This document shows positions 1 through 53,923 of a stretch of 53,923 nucleotides of DNA, in pieces; the first letter of the stretch is position 1, and each line of letters begins with the position of its first letter. The notes under the pieces were generated by a model that was given only the letters and a program-made list of their open reading frames with translations, was not told the DNA's origin and made no database searches. Made by a program: the position numbers and the translations under genes. The stretch covers positions 1-53,923 of the IMG/VR virus record IMGVR_UViG_3300041809_000086. One strand, 5' to 3'. The stretch comes from a virus.

Positions 1-782
1 ACGACAGCGCGGGGACCGGCACCGCGACATATGCGCGGGCGATCGGATGCTCGGCGCAATCAGCGTACGGCATCGCGAACATGACGAACCCGTTCCCGTC
101 AAATGCGCAGTTGGCGGGCGGCGTGTATTGGCCGCGCTTCCCATATTCGAGCGCGACCAGCCCGTCGCGTTGGGCTGTCATCGCCACGAACAAGACGTTC
201 TATATGTGGAACGAAGGCGACGGCACGAACAACGGAAGCCAGGGATACCAGCAAGTCTTCTGGTTCGGCGATATGGATTCGTTCGTGTCGGCTGACGCAC
301 ACTTCACGCAGATCATGGGCAACACGTCGGCCGCGCAGCGCACCGTGATCTACACGGCGATGGGATCGAACACTGTCGGGGTATTTGCCGAAGCGGCATA
401 CGATGGAAGCCATTTGCAGATTCAACAAGGTATCTTGTCGGACTATATCAAGAACGGGTCGCAAGCGAACATGGGCGGCGTGACCAGTTGGGCCACTTCG
501 ATCGTATATCCGAACCCGGAAGACGGGGCCGCATACTTGTCGATGATCTACACGCAAGAAAGCGTAACCGGCGGCAATAGTGTTCGCGGCGTATGTCCCG
601 GCATTTGGAATCCCGATTTCTATTCGGGCACATTGGTAACGCCGACATTCAAGTCATTCGACAGCATTCCCGGCATGTCGGCCGATGCTCTACACGGAAA
701 GACGTTTCACTATTTCATCTTAGCCAACGCTGGCACAATCGAAGGCGGGATCGTCTTCGAGACCTCGAACACTTGGGCCTAA
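1..782 (+). CDS. Tail/fibre-type structural protein, first of three tandem paralogues (5' partial)
   Basis: The reading frame is open from base 3 and has no start in the window, so the N-terminus is missing. The visible 260 residues match the next two proteins: a DSAGTGT..YAR segment, a (G)G(V/L)YWPR segment followed by SSATSPSRW, a WNEGDGT segment, a VCPGIWN-type segment and the ending FETSNTWA. Composition is rich in G, S, T, N and aromatics with no catalytic motif, as expected for a beta-rich virion surface protein. It ends one base before the next ATG. A tail or receptor-binding role is inferred from position beside other tail genes. No family was recognised by name. Confidence 0.75.
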   Translation, partial: DSAGTGTATYARAIGCSAQSAYGIANMTNPFPSNAQLAGGVYWPRFPYSSATSPSRWAVIATNKTFYMWNEGDGTNNGSQGYQQVFWFGDMDSFVSADAHFTQIMGNTSAAQRTVIYTAMGSNTVGVFAEAAYDGSHLQIQQGILSDYIKNGSQANMGGVTSWATSIVYPNPEDGAAYLSMIYTQESVTGGNSVRGVCPGIWNPDFYSGTLVTPTFKSFDSIPGMSADALHGKTFHYFILANAGTIEGGIVFETSNTWA

Positions 783-783
783 C

Positions 784-1755
784 ATGACCGTCACTTTCTA
801 CACTTCGGCCGATACCAGCGCGCCGACACTGAACGACGCCCAAGGAGCGCTTGCGGCGGTCTTGCTCGCCATTCTGGTCAACGGCTACGGCACGCAACCG
901 GCGGCCGGATGGACAAATCCCCAATCGGGCACCACGGGGCAACGTGTATTCCAACAAGGTGCGGGTAATTCCAATTTCCTGAATGTGGATGACAGCGCGG
1001 GGACCGGCACCGGAACCTATGCGCGTGTCAGCGGATATACATCGATGACCGCATTCGGCGTTGGCGCGGGGCAGTTCCCGAACAATATTCAACAATCGGG
1101 CGGACTTTATTGGCCGCGCTTTCAATATTCATCGGCGACAAGCCCATCGCGTTGGGCGTGCATTGCCACAAATAAGACTTTCTATTTCTGGAACGAAGGC
1201 GACGGCACGGCCAATGGGTCGCACAATGTCCAGCAACTTTTCTTTTTCGGGGACATGAATGCATACGGGGCGCATGATACTTCTTGCACCGTCATCGGCG
1301 GCGCGACCAGTGGCGCAGATAGTAGTTCATGGACATATACGGGCGTCAGTGCCGTTACTGGTACGCTAATTATCTATGCGGCCGCGAACGCATTCGGGCA
1401 ATCCGGAGCGGTAGTGCAAGGCTTTCATTCTGACTATTGGTTGAACGGCGCGTCAAACATCATGGGAAACGGCGGCGTCGCATATCCGAATCCCGAAGAC
1501 ACCGGCCTCTACGTCAAGCCGATATGGTTGACCGAGCCAATTGGCGCGAATAATACCCTTCGCGCATTGATGCCCGGCATTTGGAACTGTTGCCACGCGC
1601 CGAGTAACTTTGCAAACACTTCGATCACGACAAGTCAATTTAGCGGGAACAGCGGCGATCAGGTTGGAAGTAGTCGCACATTCACGGTATTGAAACTCGG
1701 CAATACTGGCGCGACCGGAAGCGTCGTATTCGAAACATCGAACACTTGGAGCTAA
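784..1755 (+). CDS. Tail/fibre-type structural protein, second tandem paralogue
   Basis: This 323-residue protein is complete. It begins MTVTFYTSADTSAPT and has the full repeat-unit architecture: an N-terminal part with NGYGTQPAAGW and DDSAGTGTGTYAR, a central GGLYWPRFQYSSATS and WNEGDG segment, a YPNPEDTGLY segment, an LMPGIWN segment and the C-terminal FETSNTW. It is closest to the partial upstream copy (shared SSATSPSRW and ATNKTFY). The stop of the upstream copy is one base before the start, so the three copies are probably translated from one message. Function as an exposed tail or decoration protein is inferred. Confidence 0.8.
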   Translation: MTVTFYTSADTSAPTLNDAQGALAAVLLAILVNGYGTQPAAGWTNPQSGTTGQRVFQQGAGNSNFLNVDDSAGTGTGTYARVSGYTSMTAFGVGAGQFPNNIQQSGGLYWPRFQYSSATSPSRWACIATNKTFYFWNEGDGTANGSHNVQQLFFFGDMNAYGAHDTSCTVIGGATSGADSSSWTYTGVSAVTGTLIIYAAANAFGQSGAVVQGFHSDYWLNGASNIMGNGGVAYPNPEDTGLYVKPIWLTEPIGANNTLRALMPGIWNCCHAPSNFANTSITTSQFSGNSGDQVGSSRTFTVLKLGNTGATGSVVFETSNTWS

Positions 1756-1759
1756 GAAC

Positions 1760-2761
1760 ATGACAGTTGTCGCCTACTTCTCAACTGACGCGCACGCGCC
1801 TTCGGTTGGCATCGCCGCGCAAGCGTTCTGGACTACCATTCTAACGGCGTGCCTTGTCAATGGTTACACCGGGAAGGCGGCGGCCGGATGGTCGTCGGCC
1901 TACACCGGATCAACGGGCCAAGTCGCGTATCAACAAGGCGCAGGGTCGAACGGCTTTTATCTAAATGTCGATGACAGCGCAGCGAGCGCGAACGGGTCCA
2001 ATGCTCGCGTGACAATGTTCGAAACGATGTCGGCATTCGGAACCGGCACAAATCAGACGCCATCGTCTGCGCAAGTCTCGGGCGGTCTTTACTGGCCGCG
2101 CGGTAATAATGGCACCGACACGACGGCGGGTCGATGGTGCGTTATCGCCGACGCAAAACGCTTCTATATGTGGCATGAAGGGTCAAGCACGTCGGGACAA
2201 TTGGGATATGGCGTCGCGGTCGGATTCGGCGATATCGACTCCTATAGCGCGACCGACAATTACAACACGGTCATCAGCGGCTATGTGGCAACCGGCCCGA
2301 GCGGCAACGGCGGACTGGCGATTGGAAGCAATACGCTAATCACGAATGCCGCCGGTCTTTACATCATGCGCCGGTATGACCAATTGAGCACCGGCCAGCA
2401 AGTCGGCAAACACTGGGATTTCGTTAAGGCCGACAACAATATCATGGGAAACGCTTCCGTATCCCAGTGTTTGCCGTTCCCGAATCCTACCGACGGGGGG
2501 CTGTATCTGTCACCAGTATGGTGCCATGAAAATATCATCGGCGCCGACGCCTATGGCGTTTTGCGTGGTACGTTCCCCGGCATTTGGGCATGTTGCAACT
2601 ATTTGGCCCCTTCGTCATCGAGTCCGAACAACGTGCAGGCGTTCGACACCTTTACCAGCAGCGTCGGCTTGACGAACGGCAAGACGTTCTATTTCTTCAA
2701 TGTGCAACCGAACGGGAACAATGGATGGATATGTTTCGAGACGTCGAACACTTGGAGCTAA
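1760..2761 (+). CDS. Tail/fibre-type structural protein, third tandem paralogue
   Basis: This 333-residue protein is the most diverged of the three copies. It keeps the order of landmarks: NGYTGKAAAGW, YQQGAGS, DDSAASANGSNAR, GGLYWPRG, FYMWHEG, FPNPTDGGLY, FPGIWACC and the ending FETSNTWS. The middle of the protein differs in length and sequence, as if the variable part were exposed. A GGAG in the last codons of the upstream gene can serve as ribosome binding site. A role in adsorption is inferred; no enzyme motif is visible. Confidence 0.8.
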   Translation: MTVVAYFSTDAHAPSVGIAAQAFWTTILTACLVNGYTGKAAAGWSSAYTGSTGQVAYQQGAGSNGFYLNVDDSAASANGSNARVTMFETMSAFGTGTNQTPSSAQVSGGLYWPRGNNGTDTTAGRWCVIADAKRFYMWHEGSSTSGQLGYGVAVGFGDIDSYSATDNYNTVISGYVATGPSGNGGLAIGSNTLITNAAGLYIMRRYDQLSTGQQVGKHWDFVKADNNIMGNASVSQCLPFPNPTDGGLYLSPVWCHENIIGADAYGVLRGTFPGIWACCNYLAPSSSSPNNVQAFDTFTSSVGLTNGKTFYFFNVQPNGNNGWICFETSNTWS

Positions 2762-2764
2762 GTC

Positions 2765-3298
2765 GTGGCGACTACCGTTTTTGTTCGCGATAATCTATGG
2801 AAGCCTGCGCAAGCGAGCACGTCAGGGACAAACGCGGCCGGAACCGCCGGAGCGGCGACATATATCACGGCCGTAGGATGGGGAAGCGTGTCAGCGACGG
2901 CCAATCCAGTCGTCGGCGCGGGCTATGGGGTCGCATATTATCCGCAGTATTCATGGGGATGCGCGGGCAATCAGAGTTATCTAGGCGCGGGCGAATACAT
3001 CGCGATCGGCGGCACGATCAACTATGTGCCACGTGTCGCGCAGATCGGCGCAATCGCCATTTATTCGCTGTCAGGGACCGCCTTCGCGGGCGCGACGCCG
3101 ATCACACATCAGGCCGTCATTGATGTCTACTGGAAACCGACAGGCGCCCTTGTCGCCCAATGCATGACCGACGGCGCTGGCAACTGGACAACCCCTTCGC
3201 GCTTACTGAACTACGCTGGGGCGTACTTCGCGATTTGCCGCGATGATGGCCGCACCACTTACAACGGGGAAGTCCTCGACAACCTGACGGCGGGCTAA
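2765..3298 (+). CDS. Virion-associated protein, probable tail component
   Basis: This 177-residue protein starts with GTG four bases after the stop of the third paralogue. It is G/A/Y-rich, with stretches such as VGAGYGVAYYPQYSWG, and near the C-terminus has VYWKPTGALVAQCMTDGAGNW followed by RLLNYAGAYFA, which look like short beta-strand proteins found among tail genes. No enzyme motif or membrane segment is visible. It lies between the paralogue cluster and another structural gene and is probably co-translated with them. The exact role is unknown. Confidence 0.65.
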   Translation: MATTVFVRDNLWKPAQASTSGTNAAGTAGAATYITAVGWGSVSATANPVVGAGYGVAYYPQYSWGCAGNQSYLGAGEYIAIGGTINYVPRVAQIGAIAIYSLSGTAFAGATPITHQAVIDVYWKPTGALVAQCMTDGAGNWTTPSRLLNYAGAYFAICRDDGRTTYNGEVLDNLTAG

Positions 3299-3300
3299 TC

Positions 3301-4032
3301 ATGAGCTATACGCCCCCGGCCCATAATGCCGTCGATTTCGTGCTGTCGCCGGGCTACACCGCGCCGACGCATACGCTTGTCAATTTCGATCTTGGCGAGA
3401 ACATTCCCGCGTCGCTGGTCGAAGGCTTCGACATCGTTGTCGCATCGGCGCATAAGTTCTTAGCGGTCAGCGGCGCGATTAGCGAAAATTCCGACATTGT
3501 CGTCGCTGTTGCGGTTGCGTTCCCGCCGACGATTGCGCACGTTCTGGAATCGTTTGACATTGTCGTCGCTGTTGCGGTTGCGTTCCCGCCGACGATTGCG
3601 CACGTTCTGGAATCGTTTGACACGGTCGTCGCATATGCCGGGGTCGTGTTCCCGGACAATTCCAAGTACGGCCGCGCGGGCGCTGCGCCAAACGGTTCGC
3701 CGATTCCTAAGCCTACTTCCATGCTGATGCGCTCGCGTGATGACGGGCGATTGTCAGAGGCGTGGTGGAAATATATCAACAGTTTCAGCCAACAGCCGCC
3801 GGGCGAAATTCGCGTCACACTGGCAAAATCGCCATATGCATACAAGGCTACTCGCAACGGAACGCTACTGGTCAGCGGCGCGACAGTGTCAGCCATGACT
3901 ATCAATTCCCGCAATTCCGGGGCGGTTCGTCTGCTGGGACTGACGCAAGGAATGATCCCGGTCAGCATCGGGGACGTGGTCACGATCACCTACGCCGGGG
4001 CCGTGCCGCTGGTCGTCTTCTTTCCGCGTTGA
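3301..4032 (+). CDS. Structural protein with perfect 21-residue internal repeat
   Basis: This 243-residue protein has a repetitive N-terminal half: units of 21 residues beginning DIVVAVAVAFPPT occur twice identically at DNA level, with degenerate versions before and after. The C-terminal half is different (DDGRLSEAWWKYINSF, then a beta-rich ending VTITYAGAVPLVVFFPR) and resembles small C-terminal domains of phage tail proteins. It follows the previous gene with a two-base gap, as in an operon. A tail function is inferred from neighbours only. Confidence 0.65.
   Translation: MSYTPPAHNAVDFVLSPGYTAPTHTLVNFDLGENIPASLVEGFDIVVASAHKFLAVSGAISENSDIVVAVAVAFPPTIAHVLESFDIVVAVAVAFPPTIAHVLESFDTVVAYAGVVFPDNSKYGRAGAAPNGSPIPKPTSMLMRSRDDGRLSEAWWKYINSFSQQPPGEIRVTLAKSPYAYKATRNGTLLVSGATVSAMTINSRNSGAVRLLGLTQGMIPVSIGDVVTITYAGAVPLVVFFPR
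3493..3618 (+). repeat. Two perfect 63-bp tandem repeats inside a structural gene
   Basis: The 63-bp unit at 3493-3555 is repeated without a mismatch at 3556-3618, keeping the reading frame and duplicating 21 residues. A third, diverged unit starts at 3619 (GACACGGTCGTC). Absence of even synonymous change suggests a recent duplication or slippage. Confidence 0.9.
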
Positions 4033-4062
4033 CCGTTCGTCTGCCAAAACCGACCGTTCGTC
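4031..4062. promoter_or_regulatory. 11-bp direct repeats 21 bp apart in intergenic gap
   Basis: GACCGTTCGTC occurs at 4031-4041 and again at 4052-4062, a spacing of two helical turns. The pair sits in the 98-base gap between the structural gene ending at 4032 and the small gene at 4131. A GATAAT hexamer at about 4093 could be a -10 box downstream. Direct repeats spaced by whole turns are typical protein-binding sites, but no binding protein is identified. Confidence 0.35.
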
Positions 4063-4130
4063 GGCGGGCGCTTGTGTCGGGTCAGAACGTGCCGATAATA
4101 CATACATCACCAACGCAAACGGAAACGAAA

Positions 4131-4340
4131 ATGATTTCGTTACTAATTCTAGCCTGCTACATGGCCTTCTGCATCGCGATTCTGAAGCGCCATCGAGCGG
4201 AAAAGCGCGCCGGAAAGAACGGATACGGATTGCTGCTTCTGATGTTGTTCGTATGCCCGGTCATTCTGTCGCTGATCGCGATCGCATTCGCCCCATCGGC
4301 CGCGACAAAATCACGTAAGGACTTAGGATATTCGTCATGA
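4131..4340 (+). CDS. Small membrane protein, disrupted downstream by the repeat-flanked insertion
   Basis: This 69-residue protein has an N-terminal hydrophobic segment (ISLLILACYMAFCIAI), a basic loop (KRHRAEKRAGK) and a second hydrophobic segment (LLLLMLFVCPVILSLIAIAF), so two membrane passes are likely. Its final 19 codons lie in the 82-bp direct repeat at 4282-4363; the same C-terminal codons reappear at 5052-5110. It ends with an ATGA overlap with the next start. The position near lysis and tail genes fits a small inner-membrane protein, but no specific holin or spanin family is recognised. Confidence 0.65.
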   Translation: MISLLILACYMAFCIAILKRHRAEKRAGKNGYGLLLLMLFVCPVILSLIAIAFAPSAATKSRKDLGYSS

Positions 4341-4363
4341 ACACCGACCTCGACATCTTCGCG
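4282..4363. repeat. 82-bp perfect direct repeat, left copy
   Basis: These 82 bases are identical to 5052-5133, a period of 770 bp. The repeat spans the end of the small membrane-protein gene and the first nine codons of the next gene (MNTDLDIFA). The two copies bracket 688 bp (4364-5051) with different codon preference. The bases just outside the match differ on both sides. Confidence 0.97.
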
Positions 4364-4588
4364 CAGCACCCGGCCGCCTACTACGAGAGCGGCTCCAAGA
4401 TGTTCATCGGCACGCACCCGAGCACCGGGCGCGTCGCCTCGTACTTCGCTGCTGGTCTAGTTGCCCAGGTCGTCATCACCGACCTCCTGCCGCACCCGTG
4501 GCGCAACGCATGGCAAGCGATGGGCATCGCCCTGGAGGCCGACTGCGTAGGACACAACGCAAGCCTGGGCGTCAAGTTCTCGTTCTGA
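4337..4588 (+). CDS. Chimeric small protein: native 9-residue N-terminus fused to foreign C-terminus
   Basis: This 83-residue protein begins MNTDLDIFA, encoded in the left 82-bp repeat, then continues into cassette DNA as QHPAAYYESGSKMFIG and a C-terminal segment with AAGLVAQVVITDLLP, HPWRNAWQ and LGVKFSF. The cassette part uses GAG, AAG, AGC and CTG codons, unlike neighbouring phage genes, which favour GAA and TTG. The original start of the foreign gene is missing, so its N-terminus may be replaced. The C-terminal part looks like a small phage membrane-associated protein. Function is unknown. Confidence 0.55.
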   Translation: MNTDLDIFAQHPAAYYESGSKMFIGTHPSTGRVASYFAAGLVAQVVITDLLPHPWRNAWQAMGIALEADCVGHNASLGVKFSF

Positions 4589-4614
4589 TCCAGTCAACCA
4601 CAAGGAGATACACC

Positions 4615-4809
4615 ATGGTCAAGACCAAGGGAGCAATGCCAGCCGCTGTGCGCCGCACACCAGACGGCGGGTACCTGCAGTTGTTCGTCGACTTCGAGGC
4701 GCTGCTCGACGACCTGGGCGCCAAGGCCCGCAAGTCCAAGCGCCATCGCGCGGTCGTGCGCTTCGGCGCCATCGCCTGCAAGTTCATCCAACCCAAGAGG
4801 TTCGCATGA
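4615..4809 (+). CDS. Small basic protein in foreign cassette
   Basis: This 64-residue protein is preceded by AAGGAG seven bases before the ATG, one of the strongest Shine-Dalgarno sites in the window. It is basic at both ends (MVKTKGAMPAAVRR, KARKSKRHR) with an acidic centre (FVDFEALLDDLG). It lies wholly inside the 688-bp repeat-flanked cassette and overlaps the next start by four bases. No family is recognised. The codon bias (GAG, CTG, AAG) matches the rest of the cassette. Confidence 0.6.
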   Translation: MVKTKGAMPAAVRRTPDGGYLQLFVDFEALLDDLGAKARKSKRHRAVVRFGAIACKFIQPKRFA

Positions 4810-5027
4810 GTCGCGTAAGAGTCTGCACCGACCCAGCGTGGACGCCGACGTCCGAGAACATCAACGGCCTGCCCGAGCCAATCAGAGACTACATACATGC
4901 ACTGGAGACTCGGTGCGATCCATCTGGACTGGTGCTGGAAAACGCGATGGCCCGCGACCTATGTCGCCAACTTGAGGCGACGTTCCTGGCTCTTAAAGCG
5001 CGAATTAAAGAACTGGAGACGACATGA
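4806..5027 (+). CDS. Small coiled-coil protein in foreign cassette
   Basis: This 73-residue protein starts in an ATGA overlap with the previous gene. The N-terminus is neutral (MSRVRVCTDPAWTP) and the C-terminal 25 residues form a likely amphipathic helix or short coiled coil (RQLEATFLALKARIKEL). It lies wholly between the 82-bp repeats and shares the cassette codon bias. It overlaps the next start by four bases, so the cassette is a compact translationally coupled unit. Function is unknown. Confidence 0.6.
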   Translation: MSRVRVCTDPAWTPTSENINGLPEPIRDYIHALETRCDPSGLVLENAMARDLCRQLEATFLALKARIKELETT

Positions 5028-5110
5028 GAACCCGCTTCTACGTCCACCACGTCGCATTCGCCCCATCGGCCGCGACAAAATCACGTAAGGACTTAGGATA
5101 TTCGTCATGA
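5024..5110 (+). CDS. Chimeric 28-residue ORF at the right cassette junction
   Basis: The frame begins MRTRFYVHHV in cassette DNA and passes in frame into the right 82-bp repeat, where it encodes the same C-terminus (AFAPSAATKSRKDLGYSS) as the small membrane protein at 4131-4340. It is best read as the start of a foreign gene truncated by the junction and fused to the tail of a native gene. Whether a stable product is made is doubtful. Confidence 0.4.
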   Translation: MRTRFYVHHVAFAPSAATKSRKDLGYSS

Positions 5111-5133
5111 ACACCGACCTCGACATCTTCGCG
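5052..5133. repeat. 82-bp perfect direct repeat, right copy
   Basis: This copy is identical to 4282-4363. Removing one copy plus the intervening 688 bp would rebuild two intact, overlapping native genes (4131 type and 5107 type), which supports an insertion into a pre-existing gene pair. Confidence 0.97.
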
Positions 5134-5280
5134 GCGGCCCTAGCAACGGGGCTTGTGCTGAACGACATCGCCGACGCTGAATTTGAAGCGGCACAAATCG
5201 AGCGCCGCGAGCGCCGCCGCGCCCAACCCTTCGACCCGGATCGCGGCACGTCGCCGACCGAGTCTGATGACCTAGTATGA
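5107..5280 (+). CDS. Small hypothetical protein (native reading after the insertion)
   Basis: This 57-residue protein starts inside the right repeat (MNTDLDIFA) and continues with AALATGLVLNDIADAEFEAAQIERRERRRAQ-type sequence, a helical, charged, arginine-rich C-terminal half. It is probably the undisturbed form of the gene whose first nine codons are also used at 4337. The preceding frame ends in an ATGA overlap and the following gene begins in its stop codon, the packing typical of this phage. Function is unknown. Confidence 0.65.
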   Translation: MNTDLDIFAAALATGLVLNDIADAEFEAAQIERRERRRAQPFDPDRGTSPTESDDLV

Positions 5281-5357
5281 CCGCGATCGTTCTGTGCGTC
5301 ACGGTTGCGATTGAAGTCTGTCTGTACGCACGTCACTTGATAAGGAAGCGGAAATGA
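5277..5357 (+). CDS. Tiny single-pass membrane peptide
   Basis: The frame encodes 26 residues, MTAIVLCVTVAIEVCLYARHL and a basic end IRKRK. One hydrophobic helix followed by positive charges fits a single-pass membrane peptide. ATGA overlaps on both sides place it in the chain of tiny genes. A role in lysis is possible but not shown. Confidence 0.55.
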   Translation: MTAIVLCVTVAIEVCLYARHLIRKRK

Positions 5358-5512
5358 AACTGCAAGTCACCTTGAACAACAGCGTCGGCCCGGTCGATTC
5401 TCGGATCGTATCGGATTCGTCCGAAGCGGTAGCCGCCGCGATTGATCTGATCGCGAGCGCCCATGTCCTGTATCATGGGGACATGCTGACCGTCCACGAA
5501 ATCGATGAATAA
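5354..5512 (+). CDS. Small hypothetical protein
   Basis: The frame encodes 52 residues beginning MKLQVTLNNSVGPVDSR and containing EAVAAAIDLIASAHVLYHG and a C-terminal MLTVHEIDE. The pattern (strand, helix, strand) suggests a small folded domain. AAGGAAG lies just upstream of the start. It overlaps the previous gene by four bases. No family is recognised. Confidence 0.6.
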   Translation: MKLQVTLNNSVGPVDSRIVSDSSEAVAAAIDLIASAHVLYHGDMLTVHEIDE

Positions 5513-5514
5513 TC

Positions 5515-5700
5515 ATGGCCGTGATCCCAAGCAAGTCCGAAGAACGGGCGATCGAGCGCGAACTTGCGCAACTGCGCGGCATGTCGAACGTTACGTTCCT
5601 CGAAGACATCCCGACGGTCACGCGGCAGACGATGGGGAAAATCCATCGCTATGTCGAACCGTCGGATGAATCCTGGCCCCCGAAGAAAGGACGCAAATGA
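5515..5700 (+). CDS. Small hypothetical protein
   Basis: The frame encodes 61 residues with an N-terminal helix (EERAIERELAQLRGM) and a basic, proline-containing end (PPKKGRK). It begins two bases after the previous stop and ends in an ATGA overlap with the next gene. The charged helix could mediate protein or nucleic-acid contact. No family is recognised. Confidence 0.6.
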   Translation: MAVIPSKSEERAIERELAQLRGMSNVTFLEDIPTVTRQTMGKIHRYVEPSDESWPPKKGRK

Positions 5701-5864
5701 ACTACCTTGACCCCCGCGCGATCGTAGTCCGGGAAACCGACATGATCGAATTTCGCGCCGTCGCGCAGATATGGCAACTGCGGCGCGAGCGCGATCAGCG
5801 GGAAGCCCTTGGCCGTCTCGCGTTGCGCCCGCGTCCTGCCCAGCCCGCCCTGCGTATCCTATGA
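5697..5864 (+). CDS. Small arginine-rich hypothetical protein
   Basis: The frame encodes 55 residues beginning MNYLDPRAIVVRETD, with a central helix rich in arginine (WQLRRERDQREALGRLAL) and a proline-rich end. AGAAAGGA lies upstream of the ATG. It overlaps neighbours by four bases on both sides. No family is recognised. Confidence 0.55.
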   Translation: MNYLDPRAIVVRETDMIEFRAVAQIWQLRRERDQREALGRLALRPRPAQPALRIL

Positions 5865-5977
5865 ATCGCCATCGCAATGGTCCCCTTCGGGGGATCGCTT
5901 ACGGGCTGGCCCTTTCCGTGCCTTTGTGGCTGGTCATCGGCATCCTTTACCGGCTCGCAAGAATCGTGCTAGAATAG
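5861..5977 (+). CDS. Tiny single-pass membrane protein
   Basis: The frame encodes 38 residues: a basic N-terminus (MNRHRNGPLRG) and one strong hydrophobic helix (IAYGLALSVPLWLVIGILY) ending RLARIVLE. Positive-inside topology suggests the N-terminus is cytoplasmic. It is the last gene of the tiny-gene run and ends just after an extended -10 sequence used by the next gene. Confidence 0.6.
   Translation: MNRHRNGPLRGIAYGLALSVPLWLVIGILYRLARIVLE
5967..5975 (+). promoter_or_regulatory. Extended -10 promoter TGcTAGAAT
   Basis: TG, one base, TAGAAT gives an extended -10 element overlapping the end of the tiny membrane gene; a weak -35 (TTTACC) is 18 bases before TAGAAT. It would start transcription near 5982, upstream of the cupin and ejection-protein genes. 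Similar elements occur at 36132, 44764, 50133 and 52118. Confidence 0.45.
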
Positions 5978-5982
5978 CCCTA

Positions 5983-6007
5983 CCCGGCGGCCAAGGAAGC
6001 CGCCGGG
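5983..6007 (+). other. Stem-loop at the predicted 5' end of the cupin/ejection message
   Basis: CCCGGCGGC and GCCGCCGGG form a perfect 9-bp stem around a 7-base loop. There is no T-run after it, so it is not a typical terminator. It lies where transcripts from the 5970 promoter would begin and may protect the 5' end. Confidence 0.5.
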
Positions 6008-6066
6008 GTCAAACCCGCCTTTGCCGCTCGGCGCTAGATCGGCCCGATTCCCTACAGGGAACGCCG

Positions 6067-6513
6067 ATGGCCGCCGATGTCGTAATCCCAATGTCCGATA
6101 AGGTCAACACGCTAAAAAGCGTCATGTTGACGATGCCCCAATGGGCGCCTAGCGATGACGACTGCCGTCATTTCTTCGGCGGAGGAATCTATGCGCGATG
6201 GCTCGCGCGCCCGGCCGGGACCGTCATCGTCGGCAAGGTTCACAAGAAAGCACACCTTTACTTCGTCGTGTCCGGGACGATCGTCGTCACGACAGACGAA
6301 GGCGTCCGGGAAATCACCGGCCCCGAAATCATTTCCTGCAAGCCCGGGACGCAACGCGCCGTCGTGGCTAAGACTGACGCCATCTGCGTCGTGTTCGTCC
6401 GCGTCGAAACCGAGTCGCGGGACTTGGCCGATGTCGAAGACGAAATCGTCGAACCGATGCCCGAATCCCCCTATCTGCCGGGCAACCGGCTTCCGGAGTT
6501 GACATGTCAATAA
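6067..6513 (+). CDS. Cupin-fold protein
   Basis: This 148-residue protein has a compact cupin-like core at about residues 50-115: PAGTVIVGKVHKKAHLYF, VVSGTIVVTT, GPEIISCKPGTQRAV and AICVVFVRV, the two-motif beta-barrel pattern with GKxHK as the first motif. Phage cupin proteins of this size are often found near tail genes; their substrate is unknown. The gene overlaps the next by ten bases and sits behind an extended -10 promoter. An enzymatic or binding role cannot be told apart from the sequence. Confidence 0.65.
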   Translation: MAADVVIPMSDKVNTLKSVMLTMPQWAPSDDDCRHFFGGGIYARWLARPAGTVIVGKVHKKAHLYFVVSGTIVVTTDEGVREITGPEIISCKPGTQRAVVAKTDAICVVFVRVETESRDLADVEDEIVEPMPESPYLPGNRLPELTCQ

Positions 6514-7310
6514 TTGGAACAGCCGTCGCGGGCGCAGCCGCGTCGCAACTCGTCGGCGGGCTTGTCGGGGGCGCAGTAGGTGTAACCGGATCGGCGGCGG
6601 CGGGCGCGGCATCGGCACAATCCAACGCGCAAGCGCTGCAGAATACGCAACAGATCGCCCAACTTACGAACAACAATTTGCAGCCGTATCAAACGTTGGG
6701 CGGCCAAGCGGCGACCACGCTCGGCAGTATGTTGAACACGAACGCAACCGGCCCCAATGGTCCCGGTCTTCTTTCGACGTTTAACAATGCCGACTTGAAT
6801 GCGAATCTTGCGCCGAACTACAATTTTGCACTCGCGCAGGGCTTGGGCGCGCAAACGAATCTCGGCGCGTCGGGTCAAGTCGCGCCGGGCGGAAATACTG
6901 AAACTGCGTTGACCGCATACGGCACGAACTACGCGCAGAACGCATATCAGCAAGCCTTCAACAATTTCCAGACTTCGCAGAATAATATTTACAACCGGCT
7001 ATCGAACACGGCCAATGCAGGCGCGAACGCTTCGACCGTTGGTGCAACAGGGGCAACGCAGTTCGGCGGATTGGAAGGCCAATACATCACCGGCCAAGGC
7101 AACGCGATCGCGCAAGGCATAACCGGCGCGACGAATGCCGTGACGGGCGGCATCAATCAAGTCGCGGGTGCGAACACGATTTCGTCGCTTGCGCAGGGTA
7201 TCGGCGGCACGAATACGGGCAACTATGTTCCGGGCACTGGTGGCGGCCTGTTTGGCGGTTCCGGCACCACCTACGCCAATGCCGCAGGGCAGGGCATTAT
7301 CCCGATGTAA
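6504..7310 (+). CDS. Probable DNA-ejection/internal virion protein
   Basis: This 268-residue protein begins with a glycine/alanine-rich hydrophobic segment (GTAVAGAAASQLVGGLVGGAVG), followed by a long region rich in A, N, Q, T and G and lacking charge. This composition and the place before two larger internal-protein candidates match the first of three ejection proteins in P22-like phages (P22 gp7, gp20 and gp16). The glycine-rich segment could insert in membranes during DNA entry. Assignment rests on order and composition, not on a clear sequence match. Confidence 0.55.
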   Translation: MSIIGTAVAGAAASQLVGGLVGGAVGVTGSAAAGAASAQSNAQALQNTQQIAQLTNNNLQPYQTLGGQAATTLGSMLNTNATGPNGPGLLSTFNNADLNANLAPNYNFALAQGLGAQTNLGASGQVAPGGNTETALTAYGTNYAQNAYQQAFNNFQTSQNNIYNRLSNTANAGANASTVGATGATQFGGLEGQYITGQGNAIAQGITGATNAVTGGINQVAGANTISSLAQGIGGTNTGNYVPGTGGGLFGGSGTTYANAAGQGIIPM

Positions 7311-7320
7311 GGATGACACC

Positions 7321-9051
7321 ATGACACAATACGCCGTACCTTTCAGCGGTTCGGAAATCAATCCGCCGAACATGAACGCAGGCATTCAAACGATTGGCAG
7401 CATGGTCAATACCATCAGCGGCCTACAGGGCATCGCCCAAGCGGCGCAGTTGAATCCGATCGCCGTTCAAGAAGCGAATTTGAAGCTGACACAAGAACAG
7501 GCACAGACGCAAAGTATTCAGCAAATCAACGAAGAACGCAAGACTTGGAACACTGACCTATCGCGTCAGATGCAGATCAACGCTGACGGGACGGCGAACA
7601 TGGGGTTCAATACAAACGATCTTTACAAGAAAGGCGATCCCATTCTCGGCGCAGACGGGAAGCCTGTCACGACCGGTGACGGTCAGTCCATTCTTGCGGG
7701 CGATGCTCAGGTCGGTATGCCAAAGGGCGGCGCGACGACATTCGCCGCGAAGGTCATGCAGAAAATGCCGCAGACGGGTCAAGACTACTTGCAAAAGTTG
7801 CAGGCTACGAATACCGCAACGGCTGGCGCAAATAAATCGTTGCTCGATTTGAACACTGATGAACAGCAAGTCTTTGCCAATGCCGTTATCGCCGCGAATC
7901 AAAATAACACGACCCCGGCCGCTGTTCATCAGATCCTTGAAGACGCCGTCAGTTCTCAACCCCCGGCGACACAAGAAGCAATGCGCAAGGCGCAAGTACA
8001 AGTTGAACATATGGTCGGCCAAGCGTACAAAGATACAAACACGCCCGAGCAAAACGACGCAGGCGTGTCGGCAGTATTGACCGCCCAAGCGACGCGCATG
8101 AATTCTTTGAAGACTGTTCGGGAACAACAGAACGTGCAAACAGGAAATCTTGTCACGCAAAGCCCATCGGCGCAAATCCAAACGTCGGGCAGCGCTTTGA
8201 CGCCGTCGGGCGCGACCGCCGTGGCCGCCGCTGTTCCGCTGACAGGTCGCGCGGAAACATACACCGACCCAGCCGGGGGAATGTGGTCGGTCAATGTTGA
8301 CAAGAACACTGGACAGCGTTCATATAGCCCCATGAATGCGACCGCGCAGGCTTCAAAGGGACCGGCGTCGGCCCCTGCCGCACCGGCCACAAAGGCGTCG
8401 GCCCCTGCCGCTGCTGCCCCTGCCGCACCAGCCACAAAGGCGGCGGCGCAGGCGCAAGTCAATCAGGCCACGGCTGCGCAAGAAGACTGGAAACAAACAG
8501 CCGCCGACAGCGCTACGGCCGCGCAGAACATCGGCGTCTTGCAGGAAATCAAGCGACTTGCCCCGAACGCCATTACCGGCGTCGGAAGCGATCGTCAAGC
8601 GATGCTGGCCGGTCTTGCGGGCAAGTTGGGAATGACGGTCGAAGAAATGCAGAAAACGAGTACGGACCTTCTTGCCAAAAATGCGAACATGCTGGCGCTG
8701 GCGGGCGGCAACACCGACAGCGCTCGCGCCTTGGCCGAAGTGGCGAACCCCAATCTACATATGACGCCCGAAGCGATTCAACACGCGACGAACCAGATCA
8801 TCGCGCAACAGCAAGTCAAGTTGATGAAGCAGAAATTCTTGCAACCCGTCCAGACTGACCCCGGCGCGTATTCGGCCCGGCTGACGCAATGGAATTCGCT
8901 GGCCGATCCGCGACTCGTTCAATGGAAGGGGATGTCCCCGGCCGAACGCTCGGCGGTATTGGCCCCGATGTCCGCGCAACAGCAGGCCAAATTCCGCAAG
9001 CAGGGGATCGACTTCGAAAAGCTGCGGGCCGATAATGGACTGGATGTGTAA
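7321..9051 (+). CDS. Probable DNA-ejection/internal virion protein
   Basis: This 576-residue protein has a helical, Q-rich N-terminal third (LKLTQEQAQTQSIQQINEERKTW), a low-complexity Pro-Ala-Thr linker near residues 345-380 with repeated PAAPATKA units, and a helical C-terminus. Few aromatics and many Q, A and T are typical of phage internal virion proteins. It is the second of a three-gene set and ends in a one-base TAATG overlap with the third. An analogy with P22 gp20 is by position only. Confidence 0.55.
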   Translation: MTQYAVPFSGSEINPPNMNAGIQTIGSMVNTISGLQGIAQAAQLNPIAVQEANLKLTQEQAQTQSIQQINEERKTWNTDLSRQMQINADGTANMGFNTNDLYKKGDPILGADGKPVTTGDGQSILAGDAQVGMPKGGATTFAAKVMQKMPQTGQDYLQKLQATNTATAGANKSLLDLNTDEQQVFANAVIAANQNNTTPAAVHQILEDAVSSQPPATQEAMRKAQVQVEHMVGQAYKDTNTPEQNDAGVSAVLTAQATRMNSLKTVREQQNVQTGNLVTQSPSAQIQTSGSALTPSGATAVAAAVPLTGRAETYTDPAGGMWSVNVDKNTGQRSYSPMNATAQASKGPASAPAAPATKASAPAAAAPAAPATKAAAQAQVNQATAAQEDWKQTAADSATAAQNIGVLQEIKRLAPNAITGVGSDRQAMLAGLAGKLGMTVEEMQKTSTDLLAKNANMLALAGGNTDSARALAEVANPNLHMTPEAIQHATNQIIAQQQVKLMKQKFLQPVQTDPGAYSARLTQWNSLADPRLVQWKGMSPAERSAVLAPMSAQQQAKFRKQGIDFEKLRADNGLDV

Positions 9052-11126
9052 TGGCATTCGCTGACGAATTCGACGCCGCCAAACCAGCCGGACCAGCCGC
9101 CGCGCCGGACAATGGGTCATTTTCTTCCCAATTCGACGCCGCACATGCGTCCATCGGCGGGCAGACTCCGGCCGCCCCTGCCGCGCCCAGGGGCGGCGGC
9201 CTAGGATTGACGACAGGACTCGGCGAAGGGGCGCTGCATATCGCCAGCGGCGGGGCACTGGCGCTGGCCGCCGGGGCGAAAGGATGGTGGAACATGGCGA
9301 ACGGGATGTCGCCGGAAGACAATCAGGCCGATCAAGAGTCCATTTTGGCCCATACCTACCAGCCGACGACCACGATCGGTAAGGCGATCGCCGGGGCGAC
9401 GGACGTTGTCGGGCAGGCAATCGACACGGCCGGGGGATGGGTGGCGGCCAAAACCGGCGATATCTTGGGTTCCAAGGGCCTAGGGGTCGTCGATGACAAC
9501 AGCAACACGATGGCGGCCATCAAAACGGCCGTACACGCGACGACGATGGCGGCGGCACCGAAGATCGTCGGGGAAATACCCGGCGTCGTGGCGGGCGCCA
9601 CAAAGGCCGCAGGGGGCGTTTTGGGCGATACCCTGATTCGCCGGGGCGGTAGTCCGACGGCTCCCCTGAACGAAGTCCCCGGCGCGGCCCCTGGAATCGG
9701 CCCGGCCCCCGGCGCCCCGGCCGCGCCGGGAGCGGCCGGGGCGCAATTCGCGGCCGGAGGTTCGGACGCAGCCGGGGTCATGTCCCGGGTCAGCAGCGCG
9801 ACACCGGAAATGCAGGCCAGCATTCAGGCGCAGATCGCCGATGCGCAAGCCAAATTTGGCGACGCATGGTCGGATCATATCGACTTCGACGCCCTTGGCC
9901 GCCAAGTCGAAGCGGATTCGCTTATGATTCCCGGCCGTCTCAGCGCGCCACAAGCCGCGCAGAATGTTGCCCGGATGTCGGACGATTTCAACAGCAAAAG
10001 CAAGAATCCGCAAGCGGCGGCGTTCTTCGATTGGCAGAACAAGAATCAGGCTGCGAACCTATCCGCAATTCGCGACAGCGTCGGCCCCGATGTCAATACG
10101 ATCAATCCGGCCGAACACGGCGAAACGCTCATCAAGGCGTATCAGGATTTGGACGCGCCCGTCAAGGCTGACATTGACGCCAAATACAAAGCGCTTCGTG
10201 ATGCCAACGGCGGTCAATTCCCGGTCGATGCTGCGCAGCTATATCAAAATATTCAAGAGTCCCTAGGTCATGAATTGTTGACCGATGACGCGCCAGCCGG
10301 ACAAATGAACGCATTGAAAAGTTTCGCCGAAAACGGGAATATGACATTCGAAAACTATCTGGCCCTTCGACGCAATCTTGGCAACGTAGCGCGGGGCGCA
10401 ACTGACGGAAACACTCGATTCGCCGCGTCAACGATGATTCAGGAACTTGAAAATCTTCCGCTTCAAGACGGCGCGGCGGCGTTGCGTCCAATGGCCGATG
10501 CTGCACGCTCGGCGGCCAAAGCGCGATTCGATGCGCTTGACAACGATCCGGCGTATAAAGCCGCCGTCAACGGAAGCGTGGAGCCGGATGATTTCGTCAA
10601 CAAGTTCATCGTTCGCGGCAAGAAGAACAATGTCGCGCAGATGGGGCAGAATTTGGCGAGTAACGATGTTGCCCGTCAAACGATGGGCGTGGCGGTCATG
10701 GATCATTTGCGCGACGCGGCGCGATTGAATTCGAACTATGAAGGCAACTTCGCCGCCGACAGCTTCAATCGCCAAGTCAATCGGTTCGCGCCGAGTATGG
10801 ATACAATCTTCCGCAACGGCGAAGGGGCGCATCTGCGCGCGCTCGGCAACTATGCGCGGAATTCGACATATCAGCCGCGCGGGTCGTCATTCAACAATTC
10901 AGCATCGGCGATAACGTTGATGGGTGAAGCGGCGCGGCAAGCTGGCAGTTTGGCAGGCGGGGCATTCGAAAGCGTAGGAAATGGGATTGTCCCCGGTATG
11001 GGATCAGTCATCAAGAACGTGCTCGGCACACGCGCAGCCAACAAGGCGGCGGCGGCCCAAGCGGCTGAACAGGCCGCATCATTTCAGCGCAACACGATGG
11101 CGGGCGCGGGCGTCTTCAAGGAATAA
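9051..11126 (+). CDS. Probable DNA-ejection/internal virion protein, largest of the set
   Basis: This 691-residue protein starts MAFADEFDAAKPAG and repeats a similar phrase (SSQFDAAHAS) soon after, as in several ejection proteins. The N-terminal 220 residues are Ala/Gly/Pro-rich with hydrophobic helices; from about residue 230 the protein becomes helical and charged (QAQIADAQAKFGD, FDWQNKNQAANLSAIRD). P22 gp16 is of similar size and position. No lysozyme or transglycosylase motif is visible. Start and stop overlap neighbours closely, in line with co-expression. Confidence 0.55.
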   Translation: MAFADEFDAAKPAGPAAAPDNGSFSSQFDAAHASIGGQTPAAPAAPRGGGLGLTTGLGEGALHIASGGALALAAGAKGWWNMANGMSPEDNQADQESILAHTYQPTTTIGKAIAGATDVVGQAIDTAGGWVAAKTGDILGSKGLGVVDDNSNTMAAIKTAVHATTMAAAPKIVGEIPGVVAGATKAAGGVLGDTLIRRGGSPTAPLNEVPGAAPGIGPAPGAPAAPGAAGAQFAAGGSDAAGVMSRVSSATPEMQASIQAQIADAQAKFGDAWSDHIDFDALGRQVEADSLMIPGRLSAPQAAQNVARMSDDFNSKSKNPQAAAFFDWQNKNQAANLSAIRDSVGPDVNTINPAEHGETLIKAYQDLDAPVKADIDAKYKALRDANGGQFPVDAAQLYQNIQESLGHELLTDDAPAGQMNALKSFAENGNMTFENYLALRRNLGNVARGATDGNTRFAASTMIQELENLPLQDGAAALRPMADAARSAAKARFDALDNDPAYKAAVNGSVEPDDFVNKFIVRGKKNNVAQMGQNLASNDVARQTMGVAVMDHLRDAARLNSNYEGNFAADSFNRQVNRFAPSMDTIFRNGEGAHLRALGNYARNSTYQPRGSSFNNSASAITLMGEAARQAGSLAGGAFESVGNGIVPGMGSVIKNVLGTRAANKAAAAQAAEQAASFQRNTMAGAGVFKE

Positions 11127-11128
11127 TC

Positions 11129-12259
11129 ATGGCCGCTTACAACCTCAGCCCAATCGGCAACGGGACAGAGTTTTTCAACGCGAACGGGACAATCCCGAAC
11201 AGCGGCGGATTCCTTGCGTCTTACGCCGCCGGGACGACGACGCCGCTCGCGCTATACACGACCAGCGCGGGCGGGCCTACATGGGCGACCATGATCCCGC
11301 TTGGCACTGATGGGCGCGTCAATGGCGAAATCTGGATTCCGGCCGGGACCGCCGTCAAGTTCCAAGCGTTCGCGTCCGATGGATTGACGCAAATCCCGAA
11401 TTCCGAATGGGATAATATCGTCGGGATCAATGACATCGGCGCGGGATCGTCGTCGAATTGGTTGGCGTCCGGCGTGACCCCGATCTATTCGAGCGCGACG
11501 CAGTTCACCACGGCAGGCAACACGACCGCGACATTTCCGGTCGGTACGCGCATTCAGGCAACCGTGACCGCCGGGACCGTATACGGGACCGTGTCGTCGT
11601 CGTCGTTCTCGGTCGCGACAACGGTCAACTTGACAATGGACCCGTCCGAATCATTGGACTCGGGTTTGTCGGCGGTCAACGTGTCGAATGTCACGCCCTT
11701 GGCCGTGCCGGGCATTCTTGGCTACACGTTCCAAGCTGCCAATCTATCGACCGGCGGCACGCTGACCGTTACGGGCACAGCCGCCGTTACCGGGACCAGC
11801 ACGTTTACGGGCAAGATCACCGGAAACGGCGGATTTCACGGCACGCTGGACGCGACCAGCGCACTTGCCAACGGTGTTACGGGAACAACGCAAGCGGCCC
11901 TAGACAACTCGACAAAGGTCGCGACGACCGCATATGTGGATAGCGCGGTAACAGCGGCAGCGCAACCGTGGTCGATCTTCATTTCGGCACAGATCAGCGG
12001 GACCAGCGTCAATCATCAACTGCATGAAGGCAATACGATTAGCGGCGTGACGAACGGATCAACAGGTATCTATGTTGTAAGTTTTACGTCGAACTTCGCA
12101 GCCGCCACATACGGAATTCAAGTAACGGCGCAATCAGCAGGCGATCCGTGCTATGCATACGTTGCGGCGCAAGCGGTCGGAAGCTGCACAATCCATATTG
12201 TAGACACTACCAGTGACGCGCTCGTAAACAATCCGTTCACCATCACCGTTACTTATTGA
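11129..12259 (+). CDS. Tail fibre/spike-type protein with head-binding-like N-terminus
   Basis: This 376-residue protein begins with a module NLSPIGNGTEFFNANGTIPNSGG, LASYAAGTTTPL, then a WDNIVGINDIGAGS segment, as in the virion-attachment domains of phage fibres. The middle has beta-repeat sequence (TGTAAVTGTSTFTGKITG) and a KVATTAYVDSAV motif common in phage fibre shafts. The C-terminal 90 residues form a compact beta-rich domain that could be the receptor-binding tip. The next gene repeats the N-terminal module. A tail fibre role is inferred from these motifs. Confidence 0.7.
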   Translation: MAAYNLSPIGNGTEFFNANGTIPNSGGFLASYAAGTTTPLALYTTSAGGPTWATMIPLGTDGRVNGEIWIPAGTAVKFQAFASDGLTQIPNSEWDNIVGINDIGAGSSSNWLASGVTPIYSSATQFTTAGNTTATFPVGTRIQATVTAGTVYGTVSSSSFSVATTVNLTMDPSESLDSGLSAVNVSNVTPLAVPGILGYTFQAANLSTGGTLTVTGTAAVTGTSTFTGKITGNGGFHGTLDATSALANGVTGTTQAALDNSTKVATTAYVDSAVTAAAQPWSIFISAQISGTSVNHQLHEGNTISGVTNGSTGIYVVSFTSNFAAATYGIQVTAQSAGDPCYAYVAAQAVGSCTIHIVDTTSDALVNNPFTITVTY

Positions 12260-12267
12260 GGCCCGCC

Positions 12268-13050
12268 ATGACATACACCGTCGCGATGTCGCCGATCGGA
12301 AACGGCGACGAATTCATGAACGCCAACGGAACGATCCCGAACACGGGCGGCTTCCTTGCGATCTATGCGGCCGGGACTTCGAACCTTTCTACCGTATATA
12401 CCGACTACACGGGCGGCACGCCGCAGACAAATCCGATCCCGTTGAATCCCGATGGCCGTTGCCCGTATGAGGTTTGGTGGACGCAGGGCGCCTTGTATAA
12501 AGTCGTCTTGCTCGATTCGAACAGCGCGAGCATCCGAACCTATGACAACATCCCCGGCATCAATGACCCGGTCCTGATTGGCGTCAATGCGACGAACTTG
12601 ATCGGCGGCGCGGCCGGTTCGATCCCGTATCAGTCGGCGGCCAATACCACGGCCATGCTGCCGATTGGTTCGGCGAATCAGATTCTCAGCATCGCCAGCG
12701 GGCTTCCGGCTTGGCAGTATCCGCTGATTCCCGTCACGCAATTACTGTCGGCCGTGACGACCGGCGCGCCCGCGCTGACCGACATCGGCGGGTGTATTCG
12801 GATCACCGATACTAGTTTCACGACGTTGACCATCCCGGCGAACGCAAGCGTCGCATTTCCGATCGGCACCGCAATTACGATCGTGAACGATCAGGGAACA
12901 GCGTCGATTTCTATCGCGATCACGTCGGACACGCTTGTTCTTGCGACGACTGGATCGACAGGGACGCGCACAGTCGGGACTTACGGCATGGTCACGATCT
13001 ACAAAGTCGCGGCGACGCGATGGATCATCAACGGCGTCGGATTGACCTAA
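12268..13050 (+). CDS. Second fibre-type protein sharing the N-terminal attachment module
   Basis: This 260-residue protein repeats the module of the previous gene (MSPIGNGDEFMNANGTIPN, GGFLAIYAAGT, DNIPGINDP) but has a different, shorter C-terminal domain. The chosen ATG at 12268 has GAGG seven bases upstream; an ATG at 12256 lies before that site. The shared N-terminus suggests both proteins dock at the same virion site, or one docks on the other. The C-terminal part (LTDIGGCIRITDTSFTTLTIP) resembles small beta-sandwich tips of tail proteins. Confidence 0.65.
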   Translation: MTYTVAMSPIGNGDEFMNANGTIPNTGGFLAIYAAGTSNLSTVYTDYTGGTPQTNPIPLNPDGRCPYEVWWTQGALYKVVLLDSNSASIRTYDNIPGINDPVLIGVNATNLIGGAAGSIPYQSAANTTAMLPIGSANQILSIASGLPAWQYPLIPVTQLLSAVTTGAPALTDIGGCIRITDTSFTTLTIPANASVAFPIGTAITIVNDQGTASISIAITSDTLVLATTGSTGTRTVGTYGMVTIYKVAATRWIINGVGLT

Positions 13051-13052
13051 TC

Positions 13053-13793
13053 ATGGGCGCAGCACAAAGCCCGATTCTGACGTACGGCGGCGGGGTCGTC
13101 AAAGCCGCGCTGTTGATGCATCTGACAGGCGCAAACAACGGGACCACGTTCACCGACGTATATGGTTCGACGCCCTGGAATCAGAGCACGGCCTATGCGT
13201 CGGCGCCGTACACCGTGACAAGTACGGCCGTCGGTTCGCCGTTCGCGGGGGTGAATTCGTCCCTGTATACGGCGACGGCCAACACCGGGATTCTATTGCC
13301 CGGCGCGGATTTGGTACCGGCGTGGAATGGATTTGGAACGGGCGACTTCACCGTCGAGTATTGGTTTTATGACACAAACACGACATCGGCAAACGGATCA
13401 TATCCTGTTTGCGGCATGAATTCGACAGGGTTTCCGTTTCAAATGGGGATCGAAATCAACGGGTCCTCGCCGGATCGTATCCTGATCTGTCAAAACACCA
13501 GCATCGTCGGCGTGACGAACATTAGCGCGAACACTTGGCATTCGGCGGCATATTGCCGCAAGTCGGGCGTTGGGTATTTGTTCCTCGACGGGAATCTTGA
13601 AGCGACAAAGGCCGATACCACGAATTACGGACCATACAACCCGAGCGGATCGAGCAATCCGGGCTTCTATATCAACGGTTGTCAAGGTATCGACCCGCTG
13701 GTAGGATTCTACATGTCAGAGTTTAGGCTGACGATGGGATTTGCCAGATATACCAGTTCTTACACCCCGGCGACCGCGCCGTTTCAATACTAG
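13053..13793 (+). CDS. LamG/concanavalin-like carbohydrate-binding tail protein
   Basis: This 246-residue protein contains a LamG-like jelly roll: GDFTVEYWFYD, then NTWHSAAYCRKSGVGYLFLDG, then GFYINGCQG and the end MSEFRLTMGFARYTSSYTPATAPF, the order usual for phage laminin-G-type domains. Such domains bind sugars or surface polysaccharide, so it is a good candidate for host recognition. It follows two fibre genes with a short gap and precedes the lysis genes. Confidence 0.7.
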   Translation: MGAAQSPILTYGGGVVKAALLMHLTGANNGTTFTDVYGSTPWNQSTAYASAPYTVTSTAVGSPFAGVNSSLYTATANTGILLPGADLVPAWNGFGTGDFTVEYWFYDTNTTSANGSYPVCGMNSTGFPFQMGIEINGSSPDRILICQNTSIVGVTNISANTWHSAAYCRKSGVGYLFLDGNLEATKADTTNYGPYNPSGSSNPGFYINGCQGIDPLVGFYMSEFRLTMGFARYTSSYTPATAPFQY

Positions 13794-13804
13794 GAAGTTG
13801 CATC

Positions 13805-14071
13805 ATGGGCACCGAAGACCTAACCGACATGAAGATCAACGTCGCCGTTTTACAAGAACGATATGACACAATCTGCGAACGCCTAACCGAAGGCAAAGCG
13901 AAGATGGACGCCATCGACGCCAAGTTTGACGAAGTCTTGCAGACAATGCGCAACGACGCGACGCACCGTCGGATCATGGGCCGAGTCTGGACCGCCGGTC
14001 GACATATCGGGACGATCATCATCGCCGTCGTGGTCGCTAAGATTTTCCACGAACCTTTAAGCCTACCATGA
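13805..14071 (+). CDS. Coiled-coil membrane protein, possible holin or lysis accessory
   Basis: This 88-residue protein has a long N-terminal amphipathic helix (MKINVAVLQERYDTICERL, then KMDAIDAKFDEVLQTM) and one C-terminal hydrophobic segment (HIGTIIIAVVVAKIF). One coiled coil plus one C-terminal membrane pass is the layout of XhlA-like and some phage lysis-accessory proteins. It overlaps the lysozyme gene by four bases. A second holin candidate follows the lysozyme, so which of the two forms the hole is open. Confidence 0.55.
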   Translation: MGTEDLTDMKINVAVLQERYDTICERLTEGKAKMDAIDAKFDEVLQTMRNDATHRRIMGRVWTAGRHIGTIIIAVVVAKIFHEPLSLP

Positions 14072-14514
14072 TCGACAACATCATCGACCAGCTTCGGCGC
14101 GACGAAGGCGTCAGATATCGCCCTTATCAGGATTCCAAGGGCCTATGGACAGTCGGCGTCGGTCATCTTATCAAGCCCGGCGAGAATTTCAGCCATGCCG
14201 TAGCCTTGTCGGACGGTCAAGTCAACTTCATTTTGCGCAATGATTTGGACGTGGTCATTCGCGAGTTGCAGACGCTTTCATGGTATACCGGACTTGACCC
14301 GATCCGGGCGGCGGCGTGTCAGAATATGGGCTTCAATCTTGGCGAGACGCGCTTACTTGGATTCAAGCACATGGAGGCCGCATTGCTCGCGCAGGACTGG
14401 CAGGCGGCGCACGATCAGGCGCTCGCGTCAGATTGGGCCAAACCGCCGCCCGTCGGCGTCGGCGACCGCGCCAAACGAGTCGCGCAGCAACTTTTGACAG
14501 GGGAATGGACATGA
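14068..14514 (+). CDS. Lysozyme (GH24, T4-type endolysin)
   Basis: This 148-residue endolysin would cut the N-acetylmuramic acid to N-acetylglucosamine bond of peptidoglycan. Glu13, Asp22 and Thr28 in the segment RRDEGVRYRPYQDSKGLWTVGVGHL-type region reproduce the E-8-D-5-T spacing of T4 lysozyme (E11, D20, T26). A further match is RAAACQNMGFNLG near residue 80. There is no signal peptide, so a holin should release it. It overlaps the upstream and downstream genes by four bases. Confidence 0.9.
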   Translation: MIDNIIDQLRRDEGVRYRPYQDSKGLWTVGVGHLIKPGENFSHAVALSDGQVNFILRNDLDVVIRELQTLSWYTGLDPIRAAACQNMGFNLGETRLLGFKHMEAALLAQDWQAAHDQALASDWAKPPPVGVGDRAKRVAQQLLTGEWT

Positions 14515-15077
14515 GCTTCAATCTCGGAAATGCACTGAAATCTATCGCGCCAACCATCGCCACAATGCTCGGGGGACCGCTCGCAGGCGGGGCTGTAACG
14601 GCCCTAGAAGGCGTCTTCGGCTTGGCCCCCGGCTCGGGTACGGCCGCGATCGCAAACGTGCTCCAAACGGGCGCCTTGACCCCGGAAATGATCGAAAAGC
14701 TGAAGGAAGTCGAACTGACGCAGGCGACCTTGATGTCGCAGCAGAAAATCGACCTTGTTCGGCTGAACCTTGACCACGACGCCGCCTTGGCCGCCGACGA
14801 TGTCGCCGATCGGTCCAGCGCTCGGGCGATGGCCGTCGCCACTCGCGATTGGACGCCGTCGGTCCTGGCATGGGGCATAATTGGCGCGAATCTGGTCTTG
14901 ATTTGGGCTTTGGCCGCCGGGAAGATCGAGTCGAAAGATCCGGCGTTGTTCGGGCTGGTCGGAACCGCGCTCGGGTATCTGGTCAGCGAATCCAAGGCCG
15001 TTCTAGCTTACTATTTCGGATCAAGCGTCGGAAGCAAGGACAAAGACGCTACGCTTGCTGAGATAGCGAAACAGTAA
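14511..15077 (+). CDS. Holin-like membrane protein (GTA/3TM holin type)
   Basis: This 188-residue protein has an N-terminal Gly/Ala-rich segment (ATMLGGPLAGGAVTALEGVFG), a charged helix, the motif SSARAMAVATRDWTPSVLAWG, and two hydrophobic segments (WGIIGANLVLIWALAAG and LFGLVGTALGYLVSES). The RxMA..trdW.P sequence before paired membrane helices is characteristic of gene-transfer-agent/phage 3-TM holins. AGGGGA precedes the start. Position directly after the lysozyme supports the call. Its last bases overlap the convergent gene on the other strand. Confidence 0.65.
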   Translation: MSFNLGNALKSIAPTIATMLGGPLAGGAVTALEGVFGLAPGSGTAAIANVLQTGALTPEMIEKLKEVELTQATLMSQQKIDLVRLNLDHDAALAADDVADRSSARAMAVATRDWTPSVLAWGIIGANLVLIWALAAGKIESKDPALFGLVGTALGYLVSESKAVLAYYFGSSVGSKDKDATLAEIAKQ

Positions 15078-15477
15078 GTTCTTGCCAATGGTACGCGGAC
15101 GCGGCGAGCATTTCTTGCCGCGTCGCGCCTTCGACTACCAGCAGATTGAACGGTCCTGCATGGTTGTCGCCGTTGCGCATTTCCCATAGCAGCGCGGCTT
15201 CCGCCTTGGCCTGCAAATCCCAATTGCAAGCGTTGGCCGCATAGTAGGCCATGACGGACAGTGTCTTGCTGCGGTCGCCGCCGAGCGCAAGGACCGTCTC
15301 AAAACACGCATGGCCTTCCTCGTATAGATGCAGCTTCGCCAGCAGGCCCCCGAGCGCGACGTGCGGAGCAATCGCGTATGGTTGCAACTCTATCGATTCG
15401 AGATAGGCGTCGATCGCGTCCCATGACCGGCCTTCGGCGGCGGCCGCCTGCGCGCGTTCAAACGTAGCTTGCGGCAT
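15049..15477 (-). CDS. TPR protein resembling the region before a GT41 (OGT/SPINDLY) domain
   Basis: This 142-residue protein has TPR-like helices (ERAQAAAAEGRSWDAIDAYLESIELQP, then APHVALGGLLAKLHLYEEGHACFETVL), followed by CNWDLQAKAEAAL and AGPFNLLVVEGATRQEMLAAS. The latter resembles the linker between TPRs and the catalytic domain of O-GlcNAc-transferase-like proteins, but no catalytic domain follows. It is the last gene of the leftward block. It could be a remnant or a stand-alone adaptor; a link to the phage glycosyltransferases is inference. Confidence 0.5.
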   Translation of the reverse strand: MPQATFERAQAAAAEGRSWDAIDAYLESIELQPYAIAPHVALGGLLAKLHLYEEGHACFETVLALGGDRSKTLSVMAYYAANACNWDLQAKAEAALLWEMRNGDNHAGPFNLLVVEGATRQEMLAASAYHWQELTVSLSQQA

Positions 15478-15601
15478 GGAAGTCGCCTATAATATAGCCG
15501 GGATTGATCCTCATGATATTGCCAGCCTTTACTATGGCCGGGGCAACAGCAAGCGACAAGCACGTTTTGAGGAACCCGCGCCGGGTCATCATCAAGGACA
15601 T
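15458..15601 (-). CDS. Small Tat-signal-like peptide
   Basis: This 47-residue protein begins MSLMMTRRGFLKTC, then LSLAVAPAIVKAG: a twin-arginine RRxFLK motif, a short hydrophobic stretch and an A-x-A-like cleavage region. About 20 residues remain after the possible cleavage site. Similar mini-proteins with a Tat-like head occur in many phages, with unknown role. It starts one base before the end of the upstream gene and overlaps the TPR gene by 20 bases. Confidence 0.6.
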   Translation of the reverse strand: MSLMMTRRGFLKTCLSLAVAPAIVKAGNIMRINPGYIIGDFHAASYV

Positions 15602-15602
15602 G

Positions 15603-15890
15603 TCAATGCCTTCGGTCGAAATTGCGGCGGGACCACCACGACGGCGGTTCCCAAAAACCCTGATATGCGCCGAGCAAGTCGGGAAGATCGTCGCCGCCCA
15701 ATCCGGCGAAATATCGCGTCTGGACATGCGTGATTCCGTCGTCGCACCTTCGGGCCGACGCGACGGTCACGCCCATCAGATCGCGGCCGACGAAGTACTG
15801 CGTTTCGGCCAGCATGACGTAGTTATCCCATCCGGCATCAAGGGCGGCCAGAACGTCGGCCGCCATCTTGACTTCAAACGGATCGGCCAT
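15603..15890 (-). CDS. Hypothetical protein
   Basis: This 95-residue protein begins MADPFEVKMAADVLAALDAGWDNYV and ends in an aromatic and arginine-rich tail (GFWEPPSWWSRRNFDRRH). The N-terminal 45 residues look like a small alpha/beta fold. It follows the RNA-ligase gene by about 55 bases and abuts the Tat-like peptide gene. No family is recognised. Confidence 0.55.
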   Translation of the reverse strand: MADPFEVKMAADVLAALDAGWDNYVMLAETQYFVGRDLMGVTVASARRCDDGITHVQTRYFAGLGGDDLPDLLGAYQGFWEPPSWWSRRNFDRRH

Positions 15891-15944
15891 CAGCGGAACC
15901 CAAATGGATCGGTGGCGGGCAATCCGGCGTCGCGATCGCTCGCG

Positions 15945-17141
15945 CTATCCTTTGACGCATAGTACCGCCTTCAAGGTCGCGATGACATCGACTAGATCGC
16001 GCTGCGCTTTCATGACGGCGTCTATACTTTTGTAAGCCCCTGGAATTTCGTCCAATACACCAGCATCTTTTCTGCATTCGACTCCCGCAGTTTGGGCCTC
16101 GAGATCGTCAAGCGTGAATTGGCGTTTGGCTTGGGTTCGGGACATGACACGTCCCGCACCGTGCGAACAAGAACAATACGACGATTCGTTCCCTCGGCCC
16201 TGGACGATATAAGATCGCGTACCCATCGAACCGGGAATGATACCCAATTGTCCGGCCCGCGCCTCAACCGCGCCCTTGCGCGTAATCCAAATGTTCCGCC
16301 CATAATGCGACTCCATTTGCGTGAAATTGTGATGACAGTTTACATGCGTCTCGGTTAGTTGGAACTTTGGCAAATGGCGCTCCATCGCGCCGATGACCAG
16401 TTCCATCATGACATCGCGGTTCAGCGCGGCGTAATCTTGCGCCCAATGCATAGCTTCGATGTACGCTTCAAACTCGGGCGTGCCTTCGGGCAACCATCCT
16501 AGATCGCGCTGCGGAATCTCGACGCCGCGCGTGACCATCAGTTCCCGCGCTTGCGTGATCGCCAAGTTCCCGATCTTGTTCCCGACGTTGCGCGATCCCG
16601 AATGCAGCATGATCCAAACCCGATCGTCCGTGTCGAGACAGATTTCGATGAAGTGGTTCCCGCCCCCGAGCGTGCCGACTTGTTCCCAAACTTTCGCGTG
16701 GCTTAGGTCACAAAGATTCATCAAGATTTTCAGCGCGTCAAAGCGAACACGCAAATCCTGCAAGCGCCGAACCAAACGCTTGTCGTATTTCGACGCGCGG
16801 TTGATCGTGTCTTCCGGGTCTTTGTGCTGATTGAAGCCGACCGGAACGTCGCGCTCGATCTGAGCTCGGATGGTCGCCAACGATTCAGGCAAGTCCGTGG
16901 CCCGCAGCGTGGTCCGGACGGCGGCCATGCCGCAGCCGATATCGACGCCGACCGCGCTCGGGATGACCGCGCCTTCGGTTGGAATCACCGACCCGACGCA
17001 TGCGCCGACGCCCATATGAACGTCGGGCATCACCGCGATATGGCCCGCAAGGATGGGCAGTTGCGCAACGTCCGCAAGTTGCTTCAATGCGGCTTCCTCG
17101 ATCGGCATGTCGCCGGTCCACGTCCGAATCATGTCGTTCAT
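15945..17141 (-). CDS. rtcB: RtcB-type RNA ligase
   Basis: RtcB joins RNA 3'-phosphate or 2',3'-cyclic-phosphate ends to 5'-hydroxyl ends using GTP and Mn2+. This 398-residue protein is full length and carries the conserved sites: PDVHMGVG (39-46), VGVDIGCGM with Asp67 and Cys70, GGGNHFIE with His163, LHSGSRN with His180, NCHHNF (269-273) and HGAGR with His327, the residue that is guanylylated in the family. The C-terminus DEIPGAYKSID..LCVKG is also typical. No archease gene is seen nearby. In phages such ligases may repair host-inflicted tRNA or mRNA breaks; that use here is inferred. Confidence 0.93.
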   Translation of the reverse strand: MNDMIRTWTGDMPIEEAALKQLADVAQLPILAGHIAVMPDVHMGVGACVGSVIPTEGAVIPSAVGVDIGCGMAAVRTTLRATDLPESLATIRAQIERDVPVGFNQHKDPEDTINRASKYDKRLVRRLQDLRVRFDALKILMNLCDLSHAKVWEQVGTLGGGNHFIEICLDTDDRVWIMLHSGSRNVGNKIGNLAITQARELMVTRGVEIPQRDLGWLPEGTPEFEAYIEAMHWAQDYAALNRDVMMELVIGAMERHLPKFQLTETHVNCHHNFTQMESHYGRNIWITRKGAVEARAGQLGIIPGSMGTRSYIVQGRGNESSYCSCSHGAGRVMSRTQAKRQFTLDDLEAQTAGVECRKDAGVLDEIPGAYKSIDAVMKAQRDLVDVIATLKAVLCVKG

Positions 17142-17173
17142 TGTCGATTCGCCCGCCGGGCTGCGTGTACTCG

Positions 17174-17458
17174 TTACGCCTTCGGAGTTTCGGCTTGCTT
17201 GGCCGCTTGCTGCGGCGGCATGGCAATAGGTTTCGGCGCTGGCGTGACCAGCAGCGTCAAATGATTCGTCACCGTTGCCACGAAACCATGGATCGCTTTG
17301 ACAGCGGCGGCGATATGGTTCATCGTGCCGAGAACGGCGTCATGAACGACGGCGCTGACGTGCTGGACGAATCCCGCCGGAACGGCGACGCACTGAATAG
17401 CGAATGCCTTGATGGCGTTGACTATACCGCTGGCGAAAGTTGCAAGTTTGTTGAACAT
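17174..17458 (-). CDS. Hypothetical amphipathic protein
   Basis: This 94-residue protein is mostly helix-forming (FASGIVNAIKAFAIQCVAV, VQHVSAVVHDAVL) with a C-terminal Pro/Ala/Lys tail. Its hydrophobicity is moderate, so a membrane-surface or oligomeric role is possible. AAGGA is six bases before the ATG, and a promoter candidate lies directly upstream at 17486-17515. No family is recognised. Confidence 0.55.
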   Translation of the reverse strand: MFNKLATFASGIVNAIKAFAIQCVAVPAGFVQHVSAVVHDAVLGTMNHIAAAVKAIHGFVATVTNHLTLLVTPAPKPIAMPPQQAAKQAETPKA

Positions 17459-17485
17459 GACATTTCCTTTTTCAGTTAAAAATGG

Positions 17486-17515
17486 AGCCTATCACAATGT
17501 TGATCTAACCGTCAA
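17486..17515 (-). promoter_or_regulatory. Leftward sigma70-type promoter before 17458
   Basis: Read on the minus strand, TTGACG (17510-17515), an 18-base spacer and TAGGCT (17486-17491) with an upstream TG form a promoter. It would start RNA about 20 bases before the ATG at 17458 and serve this gene and possibly the RNA-ligase group. Confidence 0.5.
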
Positions 17516-17803
17516 ATAGTAATCTTTGACCGATCTGCGCCAGTTCCACGACGTTTGTGGTAACCAGCAGAAAGGCCGCTGGTCGTGAATCATTCGGCAG
17601 ACGGCGTCGGCCATTCCGTCGGGGCGAAATCGTTGCGCGTCAGGCAAGGAATTATATATCCCCTTTCGATCGACCCTGATGACGGCTTTTTGGTATCGTT
17701 CGCGCACACTGGCGGCGTAGCGTTCTCGGAAGTCGTCGAAGCAGGGGTCGTCCCAAGTTGCGTCGGGATTGGCGTCGGCCAAGGCGTATAGTTCGTCAAC
17801 CAT
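17492..17803 (-). CDS. Hypothetical protein, start coupled to overlapping frames
   Basis: This 103-residue protein begins MVDELYALADANPDATWDDP and includes FDDFRERYAASVRERYQKAVI, RVDRKGIYNSLPDAQRFRP and ADAVCRMIHDQRPF. Composition and codon third positions look fully coding. No good ribosome binding site precedes its ATG, but the upstream HTH frame stops three bases before it, allowing re-initiation. A -1 slip from the middle frame would also enter it at this point. Function is unknown. Confidence 0.6.
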   Translation of the reverse strand: MVDELYALADANPDATWDDPCFDDFRERYAASVRERYQKAVIRVDRKGIYNSLPDAQRFRPDGMADAVCRMIHDQRPFCWLPQTSWNWRRSVKDYYLTVRSTL

Positions 17804-18024
17804 GAATCATCCGTTTGTGCGGATCGCATGTCGGCGCGTATCAAGTCCGCAAAAGCCCGGAGCGCGGGCAACGGGGCATCTAGGCCACAATCCAAGGCCA
17901 TCAAGATCAACTGTCGATTGCGCAGCGCTTCCGGCATTGTCTGCGCCGCCCATAGCTGTCGGTATTGGTCCGGGCTGGCCGTCCGGGTTTCCGATGTCTT
18001 CCCCCGCATCGTTTTCATTTGCAT
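17590..18024 (-). CDS. Overlapping frame, coding-like over 17800-18024
   Basis: An ATG at 18024 with AGGGG five bases upstream opens a frame that runs to 17590. Residues 1-75 (MQMKTMRGKTSETRTASPD, RQLWAAQTMPEALRNRQLILMALDCGL, ALRAFADLIRADM) look like a real helical protein and show higher G/C at codon position three than the competing HTH frame. After about 17800 the product becomes Pro/Thr-rich and shadow-like, while the gene at 17492-17803 looks real. Either this gene ends by a frameshift into 17803, or one of the three frames is not used. Confidence 0.45.
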   Translation of the reverse strand: MQMKTMRGKTSETRTASPDQYRQLWAAQTMPEALRNRQLILMALDCGLDAPLPALRAFADLIRADMRSAQTDDSWLTNYTPWPTPIPTQLGTTPASTTSENATPPVCANDTKKPSSGSIERGYIIPCLTRNDFAPTEWPTPSAE

Positions 18025-18169
18025 ATACGCCCCTTTTAAGGTTGACGTTGCTAATTGTTGCTTGCGAAACGCCGTGCGCGATGGCGAGATACGTTTGTTT
18101 GACGCCGAGCGCAAGATCGCGGCGGATTTGCGCGACTACGCGGGCGGATAGTTTGCGGCGGCGTTTCAT
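17807..18169 (-). CDS. Small HTH DNA-binding protein
   Basis: Residues 1-50 (MKRRRKLSARVVAQIRRDL, then LGVKQTYLAIAHGVSQATISNV) form a basic arm and a helix-turn-helix of the resolvase/MarR-like kind. Codon pattern is strong in this first part. From about residue 52 onward the sequence is G/P-rich and weakly coding, and another frame takes over, so the true protein may be the first 50 residues plus a short tail. It starts in an ATGA overlap with the polymerase gene end. Confidence 0.6.
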   Translation of the reverse strand: MKRRRKLSARVVAQIRRDLALGVKQTYLAIAHGVSQATISNVNLKRGVYANENDAGEDIGNPDGQPGPIPTAMGGADNAGSAAQSTVDLDGLGLWPRCPVARAPGFCGLDTRRHAIRTNG

Positions 18170-19920
18170 ACCACCACCCCCAAATCCCGAATCATGCCGA
18201 CCGCGTCGGCCGCATATCGCGAATAGTCGATGTCGTCCGGCACCGCGAACCCTTCCGGCAGTTCCATCAGCGGCCGACAGCCGTCCGACGCGGCGACCTT
18301 GTTCCCGTTCGTCCGGTACAGGATCGGCGCCCCGCTAGTCGCGTAATACCATCGCACCGCGCGCCCAAGGAGCTGGCCGCACCATTCGCCGCCGCCCTTG
18401 ACCTTGCGGATATGGACGAACTTGCGCACATCCTGGCAAGCCTTGATGGTCGTCATGACGGGCGTCCCGGCTTTCATGTATGCGACGACCGCGTCGATGC
18501 AGACTTCGCCGCTCGGGTTGGGCCAGCTTGTTGCGACCGGCACCGGGCGGGCGTAGGCTCCCTTCAACTTGATTGTCCCGTCGGTCTTCATGGCGACATA
18601 GTTGTTCACGTCGCGCGACGCTATCCATGCGTAATCGGCCGCTTCCGTTTCGAACCCGGTTAGCTTGCACCACCATGCGACGACTTGATCGCGCAACCAT
18701 GTCATATCCTTGCGACACTTGATGACGATCCCGTCCGTGTTCGCCGAGACGACGCCGATCCCCGAGATTTCCAACATTTCGATCAGCATCAGCAGCGCGA
18801 GTTGACCCGTCACCGTGACTTGTATCCCGCCGGTCGGATCGTAGAAGATCGACCATTTCGACAACAGTTTGCCGAACACGCCGTTCAAAAAGGTCTTCAA
18901 ACTGTCCGCGTCCTTCTTGTTGCCCGCAGCCTTGGCCGCCAAGCGCCGCGTGTAAACGCTCTGATAGATCGACACGAACTGCGCCCCGATCGCGGGCGGG
19001 ACAATGCCGGTCTTCAAGATTAGCGTCGGATAGTAGGACGCGACATCGACATCTTGCAGAACAAAGGTGTCATCGGCCAGATGCACTTGATTCTGTTCCG
19101 AGCTATGCAGGCCGCCGATACCCATACGGTACACCGACCGGCCGATACGAATCTGATGGCCGCCCAACTCGACGGGCATGTCAACGCCCCCGGCGAAGGT
19201 CGTTTTGAACACCGATCGAGAAAGTAGATCAAGGATGTTCAAATTCTGAAATGCCAGCCATGCGGGCGGTCGATAATAGAACGCGGTCCCCGGCGAGACA
19301 ACCTGACGATTCTTGACGCCGGTCAACTTTTTCATGATCGATTCGGCGATCTGCGGGTCGGACTTGCTGCGAAGATCCATGTCGTACTCGGCGGACATCT
19401 GGACGCGCAAGGCGATCTGCGACGGGAAGGTGTTGAAAAGGTCGCGTGTGGTCGCCAAGTCGTTCCCGCAATACTCGCGCAGGGCGCCCCGCATGTCGGG
19501 CGTGATCGACTCGCTTGGGTCGATCGGCAAATCCTGCAACTTGCGCGAATGCATCTTGCCGCCGTATTCCTTCAAGCTGGTCCGGCCCGGCGCGATTTCG
19601 ATCATGTCGATATGGTCGAAATCGGGCGTTTCAAGATTCCATCGGGAATAGAATTCCCAAGGCTGCAAATTCATGCCGATGATTTCGTCGCAGGCTTGTT
19701 TCAATTGCGCATTGTTCGCCCCGGCCAGCGCGGCGGCGATCAAGGGCATGTCGAAATGGTTCCCGTTGAACGTAACGATAAGATCGGAAGACATTGCCGC
19801 ATGTAATTCTGCGATGTCCATCGGCTGACCGGGGAACATTTCGATATCTTGGATCGGATTGTCCAGTTTCACAAGAAAGTAATCCTTGTAAACTTCAATG
19901 TCCATCATTCGGGCTTGCAT
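18166..19920 (-). CDS. DNA polymerase, family B, compact, with 3'-5' exonuclease
   Basis: This 584-residue protein is short for family B. Exonuclease motifs are DIE (7-9, Exo I), FNGNHFD (51-57, Exo II) and YCGND (150-154, Exo III). Polymerase motif A is DVASYYPTL with Asp292, motif B is LKTFLNGVFG (341-350), and motif C is ANTDGI with Asp396. Motif C has Asn394 where most family-B enzymes have the first Asp of DTD; the essential second Asp is kept. GGAG is eight bases before the ATG. It overlaps the IbrA-like gene by 16 bases. It is probably the replicative polymerase. Confidence 0.88.
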   Translation of the reverse strand: MQARMMDIEVYKDYFLVKLDNPIQDIEMFPGQPMDIAELHAAMSSDLIVTFNGNHFDMPLIAAALAGANNAQLKQACDEIIGMNLQPWEFYSRWNLETPDFDHIDMIEIAPGRTSLKEYGGKMHSRKLQDLPIDPSESITPDMRGALREYCGNDLATTRDLFNTFPSQIALRVQMSAEYDMDLRSKSDPQIAESIMKKLTGVKNRQVVSPGTAFYYRPPAWLAFQNLNILDLLSRSVFKTTFAGGVDMPVELGGHQIRIGRSVYRMGIGGLHSSEQNQVHLADDTFVLQDVDVASYYPTLILKTGIVPPAIGAQFVSIYQSVYTRRLAAKAAGNKKDADSLKTFLNGVFGKLLSKWSIFYDPTGGIQVTVTGQLALLMLIEMLEISGIGVVSANTDGIVIKCRKDMTWLRDQVVAWWCKLTGFETEAADYAWIASRDVNNYVAMKTDGTIKLKGAYARPVPVATSWPNPSGEVCIDAVVAYMKAGTPVMTTIKACQDVRKFVHIRKVKGGGEWCGQLLGRAVRWYYATSGAPILYRTNGNKVAASDGCRPLMELPEGFAVPDDIDYSRYAADAVGMIRDLGVVV

Positions 19921-21101
19921 TTTTTCATCTCCAAATATTTGCCGTACGCCTCACTTTTCGGCTGAGTCAATCCTAAACCTTTACACCAATGATCGTTACG
20001 TAGCAATACCTTGCACATGCGTCGCCAGCTTGGTGCCCAATGCGCGTCTTCGAGGATCTTCGGAACTTCATCAGGAATCGTCGAATAGCCGCGCGTGCGC
20101 CATCCTTTTATGAACGATCGAAAGCGGCCCATATAATGACTGCGAGTCTTCGCCGGTAACGATTGCAACAGCAGATTGCAGAAACTCTGCCACGTATGAC
20201 CTTCGGGTTTCGTTATCTTGTTGTATCCGGTGATATTGCCGCGCTCCTGAATGTATACCGCTCCGGAGTTGGCGCCGTTGACTCGCGCTATCAGCTTGAA
20301 CCATGTCTGCGGTTCGAGAATGTGATAAAGCCATAGGCCCTTGCGCTGATCGTCTCCGTAAGGCTGGCATAATCGCTGCTGACTAATCGAGACTCCGGCC
20401 TTATGCATCTGATCGTAAATTCTGTTGTGGGGCAAATGGGGATAGTGCGCGTAGAATCGCCAAATGTCCTCCGTGCGCCAATCGTAGATTGGGTAAACAT
20501 AGTAAACCTGGTCTTCGATTCGCGTCGTGTACCGTTTTCCATCGCACATCTCCTTATCCCAAATAGCGATGGTTCGAAACCGATTCAGACTTTCGTCCGC
20601 GCGAATTCCGATACATCCTGCCGTTAGCGCGCCTCTCCCATACCATGCGCCGAACAGAATGATGAATTCCTCAAACTCCATACCGGGAACGAACCACGGA
20701 AGATCCTTGGCTGTCTTGGCGCACTTAGGCATGTCGCGCACCCATAACTCGCGCTTCGATTCGTCCCAACACATCCAGCGAGGCTCAAAATTAGTTACAG
20801 CATTGCGCAGTAACAAAGGCACACAGCACCACCATAGATCAATGTGCTCGGCGTACATCTCGACCATTTCATGCAGATGATCTATCGTCGCGGCGTATTG
20901 GGCTTCCAGGTCGATAATTAGCACGCCTACCTTGCGGCCGCGCCGGATAGCTTCTTCCATGACAAGGTGCAGGAGTACGCCGCTGTCCTTTCCTCCGCTG
21001 AACGACACATAGACTCGTTCGAAGTTGTCGAAGGTAAACCTAATGCGCTCACGAGCGGCAGTGAGTACGTCTGCGTCTTGATACTTTTTGAGTGTCGGCA
21101 T
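19905..21101 (-). CDS. PAPS-reductase-family protein, IbrA-like (DUF3440 type)
   Basis: This 398-residue protein has an N-type ATP-pyrophosphatase loop SGGKDSG (35-41), GIRADESLNR (165-174) and YPIYDWRTEDIW (203-214), the signature of phosphoadenylylsulfate-reductase-like PP-loop enzymes of the IbrA group. A conserved aromatic C-terminal half follows. True sulfate assimilation is unlikely in a phage; related proteins act with a ParB-like partner. That partner, IbrB-like, is encoded directly upstream with a TGACATG junction. The biochemical reaction of this family is not established. Confidence 0.85.
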   Translation of the reverse strand: MPTLKKYQDADVLTAARERIRFTFDNFERVYVSFSGGKDSGVLLHLVMEEAIRRGRKVGVLIIDLEAQYAATIDHLHEMVEMYAEHIDLWWCCVPLLLRNAVTNFEPRWMCWDESKRELWVRDMPKCAKTAKDLPWFVPGMEFEEFIILFGAWYGRGALTAGCIGIRADESLNRFRTIAIWDKEMCDGKRYTTRIEDQVYYVYPIYDWRTEDIWRFYAHYPHLPHNRIYDQMHKAGVSISQQRLCQPYGDDQRKGLWLYHILEPQTWFKLIARVNGANSGAVYIQERGNITGYNKITKPEGHTWQSFCNLLLQSLPAKTRSHYMGRFRSFIKGWRTRGYSTIPDEVPKILEDAHWAPSWRRMCKVLLRNDHWCKGLGLTQPKSEAYGKYLEMKKCKPE

Positions 21102-21102
21102 G

Positions 21103-22185
21103 TCAGTAAAGGTTCGCTTCAGTTTTGGATTGGGCGTCGGCCATGGTCAACGACGCTCGTCCGTTGACTACTAGCCACGCATTCAATGCTCGCAGCGCGG
21201 CCTCATTCGCGGCATTTTGCTCGTCCGGCGTCAGAAGATTGAATCCTCCCCGATAGATCGACGGGATTCCTTTGGCGATACATAGCGACGCTTGACCGAG
21301 CCACGCGATGCGGTTCATACGCTCGTTCGTCAAGTAGTGCTCGCAACTTTTCGTCCATTCCGTGACAACGCGCACGAGTGCCGCTTCGAACGCCGGTATA
21401 TCGCGTAGTAGTTCGCAATATGCGGCCTCGCATTGATCTTTAGTCTTGTCGTGCGCAGTTTCATAGAACCCCGCGCGGTAACATTCCCATTGATCCCAAG
21501 TGTGCAAGATTCGGCCGGGCTCTAGCACAACAGGTTCGCCATCAGTGTCTTGAAGAGGTACAAAATCGTCCGACGCATCTTCGATATCCCAAGATTTCGA
21601 GAATTCCTGATCCGCGAACAATTCGGACAGCCCGCTAATCTGGCATAGACGTAGAACCTCATCGGGTTCCATGCCGAGATTCGACGCGATTTTATTGTCC
21701 GACCAGTTGCGCCGTTTCAGTTCGATCACAATGTCCGACATGGCGTCTACGCGATGTTTTCCTCGCGCCCGATTGTGGCGGATCGTGGCGGCCATACGGT
21801 CAGCCTTGTCATAGCGCGATTCGTTGATGCGGACGGTCGGCAAGTATCCCTTAATCCGCGCGGCAATAGTAGGATCTTCTTTTCCGATGCGGTGACGGTG
21901 AAAACCGTCGATTACCTCGCGCTTGCCGTCGGCATCGGGCATCGTTACTATCGGCTGCGTATATCCGTCCGCGTCGATCGACACCCGAAGTAATTCCATC
22001 TCGGGCGGCGCGACCGAGTTGGGGTTGTAATCGTTTTGGTATACCGATTCGGCCGGAACCCACTCGACGAAATCCACTGGCTCATCGCGGAAAGGAGACT
22101 TCGCGTGAACGGCCGCCCGAATCGCGTTGATAGTTTCGACACTAGGATTGTCCAGCGCGGTTATCAATTCGATGATCTTTTGCAT
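21103..22185 (-). CDS. ParB/IbrB-like protein
   Basis: The ATG at 22185 (GAGGA five to nine bases upstream) gives 360 residues; an upstream TTG is less likely. The N-terminal domain has VEWVPAESVYQNDYNPNSVAPPEMELL-type sequence (39-66), DGYTQPIV (73-80) and DGFHRHR (93-99), matching ParB/sulfiredoxin-fold domains of IbrB-like proteins; an HTH-like segment (WSDNKIASNLGMEPDEVLRL) follows. The C-terminal 150 residues contain TWDQWECYRAGFYET and IAWLGQASLCIAKGIPSIYRGGF. It probably forms a functional pair with the PAPS-reductase-like protein. Confidence 0.85.
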   Translation of the reverse strand: MQKIIELITALDNPSVETINAIRAAVHAKSPFRDEPVDFVEWVPAESVYQNDYNPNSVAPPEMELLRVSIDADGYTQPIVTMPDADGKREVIDGFHRHRIGKEDPTIAARIKGYLPTVRINESRYDKADRMAATIRHNRARGKHRVDAMSDIVIELKRRNWSDNKIASNLGMEPDEVLRLCQISGLSELFADQEFSKSWDIEDASDDFVPLQDTDGEPVVLEPGRILHTWDQWECYRAGFYETAHDKTKDQCEAAYCELLRDIPAFEAALVRVVTEWTKSCEHYLTNERMNRIAWLGQASLCIAKGIPSIYRGGFNLLTPDEQNAANEAALRALNAWLVVNGRASLTMADAQSKTEANLY

Positions 22186-22194
22186 TTTCTTCCT

Positions 22195-22220
22195 CAAAAA
22201 GACCGCCCCCGAAGGGGCGG
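22195..22220 (-). terminator. Intrinsic terminator with TTCG loop, leftward
   Basis: On the minus strand, CCGCCCC, TTCG and GGGGCGG form a seven-pair stem closed by a stable tetraloop, followed by TCTTTTT. It stands between the ssDNA-binding gene and the ParB-like gene, so it should reduce transcription into ParB, IbrA and polymerase relative to the genes before it. Confidence 0.85.
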
Positions 22221-22230
22221 CCGTGTTGCG

Positions 22231-23142
22231 TCAGGCTAGGTAGCCGTTTTGCTTCATGGTGTCCAGCGTCCAACCTCCCGCTAGGAAGGCTTCAAGCGTG
22301 ACGCCTGTCGCCAAGCCCTTGGCGGACAACTGCGGACCAGCCGGGGGTGGCGGGGCAGCAGCAGGCACCGGGGCAGCAGGAAGGCCCAAAATCGCCGCGT
22401 TGGGCGCGGCACCGACGGCAGGCGGTACGAATGCACCGGCCAGCGGGGGCGGGGCTTGGAAGCCCGTTGCGGGCGCGGGAGCGCCCATTGCGCCGATCGG
22501 GGTCAAGCTGGCCCCGGGCGGCAAGACGACGCCCTTTCCAAAACCGACGGTCTTGACATCAACGCCGTGGACGATCCGTTCGCCGTTGGCAACCTTCGCG
22601 ACCGCGACCGGGTTCAGATAGACACCCGGCTTGCTCGACGAAGCGTTTCCCTTGCAGTTGACGACGACTTGGACATAGTCGCCCAAGTTGATGTCGGCCG
22701 CCGGAACCGGAAGCGTCCCGTCGATGTTGCAAGTCTGAATCGGCGATTGATCCTCGAAGGTCATGACGGCCATGTTCAAAATCCAGTTTCCCGGATAGCC
22801 TTCGCGGCTCGCGTTCGTCTTGCCCTTCAAGTTCGGAATGACGCTGTCGCCGTCTTCGATCTTCCAACTGAACGACGGGTTTTGCGCCAGCGGGCCGAAT
22901 GCGGATTGGCCGACTTGCAAGACCTTCGCGCCGTATTCGGTTTGGTACCATGCGGACGTGCCGTTCTTCGGTACTGCGACGGCGATATAGAACTTAAACA
23001 TCGGTTTGCCCTGCCCTGCGCCGGTCTTGCCGACTAGGGGCTTGCCGTCCGCGTCTTTCGTTTGCGATTTCGTTAGCGATCCGCCGACCAGACGGCCGAC
23101 GGGGTTTGCGGGGGTTAAAAATTGAACTGTGTCGTTTGCCAT
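22231..23142 (-). CDS. Probable single-stranded-DNA-binding protein (DUF2815-like) with Pro/Ala tail
   Basis: This 303-residue protein has an N-terminal domain of about 200 residues that looks beta-rich (FKFYIAVAVPKNG, REGYPGNWILNMAV, LGDYVQVVVNCKG, KPGVYLNPVAVAKV), as in phage OB-fold ssDNA-binding proteins. The remaining 100 residues are a Pro/Ala/Gly linker with an end AGGWTLDTMKQNGYLA. GGAG precedes the start. The next gene upstream is a PD-(D/E)XK nuclease, a frequent partner. The OB-fold assignment is by pattern only. Confidence 0.55.
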   Translation of the reverse strand: MANDTVQFLTPANPVGRLVGGSLTKSQTKDADGKPLVGKTGAGQGKPMFKFYIAVAVPKNGTSAWYQTEYGAKVLQVGQSAFGPLAQNPSFSWKIEDGDSVIPNLKGKTNASREGYPGNWILNMAVMTFEDQSPIQTCNIDGTLPVPAADINLGDYVQVVVNCKGNASSSKPGVYLNPVAVAKVANGERIVHGVDVKTVGFGKGVVLPPGASLTPIGAMGAPAPATGFQAPPPLAGAFVPPAVGAAPNAAILGLPAAPVPAAAPPPPAGPQLSAKGLATGVTLEAFLAGGWTLDTMKQNGYLA

Positions 23143-23182
23143 GTCAACTCCTACATGAAGGGACTTCGATACTACTTCAAGA

Positions 23183-24265
23183 TTACGCTTGTGTAAATAC
23201 CCGGCGCAAAAATCCGCCGTCGTCCTGAACTAGCTTGACCTTGCCCGGCGGCGTCTCGCTGAATTGCGCGATCAGTTCGGCCGGAATGCCCGCCGTGATT
23301 GCCTGCTTGGGCGTGATCGGCGACGACTCGGTCAATTTGATCTTGAACGTGTCCCCGAGCGCTTCGACCGCTGCGACGGGAACCTTCCAACGTTGGCGCC
23401 CTTGGCCTTGCTCGATCCGATATCCGGGGATCTGCTTGCCTGACTTGGCCGTGGATAGTGCGACCTCCTCAAGCCCCGACAATCGCGCTTTCAGTAGGTC
23501 TACGGATCTTTGCATGGTCCGAAGCTCTAGTCCCATCGCCGCAGGCTCCAACTCCATCGGAGTCGATACGCTTGCCCAATCGGCAATTCGCATCGTAGCT
23601 TGCTGAAGTGTCGTACAGAATGCGCGAGCGCTGCAATATCCGCATTCGTCTCCGGTGCGACATTCGGGATTGTCTCCTTGTGCTGCGACAATTGCTGCCC
23701 GGATTCGATTGCGCATCGCGCGAATTTCTGGAGCCATTACTGACCACGTCCGAACCGGACCCGCTACACTATAACTACGCGGTTGAATGATACGGAAAAC
23801 GAGTCGCATGAACTGCTCTTGTCGGCCATCGATTCTGAGTTGATCTAAAATCATACACGCATAAGTGACAAGTTGCGGATTCTCGAAGACTTCGACATGC
23901 CCGTGTCCAAACTTGTAATCGTTGATTTCGATCACAGCCCCGACATGACTCCATGAATCGGGAGTACCTCTCATAGTTGGATGCAAATCGAGACACGGCG
24001 ATAATCGTTCTTCGATATGATGCGGACCGTCGCCAATAGCTTCGATATACATCTCCGCACCTTCGATCATTTCCCAAGTGACAGGAATCCCGTTTGGCGT
24101 CGGATCATTGACTCGATGAACTCTCCCTTGTGCCAGTTCGGCCGCCACCCAATGCGCCGCCGTACCTTCGGCGGCAGCATCAGATGATCCGGCGTTAGGA
24201 AACTGGCGCGTCAGTTTCCACGAACCGGGGCATTGGATTACCCGCGCTATGGATGATGGATGCAT
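23183..24265 (-). CDS. PD-(D/E)XK nuclease family protein (DUF2800/Cas4-like)
   Basis: The ATG at 24265 (MHPSSIARVIQCPGSW) gives 360 residues. The N-terminal phrase SSIARVIQCPGSW, the later EINDYKFGHG with its DYK motif, and a Cys-rich region CRTGDECGYCSARAFC suggest a PD-(D/E)XK fold with a Cas4/AddB-like iron-sulfur cluster. A role in trimming or recombination of phage DNA is likely. It overlaps the upstream gene by one base (ATGA) and lies in the replication operon between a hypothetical protein and the ssDNA-binding candidate. Confidence 0.75.
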   Translation of the reverse strand: MHPSSIARVIQCPGSWKLTRQFPNAGSSDAAAEGTAAHWVAAELAQGRVHRVNDPTPNGIPVTWEMIEGAEMYIEAIGDGPHHIEERLSPCLDLHPTMRGTPDSWSHVGAVIEINDYKFGHGHVEVFENPQLVTYACMILDQLRIDGRQEQFMRLVFRIIQPRSYSVAGPVRTWSVMAPEIRAMRNRIRAAIVAAQGDNPECRTGDECGYCSARAFCTTLQQATMRIADWASVSTPMELEPAAMGLELRTMQRSVDLLKARLSGLEEVALSTAKSGKQIPGYRIEQGQGRQRWKVPVAAVEALGDTFKIKLTESSPITPKQAITAGIPAELIAQFSETPPGKVKLVQDDGGFLRRVFTQA

Positions 24266-24945
24266 CAGACCCCCAACTTCGTACAAACGGCGGCAAGGAT
24301 GTCCGGCCGCGCTTGCAACAGGCCCCATGTCTCGACGCCGAATGATGCGAGAACTGCATCGACATCGGCCGTCTTGATCTTCCCGGCGGCGATACACGTC
24401 ACCATTCGCAGGGTTGCTGCGTTGAAGTCGGGTAGGGGCGTTCCGGGCGCGGGCGCTGCACCGGGGGCCGGAAGCGCTTGTATCTTGCGCATTTCCTTTT
24501 CGACTTCCTCTGCGACTTCAGGCAAGACGCCGCGCTTTTTCTTCCAAACCCCTTCGGCCGTCATCGTCTTCGTCGATGCGTGGATTCGCGCATCCCAAGG
24601 TAAACCGGCCTTGTCGGTCGTCGGTATGATGGGCGTGATCGCGGGCGGCGGCGGCGGAACGACGTTAGCGGGCGGGATGGGGACGGCGGGCGGCGGTACG
24701 GAAGGCGAAGTCGTCGGACCATTCTGCGCGAACACGGCTGCCAAGTTTATCGAAGTATCCGTCGGAACCTCGGGGACAGTCGGCGGAACTGGCGCAGCCA
24801 CAATAGAGGGGACAGGGGCCGCGCTCGGGGCGTTTGGGAACGGCAATTCCAACTGGATCGGATCAGTCTGCGGCGTGACGCTGGCCTTGAAATGGTATAG
24901 ATATTCAACTGCGTCCTTGTCGGTCAATGTAATCGTGATTGCCAT
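24265..24945 (-). CDS. Hypothetical replication-block protein
   Basis: The ATG at 24945 has a good TAGGAG upstream and gives 226 residues. The protein begins MAITITLTDKDAVEYLYHF, passes through a Pro/Ala linker and contains LPWDARIHASTKTMT, GVWKKKRGV, a phrase common in small phage replication-associated proteins of unknown function. The C-terminal 60 residues look helical (ATLRMVTCIAAGKIKTADVDAVL). It is the first gene of the leftward operon, directly behind its promoter. Confidence 0.65.
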   Translation of the reverse strand: MAITITLTDKDAVEYLYHFKASVTPQTDPIQLELPFPNAPSAAPVPSIVAAPVPPTVPEVPTDTSINLAAVFAQNGPTTSPSVPPPAVPIPPANVVPPPPPAITPIIPTTDKAGLPWDARIHASTKTMTAEGVWKKKRGVLPEVAEEVEKEMRKIQALPAPGAAPAPGTPLPDFNAATLRMVTCIAAGKIKTADVDAVLASFGVETWGLLQARPDILAAVCTKLGV

Positions 24946-24964
24946 GTCGTTTTCTCCTAGGGGG

Positions 24965-24993
24965 TTGACAGCGAACAAAGCGGAGGTTAGCAT
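24965..24993 (+). promoter_or_regulatory. Rightward sigma70 promoter for the helicase operon
   Basis: TTGACA at 24965-24970, a 17-base spacer and TAGCAT at 24988-24993 give a near-consensus promoter. RNA would start near 25000, about 120 bases before the helicase ATG. Confidence 0.65.
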
Positions 24994-25013
24994 CTTGTTG
25001 TCGGAGTTGTCAA
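24984..25013 (-). promoter_or_regulatory. Leftward promoter overlapping the rightward one
   Basis: On the minus strand, TTGACA at 25008-25013 and a weak TAACCT at 24984-24989 (18-base spacer) would start RNA about 30 bases before the ATG at 24945. The two -10 regions overlap, so polymerases at the two promoters should compete. Confidence 0.5.
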
Positions 25014-25119
25014 CAGGGGTCGAAAGTGTCGACGGCGCGATGATCCGATGTCGGACGCTATTGCGGGCGAATCTCCAATTGTTGAGACCCGCATTAAACA
25101 CTTCGAAAGGTAATCGCCA

Positions 25120-26799
25120 ATGGCCGGGGATGGTATGAAGTTGCGACCTTATCAAGCCCAATTGTTGACCGATATTCGGTTGGCTTGGAACGCCGGGGCG
25201 CAAAATGTCCTGGCCGTCGCGCCGACCGGCTCGGGCAAGACGGTCCTATTCACCGAAGTCCTGCGCCAGCATGAAGGATGCAGCGTCGCCATCGCGCATC
25301 GTCAGGAACTTGTTGGACAGATCAGCATCGCCCTGGCTCGCAATAATGTCCGGCATCGGATCGCCGCGCCGTCGAGCGTGATCCGCAACATCGTCAGCGT
25401 TCACATGCGCTTATTCGGCCGCAGCTTTTACAACCCATCGGCGCATTGCGCGGTCGCGGGTGTTGACACGTTGATTCGGATGGACGCGGAAGATGCATGG
25501 TTCAAACAAGTGACGCTCGGCGTGCAGGATGAAGCGCACCATATGCTGAAGGCGAACAAATGGGGCCGGGGCGCCTTGATGTTCCCGAATGCTAAATGGT
25601 TGGGCGTGACCGCCACGCCGATGCGCGCCGACGGCCAAGGGCTTGGCGTCGATGCGCAAGGAATCTTTCATGCGATGGTTCAGGCGCCGACAATGCGCGA
25701 TCTTATCCGTATGGGGTATCTGACTGATTACCGGATCTTCGCGCGCGACGTAGCCGACCTTCACCTTGACGACATTCCGATCAGCGCGGGCGGCGATTTC
25801 AGCCTTGACCCGCTAAGGAACGCCGTACATGAATCACACATCGTTGGAAACGTTGTCGAGCATTACTTGCAACTGGCACCGGGAAAACTCGGCGTCACGT
25901 TCGCCGTCGATGTCCAGTCGGCCCATGATATCGCCGACGCTTTCAAAGCGGCAGGCGTCCCCGCTGCCGTGGTCAGCGCGGATACGCGGGATTCGGATCG
26001 TGTCGCAATTCTTGAACAATTCCGACGCCGCGACTTGCTGCAATTGGTGAACGTTGACATTTTTGGCGAAGGATTCGACCTACCGGCGATCGAAGTCGTA
26101 TCGATGGGGCGCCCGACGCATTCCTTCCCATTGTTCGCCCAACAATTCGGCCGGACACTGCGGGTCATGGTTGGCGACATATACGCCCGCAATTGGGACG
26201 CATACAGCGACGCGGAGCGGCTGATTAGCATCGCCAATTCGACAAAGCCGCAAGCGATCATCATTGACCACGTTTCCAACGTGTACCGGCTTGGACTACC
26301 TGATGCGCCGCAATATTACACGCTGGCCGGGCAGAATCGACGCGAGCGCGTCATCGTTCCGGTCAAGACTTGCTCGGAATGTGGTGCGTCATACATCCGC
26401 GCGGAAGTTGCCTGCCCATACTGCGCCTTCGCGCCCGAACCGATCGAACGCAGTTCGCCGCGCGCGGTCGATGGGGACTTGCAGGAATTGGACCCGATGA
26501 TCTTGGACGCCCTGCGCCGCGAGATTGACCCGGCCCCGCGCTTCCCCTATGGCGCAGATGCCAAGGTCCGGGGCGCTATCATGAAGCGCCACGCCGAGCG
26601 CTACGAAGCGCAAGTCGAACTGCGCAAGGCGATGGCGCTATGGTGCGGCCAGCGGACGCAGGATCAAGACGGCCCGGCGCTGCGCAAGGCGATCAAGGAA
26701 TTCTATCTGACCTTCAATATCGATGTACTGTCAGCGCAAGCCCTGCCGCGCAAGGATGCCGACCAGTTGACGCGTGAAATCTATAGGAGGATGACATGA
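25120..26799 (+). CDS. DEAD/DEAH-type superfamily 2 helicase
   Basis: This 559-residue protein carries LRPYQ (8-12), Walker A APTGSGKT (34-41), DEAHH (137-141), the motif V-like NVDIFGEGFDLP (311-322) and QQFGRTLR (341-348), the SF2 set found in phage RecB/UvrB-like unwinding enzymes. A zinc-ribbon-like CSEC..CPYC follows (Cys418, 421, 432, 435). It probably opens DNA for replication or recombination. AAAGG is eight bases before the ATG. It is the first gene of the rightward operon and overlaps the nuclease gene by four bases. Confidence 0.9.
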   Translation: MAGDGMKLRPYQAQLLTDIRLAWNAGAQNVLAVAPTGSGKTVLFTEVLRQHEGCSVAIAHRQELVGQISIALARNNVRHRIAAPSSVIRNIVSVHMRLFGRSFYNPSAHCAVAGVDTLIRMDAEDAWFKQVTLGVQDEAHHMLKANKWGRGALMFPNAKWLGVTATPMRADGQGLGVDAQGIFHAMVQAPTMRDLIRMGYLTDYRIFARDVADLHLDDIPISAGGDFSLDPLRNAVHESHIVGNVVEHYLQLAPGKLGVTFAVDVQSAHDIADAFKAAGVPAAVVSADTRDSDRVAILEQFRRRDLLQLVNVDIFGEGFDLPAIEVVSMGRPTHSFPLFAQQFGRTLRVMVGDIYARNWDAYSDAERLISIANSTKPQAIIIDHVSNVYRLGLPDAPQYYTLAGQNRRERVIVPVKTCSECGASYIRAEVACPYCAFAPEPIERSSPRAVDGDLQELDPMILDALRREIDPAPRFPYGADAKVRGAIMKRHAERYEAQVELRKAMALWCGQRTQDQDGPALRKAIKEFYLTFNIDVLSAQALPRKDADQLTREIYRRMT

Positions 26800-27266
26800 C
26801 CTTTGACGAATGGAAATCTATCTATCCTGACGCCGCCGCCGATCTGGCCGCCGCCTTGATCTTCGAGCCTGACGCGGGCATGCTCCCTACCGAGTTGGGG
26901 CCGCATGAAACGCAGATTCAAGCCGCCGTTCGATTGGAAGCGTCGGCCAAAGGTGGCCGTCTTTGGCGAAACAATGTCGGCGTCCTGCGCGACAGCAAGG
27001 GGCGGCCGGTTCGATATGGACTTTGCAACGATTCGCCGCGCATGAATGCGTCGCTGAAATCGGCTGACCTTATCGGCCCGATGCCGGTCATCGTCACGCC
27101 GGACATGATAGGTCAAACGATTGGACGGTTTACGTCGCGCGAAGTCAAGGCGGCGGACTGGCATTACACCGGCACCGACCGGGAAATCGCGCAGTTGAAA
27201 TGGGCTGCGCTTGTCAATTCACTCGGCGGCGACGCCAAGATCGTCAACTCTACAGGGAGTTTGTAA
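26796..27266 (+). CDS. VRR-NUC domain nuclease
   Basis: This 156-residue protein has the VRR-NUC layout: E-x-Q-x-AVRLEAS, GRLWRNNVGV, SADLIGP, then SREVKAADWHYTG and EIAQLKWAALVNSLGGDA. VRR-NUC proteins are PD-(D/E)XK-type nucleases, often cutting branched DNA. It is coupled to the helicase by an ATGA overlap, so the pair likely works on the same DNA substrate. The next gene follows after one base. Confidence 0.85.
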   Translation: MTFDEWKSIYPDAAADLAAALIFEPDAGMLPTELGPHETQIQAAVRLEASAKGGRLWRNNVGVLRDSKGRPVRYGLCNDSPRMNASLKSADLIGPMPVIVTPDMIGQTIGRFTSREVKAADWHYTGTDREIAQLKWAALVNSLGGDAKIVNSTGSL

Positions 27267-27267
27267 A

Positions 27268-27912
27268 ATGAAGATCGAAATCAAATTCAGATTTACCCCC
27301 GACATTTTGTTTTCTATAGAGGCCGATAGTATTAAGATCGCGCTTGAATCTGCTGTAAGCGTGCAAACGAACCTGCGCGGCGCGGGCCTGCGCAACGCGG
27401 ACCTGCGCGGCGCGAACCTGCGCGGCGCGAACCTGCGCGGCGCGGACCTGGACGGCGCGGGCCTGCGCAACGCGGACCTGCGCGGCGCGAACCTGCGCGG
27501 CGCGAACCTGCGCGGCGCGAACCTGGACGACGCGGACCTGGACGGCGCGGACCTGCGCGGCGCGGGCCTGCGCAACGCGGACCTGCGCGGCGCGAACCTG
27601 CGCGGCGCGAACCTGCGCGGCGCGAACCTGGACGACGCGGACCTGGACGACGCGGACCTGGACGGCGCGGACCTGCGCGGCGCGGGCCTGCGCGGCGAAA
27701 AATTGAAAAAAACACCATTGGTAGTTCTTAATTTACAATGGGACGTGTTGATTACTGACTCGTACATGACTATAGGTTGTCAGCGTCACACACATTCATC
27801 GTGGAACAATTTCGATGAATCGTCAATTCGAAAAATGCATCCGGACGCGTTCGATTTTTGGAAAACATGGCGATCCGCGTTGCTGTCCCTATGTGAAGGA
27901 CATTCCAAATGA
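27268..27912 (+). CDS. Pentapeptide-repeat protein
   Basis: This 214-residue protein has 22 consecutive pentapeptides (residues 34-143) of the type A(N/D/G)L(R/D)(G/D/N), expected to form a right-handed four-sided helix. The first 33 residues and the last 70 (PLVVLNLQWDVLITDSYMTIGC, then DAFDFWKTWRSALL) are not repetitive. Some pentapeptide proteins mimic DNA and protect or inhibit gyrase; no such role is shown here. The repeat DNA is markedly GC-rich compared with both flanks and contains duplicated blocks. The end overlaps the TetR-like gene by four bases. Confidence 0.9.
   Translation: MKIEIKFRFTPDILFSIEADSIKIALESAVSVQTNLRGAGLRNADLRGANLRGANLRGADLDGAGLRNADLRGANLRGANLRGANLDDADLDGADLRGAGLRNADLRGANLRGANLRGANLDDADLDDADLDGADLRGAGLRGEKLKKTPLVVLNLQWDVLITDSYMTIGCQRHTHSSWNNFDESSIRKMHPDAFDFWKTWRSALLSLCEGHSK
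27454..27645 (+). repeat. Near-identical 105-bp-period repeats in the pentapeptide array
   Basis: A block starting at 27454 (GGCGCGGGCCTGCGC...) recurs at 27559 with an offset of 105 bases, that is seven pentapeptide codon sets, and is identical for nearly the whole unit. Within the block CGCGGCGCGAACCTG recurs three times in tandem. This is the clearest low-complexity DNA of the window and could expand or contract by slippage. Confidence 0.85.
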
Positions 27913-28205
27913 GACAAGACCCGAAAGACCGCCGCAAGGAAATTCTAGCCACCGCGCTGCGCATGTCAGTCAATTACGGCTACCAGCGCGTGACCCGCGC
28001 CGACATCGCGGGTGCCGCGAAGTGTTCCGAAGCGCTGGTCAGCCACTATTTCACGACTATGACGCAAATGCGCCGGGCGATCATGCGGGAAGCGATCCTG
28101 CGTCAAAGTTTGCCGATACTGGCGCAAGGGCTGGCAATGGGCGATCCGCAAGCGCAAAAAGCCCCGGCCGCACTTCGTCAACTTGCCGCTGAGACGCTGC
28201 GATGA
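27909..28205 (+). CDS. TetR-type HTH protein, short
   Basis: This 98-residue protein matches the DNA-binding half of TetR regulators: DRRKEILATALRMSVNYGYQRVTRADIA, AKCSEALVSHYF, MRRAIMREAI. The usual ligand-binding C-terminal domain (another 100 residues) is absent, so it may dimerise differently or be ligand independent. ATGA overlaps join it to the pentapeptide and glycosyltransferase genes. It may control its own operon, but no operator is identified. Confidence 0.8.
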   Translation: MRQDPKDRRKEILATALRMSVNYGYQRVTRADIAGAAKCSEALVSHYFTTMTQMRRAIMREAILRQSLPILAQGLAMGDPQAQKAPAALRQLAAETLR

Positions 28206-29524
28206 AGCGACCCCCTTACGAACGCGGCGTCCTGTTGTTCAAGAAAGGCGAGACGGACCGCGCCGCCGAAGTCTTCCGCCATTATCCGAACCACCCGCAA
28301 GCGCTGACCTTTCTCGGGGCAATCGCCAATCAGCGGAAAGACTTCCATTCCGCCGGGCATTTCCTGAACCGCGCCTTGAAGATCGACCCGAGCAACCATA
28401 CCGCACACTTTTTCTTGGGCACGGCATTGAACGGGATGGATCGGACAGCCGAAGCGCGGGTCGCGTTCGAATGGACGCTGGCGATAAAGCCCGATCACGC
28501 CTTCGCGCTGATCCAACTCGGGCGGCACGCCGAAGCGTTGCCGATCCTCGAAGCGATGGACGCCCGCGATCCGGCGGTACGCACGGCCACGGCGATAGCA
28601 TGGCAAGGCATCAACCGATCCGACAAGGCTTTGGAATTGCTCGCGAACCCCGGCGACGATCCGGCGGCCAATTGGGCGCGGGCGATATCCCTGTTACAGT
28701 TGGGCCGGTTCGATGAAGGATGGACCGCCTTCGAATGGCGCTACCAGCATTTGAACATCGGCACAAAGGCCGCCGACGACGCCGATCGGCTTTGGCGCGG
28801 GCAGTTCGACATCGCGGGCAAGCGCGTCCTACTCTATCGCGAACAAGGATTCGGCGACGCGATCCAATTCGCCCGGTTCGCGCCGATCCTGGCCGACCGG
28901 GGCGCGACGGTCCTTATCGAACGAACCCCCGGACTCGACATTCTCGGAACTCTGCGCGGCGTGACGATGGTCGAAACGCCCCAGCCGTCGGACATCGATT
29001 GTCATTGTCCCTTCCCCGGCCTGCCAAACGCGCTTAGGATCGGCGCGGCTGTCGGGATGGACCGACCATACCTGTCGGCCGATCCGGAGCGTGTAGCGAA
29101 CTGGGCGCGTCGTCTAGGGGCACGAATGCGGCCCCGGGTTGGGCTGGCATGGTCAGGGAACCCCCGGCATCAGAACGATACGAACCGGTCGATGACGCGG
29201 GAAATGTTCAATATACTTGACACTTTTGCGGACGTGTACCCGGTCCAACCTACGGATGACTGGCCGCTTGACGGGTTCGATGACACGGCGGCCCTGATGA
29301 TGAATCTTGACATGATCGTGTCCGTGGACTCGGCGCCCGCCCATCTGGCCGGGGCGCTCGGGTTGCCGCTCATCATCATGTTGCCTTGGGCGCCGGATTG
29401 GCGCTGGCAACTGGACCGGGATGATACGCCGTGGTATCCGACCGCCGTTTTGCTTCGTCAAGAACGGCCGGGAGATTGGAATGGCGTAGTGGCGCGAATT
29501 TTAGCAACTGTTCAACGGCTGTAA
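28202..29524 (+). CDS. TPR protein with GT9-like glycosyltransferase domain
   Basis: This 440-residue protein begins with TPR helices (about 1-190: GVLLFKKGETDRAAEVF, HPQALTFLGAIA, AGHFLNRALKIDPSN). The C-terminal half has LLYREQGFGDAIQFARFAP, RVGLAWSGNPRHQNDTNRS, VDSAPAHLAGALGLPLIIMLP and DDTPWYPTAVLLRQ, as in heptosyltransferase-like (GT9) TPR proteins. Such enzymes transfer sugars to proteins or surface glycans; donor and acceptor cannot be told. It ends the rightward operon and its end overlaps a convergent gene by 13 bases. Confidence 0.75.
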   Translation: MKRPPYERGVLLFKKGETDRAAEVFRHYPNHPQALTFLGAIANQRKDFHSAGHFLNRALKIDPSNHTAHFFLGTALNGMDRTAEARVAFEWTLAIKPDHAFALIQLGRHAEALPILEAMDARDPAVRTATAIAWQGINRSDKALELLANPGDDPAANWARAISLLQLGRFDEGWTAFEWRYQHLNIGTKAADDADRLWRGQFDIAGKRVLLYREQGFGDAIQFARFAPILADRGATVLIERTPGLDILGTLRGVTMVETPQPSDIDCHCPFPGLPNALRIGAAVGMDRPYLSADPERVANWARRLGARMRPRVGLAWSGNPRHQNDTNRSMTREMFNILDTFADVYPVQPTDDWPLDGFDDTAALMMNLDMIVSVDSAPAHLAGALGLPLIIMLPWAPDWRWQLDRDDTPWYPTAVLLRQERPGDWNGVVARILATVQRL

Positions 29525-29778
29525 TTGCCCCGGCCGTGTCGGGTCATTATCGGCTTGTCGCCGGTATTGCCCGACGGACCGCAGCCGCCTTCGGGGGACA
29601 TATGCGTCTGCGGGCTGTCCTTCGTTTCCGAATGGATCATGGTGGACGCCGAGCGCTCGAGCGCTCGCTTGTTGCCGCCCGCCGGGGGCGTTGCGCCGGA
29701 ACCCGATGGCATTTTGGATGGGTACGACTTTTCGGCCACGACCTTCGTCGCTTCGCCCTTGTCTTTCTTCAACGCCAT
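29512..29778 (-). CDS. Small hydrophilic disordered protein
   Basis: This 88-residue protein begins MALKKDKGEATKVVAEKSYPSK and continues with G/S/P-rich sequence lacking hydrophobic core. AAGGGGA lies six bases before the ATG. Its style resembles the disordered protein at 36356. It is the last gene of the leftward accessory block and overlaps the glycosyltransferase end. No family is recognised. Confidence 0.55.
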   Translation of the reverse strand: MALKKDKGEATKVVAEKSYPSKMPSGSGATPPAGGNKRALERSASTMIHSETKDSPQTHMSPEGGCGPSGNTGDKPIMTRHGRGNYSR

Positions 29779-29862
29779 GATGGTCCCCTTGAATTGGAAG
29801 CGCGGGCGGCGGTTTAGCCTTTGATCGTTGGCCGTCAGGCCATGCGGAACCCGCGCAGGAGC

Positions 29863-30132
29863 CTATTCTACCACCTTTAGCTTGAACACGCTCCGCTCGG
29901 AACGGAGGGACATGCGGCGGCCGACGACGCCGGCCGCATCATCCGGGTCCGGAAAGAATTGGACGCACGGCCAGCTACACTTCCCGGCGGCCATCATCCG
30001 GGCCTTAAATTCGGGCGTGCAATCGATGCAGGCGAAGTCGAGGACGCCGGGCCGCTCAGTATGCGCGGCGCGTAGCCATTCCCGCCAATCTTCGACCGGA
30101 AAGCAATCCGGTCGCGCCCTTGGATCACGCAT
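29863..30132 (-). CDS. Small cysteine-containing protein, possible zinc-binding
   Basis: The ATG at 30132 gives 89 residues with ACIDCTPEFKARMMAAGKC and WPCVQF: paired cysteines (CxxC and CxxxC) in a spacing found in small phage proteins of the CxDCTPxxxxxMxxAGxC type. A zinc site is plausible. The start overlaps the end of the phosphoesterase gene by eight bases, so the two are coupled. Confidence 0.6.
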   Translation of the reverse strand: MRDPRARPDCFPVEDWREWLRAAHTERPGVLDFACIDCTPEFKARMMAAGKCSWPCVQFFPDPDDAAGVVGRRMSLRSERSVFKLKVVE

Positions 30133-31717
30133 GCCATTCCCCGTCAATGATAAGGATGATTTGTCGCTTGCCGTCGGCGTTGACCGCGACGTGAGCATTC
30201 AACCATGATGAAGCGCCATGATTGTATTCGAGACGCAGGCGCGTCGATGTCCCGGCCTGATAGCAACCCTCGTTGATGCCGGGACTATGGCCGTGGCCGA
30301 TTACGGACTTGATGCCGATCCGGCGCAGATTCTTGATGCTGCCCCGCGCCCCGTTCGGACCCCGGTCGCCGTGACCGCTCAACTCGATCCCGCCCAATAC
30401 AAACGAATCATCGGTATCCAAAGCCCGTACATTATCCCATCCATCCTGCCGATTGATGCGCAGCGCGAACGGATTCGGATATTCGGTGCCCCCTGGACCC
30501 ATACGAGTCCGCTTGACCATTTCGAGCGCAGTTTCCAGATAGAATTCTGCGTTCGTCGGATCGGTGCGCCAGTCGTTCGTAGCAATCCAGCGGCGCAGGA
30601 AGTCATCATGGTTCGACGATACGATGACGGATTGCGTGTCGTCTCGGGTCATGTTCTTGACAAAGCACATAGCCTCGACGACTTCCGCTTCGACATCATC
30701 GGCGTCCGCGTTGCGCTTGGCGATCTTGTGAAACGGGTTCGCGCCGTGGTGCGGATTACAGGAATGCCCGTCGAGCACGTCATGCCAGATCAGATGCGTC
30801 GGGCGGATCGTTTCGATGATCCCGCCAAGCCCGAAGGTCGCCTGTACGACATCCGGGTCAACGAATCGAACATGCGTGTCGCCCATGACCAGCGCGAGCG
30901 CGCGCGGGGCCTTGATAGACTCGCCGGTCGGCCGATATTCCCGGTCCAAGTCAATGCAGGAATCACCATTGAAATGAAGCTGCCGAATGTGGAATTTCGA
31001 CCCGTCCAGTTCCACCATGATCGCGGAAAGGGAATGGTGAAAGGCGGCGATATGGCCGACCCGACTATCCGTGTAGTTCGGGATCGTACACGCGCCCGTC
31101 GTCGTCAAAATCTTAGCCATAGCGTTCGATGGCGCGGCGATAGAGCGCATTTCCAGTTTCGTATGCCCTAGGATAGCGGAAGACGCTCCGGCGATCGCGT
31201 CGGCCCCGCTGGTCGGGGCGCTGGCCGTCGGTTGAATCTTGATGTCGGCCAGCAGCGTCAAATTCTTGTTCAGTGCTCGACGCTGATTGAAAAGGAACGG
31301 CCGAACTTCATCGACCCAAAATTCCTCGTTGCTCTGGCTCCCGGTCCATTCTGATGTCGGGTTTTTGTACCGCATCGGGATAACCAGCAGTTCGGCTTCT
31401 TTCTCGCCCGCCATGTTGCGCAGGATCGACCACCATACCGGATCGACCGGCGTCGCGTTTAAGGCCGACGTGATAATGAAGCGTTTGGCTTGGCTGATGT
31501 CGCGATCGTATACGGTCGAAGTAGGTCCGACCGTTCGCATTGGATCGACCGGAACAGGAACATCGGCCGTCAATTGGCGCGCGTTCGCCATCATGCGCCG
31601 GGACTTGAACGTCTCGCGCGGGATGCCAAGATGTCGCGCCCCGCCCGACTCGCCGAATTCGTTGTAAGCGGCGAGAATCTTGCGCAGTTCGTCATCTGAT
31701 GGGCGTTTGACAGGCAT
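30125..31717 (-). CDS. Metallophosphoesterase with N-terminal HTH
   Basis: The ATG at 31717 has AAGGA upstream and gives 530 residues. Residues 1-45 (DDELRKILAAYNEFGESGGARHLGIPRETFKSR) look like a homeodomain-like HTH. The catalytic part from about 270 has MGDTHVRF (Asp280, His282), WHDVLDGHS (Asp313, His318), SSNHDDF (His370) and C-terminal SGHGDRGPNGARG and GHGHSPG, a calcineurin-like two-metal site. Phage proteins of this layout may act on DNA or RNA ends; the substrate is unknown. It is the largest gene of the accessory block. Confidence 0.8.
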   Translation of the reverse strand: MPVKRPSDDELRKILAAYNEFGESGGARHLGIPRETFKSRRMMANARQLTADVPVPVDPMRTVGPTSTVYDRDISQAKRFIITSALNATPVDPVWWSILRNMAGEKEAELLVIPMRYKNPTSEWTGSQSNEEFWVDEVRPFLFNQRRALNKNLTLLADIKIQPTASAPTSGADAIAGASSAILGHTKLEMRSIAAPSNAMAKILTTTGACTIPNYTDSRVGHIAAFHHSLSAIMVELDGSKFHIRQLHFNGDSCIDLDREYRPTGESIKAPRALALVMGDTHVRFVDPDVVQATFGLGGIIETIRPTHLIWHDVLDGHSCNPHHGANPFHKIAKRNADADDVEAEVVEAMCFVKNMTRDDTQSVIVSSNHDDFLRRWIATNDWRTDPTNAEFYLETALEMVKRTRMGPGGTEYPNPFALRINRQDGWDNVRALDTDDSFVLGGIELSGHGDRGPNGARGSIKNLRRIGIKSVIGHGHSPGINEGCYQAGTSTRLRLEYNHGASSWLNAHVAVNADGKRQIILIIDGEWHA

Positions 31718-31718
31718 G

Positions 31719-32117
31719 TCATTCCTTTTCGTCGATATGGGGGAAGAATTCTTTTTCCAGGGCGTTGATGACCTCATGTTCGGCCGCTTCCGTATCTACG
31801 TGGTCAATCCCCTTTTCAGCGGCGACCATTATCAGACGGCGCAGCAGAACGTGCCCGCATTCGTGGTAGGCGGTGCGCTCCAAGTTCAAGTCGGTCGGTT
31901 CCTCGGTCTTCCATTTCGACGGCAAGCGGTATGCCGCCAAGCAGGCGTCGTCGGTAAATTCGACTTCCGACATATAGGTCGTTTTCTTCGGACTGTATTC
32001 GATGCGCCAGCGCGTCAACCCTAGCTTGTGTTGCCAATGCCGCATGAAGGCTTTGAACTTCTTGCGATGCTCGGGGCCAAGAGGATAGCCCGGCGCGGGC
32101 GGCGGCGCATCAGTCAT
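31719..32117 (-). CDS. HExxH metallopeptidase-like protein
   Basis: This 132-residue protein has TAYHECGHVLLRR with His85, Glu86 and His89 forming a zincin motif, and a downstream helix EAAEHEVINALEKEF that can supply the third ligand. Phage proteins of this size with HExxH resemble SprT-like or ImmA-like peptidases. The target is unknown; ImmA-like proteins cut repressors, but no repressor is seen nearby. It ends one base before the phosphoesterase start. Confidence 0.65.
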   Translation of the reverse strand: MTDAPPPAPGYPLGPEHRKKFKAFMRHWQHKLGLTRWRIEYSPKKTTYMSEVEFTDDACLAAYRLPSKWKTEEPTDLNLERTAYHECGHVLLRRLIMVAAEKGIDHVDTEAAEHEVINALEKEFFPHIDEKE

Positions 32118-32119
32118 GA

Positions 32120-32347
32120 TTACCCCTTTGTCAGCGCGGCATGTAATCGCGCATTGAACCAGCGGCGCAATACGAATCCGCGCACAATCGACACGACCAT
32201 GAAGACGCAGCCGATCAGCAAGTTCTGGCCGATGGTGAATTTTGCGCCAAAAATCGGATACAGCACAAGCTGAACGCCGAGATTGATAACATATCCGATC
32301 AGCGTTTGCGCGGCCGCTTCGACAAACGATCCTAGTCTAGTTTGCAT
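32120..32347 (-). CDS. Small membrane protein (DUF7220-like)
   Basis: The ATG at 32347 gives 75 residues: a leading helix (QTRLGSFVEAAAQTLIGYVINLGVQLVLYPIFG) and a second hydrophobic segment (IGQNLLIGCVFMVVSIVRGFV), ending basic (RRWFNARLHAAL). The pattern is that of a small two-pass phage membrane protein, with ETxxxtxiGyxin..... sequence known from many phages. Its role is unknown. Confidence 0.65.
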   Translation of the reverse strand: MQTRLGSFVEAAAQTLIGYVINLGVQLVLYPIFGAKFTIGQNLLIGCVFMVVSIVRGFVLRRWFNARLHAALTKG

Positions 32348-32558
32348 CTTCGATTTCCTTTCGCGCGGCGGCCAGCGCCGCTTGAAGTTCCCAGACCGTC
32401 TCGCCGTTCGGCCCGACAATGAACTGCCGCCAAAGATAATTGATCGCATTGTTCGTGTAGCCCAATTGCGGCTTGTACTGCGTCGGCTGACGCTCGGGGC
32501 GCGGCTGCGCGGCCGCCCGACGCTGTTCGTATGTCCCGCGCTTCTTAGCTTCGCCCAT
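32337..32558 (-). CDS. Small hypothetical protein
   Basis: The ATG at 32558 gives 73 residues beginning MGEAKKRGTYEQRRAAAQ, a basic head found in a class of short phage proteins, followed by INYLWRQFIVGPNGETVWELQAALAAARKEI. It overlaps the next gene by 11 bases. No function is known. Confidence 0.6.
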   Translation of the reverse strand: MGEAKKRGTYEQRRAAAQPRPERQPTQYKPQLGYTNNAINYLWRQFIVGPNGETVWELQAALAAARKEIEDAN

Positions 32559-32559
32559 A

Positions 32560-32796
32560 TCAATCCCCCATGTAGCGGACACCTGTGACCCGGCGATCGC
32601 GCTTCAAGAATTTCAGTTGACGACGGAACGACATGAAGGGCCAAAACACCGTCGAGCGCTGTTCGAAGATCGGCCGGTCTTCCTTCTTGTCAAATCCAAC
32701 TTCGACGTTGACCGTTCGGACCTTCATGCGGTCGAACCCGGCGAACGCGGCCAGCTTCGCTTCCCTGCGTAGACGCTTTGCAACGGTTCCCCTCAT
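32560..32796 (-). CDS. Small basic hypothetical protein
   Basis: The ATG at 32796 gives 78 residues, highly basic (MRGTVAKRLRREAKLAAF, then FRRQLKFLKRDRRVTG). A nucleic-acid contact is plausible. It starts in the ATGA overlap with the preceding tiny gene. No family is recognised. Confidence 0.55.
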   Translation of the reverse strand: MRGTVAKRLRREAKLAAFAGFDRMKVRTVNVEVGFDKKEDRPIFEQRSTVFWPFMSFRRQLKFLKRDRRVTGVRYMGD

Positions 32797-32945
32797 TTGC
32801 GGCCCCCTTCCTTCGCCCGTGCGCGCGCGGCGTTGGCCGCGATGACCTTGATCTTGCAGCGCGCCGACTTGTCTTTCTTGCGCGATCCGCGCCCGCCGCC
32901 CTTGCGTGCCGACTTGGCCGTCGGCGTGCCTTTGAAGATTGCCAT
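32793..32945 (-). CDS. Tiny Lys/Arg-rich protein
   Basis: A frame of 50 residues begins MAIFKGTPTAKSARKG and is dominated by K, R, G and A (RGSRKKDKSARCKIK, ANAARARAKEGGRK). It starts directly after the previous stop and ends in an ATGA overlap. Such strongly basic short proteins may bind nucleic acid; this is inference. Confidence 0.5.
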   Translation of the reverse strand: MAIFKGTPTAKSARKGGGRGSRKKDKSARCKIKVIAANAARARAKEGGRK

Positions 32946-33086
32946 CTATGTCCCCATCGCGAATGCGACGTTCGCCGCCGCGTAGCTGAAGAACGCAGCC
33001 GCCATCGGCGCGTTGCCTTCGATCACGAATTCCATCGCCTGCCAAACGTACAGCACGGCCGCGATGACCAGCGGCGCACGCTTCAT
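32946..33086 (-). CDS. Tiny two-pass membrane protein
   Basis: A frame of 46 residues begins MKRAPLVIAAVLYVWQAMEFV and ends APMAAAFFSYAAANVAFAMGT, two hydrophobic stretches separated by EGN. It starts in an ATGA overlap with the previous gene. Function is unknown. Confidence 0.5.
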   Translation of the reverse strand: MKRAPLVIAAVLYVWQAMEFVIEGNAPMAAAFFSYAAANVAFAMGT

Positions 33087-33301
33087 ACCGGAATGCCAAA
33101 CAGCAACACACGGCCGGTCGCGTCATCGTCGTACCTCGCGGCAATCGCCAGCTTCGCGAATTCAATGTGATACGCGATGATTTCTTCACCGAAGTCTTCC
33201 ATTTCTTCGCGGGACTCGACCGGCCCGGCTTGCGGTTTGATCGTAGTGGCGGCTTGATGCATCATGTCGAGGATGCGCTTGCGCTGTTCGCTGGTAATCA
33301 T
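33083..33301 (-). CDS. Small hypothetical protein
   Basis: The ATG at 33301 gives 72 residues beginning MITSEQRKRILDMMHQAATTI, with ESREEMEDFGEEIIAYHIEFAKLAIAA and an end GRVLLFGIPV. Mostly helical and acidic. ATGA overlaps on both sides make it part of the coupled chain. No family is recognised. Confidence 0.6.
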   Translation of the reverse strand: MITSEQRKRILDMMHQAATTIKPQAGPVESREEMEDFGEEIIAYHIEFAKLAIAARYDDDATGRVLLFGIPV

Positions 33302-33669
33302 GGCGTTTTCCCTTTCAATGTTCGTTGACCCGTCAAATACTTCATTCCTGCAACTTGTCGCGCTACGTCGGCGATCATCGCGCCTTGCAGATGGCCGGGG
33401 TCGATCACTTCGAGCGTGGCGCCCAACATCAGCGCCCATAGCGGAGCATGAACTATCCCGCCCTGGAAGTCAAGAAGTGTTTTTGCCGTTCTGCTGCTGA
33501 TCGTGGTGCAGGGTTCCGGGCCGCCCCAAACGCCCCATGCGACATCGCACGCGGTAATGAACCGGCGCAAAACGCCGTGATTCGTGTTCGCCGCAAGTTC
33601 CGCGTCATTGACAAAGGTCACAAGGTACAGATGCGGAATGCGCGCCGCCAGCGTATCACGAATTGCCAT
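33298..33669 (-). CDS. Hypothetical protein
   Basis: The ATG at 33669 has GGGGGAT upstream and gives 123 residues beginning MAIRDTLAARIPHLYLVTFVNDAEL. Further segments are GVLRRFITACDVAWGVWGG and HAPLWALMLGATLEVIDPGH. The protein looks like a mixed alpha/beta domain without a recognised active site. It overlaps the upstream small gene by 14 bases. Confidence 0.55.
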   Translation of the reverse strand: MAIRDTLAARIPHLYLVTFVNDAELAANTNHGVLRRFITACDVAWGVWGGPEPCTTISSRTAKTLLDFQGGIVHAPLWALMLGATLEVIDPGHLQGAMIADVARQVAGMKYLTGQRTLKGKTP

Positions 33670-33802
33670 GTTGATCCCCCGTTGGAAGGGGATCATTATA
33701 CTTGCGCGCGAACAAGATCGCTTTGACGAATTTGGCTTCATCGACCAGCCATTCGCCGTTATGATGAAAGCCGACCGCCTTCGCGATCTGTAGCGGGGTC
33801 AC
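33656..33802 (-). CDS. Tiny protein with GTG start
   Basis: A frame of 48 residues starts with GTG in a GTGA overlap and reads VTPLQIAKAVGFHHNGEWLVDEAKF, then VKAILFARKYNDPLP. The opening resembles a short HTH-like segment. It fills a gap between two overlapping genes that would otherwise be empty, which supports it. Confidence 0.5.
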   Translation of the reverse strand: MTPLQIAKAVGFHHNGEWLVDEAKFVKAILFARKYNDPLPTGDQHGNS

Positions 33803-34032
33803 AGATCACCCGTTTCGTACATGGCCGCAGCCAAACACAGCGCCGTCGCGCGCCAAGCGTAGATCGGCCCGGCATCGAGCGCGACATAGATCAGATCGGG
33901 TCGGAAGATTTCGCCGAAGTCGCCGCGATACCGTGAAGGTATGTCAGCGGCCGCCATCGCGGTCCAGCACAGATCCACGACCCTGCGCTCGACGGCGGCC
34001 GCAGCCATGCGGAACTTGTCATCGATGGTCAT
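33799..34032 (-). CDS. Small hypothetical protein
   Basis: The ATG at 34032 gives 77 residues beginning MTIDDKFRMAAAAVERRVVDLCW, with an end YAWRATALCLAAAMYETGDL. Mostly helical. It overlaps neighbours by one to four bases on both sides. No family is recognised. Confidence 0.55.
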   Translation of the reverse strand: MTIDDKFRMAAAAVERRVVDLCWTAMAAADIPSRYRGDFGEIFRPDLIYVALDAGPIYAWRATALCLAAAMYETGDL

Positions 34033-34136
34033 CACACCCCCGACAGCATGTCGATACCGGACAGCAACAGCCAAAGGATGCCGTACACGCAAGCGACGGC
34101 AATCAAGATGCCGAACAGCAATTCGTTGATTTTCAT
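34032..34136 (-). CDS. Tiny single-pass membrane peptide
   Basis: A frame of 34 residues begins MKINELLFGILIAVACVYGILWLLL and ends SGIDMLSGV; one membrane helix covers most of it. Its stop overlaps the next ATG (TGATG) and its start overlaps the previous stop (ATGA). Confidence 0.5.
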   Translation of the reverse strand: MKINELLFGILIAVACVYGILWLLLSGIDMLSGV

Positions 34137-34765
34137 CGTATAGCTCCTATGACGCCGTCGCCGTCTTCAGGTGGTGGCAACATGAAGGCCGGTACCGCTC
34201 GAGGGCGATCAAACTGTTCCATGAACGAAGACGCTTGCGCAATCGGCGATATTGATCCCGGACCATTTTTGATATCTTCCGGCTGCGGGAAAATGATTTC
34301 GAGCAACGGGCCGGGAGGTATATGCGCGAGAATTTCGGTGTCGAGCGCGTCGGCGTTAGCCTGCGCGGCCATATCAGTCGCGATCCGCTGGTACACTTCA
34401 TCGCAAGTCATCATGAGATTGCTTGACGGCGCTTGTGGCAGACGCGACCCGCGCGACAGCGGAGCGCCCCGCGCTTCAAGCGCTTCTTGCAACTGCGCAA
34501 GCGCGCGCCATGCGACTTTACCTTCATGCAAGAAGCCGTCATCGTCGATCGTCCCGCGTTCGCTCTGATGGCGCTGAATGCAGTCGGCATGGTCGCTAGA
34601 CTTGCCACGCGCCCAGTGCAACGGTTGGCCGGGATTGTGTTTGTCGTTCCCGGCTTTGGATATCTGTGCAACGTAGGCCAAGGCCGCCGTAAAATAGTCG
34701 ATGCATCCCGTTTGCAACGGGATATCCTTGCGCTCGGCGGAATCAGTCGGAAGGGTTGTCGTCAT
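34133..34765 (-). CDS. dATP/dGTP diphosphohydrolase-like protein (DUF5664 N-terminal domain)
   Basis: The ATG at 34765 gives 210 residues. Residues 20-110 contain IDYFTAALAYVAQISKAGNDKHNPG, PLHWARGKSSDHADCIQRH and HEGKVAWRALAQLQEALE, the helical pattern of the phage dATP/dGTP diphosphohydrolase N-terminal domain, related to MazG/MazZ enzymes that act on purine deoxynucleotides. The C-terminal half (FPQPEDIKNGPG, VPAFMLPPPEDG) is different and less ordered. A role in nucleotide-pool control is likely; the substrate cannot be fixed from sequence. Confidence 0.65.
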   Translation of the reverse strand: MTTTLPTDSAERKDIPLQTGCIDYFTAALAYVAQISKAGNDKHNPGQPLHWARGKSSDHADCIQRHQSERGTIDDDGFLHEGKVAWRALAQLQEALEARGAPLSRGSRLPQAPSSNLMMTCDEVYQRIATDMAAQANADALDTEILAHIPPGPLLEIIFPQPEDIKNGPGSISPIAQASSFMEQFDRPRAVPAFMLPPPEDGDGVIGAIR

Positions 34766-35309
34766 TACGGTACTCCCGGATAAGGCGGTCAAGTCGGCCG
34801 ATGGTTGCGTCCTGGCATAGCATTGGGGCAATTTCCTTGATGTCAGCGATCGGCAGATTCCACCATTGTAGGCGCAACAGCCGCTCGATGATGGCGTCGT
34901 CGAAGCGACGGGCGATTTCTTTGGCCGGGTTGCCGCCGACGATCACGTACGGCCCGACGGACTTGACGACATGCGCGTTCGCGGCCAGCACCGCACCATC
35001 GCCGATCGTCACGCCCGACATGATGGTCACATTCTGGCCGATCCATACGTCATTTCCGATCGTCACGTCGCCCGCCGTCACTTGGACGCCCTGAATGTCG
35101 AACGGACCTAATTCGCCGTCGTCTGTGAAGACCTTCCCGAATGGATAGGTCGTCATCCAATCCGTGCGATGGTTGCCGCCGAGAAAGATGTTCAATTGCC
35201 CGGCGATCGAGCAGAACTTGCCGACCGTCAATTGCGTGTTGTCGTCGGGCCATCGATGAATGCGCAGGCCCGGCCCGCAGTAGGTAAACGCGCCAACTAT
35301 GTCGCCCAT
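34743..35309 (-). CDS. Acetyltransferase, left-handed beta-helix (CatB/xenobiotic type)
   Basis: The ATG at 35309 gives 188 residues. The segments VGKFCSIAGQLNIFLGGNHRTDW (His in GGNHR), TIGNDVWIGQNVTIMSGVTIGDGAVLAANAHVVKSV-type hexapeptides and VGGNPAKEIARRF are the hallmark of CatB-like hexapeptide acetyltransferases. These transfer acetyl groups from acetyl-CoA to small molecules or sugars. In a phage, modification of a sugar or surface glycan is possible. It overlaps its neighbours by 1 and 23 bases. Confidence 0.85.
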   Translation of the reverse strand: MGDIVGAFTYCGPGLRIHRWPDDNTQLTVGKFCSIAGQLNIFLGGNHRTDWMTTYPFGKVFTDDGELGPFDIQGVQVTAGDVTIGNDVWIGQNVTIMSGVTIGDGAVLAANAHVVKSVGPYVIVGGNPAKEIARRFDDAIIERLLRLQWWNLPIADIKEIAPMLCQDATIGRLDRLIREYRNDDNPSD

Positions 35310-35584
35310 TATTGTCCCCATCCGATCATGAAAAGGTAATAGACTGCACGCGATGCCGCGCCCGCTGCGACGATAAGAAGCGGCGCCACGACGAAGATGA
35401 ACGCGGTAATGCCCGCACCAATGGCCACACTCGACAGCCATGCGGGCCAATGGGCGCGGGGAGGGGCTTCCGTGCGAATGAAACTCTGCTGCATATCAGG
35501 ACGCGCTTGCGACGAATAGAATTTCGCCATCGCATTATCCATGCGTGCAAGCTGCGCCAATGGCGAGAAGTCGGGTTCAGACAT
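35309..35584 (-). CDS. Small membrane protein
   Basis: The ATG at 35584 gives 91 residues: a soluble helical head (SEPDFSPLAQLARMDNAMAKF) and two hydrophobic segments (WLSSVAIGAGITAFIFVVA and LLIVAAGAASRAVYYLFMIGW). Its TAATG end is coupled to the acetyltransferase, which could hint that the two work at the membrane. No family is recognised. Confidence 0.6.
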   Translation of the reverse strand: MSEPDFSPLAQLARMDNAMAKFYSSQARPDMQQSFIRTEAPPRAHWPAWLSSVAIGAGITAFIFVVAPLLIVAAGAASRAVYYLFMIGWGQ

Positions 35585-35729
35585 GACATCCCCTATTCGC
35601 AACGGCGTCGGCCAGTCGCGCGACTTCGCGGGCCAATATCAGCGTCGCAAGCGTTTGCGGGACAGCCCAAGGCGTCGTGCCCTGGACCGTTTCGATTTCA
35701 GCGATCGCCCGTTCTATATACGAATCCAT
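35577..35729 (-). CDS. Small helical protein
   Basis: The ATG at 35729 gives 50 residues (MDSYIERAIAEIETVQG, then TLATLILAREVARLADAVA), two helices and a short end. It overlaps the next gene by eight bases. Function is unknown. Confidence 0.5.
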   Translation of the reverse strand: MDSYIERAIAEIETVQGTTPWAVPQTLATLILAREVARLADAVANRGCHV

Positions 35730-35733
35730 GCGC

Positions 35734-36045
35734 TTACAGTCGAGTTTCGTCTTCGGGATGATCGAGCGCGCCTCCGGCTCGAAGCGACTGATAAGCGGCG
35801 AACGCTTTGTCAAAGATCGCTTCGAAGTCGTCCTGCTCGGACATGGCAACAGTCAGCTCGGCGATAGCGTCATCGACTTCTTGTTCAATCGATCGGATGT
35901 AGGCTCGGGAGTTGGCGACGTTGATCCCGGCGCGGACCATTGCGACGTGCGCCGCTTCGATAGCATCGACCGCGTCATTTTCTTCGGCGACCAGTGTCGC
36001 GGGATATTCGGGTTCGGCATGGCAGGGGCAAGTCTGATCGGTCAT
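35734..36045 (-). CDS. Hypothetical helical protein, first gene of the leftward accessory block
   Basis: This 103-residue acidic protein begins MTDQTCPCHAEPEYPATL and is then mainly helical (DAVDAIEAAHVAMVRAG, IRSIEQEVDDAIAELTVAM). GGAGAACGAGC precedes the ATG. It lies directly behind a promoter candidate at 36082-36111 and is followed by about 18 more genes on the same strand. Confidence 0.6.
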   Translation of the reverse strand: MTDQTCPCHAEPEYPATLVAEENDAVDAIEAAHVAMVRAGINVANSRAYIRSIEQEVDDAIAELTVAMSEQDDFEAIFDKAFAAYQSLRAGGALDHPEDETRL

Positions 36046-36081
36046 GCTCGTTCTCCGGTTCGTTTACGTGAAAGCTCCCGG

Positions 36082-36111
36082 AGCGTAATCCGAACCCGGC
36101 CGGGCTGTCAA
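36082..36111 (-). promoter_or_regulatory. Leftward promoter for the accessory block
   Basis: On the minus strand TTGACA (36106-36111) and TACGCT (36082-36087) are 18 bases apart. RNA would start about 30 bases before the ATG at 36045. The promoter lies back to back with the rightward extended -10 at 36132. Confidence 0.55.
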
Positions 36112-36131
36112 GCCCCCGGTTCCCGCATTTG

Positions 36132-36140
36132 TGGTATGAT
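36132..36140 (+). promoter_or_regulatory. Extended -10 promoter TGgTATGAT
   Basis: TG, one base and TATGAT stand 23 bases before the ATG at 36164. No convincing -35 is present. RNA would start near 36147 and cover the two genes up to the terminator at 36797. Confidence 0.5.
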
Positions 36141-36163
36141 GCGCCTGTCAGGGGAGCAAAACC

Positions 36164-36346
36164 ATGCCGCTTATCCATTCGACCAGCAAGAAGGCCATCG
36201 GGGAAAATATCGCGATCGAGAAGCACGCGCACCCCGACATGCCCATCAAGCAGGCCGAAGCGATCGCGTTCAGCGAACAGCGTCAGGCCGAATCTCACGG
36301 TAAGAAGAAAGCAGAATCTCACATTCACCGCGCGACGCGCAAGTAA
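36164..36346 (+). CDS. Small basic hypothetical protein
   Basis: This 60-residue protein reads MPLIHSTSKKAIGENIAIE, then MPIKQAEAIAFSEQRQAESHG and a KKKAESHIHRATRK end. AGGGGAG lies upstream of the ATG. Short phage proteins of this SxxAxxxNI type with AIAx(S)xQR are widespread and of unknown role. It is the first gene after the extended -10 element. Confidence 0.65.
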   Translation: MPLIHSTSKKAIGENIAIEKHAHPDMPIKQAEAIAFSEQRQAESHGKKKAESHIHRATRK

Positions 36347-36355
36347 GGAACGACT

Positions 36356-36769
36356 ATGGCTTCCAAAATGTCACAATCCGGCACCGACTACGGCACGCGC
36401 GGCGAAACCGGCGAACGTGCACCCAAGGGCGCGGCTGCGGCCGACAAATCCAGCACCGGACGCGGATCGAGCGGTCCGAAGATGGCCGGTTCAACCGGAT
36501 CGTCCATGCGTCAAGCTGGCACCGACTACGGCACAAAAGGCGAGACGGGCGAAAAGACCCCCGGCGACGCGAAGGCGTCGGACGGCGGCGGCGAGCGTCG
36601 CGCCAGCATGGCGGGCGGCGTTGGAATGGGCCAAGCCGACGCGATCGTCGGTCGCGATGCCAGCCATCTGGGCAAGCAAGACGGCCGTCAAGGCGAACTG
36701 AAGGAAGGCCGCCATTCGGAAGGCCATTTTTACAAGCACGGCAAAGACGACTACAAACCGAAGGCTTGA
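36356..36769 (+). CDS. Disordered, duplicated-motif protein
   Basis: This 137-residue protein is rich in G, S, K, D and T and has no hydrophobic core. The phrase GTDYGT(R/K)GETGE occurs twice (about residues 9-20 and 54-65). It is followed by ADAIVGRDASHLGKQDGRQG and an end FYKHGKDDYKPKA. An intrinsically disordered protein is likely; role unknown. A terminator follows 28 bases later. Confidence 0.6.
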   Translation: MASKMSQSGTDYGTRGETGERAPKGAAAADKSSTGRGSSGPKMAGSTGSSMRQAGTDYGTKGETGEKTPGDAKASDGGGERRASMAGGVGMGQADAIVGRDASHLGKQDGRQGELKEGRHSEGHFYKHGKDDYKPKA

Positions 36770-36796
36770 CAAGACCCGCTGAAGCGGGCATTCTTA

Positions 36797-36826
36797 GGGC
36801 GACCCGATCAGACGGTCGCCCTTTTT
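36797..36826 (+). terminator. Intrinsic terminator, rightward
   Basis: GGGCGACC (36797-36804) and GGTCGCCC (36814-36821) form an 8-bp stem with a 9-base loop, followed by TTTTTCTT. It separates the two small genes above from the GroES-like gene. Confidence 0.85.
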
Positions 36827-36840
36827 CTTGGAGAACGCAA

Positions 36841-37140
36841 ATGCACAGCGGAAAGAAGTTCCACCCGAAGCAGACATACATTCAAGTCGAAATCATCGGA
36901 TCGGTACAAAGCGCGATCATCGACTTGTCCGCATTGAAGGAAAAGCCCTGTCGCGGGCGCATCATGGCGATCGGCCCCGGCGTCGATCCCGAAGCGGTCA
37001 AGGTCGGCGACGTGGTCAGTTTTTCCCCGCAACTGAAATACCCAAACATCGAATTCGATTGGAAGAACGCCCGTACCCGGGTGATCCAACAAGCCGACAT
37101 CGAATTCGTGATCGAGGATTTCGACGATGTTGCCGCCTAA
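36841..37140 (+). CDS. GroES-like co-chaperonin-fold protein
   Basis: The ATG at 36841 (GGAG upstream) gives 99 residues. RGRIMAIGPG (38-47), VKVGDVVSF (53-61) and the end VIQQADIEFVIEDF follow the Cpn10 pattern of a domed beta-barrel (G(K/R)I.A.G.G, V.VGD.V.F, ....DI.A.IE). The mobile loop region is replaced by a shorter segment (SVQSAIIDLSALKEK). It may act with host GroEL in capsid folding, like phage gp31-type co-chaperonins, or use the fold otherwise; this is inference. Confidence 0.55.
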   Translation: MHSGKKFHPKQTYIQVEIIGSVQSAIIDLSALKEKPCRGRIMAIGPGVDPEAVKVGDVVSFSPQLKYPNIEFDWKNARTRVIQQADIEFVIEDFDDVAA

Positions 37141-37339
37141 CTTCCCCGATGACACGCTGTTCCTGATGCGAGCCTGTTGGGCAGGCATTTCCTGCTACAT
37201 CCTGGCCGCGATCGCCGTCATGTTCTTCATCCCGAAGGGCAAGACTCGGGCGATCATGGCGGCGTCTATCGCGCTCGGGTTCGCCATCGCGACTGTCTTG
37301 TTGTCCGTCATGTTCATGATGTCGAGGTTATCGCAATGA
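37127..37339 (+). CDS. Small two-pass membrane protein
   Basis: This 70-residue protein has segments AGISCYILAAIAVMFFI and IMAASIALGFAIATVLLSVMFMM separated by a basic loop PKGKTRA. It overlaps the GroES-like gene by 14 bases and the next gene by four. No family is recognised. Confidence 0.6.
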   Translation: MLPPNFPDDTLFLMRACWAGISCYILAAIAVMFFIPKGKTRAIMAASIALGFAIATVLLSVMFMMSRLSQ

Positions 37340-37728
37340 AGGACTTTGCCGGGATCATCTTCGCGCTGTTGCTCGATTTCAGATGGTGGATCGCCGCTGT
37401 CCTGATTATCGCTACATTCTTCGGACTGTGCCCCCTAGCCCGCGCCGAAGAACACGACACCGACATCATCGCGACGTGGTTCGCTCATGACGATTCATGG
37501 ACGATATTCATTCAACGCGGCGCCAACGGATGCGAGAAGGGCTCGCATTACGCTTTCGCAATCGATAACGGCGAATTCAATCACGGTTGCGCGTTGTCGC
37601 TTCCGCATGATGGCTGGCGCATCGATTGGGAAGGCGGCGGGTCGTTCACGATTCCGGGCAAGGACAGTTTGAAGCCTTGGCATCCTGGCCCCGGAAACCT
37701 ACAAACACTGAAGGACATGCAACTATGA
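37336..37728 (+). CDS. Exported or membrane-anchored hypothetical protein
   Basis: The ATG at 37336 gives 130 residues. A hydrophobic N-terminus (IIFALLLDFRWWIAAVLIIATFFG) ends in PLARAEEH, a possible signal-peptidase site near residue 37. The following domain (WFAHDDSWTIFIQRGANGCEKGSHYAFAI, CALSLPHDGWRIDW) has two cysteines that could pair outside the cytoplasm. A periplasmic phage protein, for example one that acts on superinfection, is possible. Confidence 0.6.
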   Translation: MKDFAGIIFALLLDFRWWIAAVLIIATFFGLCPLARAEEHDTDIIATWFAHDDSWTIFIQRGANGCEKGSHYAFAIDNGEFNHGCALSLPHDGWRIDWEGGGSFTIPGKDSLKPWHPGPGNLQTLKDMQL

Positions 37729-37961
37729 GCCATGTCAGCTTTCACGGCCCCGGCCTACCGGCCGGATACGACCCCGTTCACAAGATGGCCGCAGCCGCAT
37801 ACAGCCATACCGATCATGCGGATTGCAATCATCAACTTGACGGCCTTACTCCTGTCGCGCTCGGCGACACGTTGACGTATACGTGTCGCAATTGTTTCGC
37901 TCACGCGACATTCAAACGCTACACTAGCCCGGCCCGCTGGCCCGAACGGATCAAGCGATGA
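37725..37961 (+). CDS. Small Cys/His-containing protein
   Basis: The ATG at 37725 gives 78 residues with HTDHADCNHQLDG and LTYTCRNCFAHATFKRY. The C(x)H and CxxC pairs suggest a zinc-binding site. It is linked to both neighbours by ATGA overlaps. Function is unknown. Confidence 0.6.
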   Translation: MSHVSFHGPGLPAGYDPVHKMAAAAYSHTDHADCNHQLDGLTPVALGDTLTYTCRNCFAHATFKRYTSPARWPERIKR

Positions 37962-38221
37962 TTTATCCTAATGGCGTCATCGTCGAATTCGATCTGACGG
38001 TTTGCGAAGACTTGCCGCCCGAGTTGGCCGCGTTCGCCCATTCGATGCATCTAACCGGCATGACCAGCGGTCTTCTAATGGCGGCGCAAGCGATGGCCGA
38101 GTCGATCCACGCGACGAATCACATTCGCGACGGCGACGACTTCAAGGAAGCGTTCGGCAATGCGTTTGCCCTGCGCTTCAAGAAGATCAACGAACAAATG
38201 AAAGCGAAGATGAAGCCATGA
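37958..38221 (+). CDS. Small hypothetical protein
   Basis: This 87-residue protein reads MIYPNGVIVEFDLTVCEDLPP, then GLLMAAQAMAESIHA and FGNAFALRFKKINEQMKA: two strands and helices. ATGA overlaps on both sides. No family is recognised. Confidence 0.6.
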   Translation: MIYPNGVIVEFDLTVCEDLPPELAAFAHSMHLTGMTSGLLMAAQAMAESIHATNHIRDGDDFKEAFGNAFALRFKKINEQMKAKMKP

Positions 38222-38505
38222 AAATCGAAAATGCACGCGCGGCGCTAGTCAAGCCCGAAGGTGTTCCATATTGCGCATACACCGAAGAAATGCGCGAACT
38301 GCGTCAGTACGTGATCGCGATCGACAATTGGCTCGTTCGTTGGGATGCTGTCATCGATGGCGTACAATACTGCTGCAAGAAGATCCCGCCCAAAGGGATG
38401 GTCTTGCCGGTCGATGATTGGATTCGCGGCGAGCGCGTAAACGCGCTTCGCGAAATGATGAACATGGCAATGGACGGCGTTCAAACGACGCTTGAAATCG
38501 TATGA
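38218..38505 (+). CDS. Small hypothetical protein
   Basis: The ATG at 38218 gives 95 residues beginning MKIENARAALVKPEGVPY and containing LRQYVIAIDNWLVRWDAVIDG and RVNALREMMNMAMDGVQTT. Mainly helical with two adjacent cysteines (QYCCKKI). ATGA overlaps link it to both neighbours. Function is unknown. Confidence 0.6.
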   Translation: MKIENARAALVKPEGVPYCAYTEEMRELRQYVIAIDNWLVRWDAVIDGVQYCCKKIPPKGMVLPVDDWIRGERVNALREMMNMAMDGVQTTLEIV

Positions 38506-38708
38506 TCGAAGGTGTCTGCACGCATTGGCAAGGCTTTTTCGGCTTCATCGAAGGCGATGACGGCGTCAACTATTTTGCCCATCAGACGGCGATCCGCACC
38601 GCGAAGAAAGGCGAATTCCGCATGCTGATCCCCGGCGAGCGGTACAAGTTTCAAGTCGCGCAAGCAGAGCGCGGCCCGATGGCGATCGGCATCGTTCGGA
38701 TACTGTAA
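38502..38708 (+). CDS. Cold-shock-domain-like protein
   Basis: This 68-residue protein matches the CSD outline: EGVCTHWQGFFGFIEGDDGVNYFAHQTAI, then LIPGERYKFQVAQ and AIGIVRI. The RNP1-like FGFI is present; RNP2 (VFVH in the family) is YFAH. Such proteins bind single-stranded nucleic acid. It is the last gene of the cluster before the primase-helicase regulatory region. Confidence 0.65.
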   Translation: MIEGVCTHWQGFFGFIEGDDGVNYFAHQTAIRTAKKGEFRMLIPGERYKFQVAQAERGPMAIGIVRIL

Positions 38709-38725
38709 GGAATACCAATATAAAA

Positions 38726-38783
38726 TTGACAGTACTGGCAATGTTGCCAGTTTCGCAAACGAAAACGCGGGCGCATAATGCGC
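38726..38783 (+). promoter_or_regulatory. Palindrome-rich control region before the primase-helicase
   Basis: TTGACA (38726-38731) is followed by a perfect palindrome ACTGGCAA-TG-TTGCCAGT (38734-38751) and by a second palindrome GCGCAT-A-ATGCGC (38771-38783) that contains CATAAT. The arrangement suggests a promoter with one or two operators. No clear -10 lies 17 bases after TTGACA, so the exact start is uncertain. Confidence 0.5.
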
Positions 38784-38808
38784 GGCCCTGCACGAAAGGC
38801 ACCACCCC

Positions 38809-40980
38809 ATGACAGCACGCATCATCGCAGCCGCCGTCGAATTAGCGCGCGTTGGATTTGGAATCATCCCCTGCAACTCTGACAAGACCCCCCGAATTCT
38901 CTGGAAACAATACGGCCCGATGCGAGACCCGGCCGTCATCGCCGCGTATTGGACGCTATGCCCCGATGCGCTGGTCGGCTACACGCCGCCCGAAGGCTGC
39001 ATGGTCGTCGATGTCGATCTTGCTGGCCTTGCAGGGCTGTCCGACTGGCCGTCCGGGGGTTGGCAGTACCGGACCCGCTCGGGCGGCCTGCACGCCGTTC
39101 TGGCCCTTCCGAAAGGCATTCAAGGCAAGACGGACACCGGTAAAGCCGCCCCCGGCGTTGACCGGCGCGGCCATATGTCCGGATACGCGATTGCATGGTT
39201 CCTGCACGGCTGCGAATTCACCGGTGACGGCGGGGCCTACCAGCCCGCGCCGGAATGGACATGGCGGGATCTGATCGGCCAGCGGGCCGCGACGAATTCC
39301 AAGCCCTTCGGGCTGTCCGAATCCGAGTTGCGCGCGCTGGCCGCGCGGGCGATCAAGCAGGCCGACCGATACGACAATTACGACGAATGGTTCCAACTCG
39401 GGATGATGCTGCACCACGAAACAGGCGGGTCAGAGCTCGGGCTTGAACTGTTCGACCAGATCAGCCGCGCCGCGCCGAAGTATGACCCGGCCGAAATCCC
39501 GAAGAAATGGCGCAGTTTCCGATCCGACGAAGGCGGCCTGCGCATTGCCAAGCTGATCGAGGACACCGGCTCCAAGGATCTGGCCCGCGCCAGCGGCGCG
39601 CGCGCGGCATTCCGGGAACAGGCGATCGCATCAGAAATTGATACATCATTAGCGCCAGAACGACAAAATGCCGTCGTCGTAAGCGCTGGGGCGACAGGCG
39701 AAGTCGTCGCCGCACTGGACGCTGCGGCCGATCAAGAAGCCCTAGCAACCGTCCTTCTTGACCACGGCGTTGCCTACAATCCGGATAAGGCATGGTTTTG
39801 GGGCACCGCGCAGAACGTGAATCTCGCCGTCCGCGTGCCCCTGCCCGGCGGGCACCGATACGCCTATGACACCTTCAAGTCCACGATCGTCTATCAGTGC
39901 CACGACGACCCAGCAGATGACGGCTGGCGCCCCCTGGACGATGTCGAAATCCACGAATGCCGCCAGCGCCTATTCGACGCGCGCTTCGATCCCGAGACGA
40001 CGATCACGAAAGTCCGGGACGCGATCTATCTACTCGCGCACCGCAACGAATTCGACAGTGCCCAAATGTGGCTCGATCGGCAAGTTTGGGACGGTGTCGA
40101 GCGTGTCCCGACCTTCATGCGCGATTATTGCGGGTCCGAAGACACGCCGTACAGCAACGCGATCAGCCGCTATCTATGGACCGCCGCCGCCGGGCGCATC
40201 ATCAGCCCCGGCTGCCAAGCCGACATGGTCGTCGCATGGATCAGCCCCGAGCAGGGCTTGCAAAAGTCGCAGAGCATCAAGGCGATGAATCCATCATGGG
40301 AGAACTACACGACGCTCAACCTTGCCGAGCGCGACGACAACCTGACGCGCAACACGTTCGGGATGCTGATCTGCGAATTGGGCGAAATGCGCGGCATCCT
40401 GAAGGGCGCCGACATCGAAGGCGTCAAAGTTTGGCTGACGAAGGGCGCGGATTTCCACGTCCCGAAGTACATACAGAACGGCTCGCTGATCGCCCGCCGA
40501 TTCGTCCTGATCGCCACGACGAACGAGGGCGAAATGCTGAACGACCCATCAGGCTCGCGCCGCTGGCTCCCGATCACCGTCACGAACAAGATGGACCCCG
40601 AGCGCATAGAACGCGACAGGGCGCAGCTATGGGCCGAAAGCGCCGTGCGCTTCAAGTCCTTGGCTGACGGGACCGTCCGCAACACGCGCGGCCGTGCGGA
40701 CTATCAGGACGCGGAGCGTTTAGCCCGCGATCGGGCGGCCGAATTCACCGTGTACGACGAAATGACGCCGTCGATCGAGGAACATATCGCCAAGATCGTC
40801 GTCGGGGGCGTCTTCGCGGGCCGCGATCTTTGGGGACACTTGGGCCTGCCCGCGCAAACCGGCGGCGGGAGCGTCATGGATAAGCGGATTCAAGGAATTC
40901 TGCGTTCGCTTGGGTATGAGCAGAAATTGATGAGACATCCGGCGACAGACAAGGTCGCAAGACTATGGAGAAGGAAATGA
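38809..40980 (+). CDS. Primase-helicase (AEP prim-pol plus VapE/VirE-type P-loop domain)
   Basis: This 723-residue protein has an N-terminal AEP primase-polymerase domain with VVDVDL (Asp68, Asp70) and SGGLHAVLAL (His95), a helical PriCT-like part (about 168-250) and a VapE/VirE-like helicase domain from about 380: SPEQGLQKSQ (479-488), CELGEM with Glu523, TTNEGEM (570-576) and GSRRWLPI (582-589). The Walker A lacks the usual Gly before Lys (Gln485). It would make primers and unwind DNA at the phage fork. Coupled by ATGA to the next gene. Confidence 0.85.
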   Translation: MTARIIAAAVELARVGFGIIPCNSDKTPRILWKQYGPMRDPAVIAAYWTLCPDALVGYTPPEGCMVVDVDLAGLAGLSDWPSGGWQYRTRSGGLHAVLALPKGIQGKTDTGKAAPGVDRRGHMSGYAIAWFLHGCEFTGDGGAYQPAPEWTWRDLIGQRAATNSKPFGLSESELRALAARAIKQADRYDNYDEWFQLGMMLHHETGGSELGLELFDQISRAAPKYDPAEIPKKWRSFRSDEGGLRIAKLIEDTGSKDLARASGARAAFREQAIASEIDTSLAPERQNAVVVSAGATGEVVAALDAAADQEALATVLLDHGVAYNPDKAWFWGTAQNVNLAVRVPLPGGHRYAYDTFKSTIVYQCHDDPADDGWRPLDDVEIHECRQRLFDARFDPETTITKVRDAIYLLAHRNEFDSAQMWLDRQVWDGVERVPTFMRDYCGSEDTPYSNAISRYLWTAAAGRIISPGCQADMVVAWISPEQGLQKSQSIKAMNPSWENYTTLNLAERDDNLTRNTFGMLICELGEMRGILKGADIEGVKVWLTKGADFHVPKYIQNGSLIARRFVLIATTNEGEMLNDPSGSRRWLPITVTNKMDPERIERDRAQLWAESAVRFKSLADGTVRNTRGRADYQDAERLARDRAAEFTVYDEMTPSIEEHIAKIVVGGVFAGRDLWGHLGLPAQTGGGSVMDKRIQGILRSLGYEQKLMRHPATDKVARLWRRK

Positions 40981-41243
40981 GAACGATTCAAGAAATCCTT
41001 GAAGACGAACAAGCGGTCGACCGCGCGAAATTCGTCGCCGCTTTGACAGCCGCGAACGCGATGGCGGACTCGAAAGAAGTCACGCTTTGGCGTGCGCGCT
41101 GCGCCGCAGCATTGCAAAAATGGGATCGTCTCAGGCGTTACGACCGGGTGTTACACGCTTTTCTGATCGATGCGCAAAATCTTGCTAATGGCAATCGCAA
41201 ACTTAAATTGTCCGGGCGCAGCGTTCATGTAACACCTATGTAA
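40977..41243 (+). CDS. Small hypothetical protein next to primase
   Basis: The ATG at 40977 (GGAG upstream; ATGA overlap) gives 88 residues beginning MRTIQEILEDEQAVDRAKFVA, with LWRARCAAALQKWDRLRRYDRVL. Helical and basic. An inframe ATG at 40965 also exists. It ends within the first TGTAACA repeats. Function is unknown. Confidence 0.6.
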   Translation: MRTIQEILEDEQAVDRAKFVAALTAANAMADSKEVTLWRARCAAALQKWDRLRRYDRVLHAFLIDAQNLANGNRKLKLSGRSVHVTPM

Positions 41244-41596
41244 CACCTAGATTTTCGCGCAAGTCTCTGATTTCTTTGCATTTTCTCTTGTAACACTCCC
41301 TACACTCCTATGTTGACTTGGAAATAGATAACTAGCCTAAAGTAAGTACTAACATTAGGGGGTAGTTGTATGGCTAGTAACATAAAGGAAATTACCCGTT
41401 ACAGCGTTACAACCCGGCGCCACGGTTTTCGGCTACGCCGGGCCTTTCCTGGCCGTAATGCTCGATCCGGCATATGCGAATCACGTTGAATTCGGTCTAA
41501 TTGTGCATATGCCAGATCACGCATACGCGGGACCAGCGGCGCCCGCCCGGCATGTTACAGTTGCCAAAAATGGGCACAAATAGGCGGGCGGGCGCG
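41227..41596. repeat. Non-coding region with iterated TGTAACA motifs, possible origin or control region
   Basis: The 353-base gap between the primase-associated gene and the small terminase holds an exact tandem repeat ATGTAACACCT (41227-41237, 41238-41248), TTGTAACAC at 41288-41296, GTAACAT near 41377, GTTACA at 41398 and 41406, and TGTTACA near 41553; a palindrome GTGTTACAC stands at 41148-41156 inside the gene before. A 7-bp stem CCCGGCG/CGCCGGG (41413-41419, 41436-41442) is also present. This may be a replication origin or a regulator-binding cluster. Confidence 0.5.
41370..41489 (+). CDS. Possible tiny protein in the intergenic region
   Basis: An ATG with AGGGGG seven bases upstream opens 39 residues, MASNIKEITRYSVTTRRHG, then basic sequence. 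The ribosome site is good but the composition is Arg-rich and partly encoded by the hairpin, so it may be chance. No family can be claimed. Confidence 0.25.
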   Translation: MASNIKEITRYSVTTRRHGFRLRRAFPGRNARSGICESR

Positions 41597-41890
41597 ATGG
41601 CTAGGACACCGGGATCAGGGCGGGCGAAGGGGACACCGAACAAACTAACGGCAGAGATTCGGGCGATCCTTGGCGAGTTTGGGCCAAAGATCATCCGGGA
41701 TCAATGCTACCTTGCCGCGCTCGACGTGCCGCCCGGCACCGACCCGGCGATGACGAAATTCCTGATGGATAAGAAGCAGGCCGCGACGGAGCTACTCGCG
41801 CCTTACATCATGCCCAAGCAAGCCCCGGTCGATGAAAGCGGACAGGCGCAATCGATAACGTTCAAGATCGACAAGGATGACGCAGAATGA
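41597..41890 (+). CDS. terS: Small terminase subunit-like protein
   Basis: The ATG at 41597 gives 97 residues beginning MARTPGSGRAKGTPNK, a basic head common at the start of phage small terminases, then LTAEIRAILGEFGPKIIRDQCYLAALD and helical sequence to AATELLAPYIMPKQAP. Small terminases recognise phage DNA at the packaging site. The short length and lack of a clear HTH leave some doubt, but the position just before the large subunit supports it. Start choice is uncertain (an ATG at 41570 is possible). Confidence 0.7.
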   Translation: MARTPGSGRAKGTPNKLTAEIRAILGEFGPKIIRDQCYLAALDVPPGTDPAMTKFLMDKKQAATELLAPYIMPKQAPVDESGQAQSITFKIDKDDAE

Positions 41891-42060
41891 AAGTCTTATG
41901 CCAAGTAGCAGGCCGCTACACGCTGCAACTGGAATCGATGGGCGACATCGGCTTCGCCAACGCAACGCAACCGATGGCGGCCCGCAGTTGGGGCAAGGGT
42001 GAAATCATCGAAGTCGCGGACATCAAGGAAGTTGACCCGTGGCTACTGTCCTCGAACTGA
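41887..42060 (+). CDS. Small hypothetical protein between terminase genes
   Basis: The frame encodes 57 residues, MKVLCQVAGRYTLQLESMGD, then KGEIIEVADIKEVDPWLL, likely a small beta-barrel. ATGA overlap with the previous gene; the large terminase starts 22 bases before its end. Function is unknown. Confidence 0.65.
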   Translation: MKVLCQVAGRYTLQLESMGDIGFANATQPMAARSWGKGEIIEVADIKEVDPWLLSSN

Positions 42061-43436
42061 CCGATGAATCCGGCCAGCCGATAGGGGGCAAGCTACACGA
42101 CGCCCAAATTATCGCGAACAAGATGCTCGGCGGGACTGTCCCGCATGTCATGCTGTTCGGCGGCGCGCGCTCGGGCAAGACGTTCCTAATCGTCCGTCGC
42201 ATCATCAGTCGCGCATTGCAGGCGTCAGGCTCGCGCCATCTGATCGCGCGGTTCCGATTCAATAGCGTAAACGCTTCGGTCATCAATGACACGTTCCCCA
42301 AGGTGTTGGCGACTTGCTTCCCCGGCGTCGAAGGCAAGCTGAACAAGTCGGACTGGTTTTACGAATTCGGCAACGGGTCGCAGATATGGTTCGCGGGCCT
42401 TGATGACAAGGAACGAACCGAAAAGATCCTCGGGATGGAATTCGCGACGATCTTCTTGAACGAGTGCAGCCAGATTCCCAAGGGTTCGCGCGACATCGTT
42501 GTCACGCGCTTGGCGCAAGTCGCATACCTTGACGCTGATCCCGAGCGCATGTTGCCGCTGAAGATGTTCTACGATGAAAACCCGCCGACTAAGGGGCATT
42601 GGACGCACAAGATGTTTGTCGAGAAGAAAGACCCCGAGACAAAGAAACACTACGAACCCGATCAGGCCGCGCGGTTCACGGCCATGCAGATCAACCCCGA
42701 GTCGAACGCGGAGAACTTGCCCGCATCGTTCTTCGATGAAATGCGCGGACTGTCGCAGCGCTTGCAGCGTCGCTTCTTGCGAGGCGAATTCGCTGATGAC
42801 AACCCCGATGCGCTGTTCCGGGAAGAACTGATCGACCGTTGGCGCGTCGTCGATGGCGAACCGCTGCCCGACTTCGTTCGCATCGTCGTGGCCGTGGACC
42901 CGAGCGGGGCCAGCGGGAAGGAAGATGAAACGAACGACGCGATCGGGATCGTGGTCGGCGGCCTTGGCGCCAACGGGATCGGCTACATCCTCGAAGACTT
43001 GACCGGCCAGTATTCGCCCGGCGTTTGGGGCAAGATCGTCGCAAATGCGGTAGCCCGGTATGACGCGGATATGGTAGTCGGGGAAGCGAATTTCGGCGGT
43101 GACATGGTCCGCCACGTCGTACAATCGGCTGCACCGGCTGGCAAGAGAATACCCTACAAAGCAGTTACAGCCAGCAGGGGCAAGGTAGTCCGCGCCGAGC
43201 CTGTTTCCAGTCTGTACGAAGACGGCAGGGTTCGGCACGCGGGCATCTTCATGAACTTGGAAGACGAATTGACGGGCTTTTCAACGAAAGGCTACATGGG
43301 CGAAGGAAGCCCGAACCGCGCGGACGCCGCGATCTGGCTATGCGCAGAGTTGTTCCCCGGAATCATCGCCCCGCGTAAAAGCGGCAGCGGACCACCACGG
43401 CCGGACCTAGATCGGCCGAACAATTGGAGCGCATGA
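42039..43436 (+). CDS. terL: Large terminase subunit
   Basis: This 465-residue protein starts with GTG. It has the packaging ATPase Walker A GGARSGKT (41-48), a Walker B-like ATIFLNEC (136-143, Glu142), and a C-terminal RNase-H-like nuclease with VVAVDPSGA (Asp287), TNDAIGIVV (Asp300) and VVGEANFGGDMV (Glu349, Asp355). Terminases cut the phage concatemer and pump DNA through the portal. No preferred cos sequence was recognised, so headful or cos packaging cannot be decided. Confidence 0.93.
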   Translation: MATVLELTDESGQPIGGKLHDAQIIANKMLGGTVPHVMLFGGARSGKTFLIVRRIISRALQASGSRHLIARFRFNSVNASVINDTFPKVLATCFPGVEGKLNKSDWFYEFGNGSQIWFAGLDDKERTEKILGMEFATIFLNECSQIPKGSRDIVVTRLAQVAYLDADPERMLPLKMFYDENPPTKGHWTHKMFVEKKDPETKKHYEPDQAARFTAMQINPESNAENLPASFFDEMRGLSQRLQRRFLRGEFADDNPDALFREELIDRWRVVDGEPLPDFVRIVVAVDPSGASGKEDETNDAIGIVVGGLGANGIGYILEDLTGQYSPGVWGKIVANAVARYDADMVVGEANFGGDMVRHVVQSAAPAGKRIPYKAVTASRGKVVRAEPVSSLYEDGRVRHAGIFMNLEDELTGFSTKGYMGEGSPNRADAAIWLCAELFPGIIAPRKSGSGPPRPDLDRPNNWSA

Positions 43437-43437
43437 C

Positions 43438-43986
43438 ATGAACGTATACGACACCCCGGCGGGATATCGCCAGCAAGAATCCCATCGCTTGAATCTGCGC
43501 GACATTCAGCGCGACAACTATTACGGCAATACGTCGATGCCGCTCGGGATGACCCTAACGCATCGGCTGACCGGGATTCAAGTCAAAGGCACCGGACGCC
43601 CCGACAACAATCGGCGCGATACAGGATGGAAGCTATTCGAAGAACTACTGGGCATCATGGAACGGGTCGTCGCGCAAGCCGAATACGACAAGGAAGATCC
43701 CGAGGGCGTCGCCGCGCGGGCCAAGATCGACATCGAAATCATGCGCAAGGAAGTCGAAGGCCGCTTGATAGCGATCGGCAAGAATCCGAACGATCTGATC
43801 GCCATTCAGGAAAAGAAGGACGCCGACATCCGCATCGAAGCGCTCGAAGCGCTTGTCGCCAGCCTGACAAAGAAGATGGCGGACGACGAAGCGTCCAAGA
43901 AAGACGCGCGGATCGCTGAACTTGAGGCGAAGCTGTTCGCGGCCACGGCCACCGCCGCCCCGGCCACGCTGCACGCCAAGAAATGA
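43438..43986 (+). CDS. Hypothetical coiled-coil protein in packaging block
   Basis: This 182-residue protein begins MNVYDTPAGYRQQESHRLNL and has helical charged sequence afterwards (WKLFEELLGIMERVVAQAEYDKEDP, EALEALVASLTKKMADDEASKKDARIAELEAKL), so an elongated coil is likely. It follows the terminase by one base and ends in an ATGA overlap. A role as packaging or head accessory protein is inferred. Confidence 0.6.
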   Translation: MNVYDTPAGYRQQESHRLNLRDIQRDNYYGNTSMPLGMTLTHRLTGIQVKGTGRPDNNRRDTGWKLFEELLGIMERVVAQAEYDKEDPEGVAARAKIDIEIMRKEVEGRLIAIGKNPNDLIAIQEKKDADIRIEALEALVASLTKKMADDEASKKDARIAELEAKLFAATATAAPATLHAKK

Positions 43987-44336
43987 ACGCCCATCCTTAT
44001 CGCCAACTCTGCGCGGAGATTGAAGCCGAACGGCTGATTGCGTTCCTGCGTAAGACTCCGGCGCGGTTTGGCGAACAGCGGGCGTGTGCGGCATGGGAGT
44101 TGCTGAAAGTCTTGAAGGAATGCAGGCGCGAACGAGTCGTCAAGATGCTCGAAGACGAAGCGGAAGAACAGGAAGTCGAGTCGCCAGCGCTGCGCATTCG
44201 AAAGGTGAACAGTCAGCCGATCCCGCTGGAAATGCGAACAATCTTGTCGCTGATTCAGCAGGCGCTACAGGACAGCCACGGCGGCGTGGCGCAGATCGAG
44301 CAAGAGCAACCGAGAATCAGGAAGGTAAAGCAATGA
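43983..44336 (+). CDS. Small helical hypothetical protein
   Basis: This 117-residue protein begins MNAHPYRQLCAEIEAERLIAFL and is charged and helical (CAAWELLKVLKECRRERVVKMLEDEAEEQEVE). ATGA overlaps join it to both neighbours. No family is recognised. Confidence 0.6.
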   Translation: MNAHPYRQLCAEIEAERLIAFLRKTPARFGEQRACAAWELLKVLKECRRERVVKMLEDEAEEQEVESPALRIRKVNSQPIPLEMRTILSLIQQALQDSHGGVAQIEQEQPRIRKVKQ

Positions 44337-44671
44337 TGGATATCCACCTAGAAGGCCAGCGCCAGCACGTCGCCGATGTCTTGGAGCGTGCAGCCGAGTC
44401 CGGCCCCGACGAAGCGACACTGTTGCGCGAATTCTATGGCAATTGGGTCCGCTTCCATCGGACGAAGAACTTGCAGGCCCGCGTGATGAAGGCCGAGCAG
44501 GCTTTGCCCGAGTCGCACCGGACGAAGTTCGACGTTGACGCCTTGGCCTACCTTGCGCAAAAGCTGATCGAAGGCCATCACGCGATCGAGGAAGCGCGGG
44601 CGGCGCGCGGCGCCGAGACGGCCAGCATTCGGCCGAGCGACAGCGAAGTCGCGGCGGCCAGCGGGGCGTAA
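44333..44671 (+). CDS. Hypothetical helical protein before portal
   Basis: The ATG at 44333 gives 112 residues: MMDIHLEGQRQHVADVLERAAES, LLREFYGNWVRFHRTKNLQARVM, DVDALAYLAQKLIEGHHAIEE. Entirely helical. It overlaps the previous gene by four bases. Function is unknown. Confidence 0.6.
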   Translation: MMDIHLEGQRQHVADVLERAAESGPDEATLLREFYGNWVRFHRTKNLQARVMKAEQALPESHRTKFDVDALAYLAQKLIEGHHAIEEARAARGAETASIRPSDSEVAAASGA

Positions 44672-44672
44672 A

Positions 44673-44759
44673 ATGTTCTTTCTGCCGCACGTCCCCGGTT
44701 GGGTCGCGTTTTACTGCGCGATCGCCGCGTGCGGCCTGCTTCAATGGATTGAAAGCTAG
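44673..44759 (+). CDS. Tiny membrane peptide
   Basis: A frame of 28 residues (MFFLPHVPGWVAFYCAIAACGLL, then QWIES) lies in the gap before the portal promoter. One membrane helix is likely. It begins two bases after the previous stop. Short length makes it uncertain. Confidence 0.45.
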   Translation: MFFLPHVPGWVAFYCAIAACGLLQWIES

Positions 44760-44763
44760 TTCG

Positions 44764-44772
44764 TGATATACT
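44764..44772 (+). promoter_or_regulatory. Extended -10 promoter TGaTATACT before portal
   Basis: TG, one base and TATACT stand 82 bases before the portal ATG. It would start RNA near 44779. No -35 is evident. Confidence 0.5.
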
Positions 44773-44796
44773 GAAAGCGGAGCGCGGCAATCATAA

Positions 44797-44829
44797 GGGG
44801 CGTGGCTAACGCGCAGCCGCATGCGCCCC
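44797..44829 (+). other. Stem-loop in the portal leader
   Basis: GGGGCG (44797-44802) pairs with CGCCCC (44824-44829), and inner GGCT with AGCC, giving a structured leader 25 bases before the portal ATG. No T-run follows. It may stabilise the message. Confidence 0.45.
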
Positions 44830-44853
44830 TACCCAACAATAAGAAGCCTGACA

Positions 44854-47001
44854 ATGGCCGAAGACACCCGAACCGACGAAATGGCATCGCCCGAAACCGG
44901 GCAAGACGATGTCTGCGCCGAAGCGATTCGGTTCCTGCGCAAGTCGGCCGACTACGATTCGACGAATCGGCAGAACGCGCTCGATGATCTGCGGTTCAGC
45001 TACGGCGAGCAATGGTCCGCGCAGATGCAGAACACGCGCCACCTTGAAGCGCGGCCGTGGTTCACGATCAATGTCACCGAGGCGTTCGTCCGTCAGGTTT
45101 GCAATCAGCAGCGCCAACAGCGCCCGCGCATGAAGGCGCATGGCGTCAACACGGCGGCCAATGCCAAGCAGGCCGAAATCGTCACCGGGTTGACGCGCCA
45201 TATCGAAGAACTGTCGGACGCCGCGAACGCATACGATACTGCGTTCGAATTCGCCTGCCGTATGGGTTGGGGATACATCAGGCTTGACGGCGACTATGCC
45301 GACGACAAGTCGATGGATCAGGAAATCTTCATTCGCACCGTTGACAATCCGTTCTCGGTGTACTTCGATCACAATTCGCACGCGCTTGATGGGTCCGACG
45401 CGACGAAATGCATTATCACGGACCTTGTTGATAAGAACGAATTCTTGCACGAATTCCCCGGCGCGGATCTATCCGCGTTCAGCCTGCGCGCCGCCGGCGA
45501 CGCGATGGGCGAATGGAACGACAAGAACAATATTCGGATCGCCGAGTACTATCGCATTGACAAACAGCGGGCAAGGCTCGTTCAATTGTCCGATGGCTCG
45601 ACGCATTGGGACGACGAACTGCCCGCGCCCGCTGTCCTGCAAAACATGCAGTTGAAAGTAAAGGGCGATCGCCTGTCATGGAAGCGCCGCGTTCTCTGGT
45701 CGAAGATCACCGGGACACAAGAACTGGACTCGCGCGTCATCCCCGGTTGCTATATCCCCGTCGTGCCGGTGTACTTCGCAAATCTGTTCATCGACGGCCG
45801 CACGCGCCGGTTTGGGATCGTCCGCAATGCCAAAGATCCGCAGCGTATGCTGAACTATTGGGATACCGCGATCGCCGAACTGGTCGCGCTAGCCCCGAAG
45901 GCGAAATGGCTAGTTGCCGAAGGCCAAGTCCAAGGTCATGAGCGTGAATGGGAACGCGCGAACACGGTTTCATATCCGTACCTGACTTATGTCCCGATTC
46001 TCGGACCAGACGGCCAGCCCGTTCCGCCGCCCGAGCGTTTGCCCATCGAACAGCCGCCGGAAGGGGCCATGGCCGCCGCACAGAACGCACACGACAACTT
46101 GCAGCGCGTGCTGGGCATGTTCGACCCATCGATGACCCGGCCCGGCCAAGCGAGCGGGAAGGCGTTGAACGCCGAGCAACAGCAAAACGACATGTCGAAC
46201 TATCACGGCTATGACAACCTGACGAAGTCGATCAAGCACGTCGGGCGAATCATCATGTCGTGGATTCCGATCTATTACGGCGAAAAGCGCGTTCAGCGCA
46301 TCATCGGCGTCGATGGTAAGCCCGACATCTTGACGCTGAATCTTGCCGATGAAACCGGCGTCGTGGCTAACGATATGACGCTCGGACGTTACGACGTGAT
46401 AATGGAGACGGGTCCAGGATTCAACAGCCGTCGCCAAGAGGCCGTCGAAGCGTTGACGCCGCTAATGGCCGACGGTCGCAATGGACTGATGCAGACAGCG
46501 GGCGATCTGTTCTTCCGGAACATGGATTTCCCCGGCGCCGACATCATCGCCGACCGTCTCGCGGCCGTGAACCCGTTGTCGCAGATCGACGAAAAGTCGG
46601 ACGTTCCGCCCGCGATCCAAATGAAGATTCAGCAGTTGACGCAGAACGTGCAGCAGTTGACGCAGCAACTCCAATCCGCACACTTGCTCTTGAAGAATCG
46701 CGCCGATGTCGAAGGCATGAAGGAAGCCGCCGCATCGCACCGTGAGACGATCAAGCAGGATGCCGAAACCGATCGCAAGAAGATGGATGTCGAGGCTTGG
46801 GTCCACGAAATCAGCATGAAGGCGCAGACGGCGACGAATGTCGAGGAATTGAAGGGCGTCGTCGCGTTGCTGGTCAAGGGCATCGACACGAAACATCTTC
46901 ACATTCAAGCCGCGCTTGATGACGCAATGGCGGAACGCCAAAGCGAGCGCGACATCGCACAGATTCAGGCAACACCGAAACCCGCTGCGGGCGCAGCGTA
47001 A
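44854..47001 (+). CDS. Portal protein, P22-like
   Basis: The ATG at 44854 gives 715 residues. Portal rings form the DNA entry channel of the capsid. The sequence NARDDLRF-type head (RQNALDDLRFSYGEQWS), QICNQQRQQRPRMKAHG-type region, RHIEELSDAANAYDTAFEFACRMGWGY and DNPFSVYFDHNS follow the P22 gp1 family pattern, and the C-terminal 180 residues are helical (QIQQLTQNVQQLTQQLQ-type) as in its barrel. Size is as in P22 (725). It is followed by the scaffold gene. Confidence 0.88.
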   Translation: MAEDTRTDEMASPETGQDDVCAEAIRFLRKSADYDSTNRQNALDDLRFSYGEQWSAQMQNTRHLEARPWFTINVTEAFVRQVCNQQRQQRPRMKAHGVNTAANAKQAEIVTGLTRHIEELSDAANAYDTAFEFACRMGWGYIRLDGDYADDKSMDQEIFIRTVDNPFSVYFDHNSHALDGSDATKCIITDLVDKNEFLHEFPGADLSAFSLRAAGDAMGEWNDKNNIRIAEYYRIDKQRARLVQLSDGSTHWDDELPAPAVLQNMQLKVKGDRLSWKRRVLWSKITGTQELDSRVIPGCYIPVVPVYFANLFIDGRTRRFGIVRNAKDPQRMLNYWDTAIAELVALAPKAKWLVAEGQVQGHEREWERANTVSYPYLTYVPILGPDGQPVPPPERLPIEQPPEGAMAAAQNAHDNLQRVLGMFDPSMTRPGQASGKALNAEQQQNDMSNYHGYDNLTKSIKHVGRIIMSWIPIYYGEKRVQRIIGVDGKPDILTLNLADETGVVANDMTLGRYDVIMETGPGFNSRRQEAVEALTPLMADGRNGLMQTAGDLFFRNMDFPGADIIADRLAAVNPLSQIDEKSDVPPAIQMKIQQLTQNVQQLTQQLQSAHLLLKNRADVEGMKEAAASHRETIKQDAETDRKKMDVEAWVHEISMKAQTATNVEELKGVVALLVKGIDTKHLHIQAALDDAMAERQSERDIAQIQATPKPAAGAA

Positions 47002-47073
47002 AACGCCCCCGTCACCCGACGATTCGGGGAAAATCCGCTCGGCACGATGCCGCGCTAACGACAAGGAATGAAC

Positions 47074-48213
47074 ATGGCAATCAAGACTATGACTTCGTCA
47101 TCGACGGACCCATCACAAAACAACATCGCCGAGTTTACGGTTGACTTCAATGCTACTCGCGCGGCCAAAGGCAAGGCCACGGCGCAGCCCGGCCAGTACA
47201 TCGCGGCAGGCAAGAGGATCGACAACGCAGCCGACGCCGCCGCAGCCGACGCCGCAGCCGACAAGGCCAAGGCCGCCGCAGATGCAGCCGCAGCCGCCGC
47301 AGCAGGCGACAAAAAGGCCAAGCCCGGCGAACTTGACGATCTGCATGAAGAAGCTGACGCCGCCAAGAAGAAAAGCGGCCTTGACGAACGCTTCAACAAG
47401 CTGACGACCGCCCGCAAGGAAGCCGAACGCCAGCGCGATGAAGCGACAGCTCGCGCCGACGCGCTACAAGCCCAAATCGACGCCGCCCAAGCGGTCAAGG
47501 ATGCGGCCGCCGCAGCCAAGCCCGCACCCAAGGCCGAAGACTTCAAGACAGCCGAAGAATACGCCGACGCCCTGGCCGACTTCAAAGTCGAGAAGAAATT
47601 GGCGGAAAAGGCCAAAGCGGACGCCAAAGCGGCCTTGGAGGCGGCGAACTTGCAAGTCGTGAACGATTGGAACAAGCGCGTCGTTCAGGCCCGCAAGGAC
47701 ATCCCGGACTATGACGAAGTCACGACCGACAGCCCGGTTCCCGTGACGGACTTCCTGAAGGCGCAATTGATGGAATCCGAAGTCGGCCCGCATATCCTGC
47801 ATTGGCTGGCCCAACACCCGCAGCGCGCGACCGACATCAACAAGATGGCGAACGAAGGCAACTTCAAAGGCGCGCTGATTTCGTTCGGCAAGCTGGCCGC
47901 GCGCATCGAAGACGACATCGACGCGCAAAAGAACGAAAAGGATGACGCGGTCAAGAAAGACGCCAAGGCCAAGGCCGACGCCAAAGCCGCTGAGGAAGCC
48001 TCTGCGGCCGCTGCAAAGGCCGGTAAAGCCGCCGAAATCCCCGGCATGACCACTACGAGCCGCGCCAAGCCGCCCGAGCCTATAAGCCGGATTAGCGGCA
48101 CTGGCGAGAATGCAGCCGTCGCCGGGGCCGAACATCTGTTCGACGCGAATGGCAACTTCACCGGGACGCCGAAGCAATGGCGGGCGCTCCGGGCAGCCGG
48201 GAAGATCAACTGA
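47074..48213 (+). CDS. Scaffolding protein candidate
   Basis: The ATG at 47074 has AAGGA six bases upstream and gives 379 residues. It is extremely rich in A, K, D and E (AADAAADKAKAAADAAAAAA, KAKADAKAALEAANL), likely long helices, with a C-terminal region lower in charge. Scaffold proteins of P22-like phages are helical, charged and lie between portal and coat genes, exactly as here. An alternative is a capsid protease or accessory coiled-coil protein, but no catalytic motif is seen. Confidence 0.65.
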   Translation: MAIKTMTSSSTDPSQNNIAEFTVDFNATRAAKGKATAQPGQYIAAGKRIDNAADAAAADAAADKAKAAADAAAAAAAGDKKAKPGELDDLHEEADAAKKKSGLDERFNKLTTARKEAERQRDEATARADALQAQIDAAQAVKDAAAAAKPAPKAEDFKTAEEYADALADFKVEKKLAEKAKADAKAALEAANLQVVNDWNKRVVQARKDIPDYDEVTTDSPVPVTDFLKAQLMESEVGPHILHWLAQHPQRATDINKMANEGNFKGALISFGKLAARIEDDIDAQKNEKDDAVKKDAKAKADAKAAEEASAAAAKAGKAAEIPGMTTTSRAKPPEPISRISGTGENAAVAGAEHLFDANGNFTGTPKQWRALRAAGKIN

Positions 48214-48659
48214 TGGAACAATCCCCGCCCCCGGCGGCCGGTTGGCCGCAGATGAAACACGGCGAAGAAGCGGAGCGCGAGCGGCAGGAACGCGAGCAGA
48301 ACGCTACGGAATGCTGGCCGCCCGCGCAGCCGACGAACGTCGAGAACAAGGCTCCGGCCGCGCACGTAAGCGAAGTCCCGCCGGTCGATAACGCCTATTG
48401 GCCGAAGGCCGTTGAATCGGTGCAGCAAGACAAGCGCCCGGCGGTCAACGGAACCGACACGACGCCCGCCGACCCGAAGTTCTGGTCGCCCTTCATCGAA
48501 ACCGCGCCGGGCTATGCGCCCGCGCGCAATGGCGTCGATATCCCCGAGCATCGGGAAATCCCGCCGACTCCGAGCGAAATCGGGGCCAAGGCGGGCGAAG
48601 GCTTCTTGCAGCGTCAGCAACGCGAGCGCGACGCCGCGCTGCGCCGGAAACGCCGATGA
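48213..48659 (+). CDS. Hydrophilic hypothetical protein
   Basis: This 148-residue protein is Pro/Glu/Arg-rich (EEAERERQEREQNATECWPP, then PADPKFWSPFIETAPGYAP) and ends FLQRQQRERDAALRRKRR. It starts one base within the scaffold stop (TGATG) and is coupled to the next gene by ATGA. An accessory assembly protein is possible. Confidence 0.55.
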   Translation: MEQSPPPAAGWPQMKHGEEAERERQEREQNATECWPPAQPTNVENKAPAAHVSEVPPVDNAYWPKAVESVQQDKRPAVNGTDTTPADPKFWSPFIETAPGYAPARNGVDIPEHREIPPTPSEIGAKAGEGFLQRQQRERDAALRRKRR

Positions 48660-48844
48660 TAAATCGAAGGCAAGTGTGCGAAGTCTGCGGCCACCCGGCA
48701 AGATACGGTTTTGCCGGGTCGTGGACTTGCTCGCAAGCCTGTTTTCAAAGTTGGACGATCGCGAGCATCAATGCCGCGCTCGCGATAAGGAAGGCCGCAA
48801 ATGTTCACCGTGATCGTCCCCGTCAATCGCCCTTGGCAATTTGA
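48656..48844 (+). CDS. Small zinc-ribbon-like protein
   Basis: This 62-residue protein has CEVCGHPARYGFAGSWTCSQAC: CxxC and CxxxC spaced by 14 residues, a likely zinc finger. It overlaps the glycosyltransferase gene by 44 bases, more than most pairs here, so either the end of this frame or the start of the next may be set differently. Function is unknown. Confidence 0.55.
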   Translation: MINRRQVCEVCGHPARYGFAGSWTCSQACFQSWTIASINAALAIRKAANVHRDRPRQSPLAI

Positions 48845-50135
48845 ACAGAACATCCTATCTTCGCCAGGACTGGCCGAAGTCAAGGCACAAATCATCGCCA
48901 TCAATGAAGCGGGCAACGCCTCTCAAGGATTCAACACGGCCAAGCCTGTCGCGCAGTACGAATGGATCATGTACGCGCATCAGGACGTGTTCTTCCCCGA
49001 AGGCTCGGGCCTTGCGATTGTCGAAGCATTGAAAGACGCGCCGCATGATCGACCGATCGGGTTCGCCGGGATGGACGTTGATGGCAACTATGTCGGGCAA
49101 GTCGTCGATCGCGGGAACGCTTGGGATTTTCCCGGCGGGGACGCGATCACGCTGGACGAATGCGCGATCATCCTGCACCGCGACGCGCTGATCGACATCG
49201 ACCCGGCGTTAGGCTGGCATCTATGGGCGACGGATCTGTGCTTGCAAGCCGGGGGCGGCGTCGTTCTGCCTATCAGGATCGAGCATAATTCGATCACGCC
49301 GCGCATTAGCGATGTCAGCGCCGAATATCGCGCGAGCGCGGCCGTCCTGATGCACAATTGGACCGAATTCAACGTGATTCGCACGCTCTGCGCGTCGATA
49401 TGTCGCCACAAGCCCGACGTGAACATCTGCGTCGTCAAGCCGCGCGGGTACGAGCATTCGGCCGGGCTGATGGATGCGGCGACATACTTCGCCTATATGT
49501 TCCGGCGCTTGGGAGCGCGGGTCCAAATCGATTACAACCATTTGCGGACCGATTCGCCGAACATCGTGTTCGGGGCGCATCTAGGATTTCCATTCGAGCG
49601 CGACGATTGTGTCATCGTGGACTTGGAGCAAGACGGCGCGGATCTGACCGACGAATATCGCGCATTGCTTGCGCGGTCCCCGGTCGTGTCGCTGGCCGAC
49701 GTGCGCTTCGGATATGCGCCGTATCTCGATCTTCCGCGCCCCGAACCGAAGGTCGATGTCTTGTTCTTCGGGTCGATGAACGATCGCCGCCGCGCGTACC
49801 TGAACGCGACCGGGATGAAGATCGCTTACGTCCAAAGGCCCGTCTATGGCGAAGATCGCAACGCGACCGTGCGAGCCTCGGACGCCGTCATCAACTGTCA
49901 TGCATACGACGGCGCGTTGTTCGAGAAGGTCCGCGCATTCATGGTCTTGTCGATGGGGACCGAGCTAATCAGCGAAGGCCCGGTCGATCCTGACTATGCG
50001 CCGTATGTGACATGGCTCGACATAGATGAGCGGCGACGCTACATTCGAGGCGATGTCGAAGCGTTCAAGTCATTCGATCCAATCGAAGATTACGAGCGCA
50101 TTTTGACCCTAGCCCGCAGTACCAAAAATATGTGA
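48801..50135 (+). CDS. Two-domain glycosyltransferase
   Basis: This 444-residue protein begins MFTVIVPVNRPWQFEQNIL with a GT-A like fold and the phrase MYAHQDVFF (58-65), typical of GT2-like transferases with an HQD motif, followed by DECAIILHRDAL and LGWHLWATDLCL. A second part from about residue 190 (IRTLCASICRHKPDVNICVVKPRGYEHSAG, NIVFGAHLGFPF, DVLFFGSMNDRRRAYL) looks like a separate GT-B-type domain. It lies between scaffold and coat genes. Modification of the coat or tail, or of the host surface, are options. Confidence 0.7.
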   Translation: MFTVIVPVNRPWQFEQNILSSPGLAEVKAQIIAINEAGNASQGFNTAKPVAQYEWIMYAHQDVFFPEGSGLAIVEALKDAPHDRPIGFAGMDVDGNYVGQVVDRGNAWDFPGGDAITLDECAIILHRDALIDIDPALGWHLWATDLCLQAGGGVVLPIRIEHNSITPRISDVSAEYRASAAVLMHNWTEFNVIRTLCASICRHKPDVNICVVKPRGYEHSAGLMDAATYFAYMFRRLGARVQIDYNHLRTDSPNIVFGAHLGFPFERDDCVIVDLEQDGADLTDEYRALLARSPVVSLADVRFGYAPYLDLPRPEPKVDVLFFGSMNDRRRAYLNATGMKIAYVQRPVYGEDRNATVRASDAVINCHAYDGALFEKVRAFMVLSMGTELISEGPVDPDYAPYVTWLDIDERRRYIRGDVEAFKSFDPIEDYERILTLARSTKNM

Positions 50136-50141
50136 TACTAT
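50133..50141 (+). promoter_or_regulatory. Extended -10 promoter TGaTACTAT before coat gene
   Basis: TG, one base and TACTAT overlap the stop of the glycosyltransferase. RNA would begin near 50148. A 5-bp stem CGCCC-GACG-GGGCG (50156-50169) lies close to the predicted 5' end. Confidence 0.45.
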
Positions 50142-50288
50142 TCGCCTGCATTGAACGCCCGACGGGGCGATAAACACGGCCAATCGCTAACCGGGGCGTT
50201 GATCCGGGAACAACCGAGCCTAGTTCCGCTTGAGCAGTAGGGACACGTAGTTGCGTTATCCCCTATTCTCAACCAAAGCGGAGCCATC

Positions 50289-51539
50289 ATGGCAAACACC
50301 CTTTTGACGATTTCCAAGATCACCAACGAAGCCCTAATGGTGCTGGAAAACGAACTCGTTTTCACGAAGCAAGTCAACCGCGCATACGAAGATCAGTTCG
50401 CGATCGTCGGAGCCAAGATCGGTAATACCGTGAACGTCCGCCGTCCGGCGCGCTTCATCGGCACGACCGGCCCGGCCCTGAACGTCGAAGACTTCAACGA
50501 GACTTCGATCCCGGTCGTACTGACAACCCAGTTTCACGTGGACACCCAATTTACCACGCAAGACCTTGCGTTGTCCTTGGATATGTTCTCGGATCGAGTG
50601 CTGAAGCCCGCCATCGCGACCATCGCGAACAAGGTGGACTTTGACGCCACCACGACCGCCGCGAATGGCATCGCCAATATCGTCGGCGTTGCTGGCACGC
50701 CGCCTACCGGCTTGCTTACCTACCTGAACGCCGGGGCCTACCTCGACGCCGAAGGTGCGCCGCGCGATGGTCAGCGTACCGTCACCGTCGAGCCGTTCAC
50801 CGGTGCGACGATCGTTGACAGCTTGAAGGGCCTTTTCGTGCCGCAAGCGCAGATCAGCGAGCAGTTCCGCAAAGGCTTGATGGGCCGCGATAGCGCCGGG
50901 ATGGACTGGTTTCAAGACCAGAACATCGTGTCGCATACCTTCGGTTCGTATTCCTCGACCGCCGGTTCGCTGACTGTGTCGGCCGCTGGTCAAGGTCTCG
51001 CGACTGGTTGGGCTTCCACGTCTACCCTGACGCTGGTCGCTTCCCAAACGCTGACCTTGAACGCTGGCGACACGATCCAAATCGCGGGCGTGTATGCGGT
51101 TAACCCGCAAAACCGTCAAGCGTATGGTTCGAACAAGCTGCGCAACTTCGTTATCACCGCGACGACTGCACCGTTCACGACCGCAACTGCCGTTACCGTC
51201 AGCCCCGCGCTGATCTACGGCGGCCAGTTCCAGAACGTAACGGCCAGCCCGTCTTCGACCGCGCTTGTGACCCCGTTCTCTGCGGCCGCATCTGCCGCTG
51301 GCGTAGTCAGCCCGCAAAACATCGTCATGCACAAGAATTGCCTGACGCTTGCGGTCGCCGATCTGGAATTGCCCGACGGCGTTCACTTCGCCGGGCGTGC
51401 CAGTGACGAAGAAATCGGCCTCAGCATTCGCGTGGTTCGTCAGTACACCATCAATAACGACGCGATCCCGTGCCGTCTCGATGTCCTGTACGGATTGGCA
51501 ATGCTGTATCCGGAATTGGGCTGCCGCGTAGCCGCCTAA
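50289..51539 (+). CDS. Major capsid (coat) protein, P22-like
   Basis: This 416-residue protein forms the capsid shell. It starts MANTLLTISKITNEALMVLEN and has TVNVRRPARFIGTTGP, VLTTQFHVDTQFTTQDLALSLDMFSDR, ATIANKVDFDATTTA and a C-terminal IGLSIRVVRQYTINNDAIPCRLDVLYG segment, the outline of the P22 coat family. An inserted domain near residues 210-320 (SLTVSAAGQGL, TLTLVASQTLTLNAGDTIQIAGV, AYGSNKLRNFVI) corresponds to the surface insertion of P22 coat. GGAG precedes the ATG. Strong expression is expected. Confidence 0.9.
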   Translation: MANTLLTISKITNEALMVLENELVFTKQVNRAYEDQFAIVGAKIGNTVNVRRPARFIGTTGPALNVEDFNETSIPVVLTTQFHVDTQFTTQDLALSLDMFSDRVLKPAIATIANKVDFDATTTAANGIANIVGVAGTPPTGLLTYLNAGAYLDAEGAPRDGQRTVTVEPFTGATIVDSLKGLFVPQAQISEQFRKGLMGRDSAGMDWFQDQNIVSHTFGSYSSTAGSLTVSAAGQGLATGWASTSTLTLVASQTLTLNAGDTIQIAGVYAVNPQNRQAYGSNKLRNFVITATTAPFTTATAVTVSPALIYGGQFQNVTASPSSTALVTPFSAAASAAGVVSPQNIVMHKNCLTLAVADLELPDGVHFAGRASDEEIGLSIRVVRQYTINNDAIPCRLDVLYGLAMLYPELGCRVAA

Positions 51540-51554
51540 CGAAAGCAAACGGGA

Positions 51555-51575
51555 CCGCGCGCTTGAACCGCGCGG
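51555..51575 (+). other. Hairpin after the coat gene
   Basis: CCGCGCG (51555-51561) and CGCGCGG (51569-51575) pair around a 7-base loop. No T-run follows, so it may be an mRNA-stability or attenuation element rather than a terminator. Confidence 0.5.
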
Positions 51576-51615
51576 GCGCCCGGCCTTCAAACTCTCATCA
51601 CCTTAGGACGAAATC

Positions 51616-52107
51616 ATGAGCAATCCCGGACCCGCAACCCAAGTTACGCAGAACACGCAAGCCATTCTGGCCCCGATTCAGAATCCGAACGCGAACAGCG
51701 CGGCAGGCCCGATCCAAGGCACGAACGCCCGGCGCTTGCTGGCCGTCGCTCGGTCCGTGAATCTCGGGTCGGCTGTCGATACCGACACCATCGCGCCGAT
51801 CATCAATTCCCTGTCCTATCTGGTCGAGGAAGTTTGGGTCGGCAACGTGCAAGTCGCGGGCGCCGCTGCCGCTGCTGCCACGGCCGCCGTCGGCGTGTAT
51901 ACCGCTTCCCAACAGGGCGGAACCGCCATCGTGACGAAAGCGATCCTTACGTCGCTGTCCAGCGCGTTGAATCAGTTCGTATCGATGACCGTCGTCGCCG
52001 CGCAAACGATCCTGGCCCAAACCGTGACCCAACTTTACGTGAACGTCGCGACCAGCTTCCCGAGCGCGACTTGCGACGTGTTCGTGTTTGGGGTCGATCT
52101 GACCTAA
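51616..52107 (+). CDS. Virion protein after the coat gene
   Basis: This 163-residue protein is A/T/V/N/Q-rich, beginning MSNPGPATQVTQNTQAILAP with SLSYLVEEVWVGNVQVAG, ALNQFVSMTVVAAQTIL and an end FPSATCDVFVFGVDLT. The position right after coat is where head accessory or decoration proteins occur. GGACGAAATC before the ATG provides a modest ribosome site. No family is recognised. Confidence 0.6.
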   Translation: MSNPGPATQVTQNTQAILAPIQNPNANSAAGPIQGTNARRLLAVARSVNLGSAVDTDTIAPIINSLSYLVEEVWVGNVQVAGAAAAAATAAVGVYTASQQGGTAIVTKAILTSLSSALNQFVSMTVVAAQTILAQTVTQLYVNVATSFPSATCDVFVFGVDLT

Positions 52108-52117
52108 TGCTGAAATC

Positions 52118-52126
52118 TGGTATCAT
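52118..52126 (+). promoter_or_regulatory. Extended -10 promoter TGgTATCAT
   Basis: TG, one base and TATCAT; a CTGACC -35-like hexamer lies 17 bases before TATCAT. RNA would start about 52132-52134, inside the left arm of the next hairpin. Confidence 0.5.
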
Positions 52127-52155
52127 GGGCGGTACCCGAAAAGGAACCGCCCATG
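52124..52155 (+). promoter_or_regulatory. Hairpin sequestering a start codon, with the Shine-Dalgarno in its loop
   Basis: CATGGGCGGT (52124-52133) and ACCGCCCATG (52146-52155) form a perfect 10-bp stem; the loop holds AAAAGGA and the ATG at 52153 lies in the 3' arm. Only transcripts read from upstream of 52124 contain both arms; transcripts beginning at the promoter here would lack most of the left arm. Confidence 0.65.
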
Positions 52156-52848
52156 ACCCCGAAACAGCTTGTAATTTTTGCCGTGCCGACGTATGGGCAC
52201 GGATGCGCGATAGAGTTTTCCCGATCCTGCATGGAATTGGGAGCGACGCTGGCGATGAAGAAAATCCCCTTCGCCTTCACGTCGTTAGGTGGCAATTGCT
52301 TCATAGATCAGGCGCGCAATGCGCTGATCCAGAAAGCGATGGACACAAGCAAGTATTACGCGACCGACATTTTCTTCCTTGATGACGATGTCGGATTCCC
52401 CGCGAAGGCGGCGATTGATTTACTGGAACGCCCCGAAGACATCGTCTGCGGCGTGTATCCGAAAAAGGCTGATACGGAACTGTATCCGGTCAGCCTGCTA
52501 GTTGATGATGACGGCAAGTTCATCGAAAGCGATGACGGCGTCTTGAAGTTGGCAGACATGATTTGCGGCGGCTTTCTCAGAATCAAGCGTCACGTTCTGG
52601 AAAAGATGTCGGAAGGTGCGGAAACTTATCCGTACTTGAACGAGGATGGCTCGGTCGTAACTGTGACCGAGATTTTCGAGTCAGGACGGCGAAACGGGTT
52701 GTACTTTGGGGAAGACACGCTGTTCGCGTACAAGGCCCAGAAAGCCGGGTTCGATATCTGGTGCAAGCCCGACATCACATTCACGCACCGGGGCAGCAAG
52801 GCATGGCGCGGCAACGTCGCCGAATTTTTGAAGGGTAAATCAACATGA
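52153..52848 (+). CDS. GT-A type glycosyltransferase
   Basis: This 231-residue protein has FFLDDDVGF with Asp77-79 (metal and nucleotide-sugar binding DxD motif), VCGVYPKK (98-105), CGGFLRIKR (138-146) and LYFGEDTLF (183-191) with GED and an aromatic C-terminus with ITFTHRG (208-214), typical of small phage GT2-like transferases. Substrate is unknown. The AAAAGGA ribosome site lies in a hairpin loop, and an extended -10 stands just before it. It is embedded among virion genes; modification of a virion protein is an inference. Confidence 0.8.
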   Translation: MTPKQLVIFAVPTYGHGCAIEFSRSCMELGATLAMKKIPFAFTSLGGNCFIDQARNALIQKAMDTSKYYATDIFFLDDDVGFPAKAAIDLLERPEDIVCGVYPKKADTELYPVSLLVDDDGKFIESDDGVLKLADMICGGFLRIKRHVLEKMSEGAETYPYLNEDGSVVTVTEIFESGRRNGLYFGEDTLFAYKAQKAGFDIWCKPDITFTHRGSKAWRGNVAEFLKGKST

Positions 52849-53171
52849 GCAAGTCTACCATCGCACGCGGCAACGCTATCCGCCTGAACATGATTCAGGT
52901 CAAGTTGACCCCGGCCGCTGTCGGAACCACGGCAGGCGCAGAACAAACTTTCAGCGTGCAGGATATCGCCGTCGGCGACTTCGTCGAAGTCAACTGCAAC
53001 GCGGCGCAGAACACGAACGTCGGCATCACGAACGCCCGGGTCAGCGCGACGAACGTCCTGGCCGTTGGGTTCAGCAACGTCGCCAGCGTCGCCGAGACAC
53101 CGACCGCCGGGCTTTACAACGTGCTGATTACTCGCTGCGAAGATAGCCCGATTCCGAGCAACACGATCTAA
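52845..53171 (+). CDS. Probable virion accessory protein
   Basis: This 108-residue protein begins MSKSTIARGNAIRLNMIQVKLTP, with FSVQDIAVGDFVEVNCNAAQN and LYNVLITRCED; it looks like a small beta-sandwich. It overlaps the glycosyltransferase by four bases and sits beside another virion protein candidate, so a head-decoration or stabilisation role is plausible. Confidence 0.6.
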   Translation: MSKSTIARGNAIRLNMIQVKLTPAAVGTTAGAEQTFSVQDIAVGDFVEVNCNAAQNTNVGITNARVSATNVLAVGFSNVASVAETPTAGLYNVLITRCEDSPIPSNTI

Positions 53172-53181
53172 GGCGGACGCT

Positions 53182-53592
53182 ATGCCTGTCCAAATTGGAA
53201 CCCGCATCGCGGGGCCGCTGACGCGCCTAAACTGCACGTCTGTCGCCAGCGCGACAAACGCGAGCGTAGCGGCCTTCGGGAACGAAATCGCCGCATGGGC
53301 CGAATTCCTGAACACCGGGGCCTATCCGATCGTAGTCGTGGTCGGACCGACCACGACCGGCCTGCCCGCCCCGACAGTTCCGGCCAGCTTGGCAAGCGCC
53401 ACGCAGGGCGCAAACGACCGCTCAGTAAGCGAATTCATCCTCCCGGCATCGATGGAAGCCCCCATCACGCACGCGGTTCCTACGGGCCTTGTGAACAGCA
53501 ATAAGGGCTTCTGGTTCAACGGGATCGCGGTCGGCGCTACCGGCACGCAATCCGGCGACATTTGGGTCACGCCGGTCGTAGCTCAATCGTAA
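53182..53592 (+). CDS. Probable virion protein
   Basis: This 136-residue protein begins MPVQIGTRIAGPLTRLNCTSV and is A/T/P-rich with FLNTGAYPIVVVVGPTTTGLP and FILPASMEAPITHAV, a beta-rich pattern. It lies between an accessory protein and the tail accessory gene. Function is not recognised. Confidence 0.6.
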   Translation: MPVQIGTRIAGPLTRLNCTSVASATNASVAAFGNEIAAWAEFLNTGAYPIVVVVGPTTTGLPAPTVPASLASATQGANDRSVSEFILPASMEAPITHAVPTGLVNSNKGFWFNGIAVGATGTQSGDIWVTPVVAQS

Positions 53593-53603
53593 GGTGAACC
53601 GTC

Positions 53604-53923
53604 ATGACCGCGCCGATTGACATCATGAAATCGGCCTTGCGGTCGGTAGGTGCGCTCGCGTCCGGCGAAACCCCAGATCCGCAGATCGCGAACGATGTGT
53701 TCTATATCCTGAACGAAATGCTCGATCAGTGGACTTCGGATCATCTGTCGATCTTCACGCAACAAGAAATCTTCCATCAGATCACCGGCGGGACGTACAT
53801 CTATACGATCGGGTCGCAGGACGGTCCGGCGGTCAATGTCAGCGGGACGGCCAATCAAGTCGGATGCGCGGGCTTCACCGCGAGCATCGCCGGGAACGTG
53901 CTTACCGTGACGGCCATCGGCCC
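53604..53923 (+). CDS. P22 gp4-like tail accessory/head-closure protein (3' partial)
   Basis: The first 106 residues are visible: MTAPIDIMKSALRSVGALASGETPDP, then FYILNEMLDQWTSDHLSIFTQQEIFHQITGGTYIYTIG. The phrases ASGETP, LNEMLDQW and TGGTYIYTIG fit P22 gp4-type proteins that seal the portal and may carry a muralytic activity. A beta-rich insert follows (FTASIAGNVLTVTAIG). The stop is beyond the window. Confidence 0.7.
   Translation, partial: MTAPIDIMKSALRSVGALASGETPDPQIANDVFYILNEMLDQWTSDHLSIFTQQEIFHQITGGTYIYTIGSQDGPAVNVSGTANQVGCAGFTASIAGNVLTVTAIG

Follow-up and report, generated by a model that had tools for sequence, protein, structure and literature searches.

A probable capture of putatively foreign DNA between 82-bp direct repeats at an overlapping gene pair of a P22-like podovirus

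We analyzed a 53.9-kb virus record of IMG/VR over its full length (53,923 bp; hereafter, the window). The record represents a P22-like podovirus known solely via environmental DNA, in which the P22 portal, the P22 coat protein and the large terminase subunit are recognisable, and which also has genes for a DNA polymerase and for a Gp2.5-like single-stranded DNA annealing protein. At the locus described here, two small native genes, each complete in the present arrangement, are separated by a direct repeat and 688 bp of apparently foreign DNA carrying the open reading frames (ORFs) c1 to c4:

4131-4340, + strand: native gene 1, a complete gene for a small hydrophobic protein of 69 aa; codon 51 onward lies in repeat copy 1
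4282-4363, + strand: direct repeat copy 1 (82 bp), containing the 3′ end of gene 1 and the start signal and 9 codons of gene 2
4337-4588, + strand: c1, a fusion ORF in which the duplicated gene 2 start contributes 9 residues and putatively foreign sequence the following 74
4364-5051, + strand: putatively foreign insert (688 bp), recognised by its dinucleotide signature and the flanking repeats
4602-4607, + strand: AAGGAG, predicted from sequence as the ribosome-binding site of c2
4615-4809, + strand: c2, a complete, putatively foreign ORF of 64 aa; no relative found
4806-5027, + strand: c3, a complete, putatively foreign ORF of 73 aa containing a domain with the motif W-x-P-T-x-x-N-[IV]-N-x-L-P
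5024-5110, + strand: c4 stub, approximately 10 first codons of a putatively foreign gene followed by the duplicated end of gene 1
5052-5133, + strand: direct repeat copy 2 (82 bp); position 5118 differs in a sibling contig
5107-5280, + strand: native gene 2, complete, 57 aa; its first 9 codons lie within repeat copy 2

The two repeat copies are identical over 82 bp and are spaced 770 bp apart, enclosing 688 bp, as the first-pass annotation of this DNA had reported; the probability of such an identity arising by chance within 54 kb is effectively zero. The repeated segment extends from codon 51 of gene 1 to its stop codon and includes the start signal and the first 9 codons of gene 2. Removal of the insert and one repeat copy in silico left native genes 1 and 2 intact and overlapping as ATGA, which bears out the earlier claim that such a deletion rebuilds an overlapping native pair. 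The annotated in-frame fusions are present as well, with ORFs of 83 aa (4337-4588) and 28 aa (5024-5110) crossing the two inner junctions. The insert thus fuses foreign gene fragments to duplicated native ends, and neither native gene is disrupted.

The same insert and both repeats were found in a sibling contig of 30,945 bp from metagenome 3300014165, which aligns colinearly, free of indels, with positions 144-31088 of the window and differs from it at 16 bases. The repeat copies of the sibling differ from each other at one base, matching position 5118 in copy 2, such that exact identity extends over only 66 bp there. A further difference lies just beyond copy 2, at 5142, and both substitutions are silent in gene 2. 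The two assemblies are likely to be independent. Differences between the window and sibling contigs are nearly all confined to five short tracts (1215-1218, 5118-5142, 22624-22648, 29860-29953 and 45240-45255) rather than scattered, as if recombination had brought them in or strains had been mixed.

The protein sequence of c1 is similar to 94-aa proteins encoded by four viral contigs (32-33% identity over 72-76 aa, E values of ~1e-7 to 1e-9), with the similarity beginning at the first foreign residues and reaching the end of c1. Three aligned relatives have MDPFLIAVALTMVDYGQTRT-like hydrophobic N-termini followed by DYGQTR, both of which c1 lacks; in place of this whole stretch, c1 carries MNTDLDIFA, which derives from the duplicated gene 2 start, and the borrowed start codon overlaps the gene 1 stop. 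Judged from these alignments, c1 belongs, in truncated form, to a small family of phage proteins, of which few, 33%-identical members are known. Since phages belonging to the same broader group carry these c1 relatives, the word foreign may overstate how distant the donor is. Downstream, the AAGGAG site noted in the first-pass annotation is present seven bases ahead of the c2 ATG; searches with the c2 protein yielded no relatives. The short motif domain of c3 occurs also in Achromobacter phages Axy12 and Axy24, Cupriavidus plasmids and unrelated viral contigs, in proteins that are otherwise different. A genome search with the c3 alignment recovered two loci, and among 399 genomes of the order that includes Cupriavidus, only the already known c3 plasmid was detected; the same genomes contained no member of the c1 family, an uninformative answer. 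Of c4, approximately 10 codons are left ahead of repeat copy 2, and a degenerate DNA pattern for this start matched only the sibling contig. The insert therefore reads as an arbitrary fragment that ends wherever it was cut, inside genes on both sides, rather than as a built cassette.

The dinucleotide signature of the insert is atypical, with only 4 of 519 windows of the same size being as extreme or more so (top 1%), all four of them in one stretch near 47 kb, whereas its GC content is unremarkable (62% versus 59%). The codon bias described previously holds in part: GAG is preferred over GAA (8:2 in the insert versus 141:376, P = 0.0009) and CTG over TTG (12:1 versus 272:242, P = 0.004), but AAG preference did not differ, and the whole-codon score is ordinary, with 23% of native blocks scoring equally low. 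By its dinucleotide signature, though not by its overall codon usage, the insert is foreign, in agreement with the origin originally proposed.

Searches of phage and viral collections revealed neither an empty-site relative or contig nor a donor of the insert, and the locus, used as a nucleotide query against the phage collection, returned no match. When the window's own record was left out, the exact 82-mer was found in IMG/VR in the sibling contig only. Thus, among the relatives searched for alleles with and without the insert, the sibling has it and no empty allele was found. The closest relative with conserved synteny, whose portal shares 57% identity, carries a different cargo gene between the corresponding neighbours, and the insertion locus is therefore variable. 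Because no empty-site relative was found, the direction of change is read from the anatomy of the locus, from which we infer gain rather than loss. Since an insert between direct repeats of this length should be prone to loss, its presence in two contigs suggests that it is either recent or useful.

We consider it probable that non-homologous recombination captured a piece of foreign phage DNA, 688 bp long, and, in doing so, duplicated 82 bp of the target. The capture was probably coupled to replication. At 4363, the growing strand would have switched from the native to a foreign template, followed it for 688 bp and re-entered the native template 82 bp upstream, at 4282, such that 82 bases were copied twice. 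In a variant of this scheme, a fragment would be ligated into a break with 82-base overhangs that were then filled, leaving an identical scar. The DNA polymerase and the Gp2.5-like annealing protein of the phage are plausible agents. Where genes 1 and 2 overlap, any blunt insertion would interrupt at least one of the two, whereas a duplication covering the overlap and the gene 2 start signal spares both; selection would thus explain why a duplication of this length survived. The duplicated gene 2 start would, at the same time, have supplied the truncated c1 with its new start codon overlapping the gene 1 stop.

An assembly artefact, in which unrelated sequences were joined via an 82-base word, had been raised in the first-pass annotation and would be conceivable for the window and its sibling, both being metagenome-derived virus contigs. 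However, the sibling, which departs from the window at 16 positions in 31 kb, shows the same arrangement, and its copies are identical over 66 bp only, which makes this alternative unlikely; moreover, re-entry into native sequence would require the foreign molecule to have been a 770-bp circle or tandem. Assemblers do not usually use 82 as a word length, and 82 bases is shorter than typical reads. A contrasting case is contig L112 (4909-5351), where an exact repeat of precisely 127 bp reaches the contig end and is probably an assembler word-length artefact. A small mobile element with a long target duplication (a transposon, or a MITE-like, MPME-like or integron cassette element) is very improbable. 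The 688-bp size and the flanking duplication resemble such an element, and ultra-small elements, of 439 bp, have been described in phages (PMC3029335), but no inverted pair was found at the two insert ends, no insert protein matched a recombinase, transposase or integrase, integron integrases included, in Pfam or PHROG (as the first-pass annotation had stated for transposases), the ends lie inside genes, and no second copy occurs in any collection searched. Scans for Rfam families, tRNAs and defence families also gave no match. Being cut inside genes and devoid of recombination signals or enzymes, the insert bears little resemblance to a unit evolved for mobility; of the recombination-driven cassette suggested earlier, a recombination origin is our probable reading, but the term cassette claims too much.

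Homologous recombination, of the Campbell type or double, offers a further alternative, in which a donor such as a circle or a related phage already carried the 82-bp segment beside the foreign genes and a crossover in the shared segment placed the insert between the copies. The final structure is indeed that of single-crossover integration via an 82-bp homology. We nevertheless regard this route as rather unlikely, because the foreign DNA would have to have held the gene 1/gene 2 junction of this very phage, the exact 82-mer being confined to the sibling contig as described above, and because the truncation of foreign genes at both ends is not explained by the model. A broader reading, to which we attach very little probability, is that the long duplication is no accident and that small gene fragments are time and again taken up and lost by the phage where gene pairs overlap, in a process driven by the annealing protein and leaving self-made excision repeats; if so, inserts would be trial genes removable without a scar. 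Across ~1.2 Mb of retrieved sequence, some of it redundant, long dispersed repeats were seen to enclose no further insert, leaving aside repeat arrays and one contig-end repeat, and the process therefore does not look habitual in these phages.

Non-homologous capture of a fragment, our preferred reading, is in keeping with the mosaicism of phage genomes, which is widely ascribed to illegitimate recombination and, as a second contributor, to homeologous recombination (PMC2327257, PMC3029335). As in phage morons and illegitimate mosaicism (PMC3029335, PMC2327257), foreign DNA lies between genes that would otherwise be neighbours, its composition differs from that of its surroundings (4/519 windows) and no recombination signal is seen at the joint. 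For morons, the flanking genes are expected to be adjacent in a relative; here, joining the flanks restores the overlapping pair, with no empty-site relative found. Morons typically consist of an ORF with its own promoter and terminator, whereas in this insert the end genes are cut, scans for sigma-70 promoter-like sites and + strand terminator-like sites found neither (on the coding strand), although c2 and c3 are complete, and an 82-bp duplication is present. The insert therefore behaves as an illegitimate, moron-type gene gain, and we file it as an illegitimate insertion rather than as a classical moron. Template-switch events of the FoSTeS/MMBIR type (PMC2621351) would be similar in that DNA is copied from elsewhere, a nearby duplication lies at the joint and the template is left and then re-entered; they have been described for cellular chromosomes, whereas this case would involve a phage and a foreign template. 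The mycobacteriophage mobile elements MPME1 and MPME2 (PMC3029335) are likewise very small inserts in phage genomes, but they recur with identical sequence, bear inverted repeats and insert with 6 added bp, and the present insert shows none of these traits; transposons, too, are defined by inverted repeats together with a transposase or recurrence elsewhere, which were not found here. In the open-access literature, we found no description of a phage insert flanked by so long a target duplication, which is no proof of absence.

The locus introduces no new type of element; it exemplifies the usual mosaicism of phages, except that the scar is uncommonly legible. Whereas the joints of phage mosaics are mostly old and no longer legible, this one still shows where the insert begins and ends, which target segment was duplicated and why the insertion was probably tolerated. 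It provides a concrete case of non-homologous gene gain passing selection in overlapping phage genes and of truncated genes acquiring new starts.

Several other features of the window were recorded. An RtcB RNA ligase is encoded at 15945-17141 (- strand; Pfam E value 1.7e-125). Within 18166-22197 (- strand), the gene for a PAPS-reductase-like protein with DUF3440 (19905-21101) is adjoined by a ParB-like gene (21103-22197) and the DNA polymerase gene (18166-19920). An array of 15-bp repeats at 27308-27757 encodes a pentapeptide-repeat-like protein (ADLRGANLRGAN), and tail-protein paralogues with common repeats ~980 bp apart are arranged in tandem at 1-2761. Finally, the gene at 3301-4032 contains an exact in-frame tandem duplication at 3493-3622 (63-bp unit, 67-bp match), which is present in the sibling contig as well and is apparently a second recent duplication, ~660 bp upstream of the insert.

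Follow-up and report, generated by a model that had tools for sequence, protein, structure and literature searches.

The T4 genes in which a hairpin closes the translation start are taken to be timing devices for late genes with T4 late promoters. On long RNA, a hairpin masks the ribosome binding site of segB and mobE as well as of the T4 genes e, soc, 49 and I-TevI (PMC3014915, PMC2988022). For e and I-TevI, which have been described in detail, the RNA made from the late promoter lacks the 5' arm of that hairpin (PMC3014915, PMC2988022). Regulation is established and a timing role documented for gene e, which encodes lysozyme (PMC3014915).

We analyzed a comparable arrangement at the start of a glycosyltransferase gene in an IMG/VR virus record from an environmental P22-type phage. 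The window, meaning the whole stretch of DNA that was analyzed, has 53,923 bases and is 58.7% GC; no DNA similarity to it was found in phage records. The late region runs in the order terminase, portal, scaffold, a 444-aa protein, P22-family coat, a 163-aa protein and the enzyme gene. On the 3' side of the enzyme gene lie genes for a 108-aa and a 136-aa protein, followed by the beginning of a gene related to an unassigned PHROG family. The genes around the junction are as follows.

50289-51539, + strand: P22-family coat protein gene, the supposed source of read-through RNA
51616-52107, + strand: 163-aa gene after the coat gene, with homologues that precede the terminator slot in most relatives
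52153-52848, + strand: gene for the GT-A-fold glycosyltransferase, 231 aa, phrog_1574
52845-53171, + strand: 108-aa gene, which overlaps the end of the enzyme gene and has an open start region

The enzyme belongs to phrog_1574 and had no Pfam family match. A model built from six aligned homologues (pLDDT 84.5) matched PDB entries with the GT-A fold, namely LH3, beta4GalT7 (beta-1,4-galactosyltransferase 7) and the PBCV-1 capsid glycosyltransferase. An acidic metal-binding motif, DDD, lies at residues 77-79, and its first and last Asp are invariant. The enzyme has both the fold and the metal-binding motif of a GT-A glycosyltransferase, and the modeling makes that assignment well supported. Its closest relatives are the enzymes of loci L088 and L089 (35% identity); the sequences in the enzyme alignment were too divergent to scan. 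Close relatives in IMG/VR were found neither for the enzyme nor for the 163-aa protein; none was found for the L088 enzyme, and the enzyme of locus L051 recovered its own contig only.

The 444-aa gene (48801-50135, in the scaffold/coat interval) matches a glycosyltransferase family weakly, below the threshold. Among the loci first fetched, its only relative was an identical copy in L002. Elsewhere in the window, an RtcB-type RNA ligase gene (15945-17141, - strand) has a DNA polymerase gene and, at 19905-21101, a PAPS reductase-like gene in its neighborhood.

A hairpin over the start of the enzyme gene

The 163-aa gene and the enzyme start are separated by 45 nt, and the hairpin starts 16 nt past the stop codon. 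Positions 52118-52156 read TGGTATCATGGGCGGTACCCGAAAAGGAACCGCCCATGA. The features in and just upstream of this stretch are listed below.

52099-52104, + strand: -35-like hexamer CTGACC (4 of 6), with a 16-bp spacer
52118-52126, + strand: extended -10, TGGTATCAT; its last four bases are the first four of the left arm
52123-52133, + strand: left arm of the hairpin, TCATGGGCGGT
52131-52135, + strand: predicted RNA start, about 52133, placed from the position of the -10
52135-52144, + strand: upper part of the hairpin, CC (52135-52136) with GG (52143-52144), loop CGAAAA
52139-52145, + strand: Shine-Dalgarno AAAAGGA, 7 nt before the ATG, read from the sequence
52146-52156, + strand: right arm of the hairpin, ACCGCCCATGA, which holds the start codon

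The stem TCATGGGCGGT/ACCGCCCATGA consists of 11 perfect pairs, one more than was given in a preliminary description of this locus. That description had also placed AAAAGGA in the loop, an extended -10 at 52118-52126 that would begin RNA within the left arm, and the start codon in the 3' arm; the sequence bears out all three positions. An A.A mismatch separates the 11-bp stem from the two upper C-G pairs, and because of these upper pairs the G's of the Shine-Dalgarno are paired as well. The ATG inside the 3' arm (52153-52155) is the first start of the 231-aa ORF, and the N-terminus of the enzyme aligns with the N-termini of its relatives.

For the 161-nt region the predicted folding energy is -64.3 kcal/mol, compared with an average of -48.3 for shuffles (z = -4.39), and 0 of 200 shuffles were as stable. 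In 12 shuffles of the whole window, perfect inverted repeats of at least 11 bp occurred 0 to 3 times per 54 kb, and the paired pattern appeared in none of the window shuffles, even when 3 mismatches were allowed. A perfect 11-bp repeat exactly on a gene start is unlikely, if not astronomically so. The hairpin is a real observation and its origin by chance is improbable. Rfam gave no hit at the hairpin and only sub-threshold hits elsewhere.

Other palindromes were seen. At 9712-9744, within a long ORF, lies a perfect inverted repeat of 13 bp whose loop has 7 nt. The only IMG/VR contig with an exact-arm palindrome, L086, has it between two genes, where it carries the start of no listed ORF; this match was set aside, as about one such match is expected by chance by our own estimate.

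The promoter-like site and predicted opening of the start

Of the sites on the two strands of the window, the junction site ranked 22nd by promoter score, so that on score alone its strength is only moderate. Its late-region context suggests a credible promoter. On the + strand of the last 12 kb, the pattern TGnTAnnnT occurs only three times, upstream of the portal, coat and enzyme genes, and it occurs nowhere within 10.9 kb of late coding sequence. Three or more occurrences in shuffled gaps had a P of 0.001, which is somewhat generous since the pattern was picked after the junction site had been seen. The two other sites are given here.

44764-44772, + strand: extended -10-like TGATATACT, upstream of the portal gene
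50133-50141, + strand: extended -10-like TGATACTAT, upstream of the coat gene

With its extended -10, the junction promoter looks host-type, and the coat site (50133) is of the same type as the junction site (52118). Their likeness argues against the timing switch that the preliminary description had proposed. Nothing suggests that the coat TGATACTAT and junction TGGTATCAT sites fire at different times, and a search of the record for a sigma factor (sigma-70 region 2 protein), with positive controls, found none. A search of the record for a phage RNA polymerase (PF00940) gave no match, but its controls were silent too.

We computed how much energy is needed to open the start region (-20 to +15); for the read-through form, 120 nt of upstream RNA were included. 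For the read-through RNA, on which a stable hairpin is predicted to cover both the Shine-Dalgarno and the start codon, opening would cost 27.0 kcal/mol, a rough figure like all opening energies from folding programs. Of all starts tested in the window (23 gene starts and 85 Shine-Dalgarno/ATG sites), this one was the most closed. The predicted cost fell to 17.5 kcal/mol for RNA from 52127, to 6.5 from 52131 and to 4.8-5.2 from 52132-52134. By its geometry, an RNA from the predicted start would lack the 5' arm.

T4 gene e served as a positive control in the same calculation, with 17.0 kcal/mol for the long RNA and 3.9 or 1.1 from the two late promoters. For T4 soc the cost went from 11.1 to 8.5, a small gain that depends on an assumed RNA start, and soc backs the geometry more than the energies. 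The drop from 27 to about 5 kcal/mol at the window start agrees with the earlier proposal that a locally started RNA could not fold the stem, and the T4 analogy drawn with it is apt, through energies for e and through geometry for soc. The preliminary interpretation is supported for the geometry, the promoter position, the local RNA, the analogy and, through the fold, the glycosyltransferase label; it is not supported for the timing switch.

The starts of the portal and 444-aa genes are also fairly closed (20.3 and 20.6 kcal/mol), so closed starts are not unique to the enzyme gene in this genome. Two hairpins at 48680-48830 precede the 444-aa gene (ATG 48801; fold z -2.91). Opening the start region of the 108-aa gene costs 4.2 kcal/mol, and with so open a start this gene need not be affected by the hairpin.

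The same slot in related phages

The coat protein was used to gather 80 viral loci, plus phage records and bacterial contigs, and the slot was tallied in the 36 non-redundant loci carrying a homologue of the 163-aa gene. All 36 have a hairpin 8-23 nt past the homologue's stop codon, with the next start codon outside it, and in 35 of them a T-tract follows, which makes an intrinsic terminator. A -10-like box lies 5-17 nt beyond the hairpin in 26/36, vs 31% in shuffled spacers. The slot stems are unlike one another except for an A-rich loop. Where the phrog_1574 enzyme comes directly next (the L029 and L043 groups, L051 and L063), the order is terminator, Shine-Dalgarno, ATG. A compact terminator-promoter junction is recurrent in related P22-coat phages. 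In L003, L020, L021, L045 and others, the terminator after the 163-aa homologue is followed by a TATAAT or TACAAT box within 5-17 nt.

The window differs from all of the tallied relatives in combining the lack of a T-tract with a start inside the stem and a -10 across the left arm, and its hairpin was found in no relative. Its hairpin occupies the spot where the family appears to place an insulator. This is the main new point, and the relatives' terminator was missed by the preliminary description, which saw one sequence alone. L088 and L089 retain a terminator-like hairpin with a T-tract. In L088 (6646-6682), as in L089, that hairpin lies between a Shine-Dalgarno AAGGA and an ATG directly after the T-tract, and folding would place AAGGA and ATG within about 7 nt of each other. 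The bacterial contig L090, an exception outside the tallied set, has no obvious terminator in the slot.

We favor, with moderate confidence, the reading that hairpin and promoter form a translational gate or insulator in a terminator's place. On long RNAs presumed to read through from the coat and 163-aa genes, the hairpin would form and block translation of the glycosyltransferase. The promoter across the left arm, if active, would start a short RNA near 52133, which would lack the left arm and leave the Shine-Dalgarno and start codon free. In the relatives, the intrinsic terminator in the slot would part the abundant coat message from the downstream genes; the window phage, having no T-tract, appears to rely on insulation of translation instead. 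As a speculation, the untranslated 0.7-kb message could invite Rho termination. Since the relatives carry a terminator in this exact slot, insulation from coat transcription is a better-supported role than timing. More tentatively, the conserved terminator-promoter junction may have become a promoter-in-hairpin translational gate in one lineage, with insulation of translation replacing insulation of transcription, possibly together with Rho-dependent polarity. We infer the hairpin's descent from a terminator from its position only.

It is unlikely that the hairpin is still the family terminator in a degenerate or unconventional form, in which it would terminate the coat message or shield its 3' end and would overlap the start through incidental crowding. 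Its slot, its spacing from the stop codon and its similarly A-rich loop do match the relatives' terminators. However, an intrinsic terminator is a GC-rich hairpin followed by a T-tract, and here a T-tract is present on neither strand: the + strand tail CCCCGAAACA has no T in its first 8 bases, and there is no T-rich tail on the opposite strand. This genome has at least one canonical-looking terminator (36796-36822, then TTTTCTT), and the overlap at the junction covers the Shine-Dalgarno and ATG exactly. On the + strand from the coat gene to the enzyme start, no terminator-like site was found.

The hairpin might instead be a constant brake on enzyme translation on all RNAs, with the promoter-like site unused and no switch between two RNAs. 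The moderate promoter score fits this explanation, and a site such as that at the junction arises in about 2% of shuffled junctions, so that it may be fortuitous. We consider it quite improbable, however, given that 3/3 late-region TGnTAnnnT sites lie upstream of late genes, that most relatives have a -10-like box at the junction, and that a 27-kcal/mol brake would all but switch off the enzyme gene if there were no second RNA.

A perfect inverted repeat over a promoter-like site also resembles a DNA operator for a dimeric regulator of the adjoining promoter, with RNA pairing incidental. This is very unlikely: half-sites are not enriched in the window (25 vs 21.6 expected, with up to 2 mismatches), and an operator has no need of a Shine-Dalgarno in its 12-nt spacer or an ATG in its arm. 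Although some shuffled windows do yield perfect repeats of at least 11 bp, a chance palindrome with no function is hardly believable for the most closed start tested, with its low fold z and its exact placement on the Shine-Dalgarno and ATG in the family's hairpin slot.

If the gate reading is true, a soc-like gate with a host-type promoter in a coat operon and a family-wide terminator slot would mean that the device can arise independently, and that it can serve to separate gene dosage instead of time. The slot would then offer a natural comparison of dozens of relatives with a terminator vs one with a gate.

Comparison with T4-type gates

One of the closest known systems is T4 soc, the leader of which reads CATGTAATT-TAAATAAAGGAG-AATTACATG. 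Its arms, CATGTAATT and AATTACATG, enclose a 12-nt loop with the Shine-Dalgarno, its start codon lies in the 3' arm and its promoter -10 is just upstream of the left arm. The window follows nearly the same plan, with 11-bp arms including CATG and a 12-nt loop with the Shine-Dalgarno, and the two have no sequence or gene in common. In soc a phage late promoter, TATAAATA, is paired with an early read-through RNA, whereas the window has a host-type-looking promoter and a read-through RNA that would come from the coat operon.

T4 gene e likewise has a longer RNA with an inhibitory hairpin, late promoters in the part encoding the left arm and a short, well-translated RNA (PMC3014915). Its timing role is documented, whereas timing is unsupported in the window. 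In I-TevI and segB of T4 and mobE of Aeh1, the promoter is placed so that the local RNA lacks the sequence for the inhibitory structure (PMC2988022). There an endonuclease is delayed, whereas the window gene encodes a glycosyltransferase in a structural operon. The terminator-promoter junction of P22-coat relatives shares the slot, a hairpin 8-23 nt past the stop and a nearby -10-like box, but it has the T-tract (35/36) and a next start outside the hairpin, and the window has neither. By this comparison, the window case would belong structurally to the T4-type promoter-in-hairpin gates. Its promoter type, the kind of upstream RNA and the slot where it sits set it apart from them.
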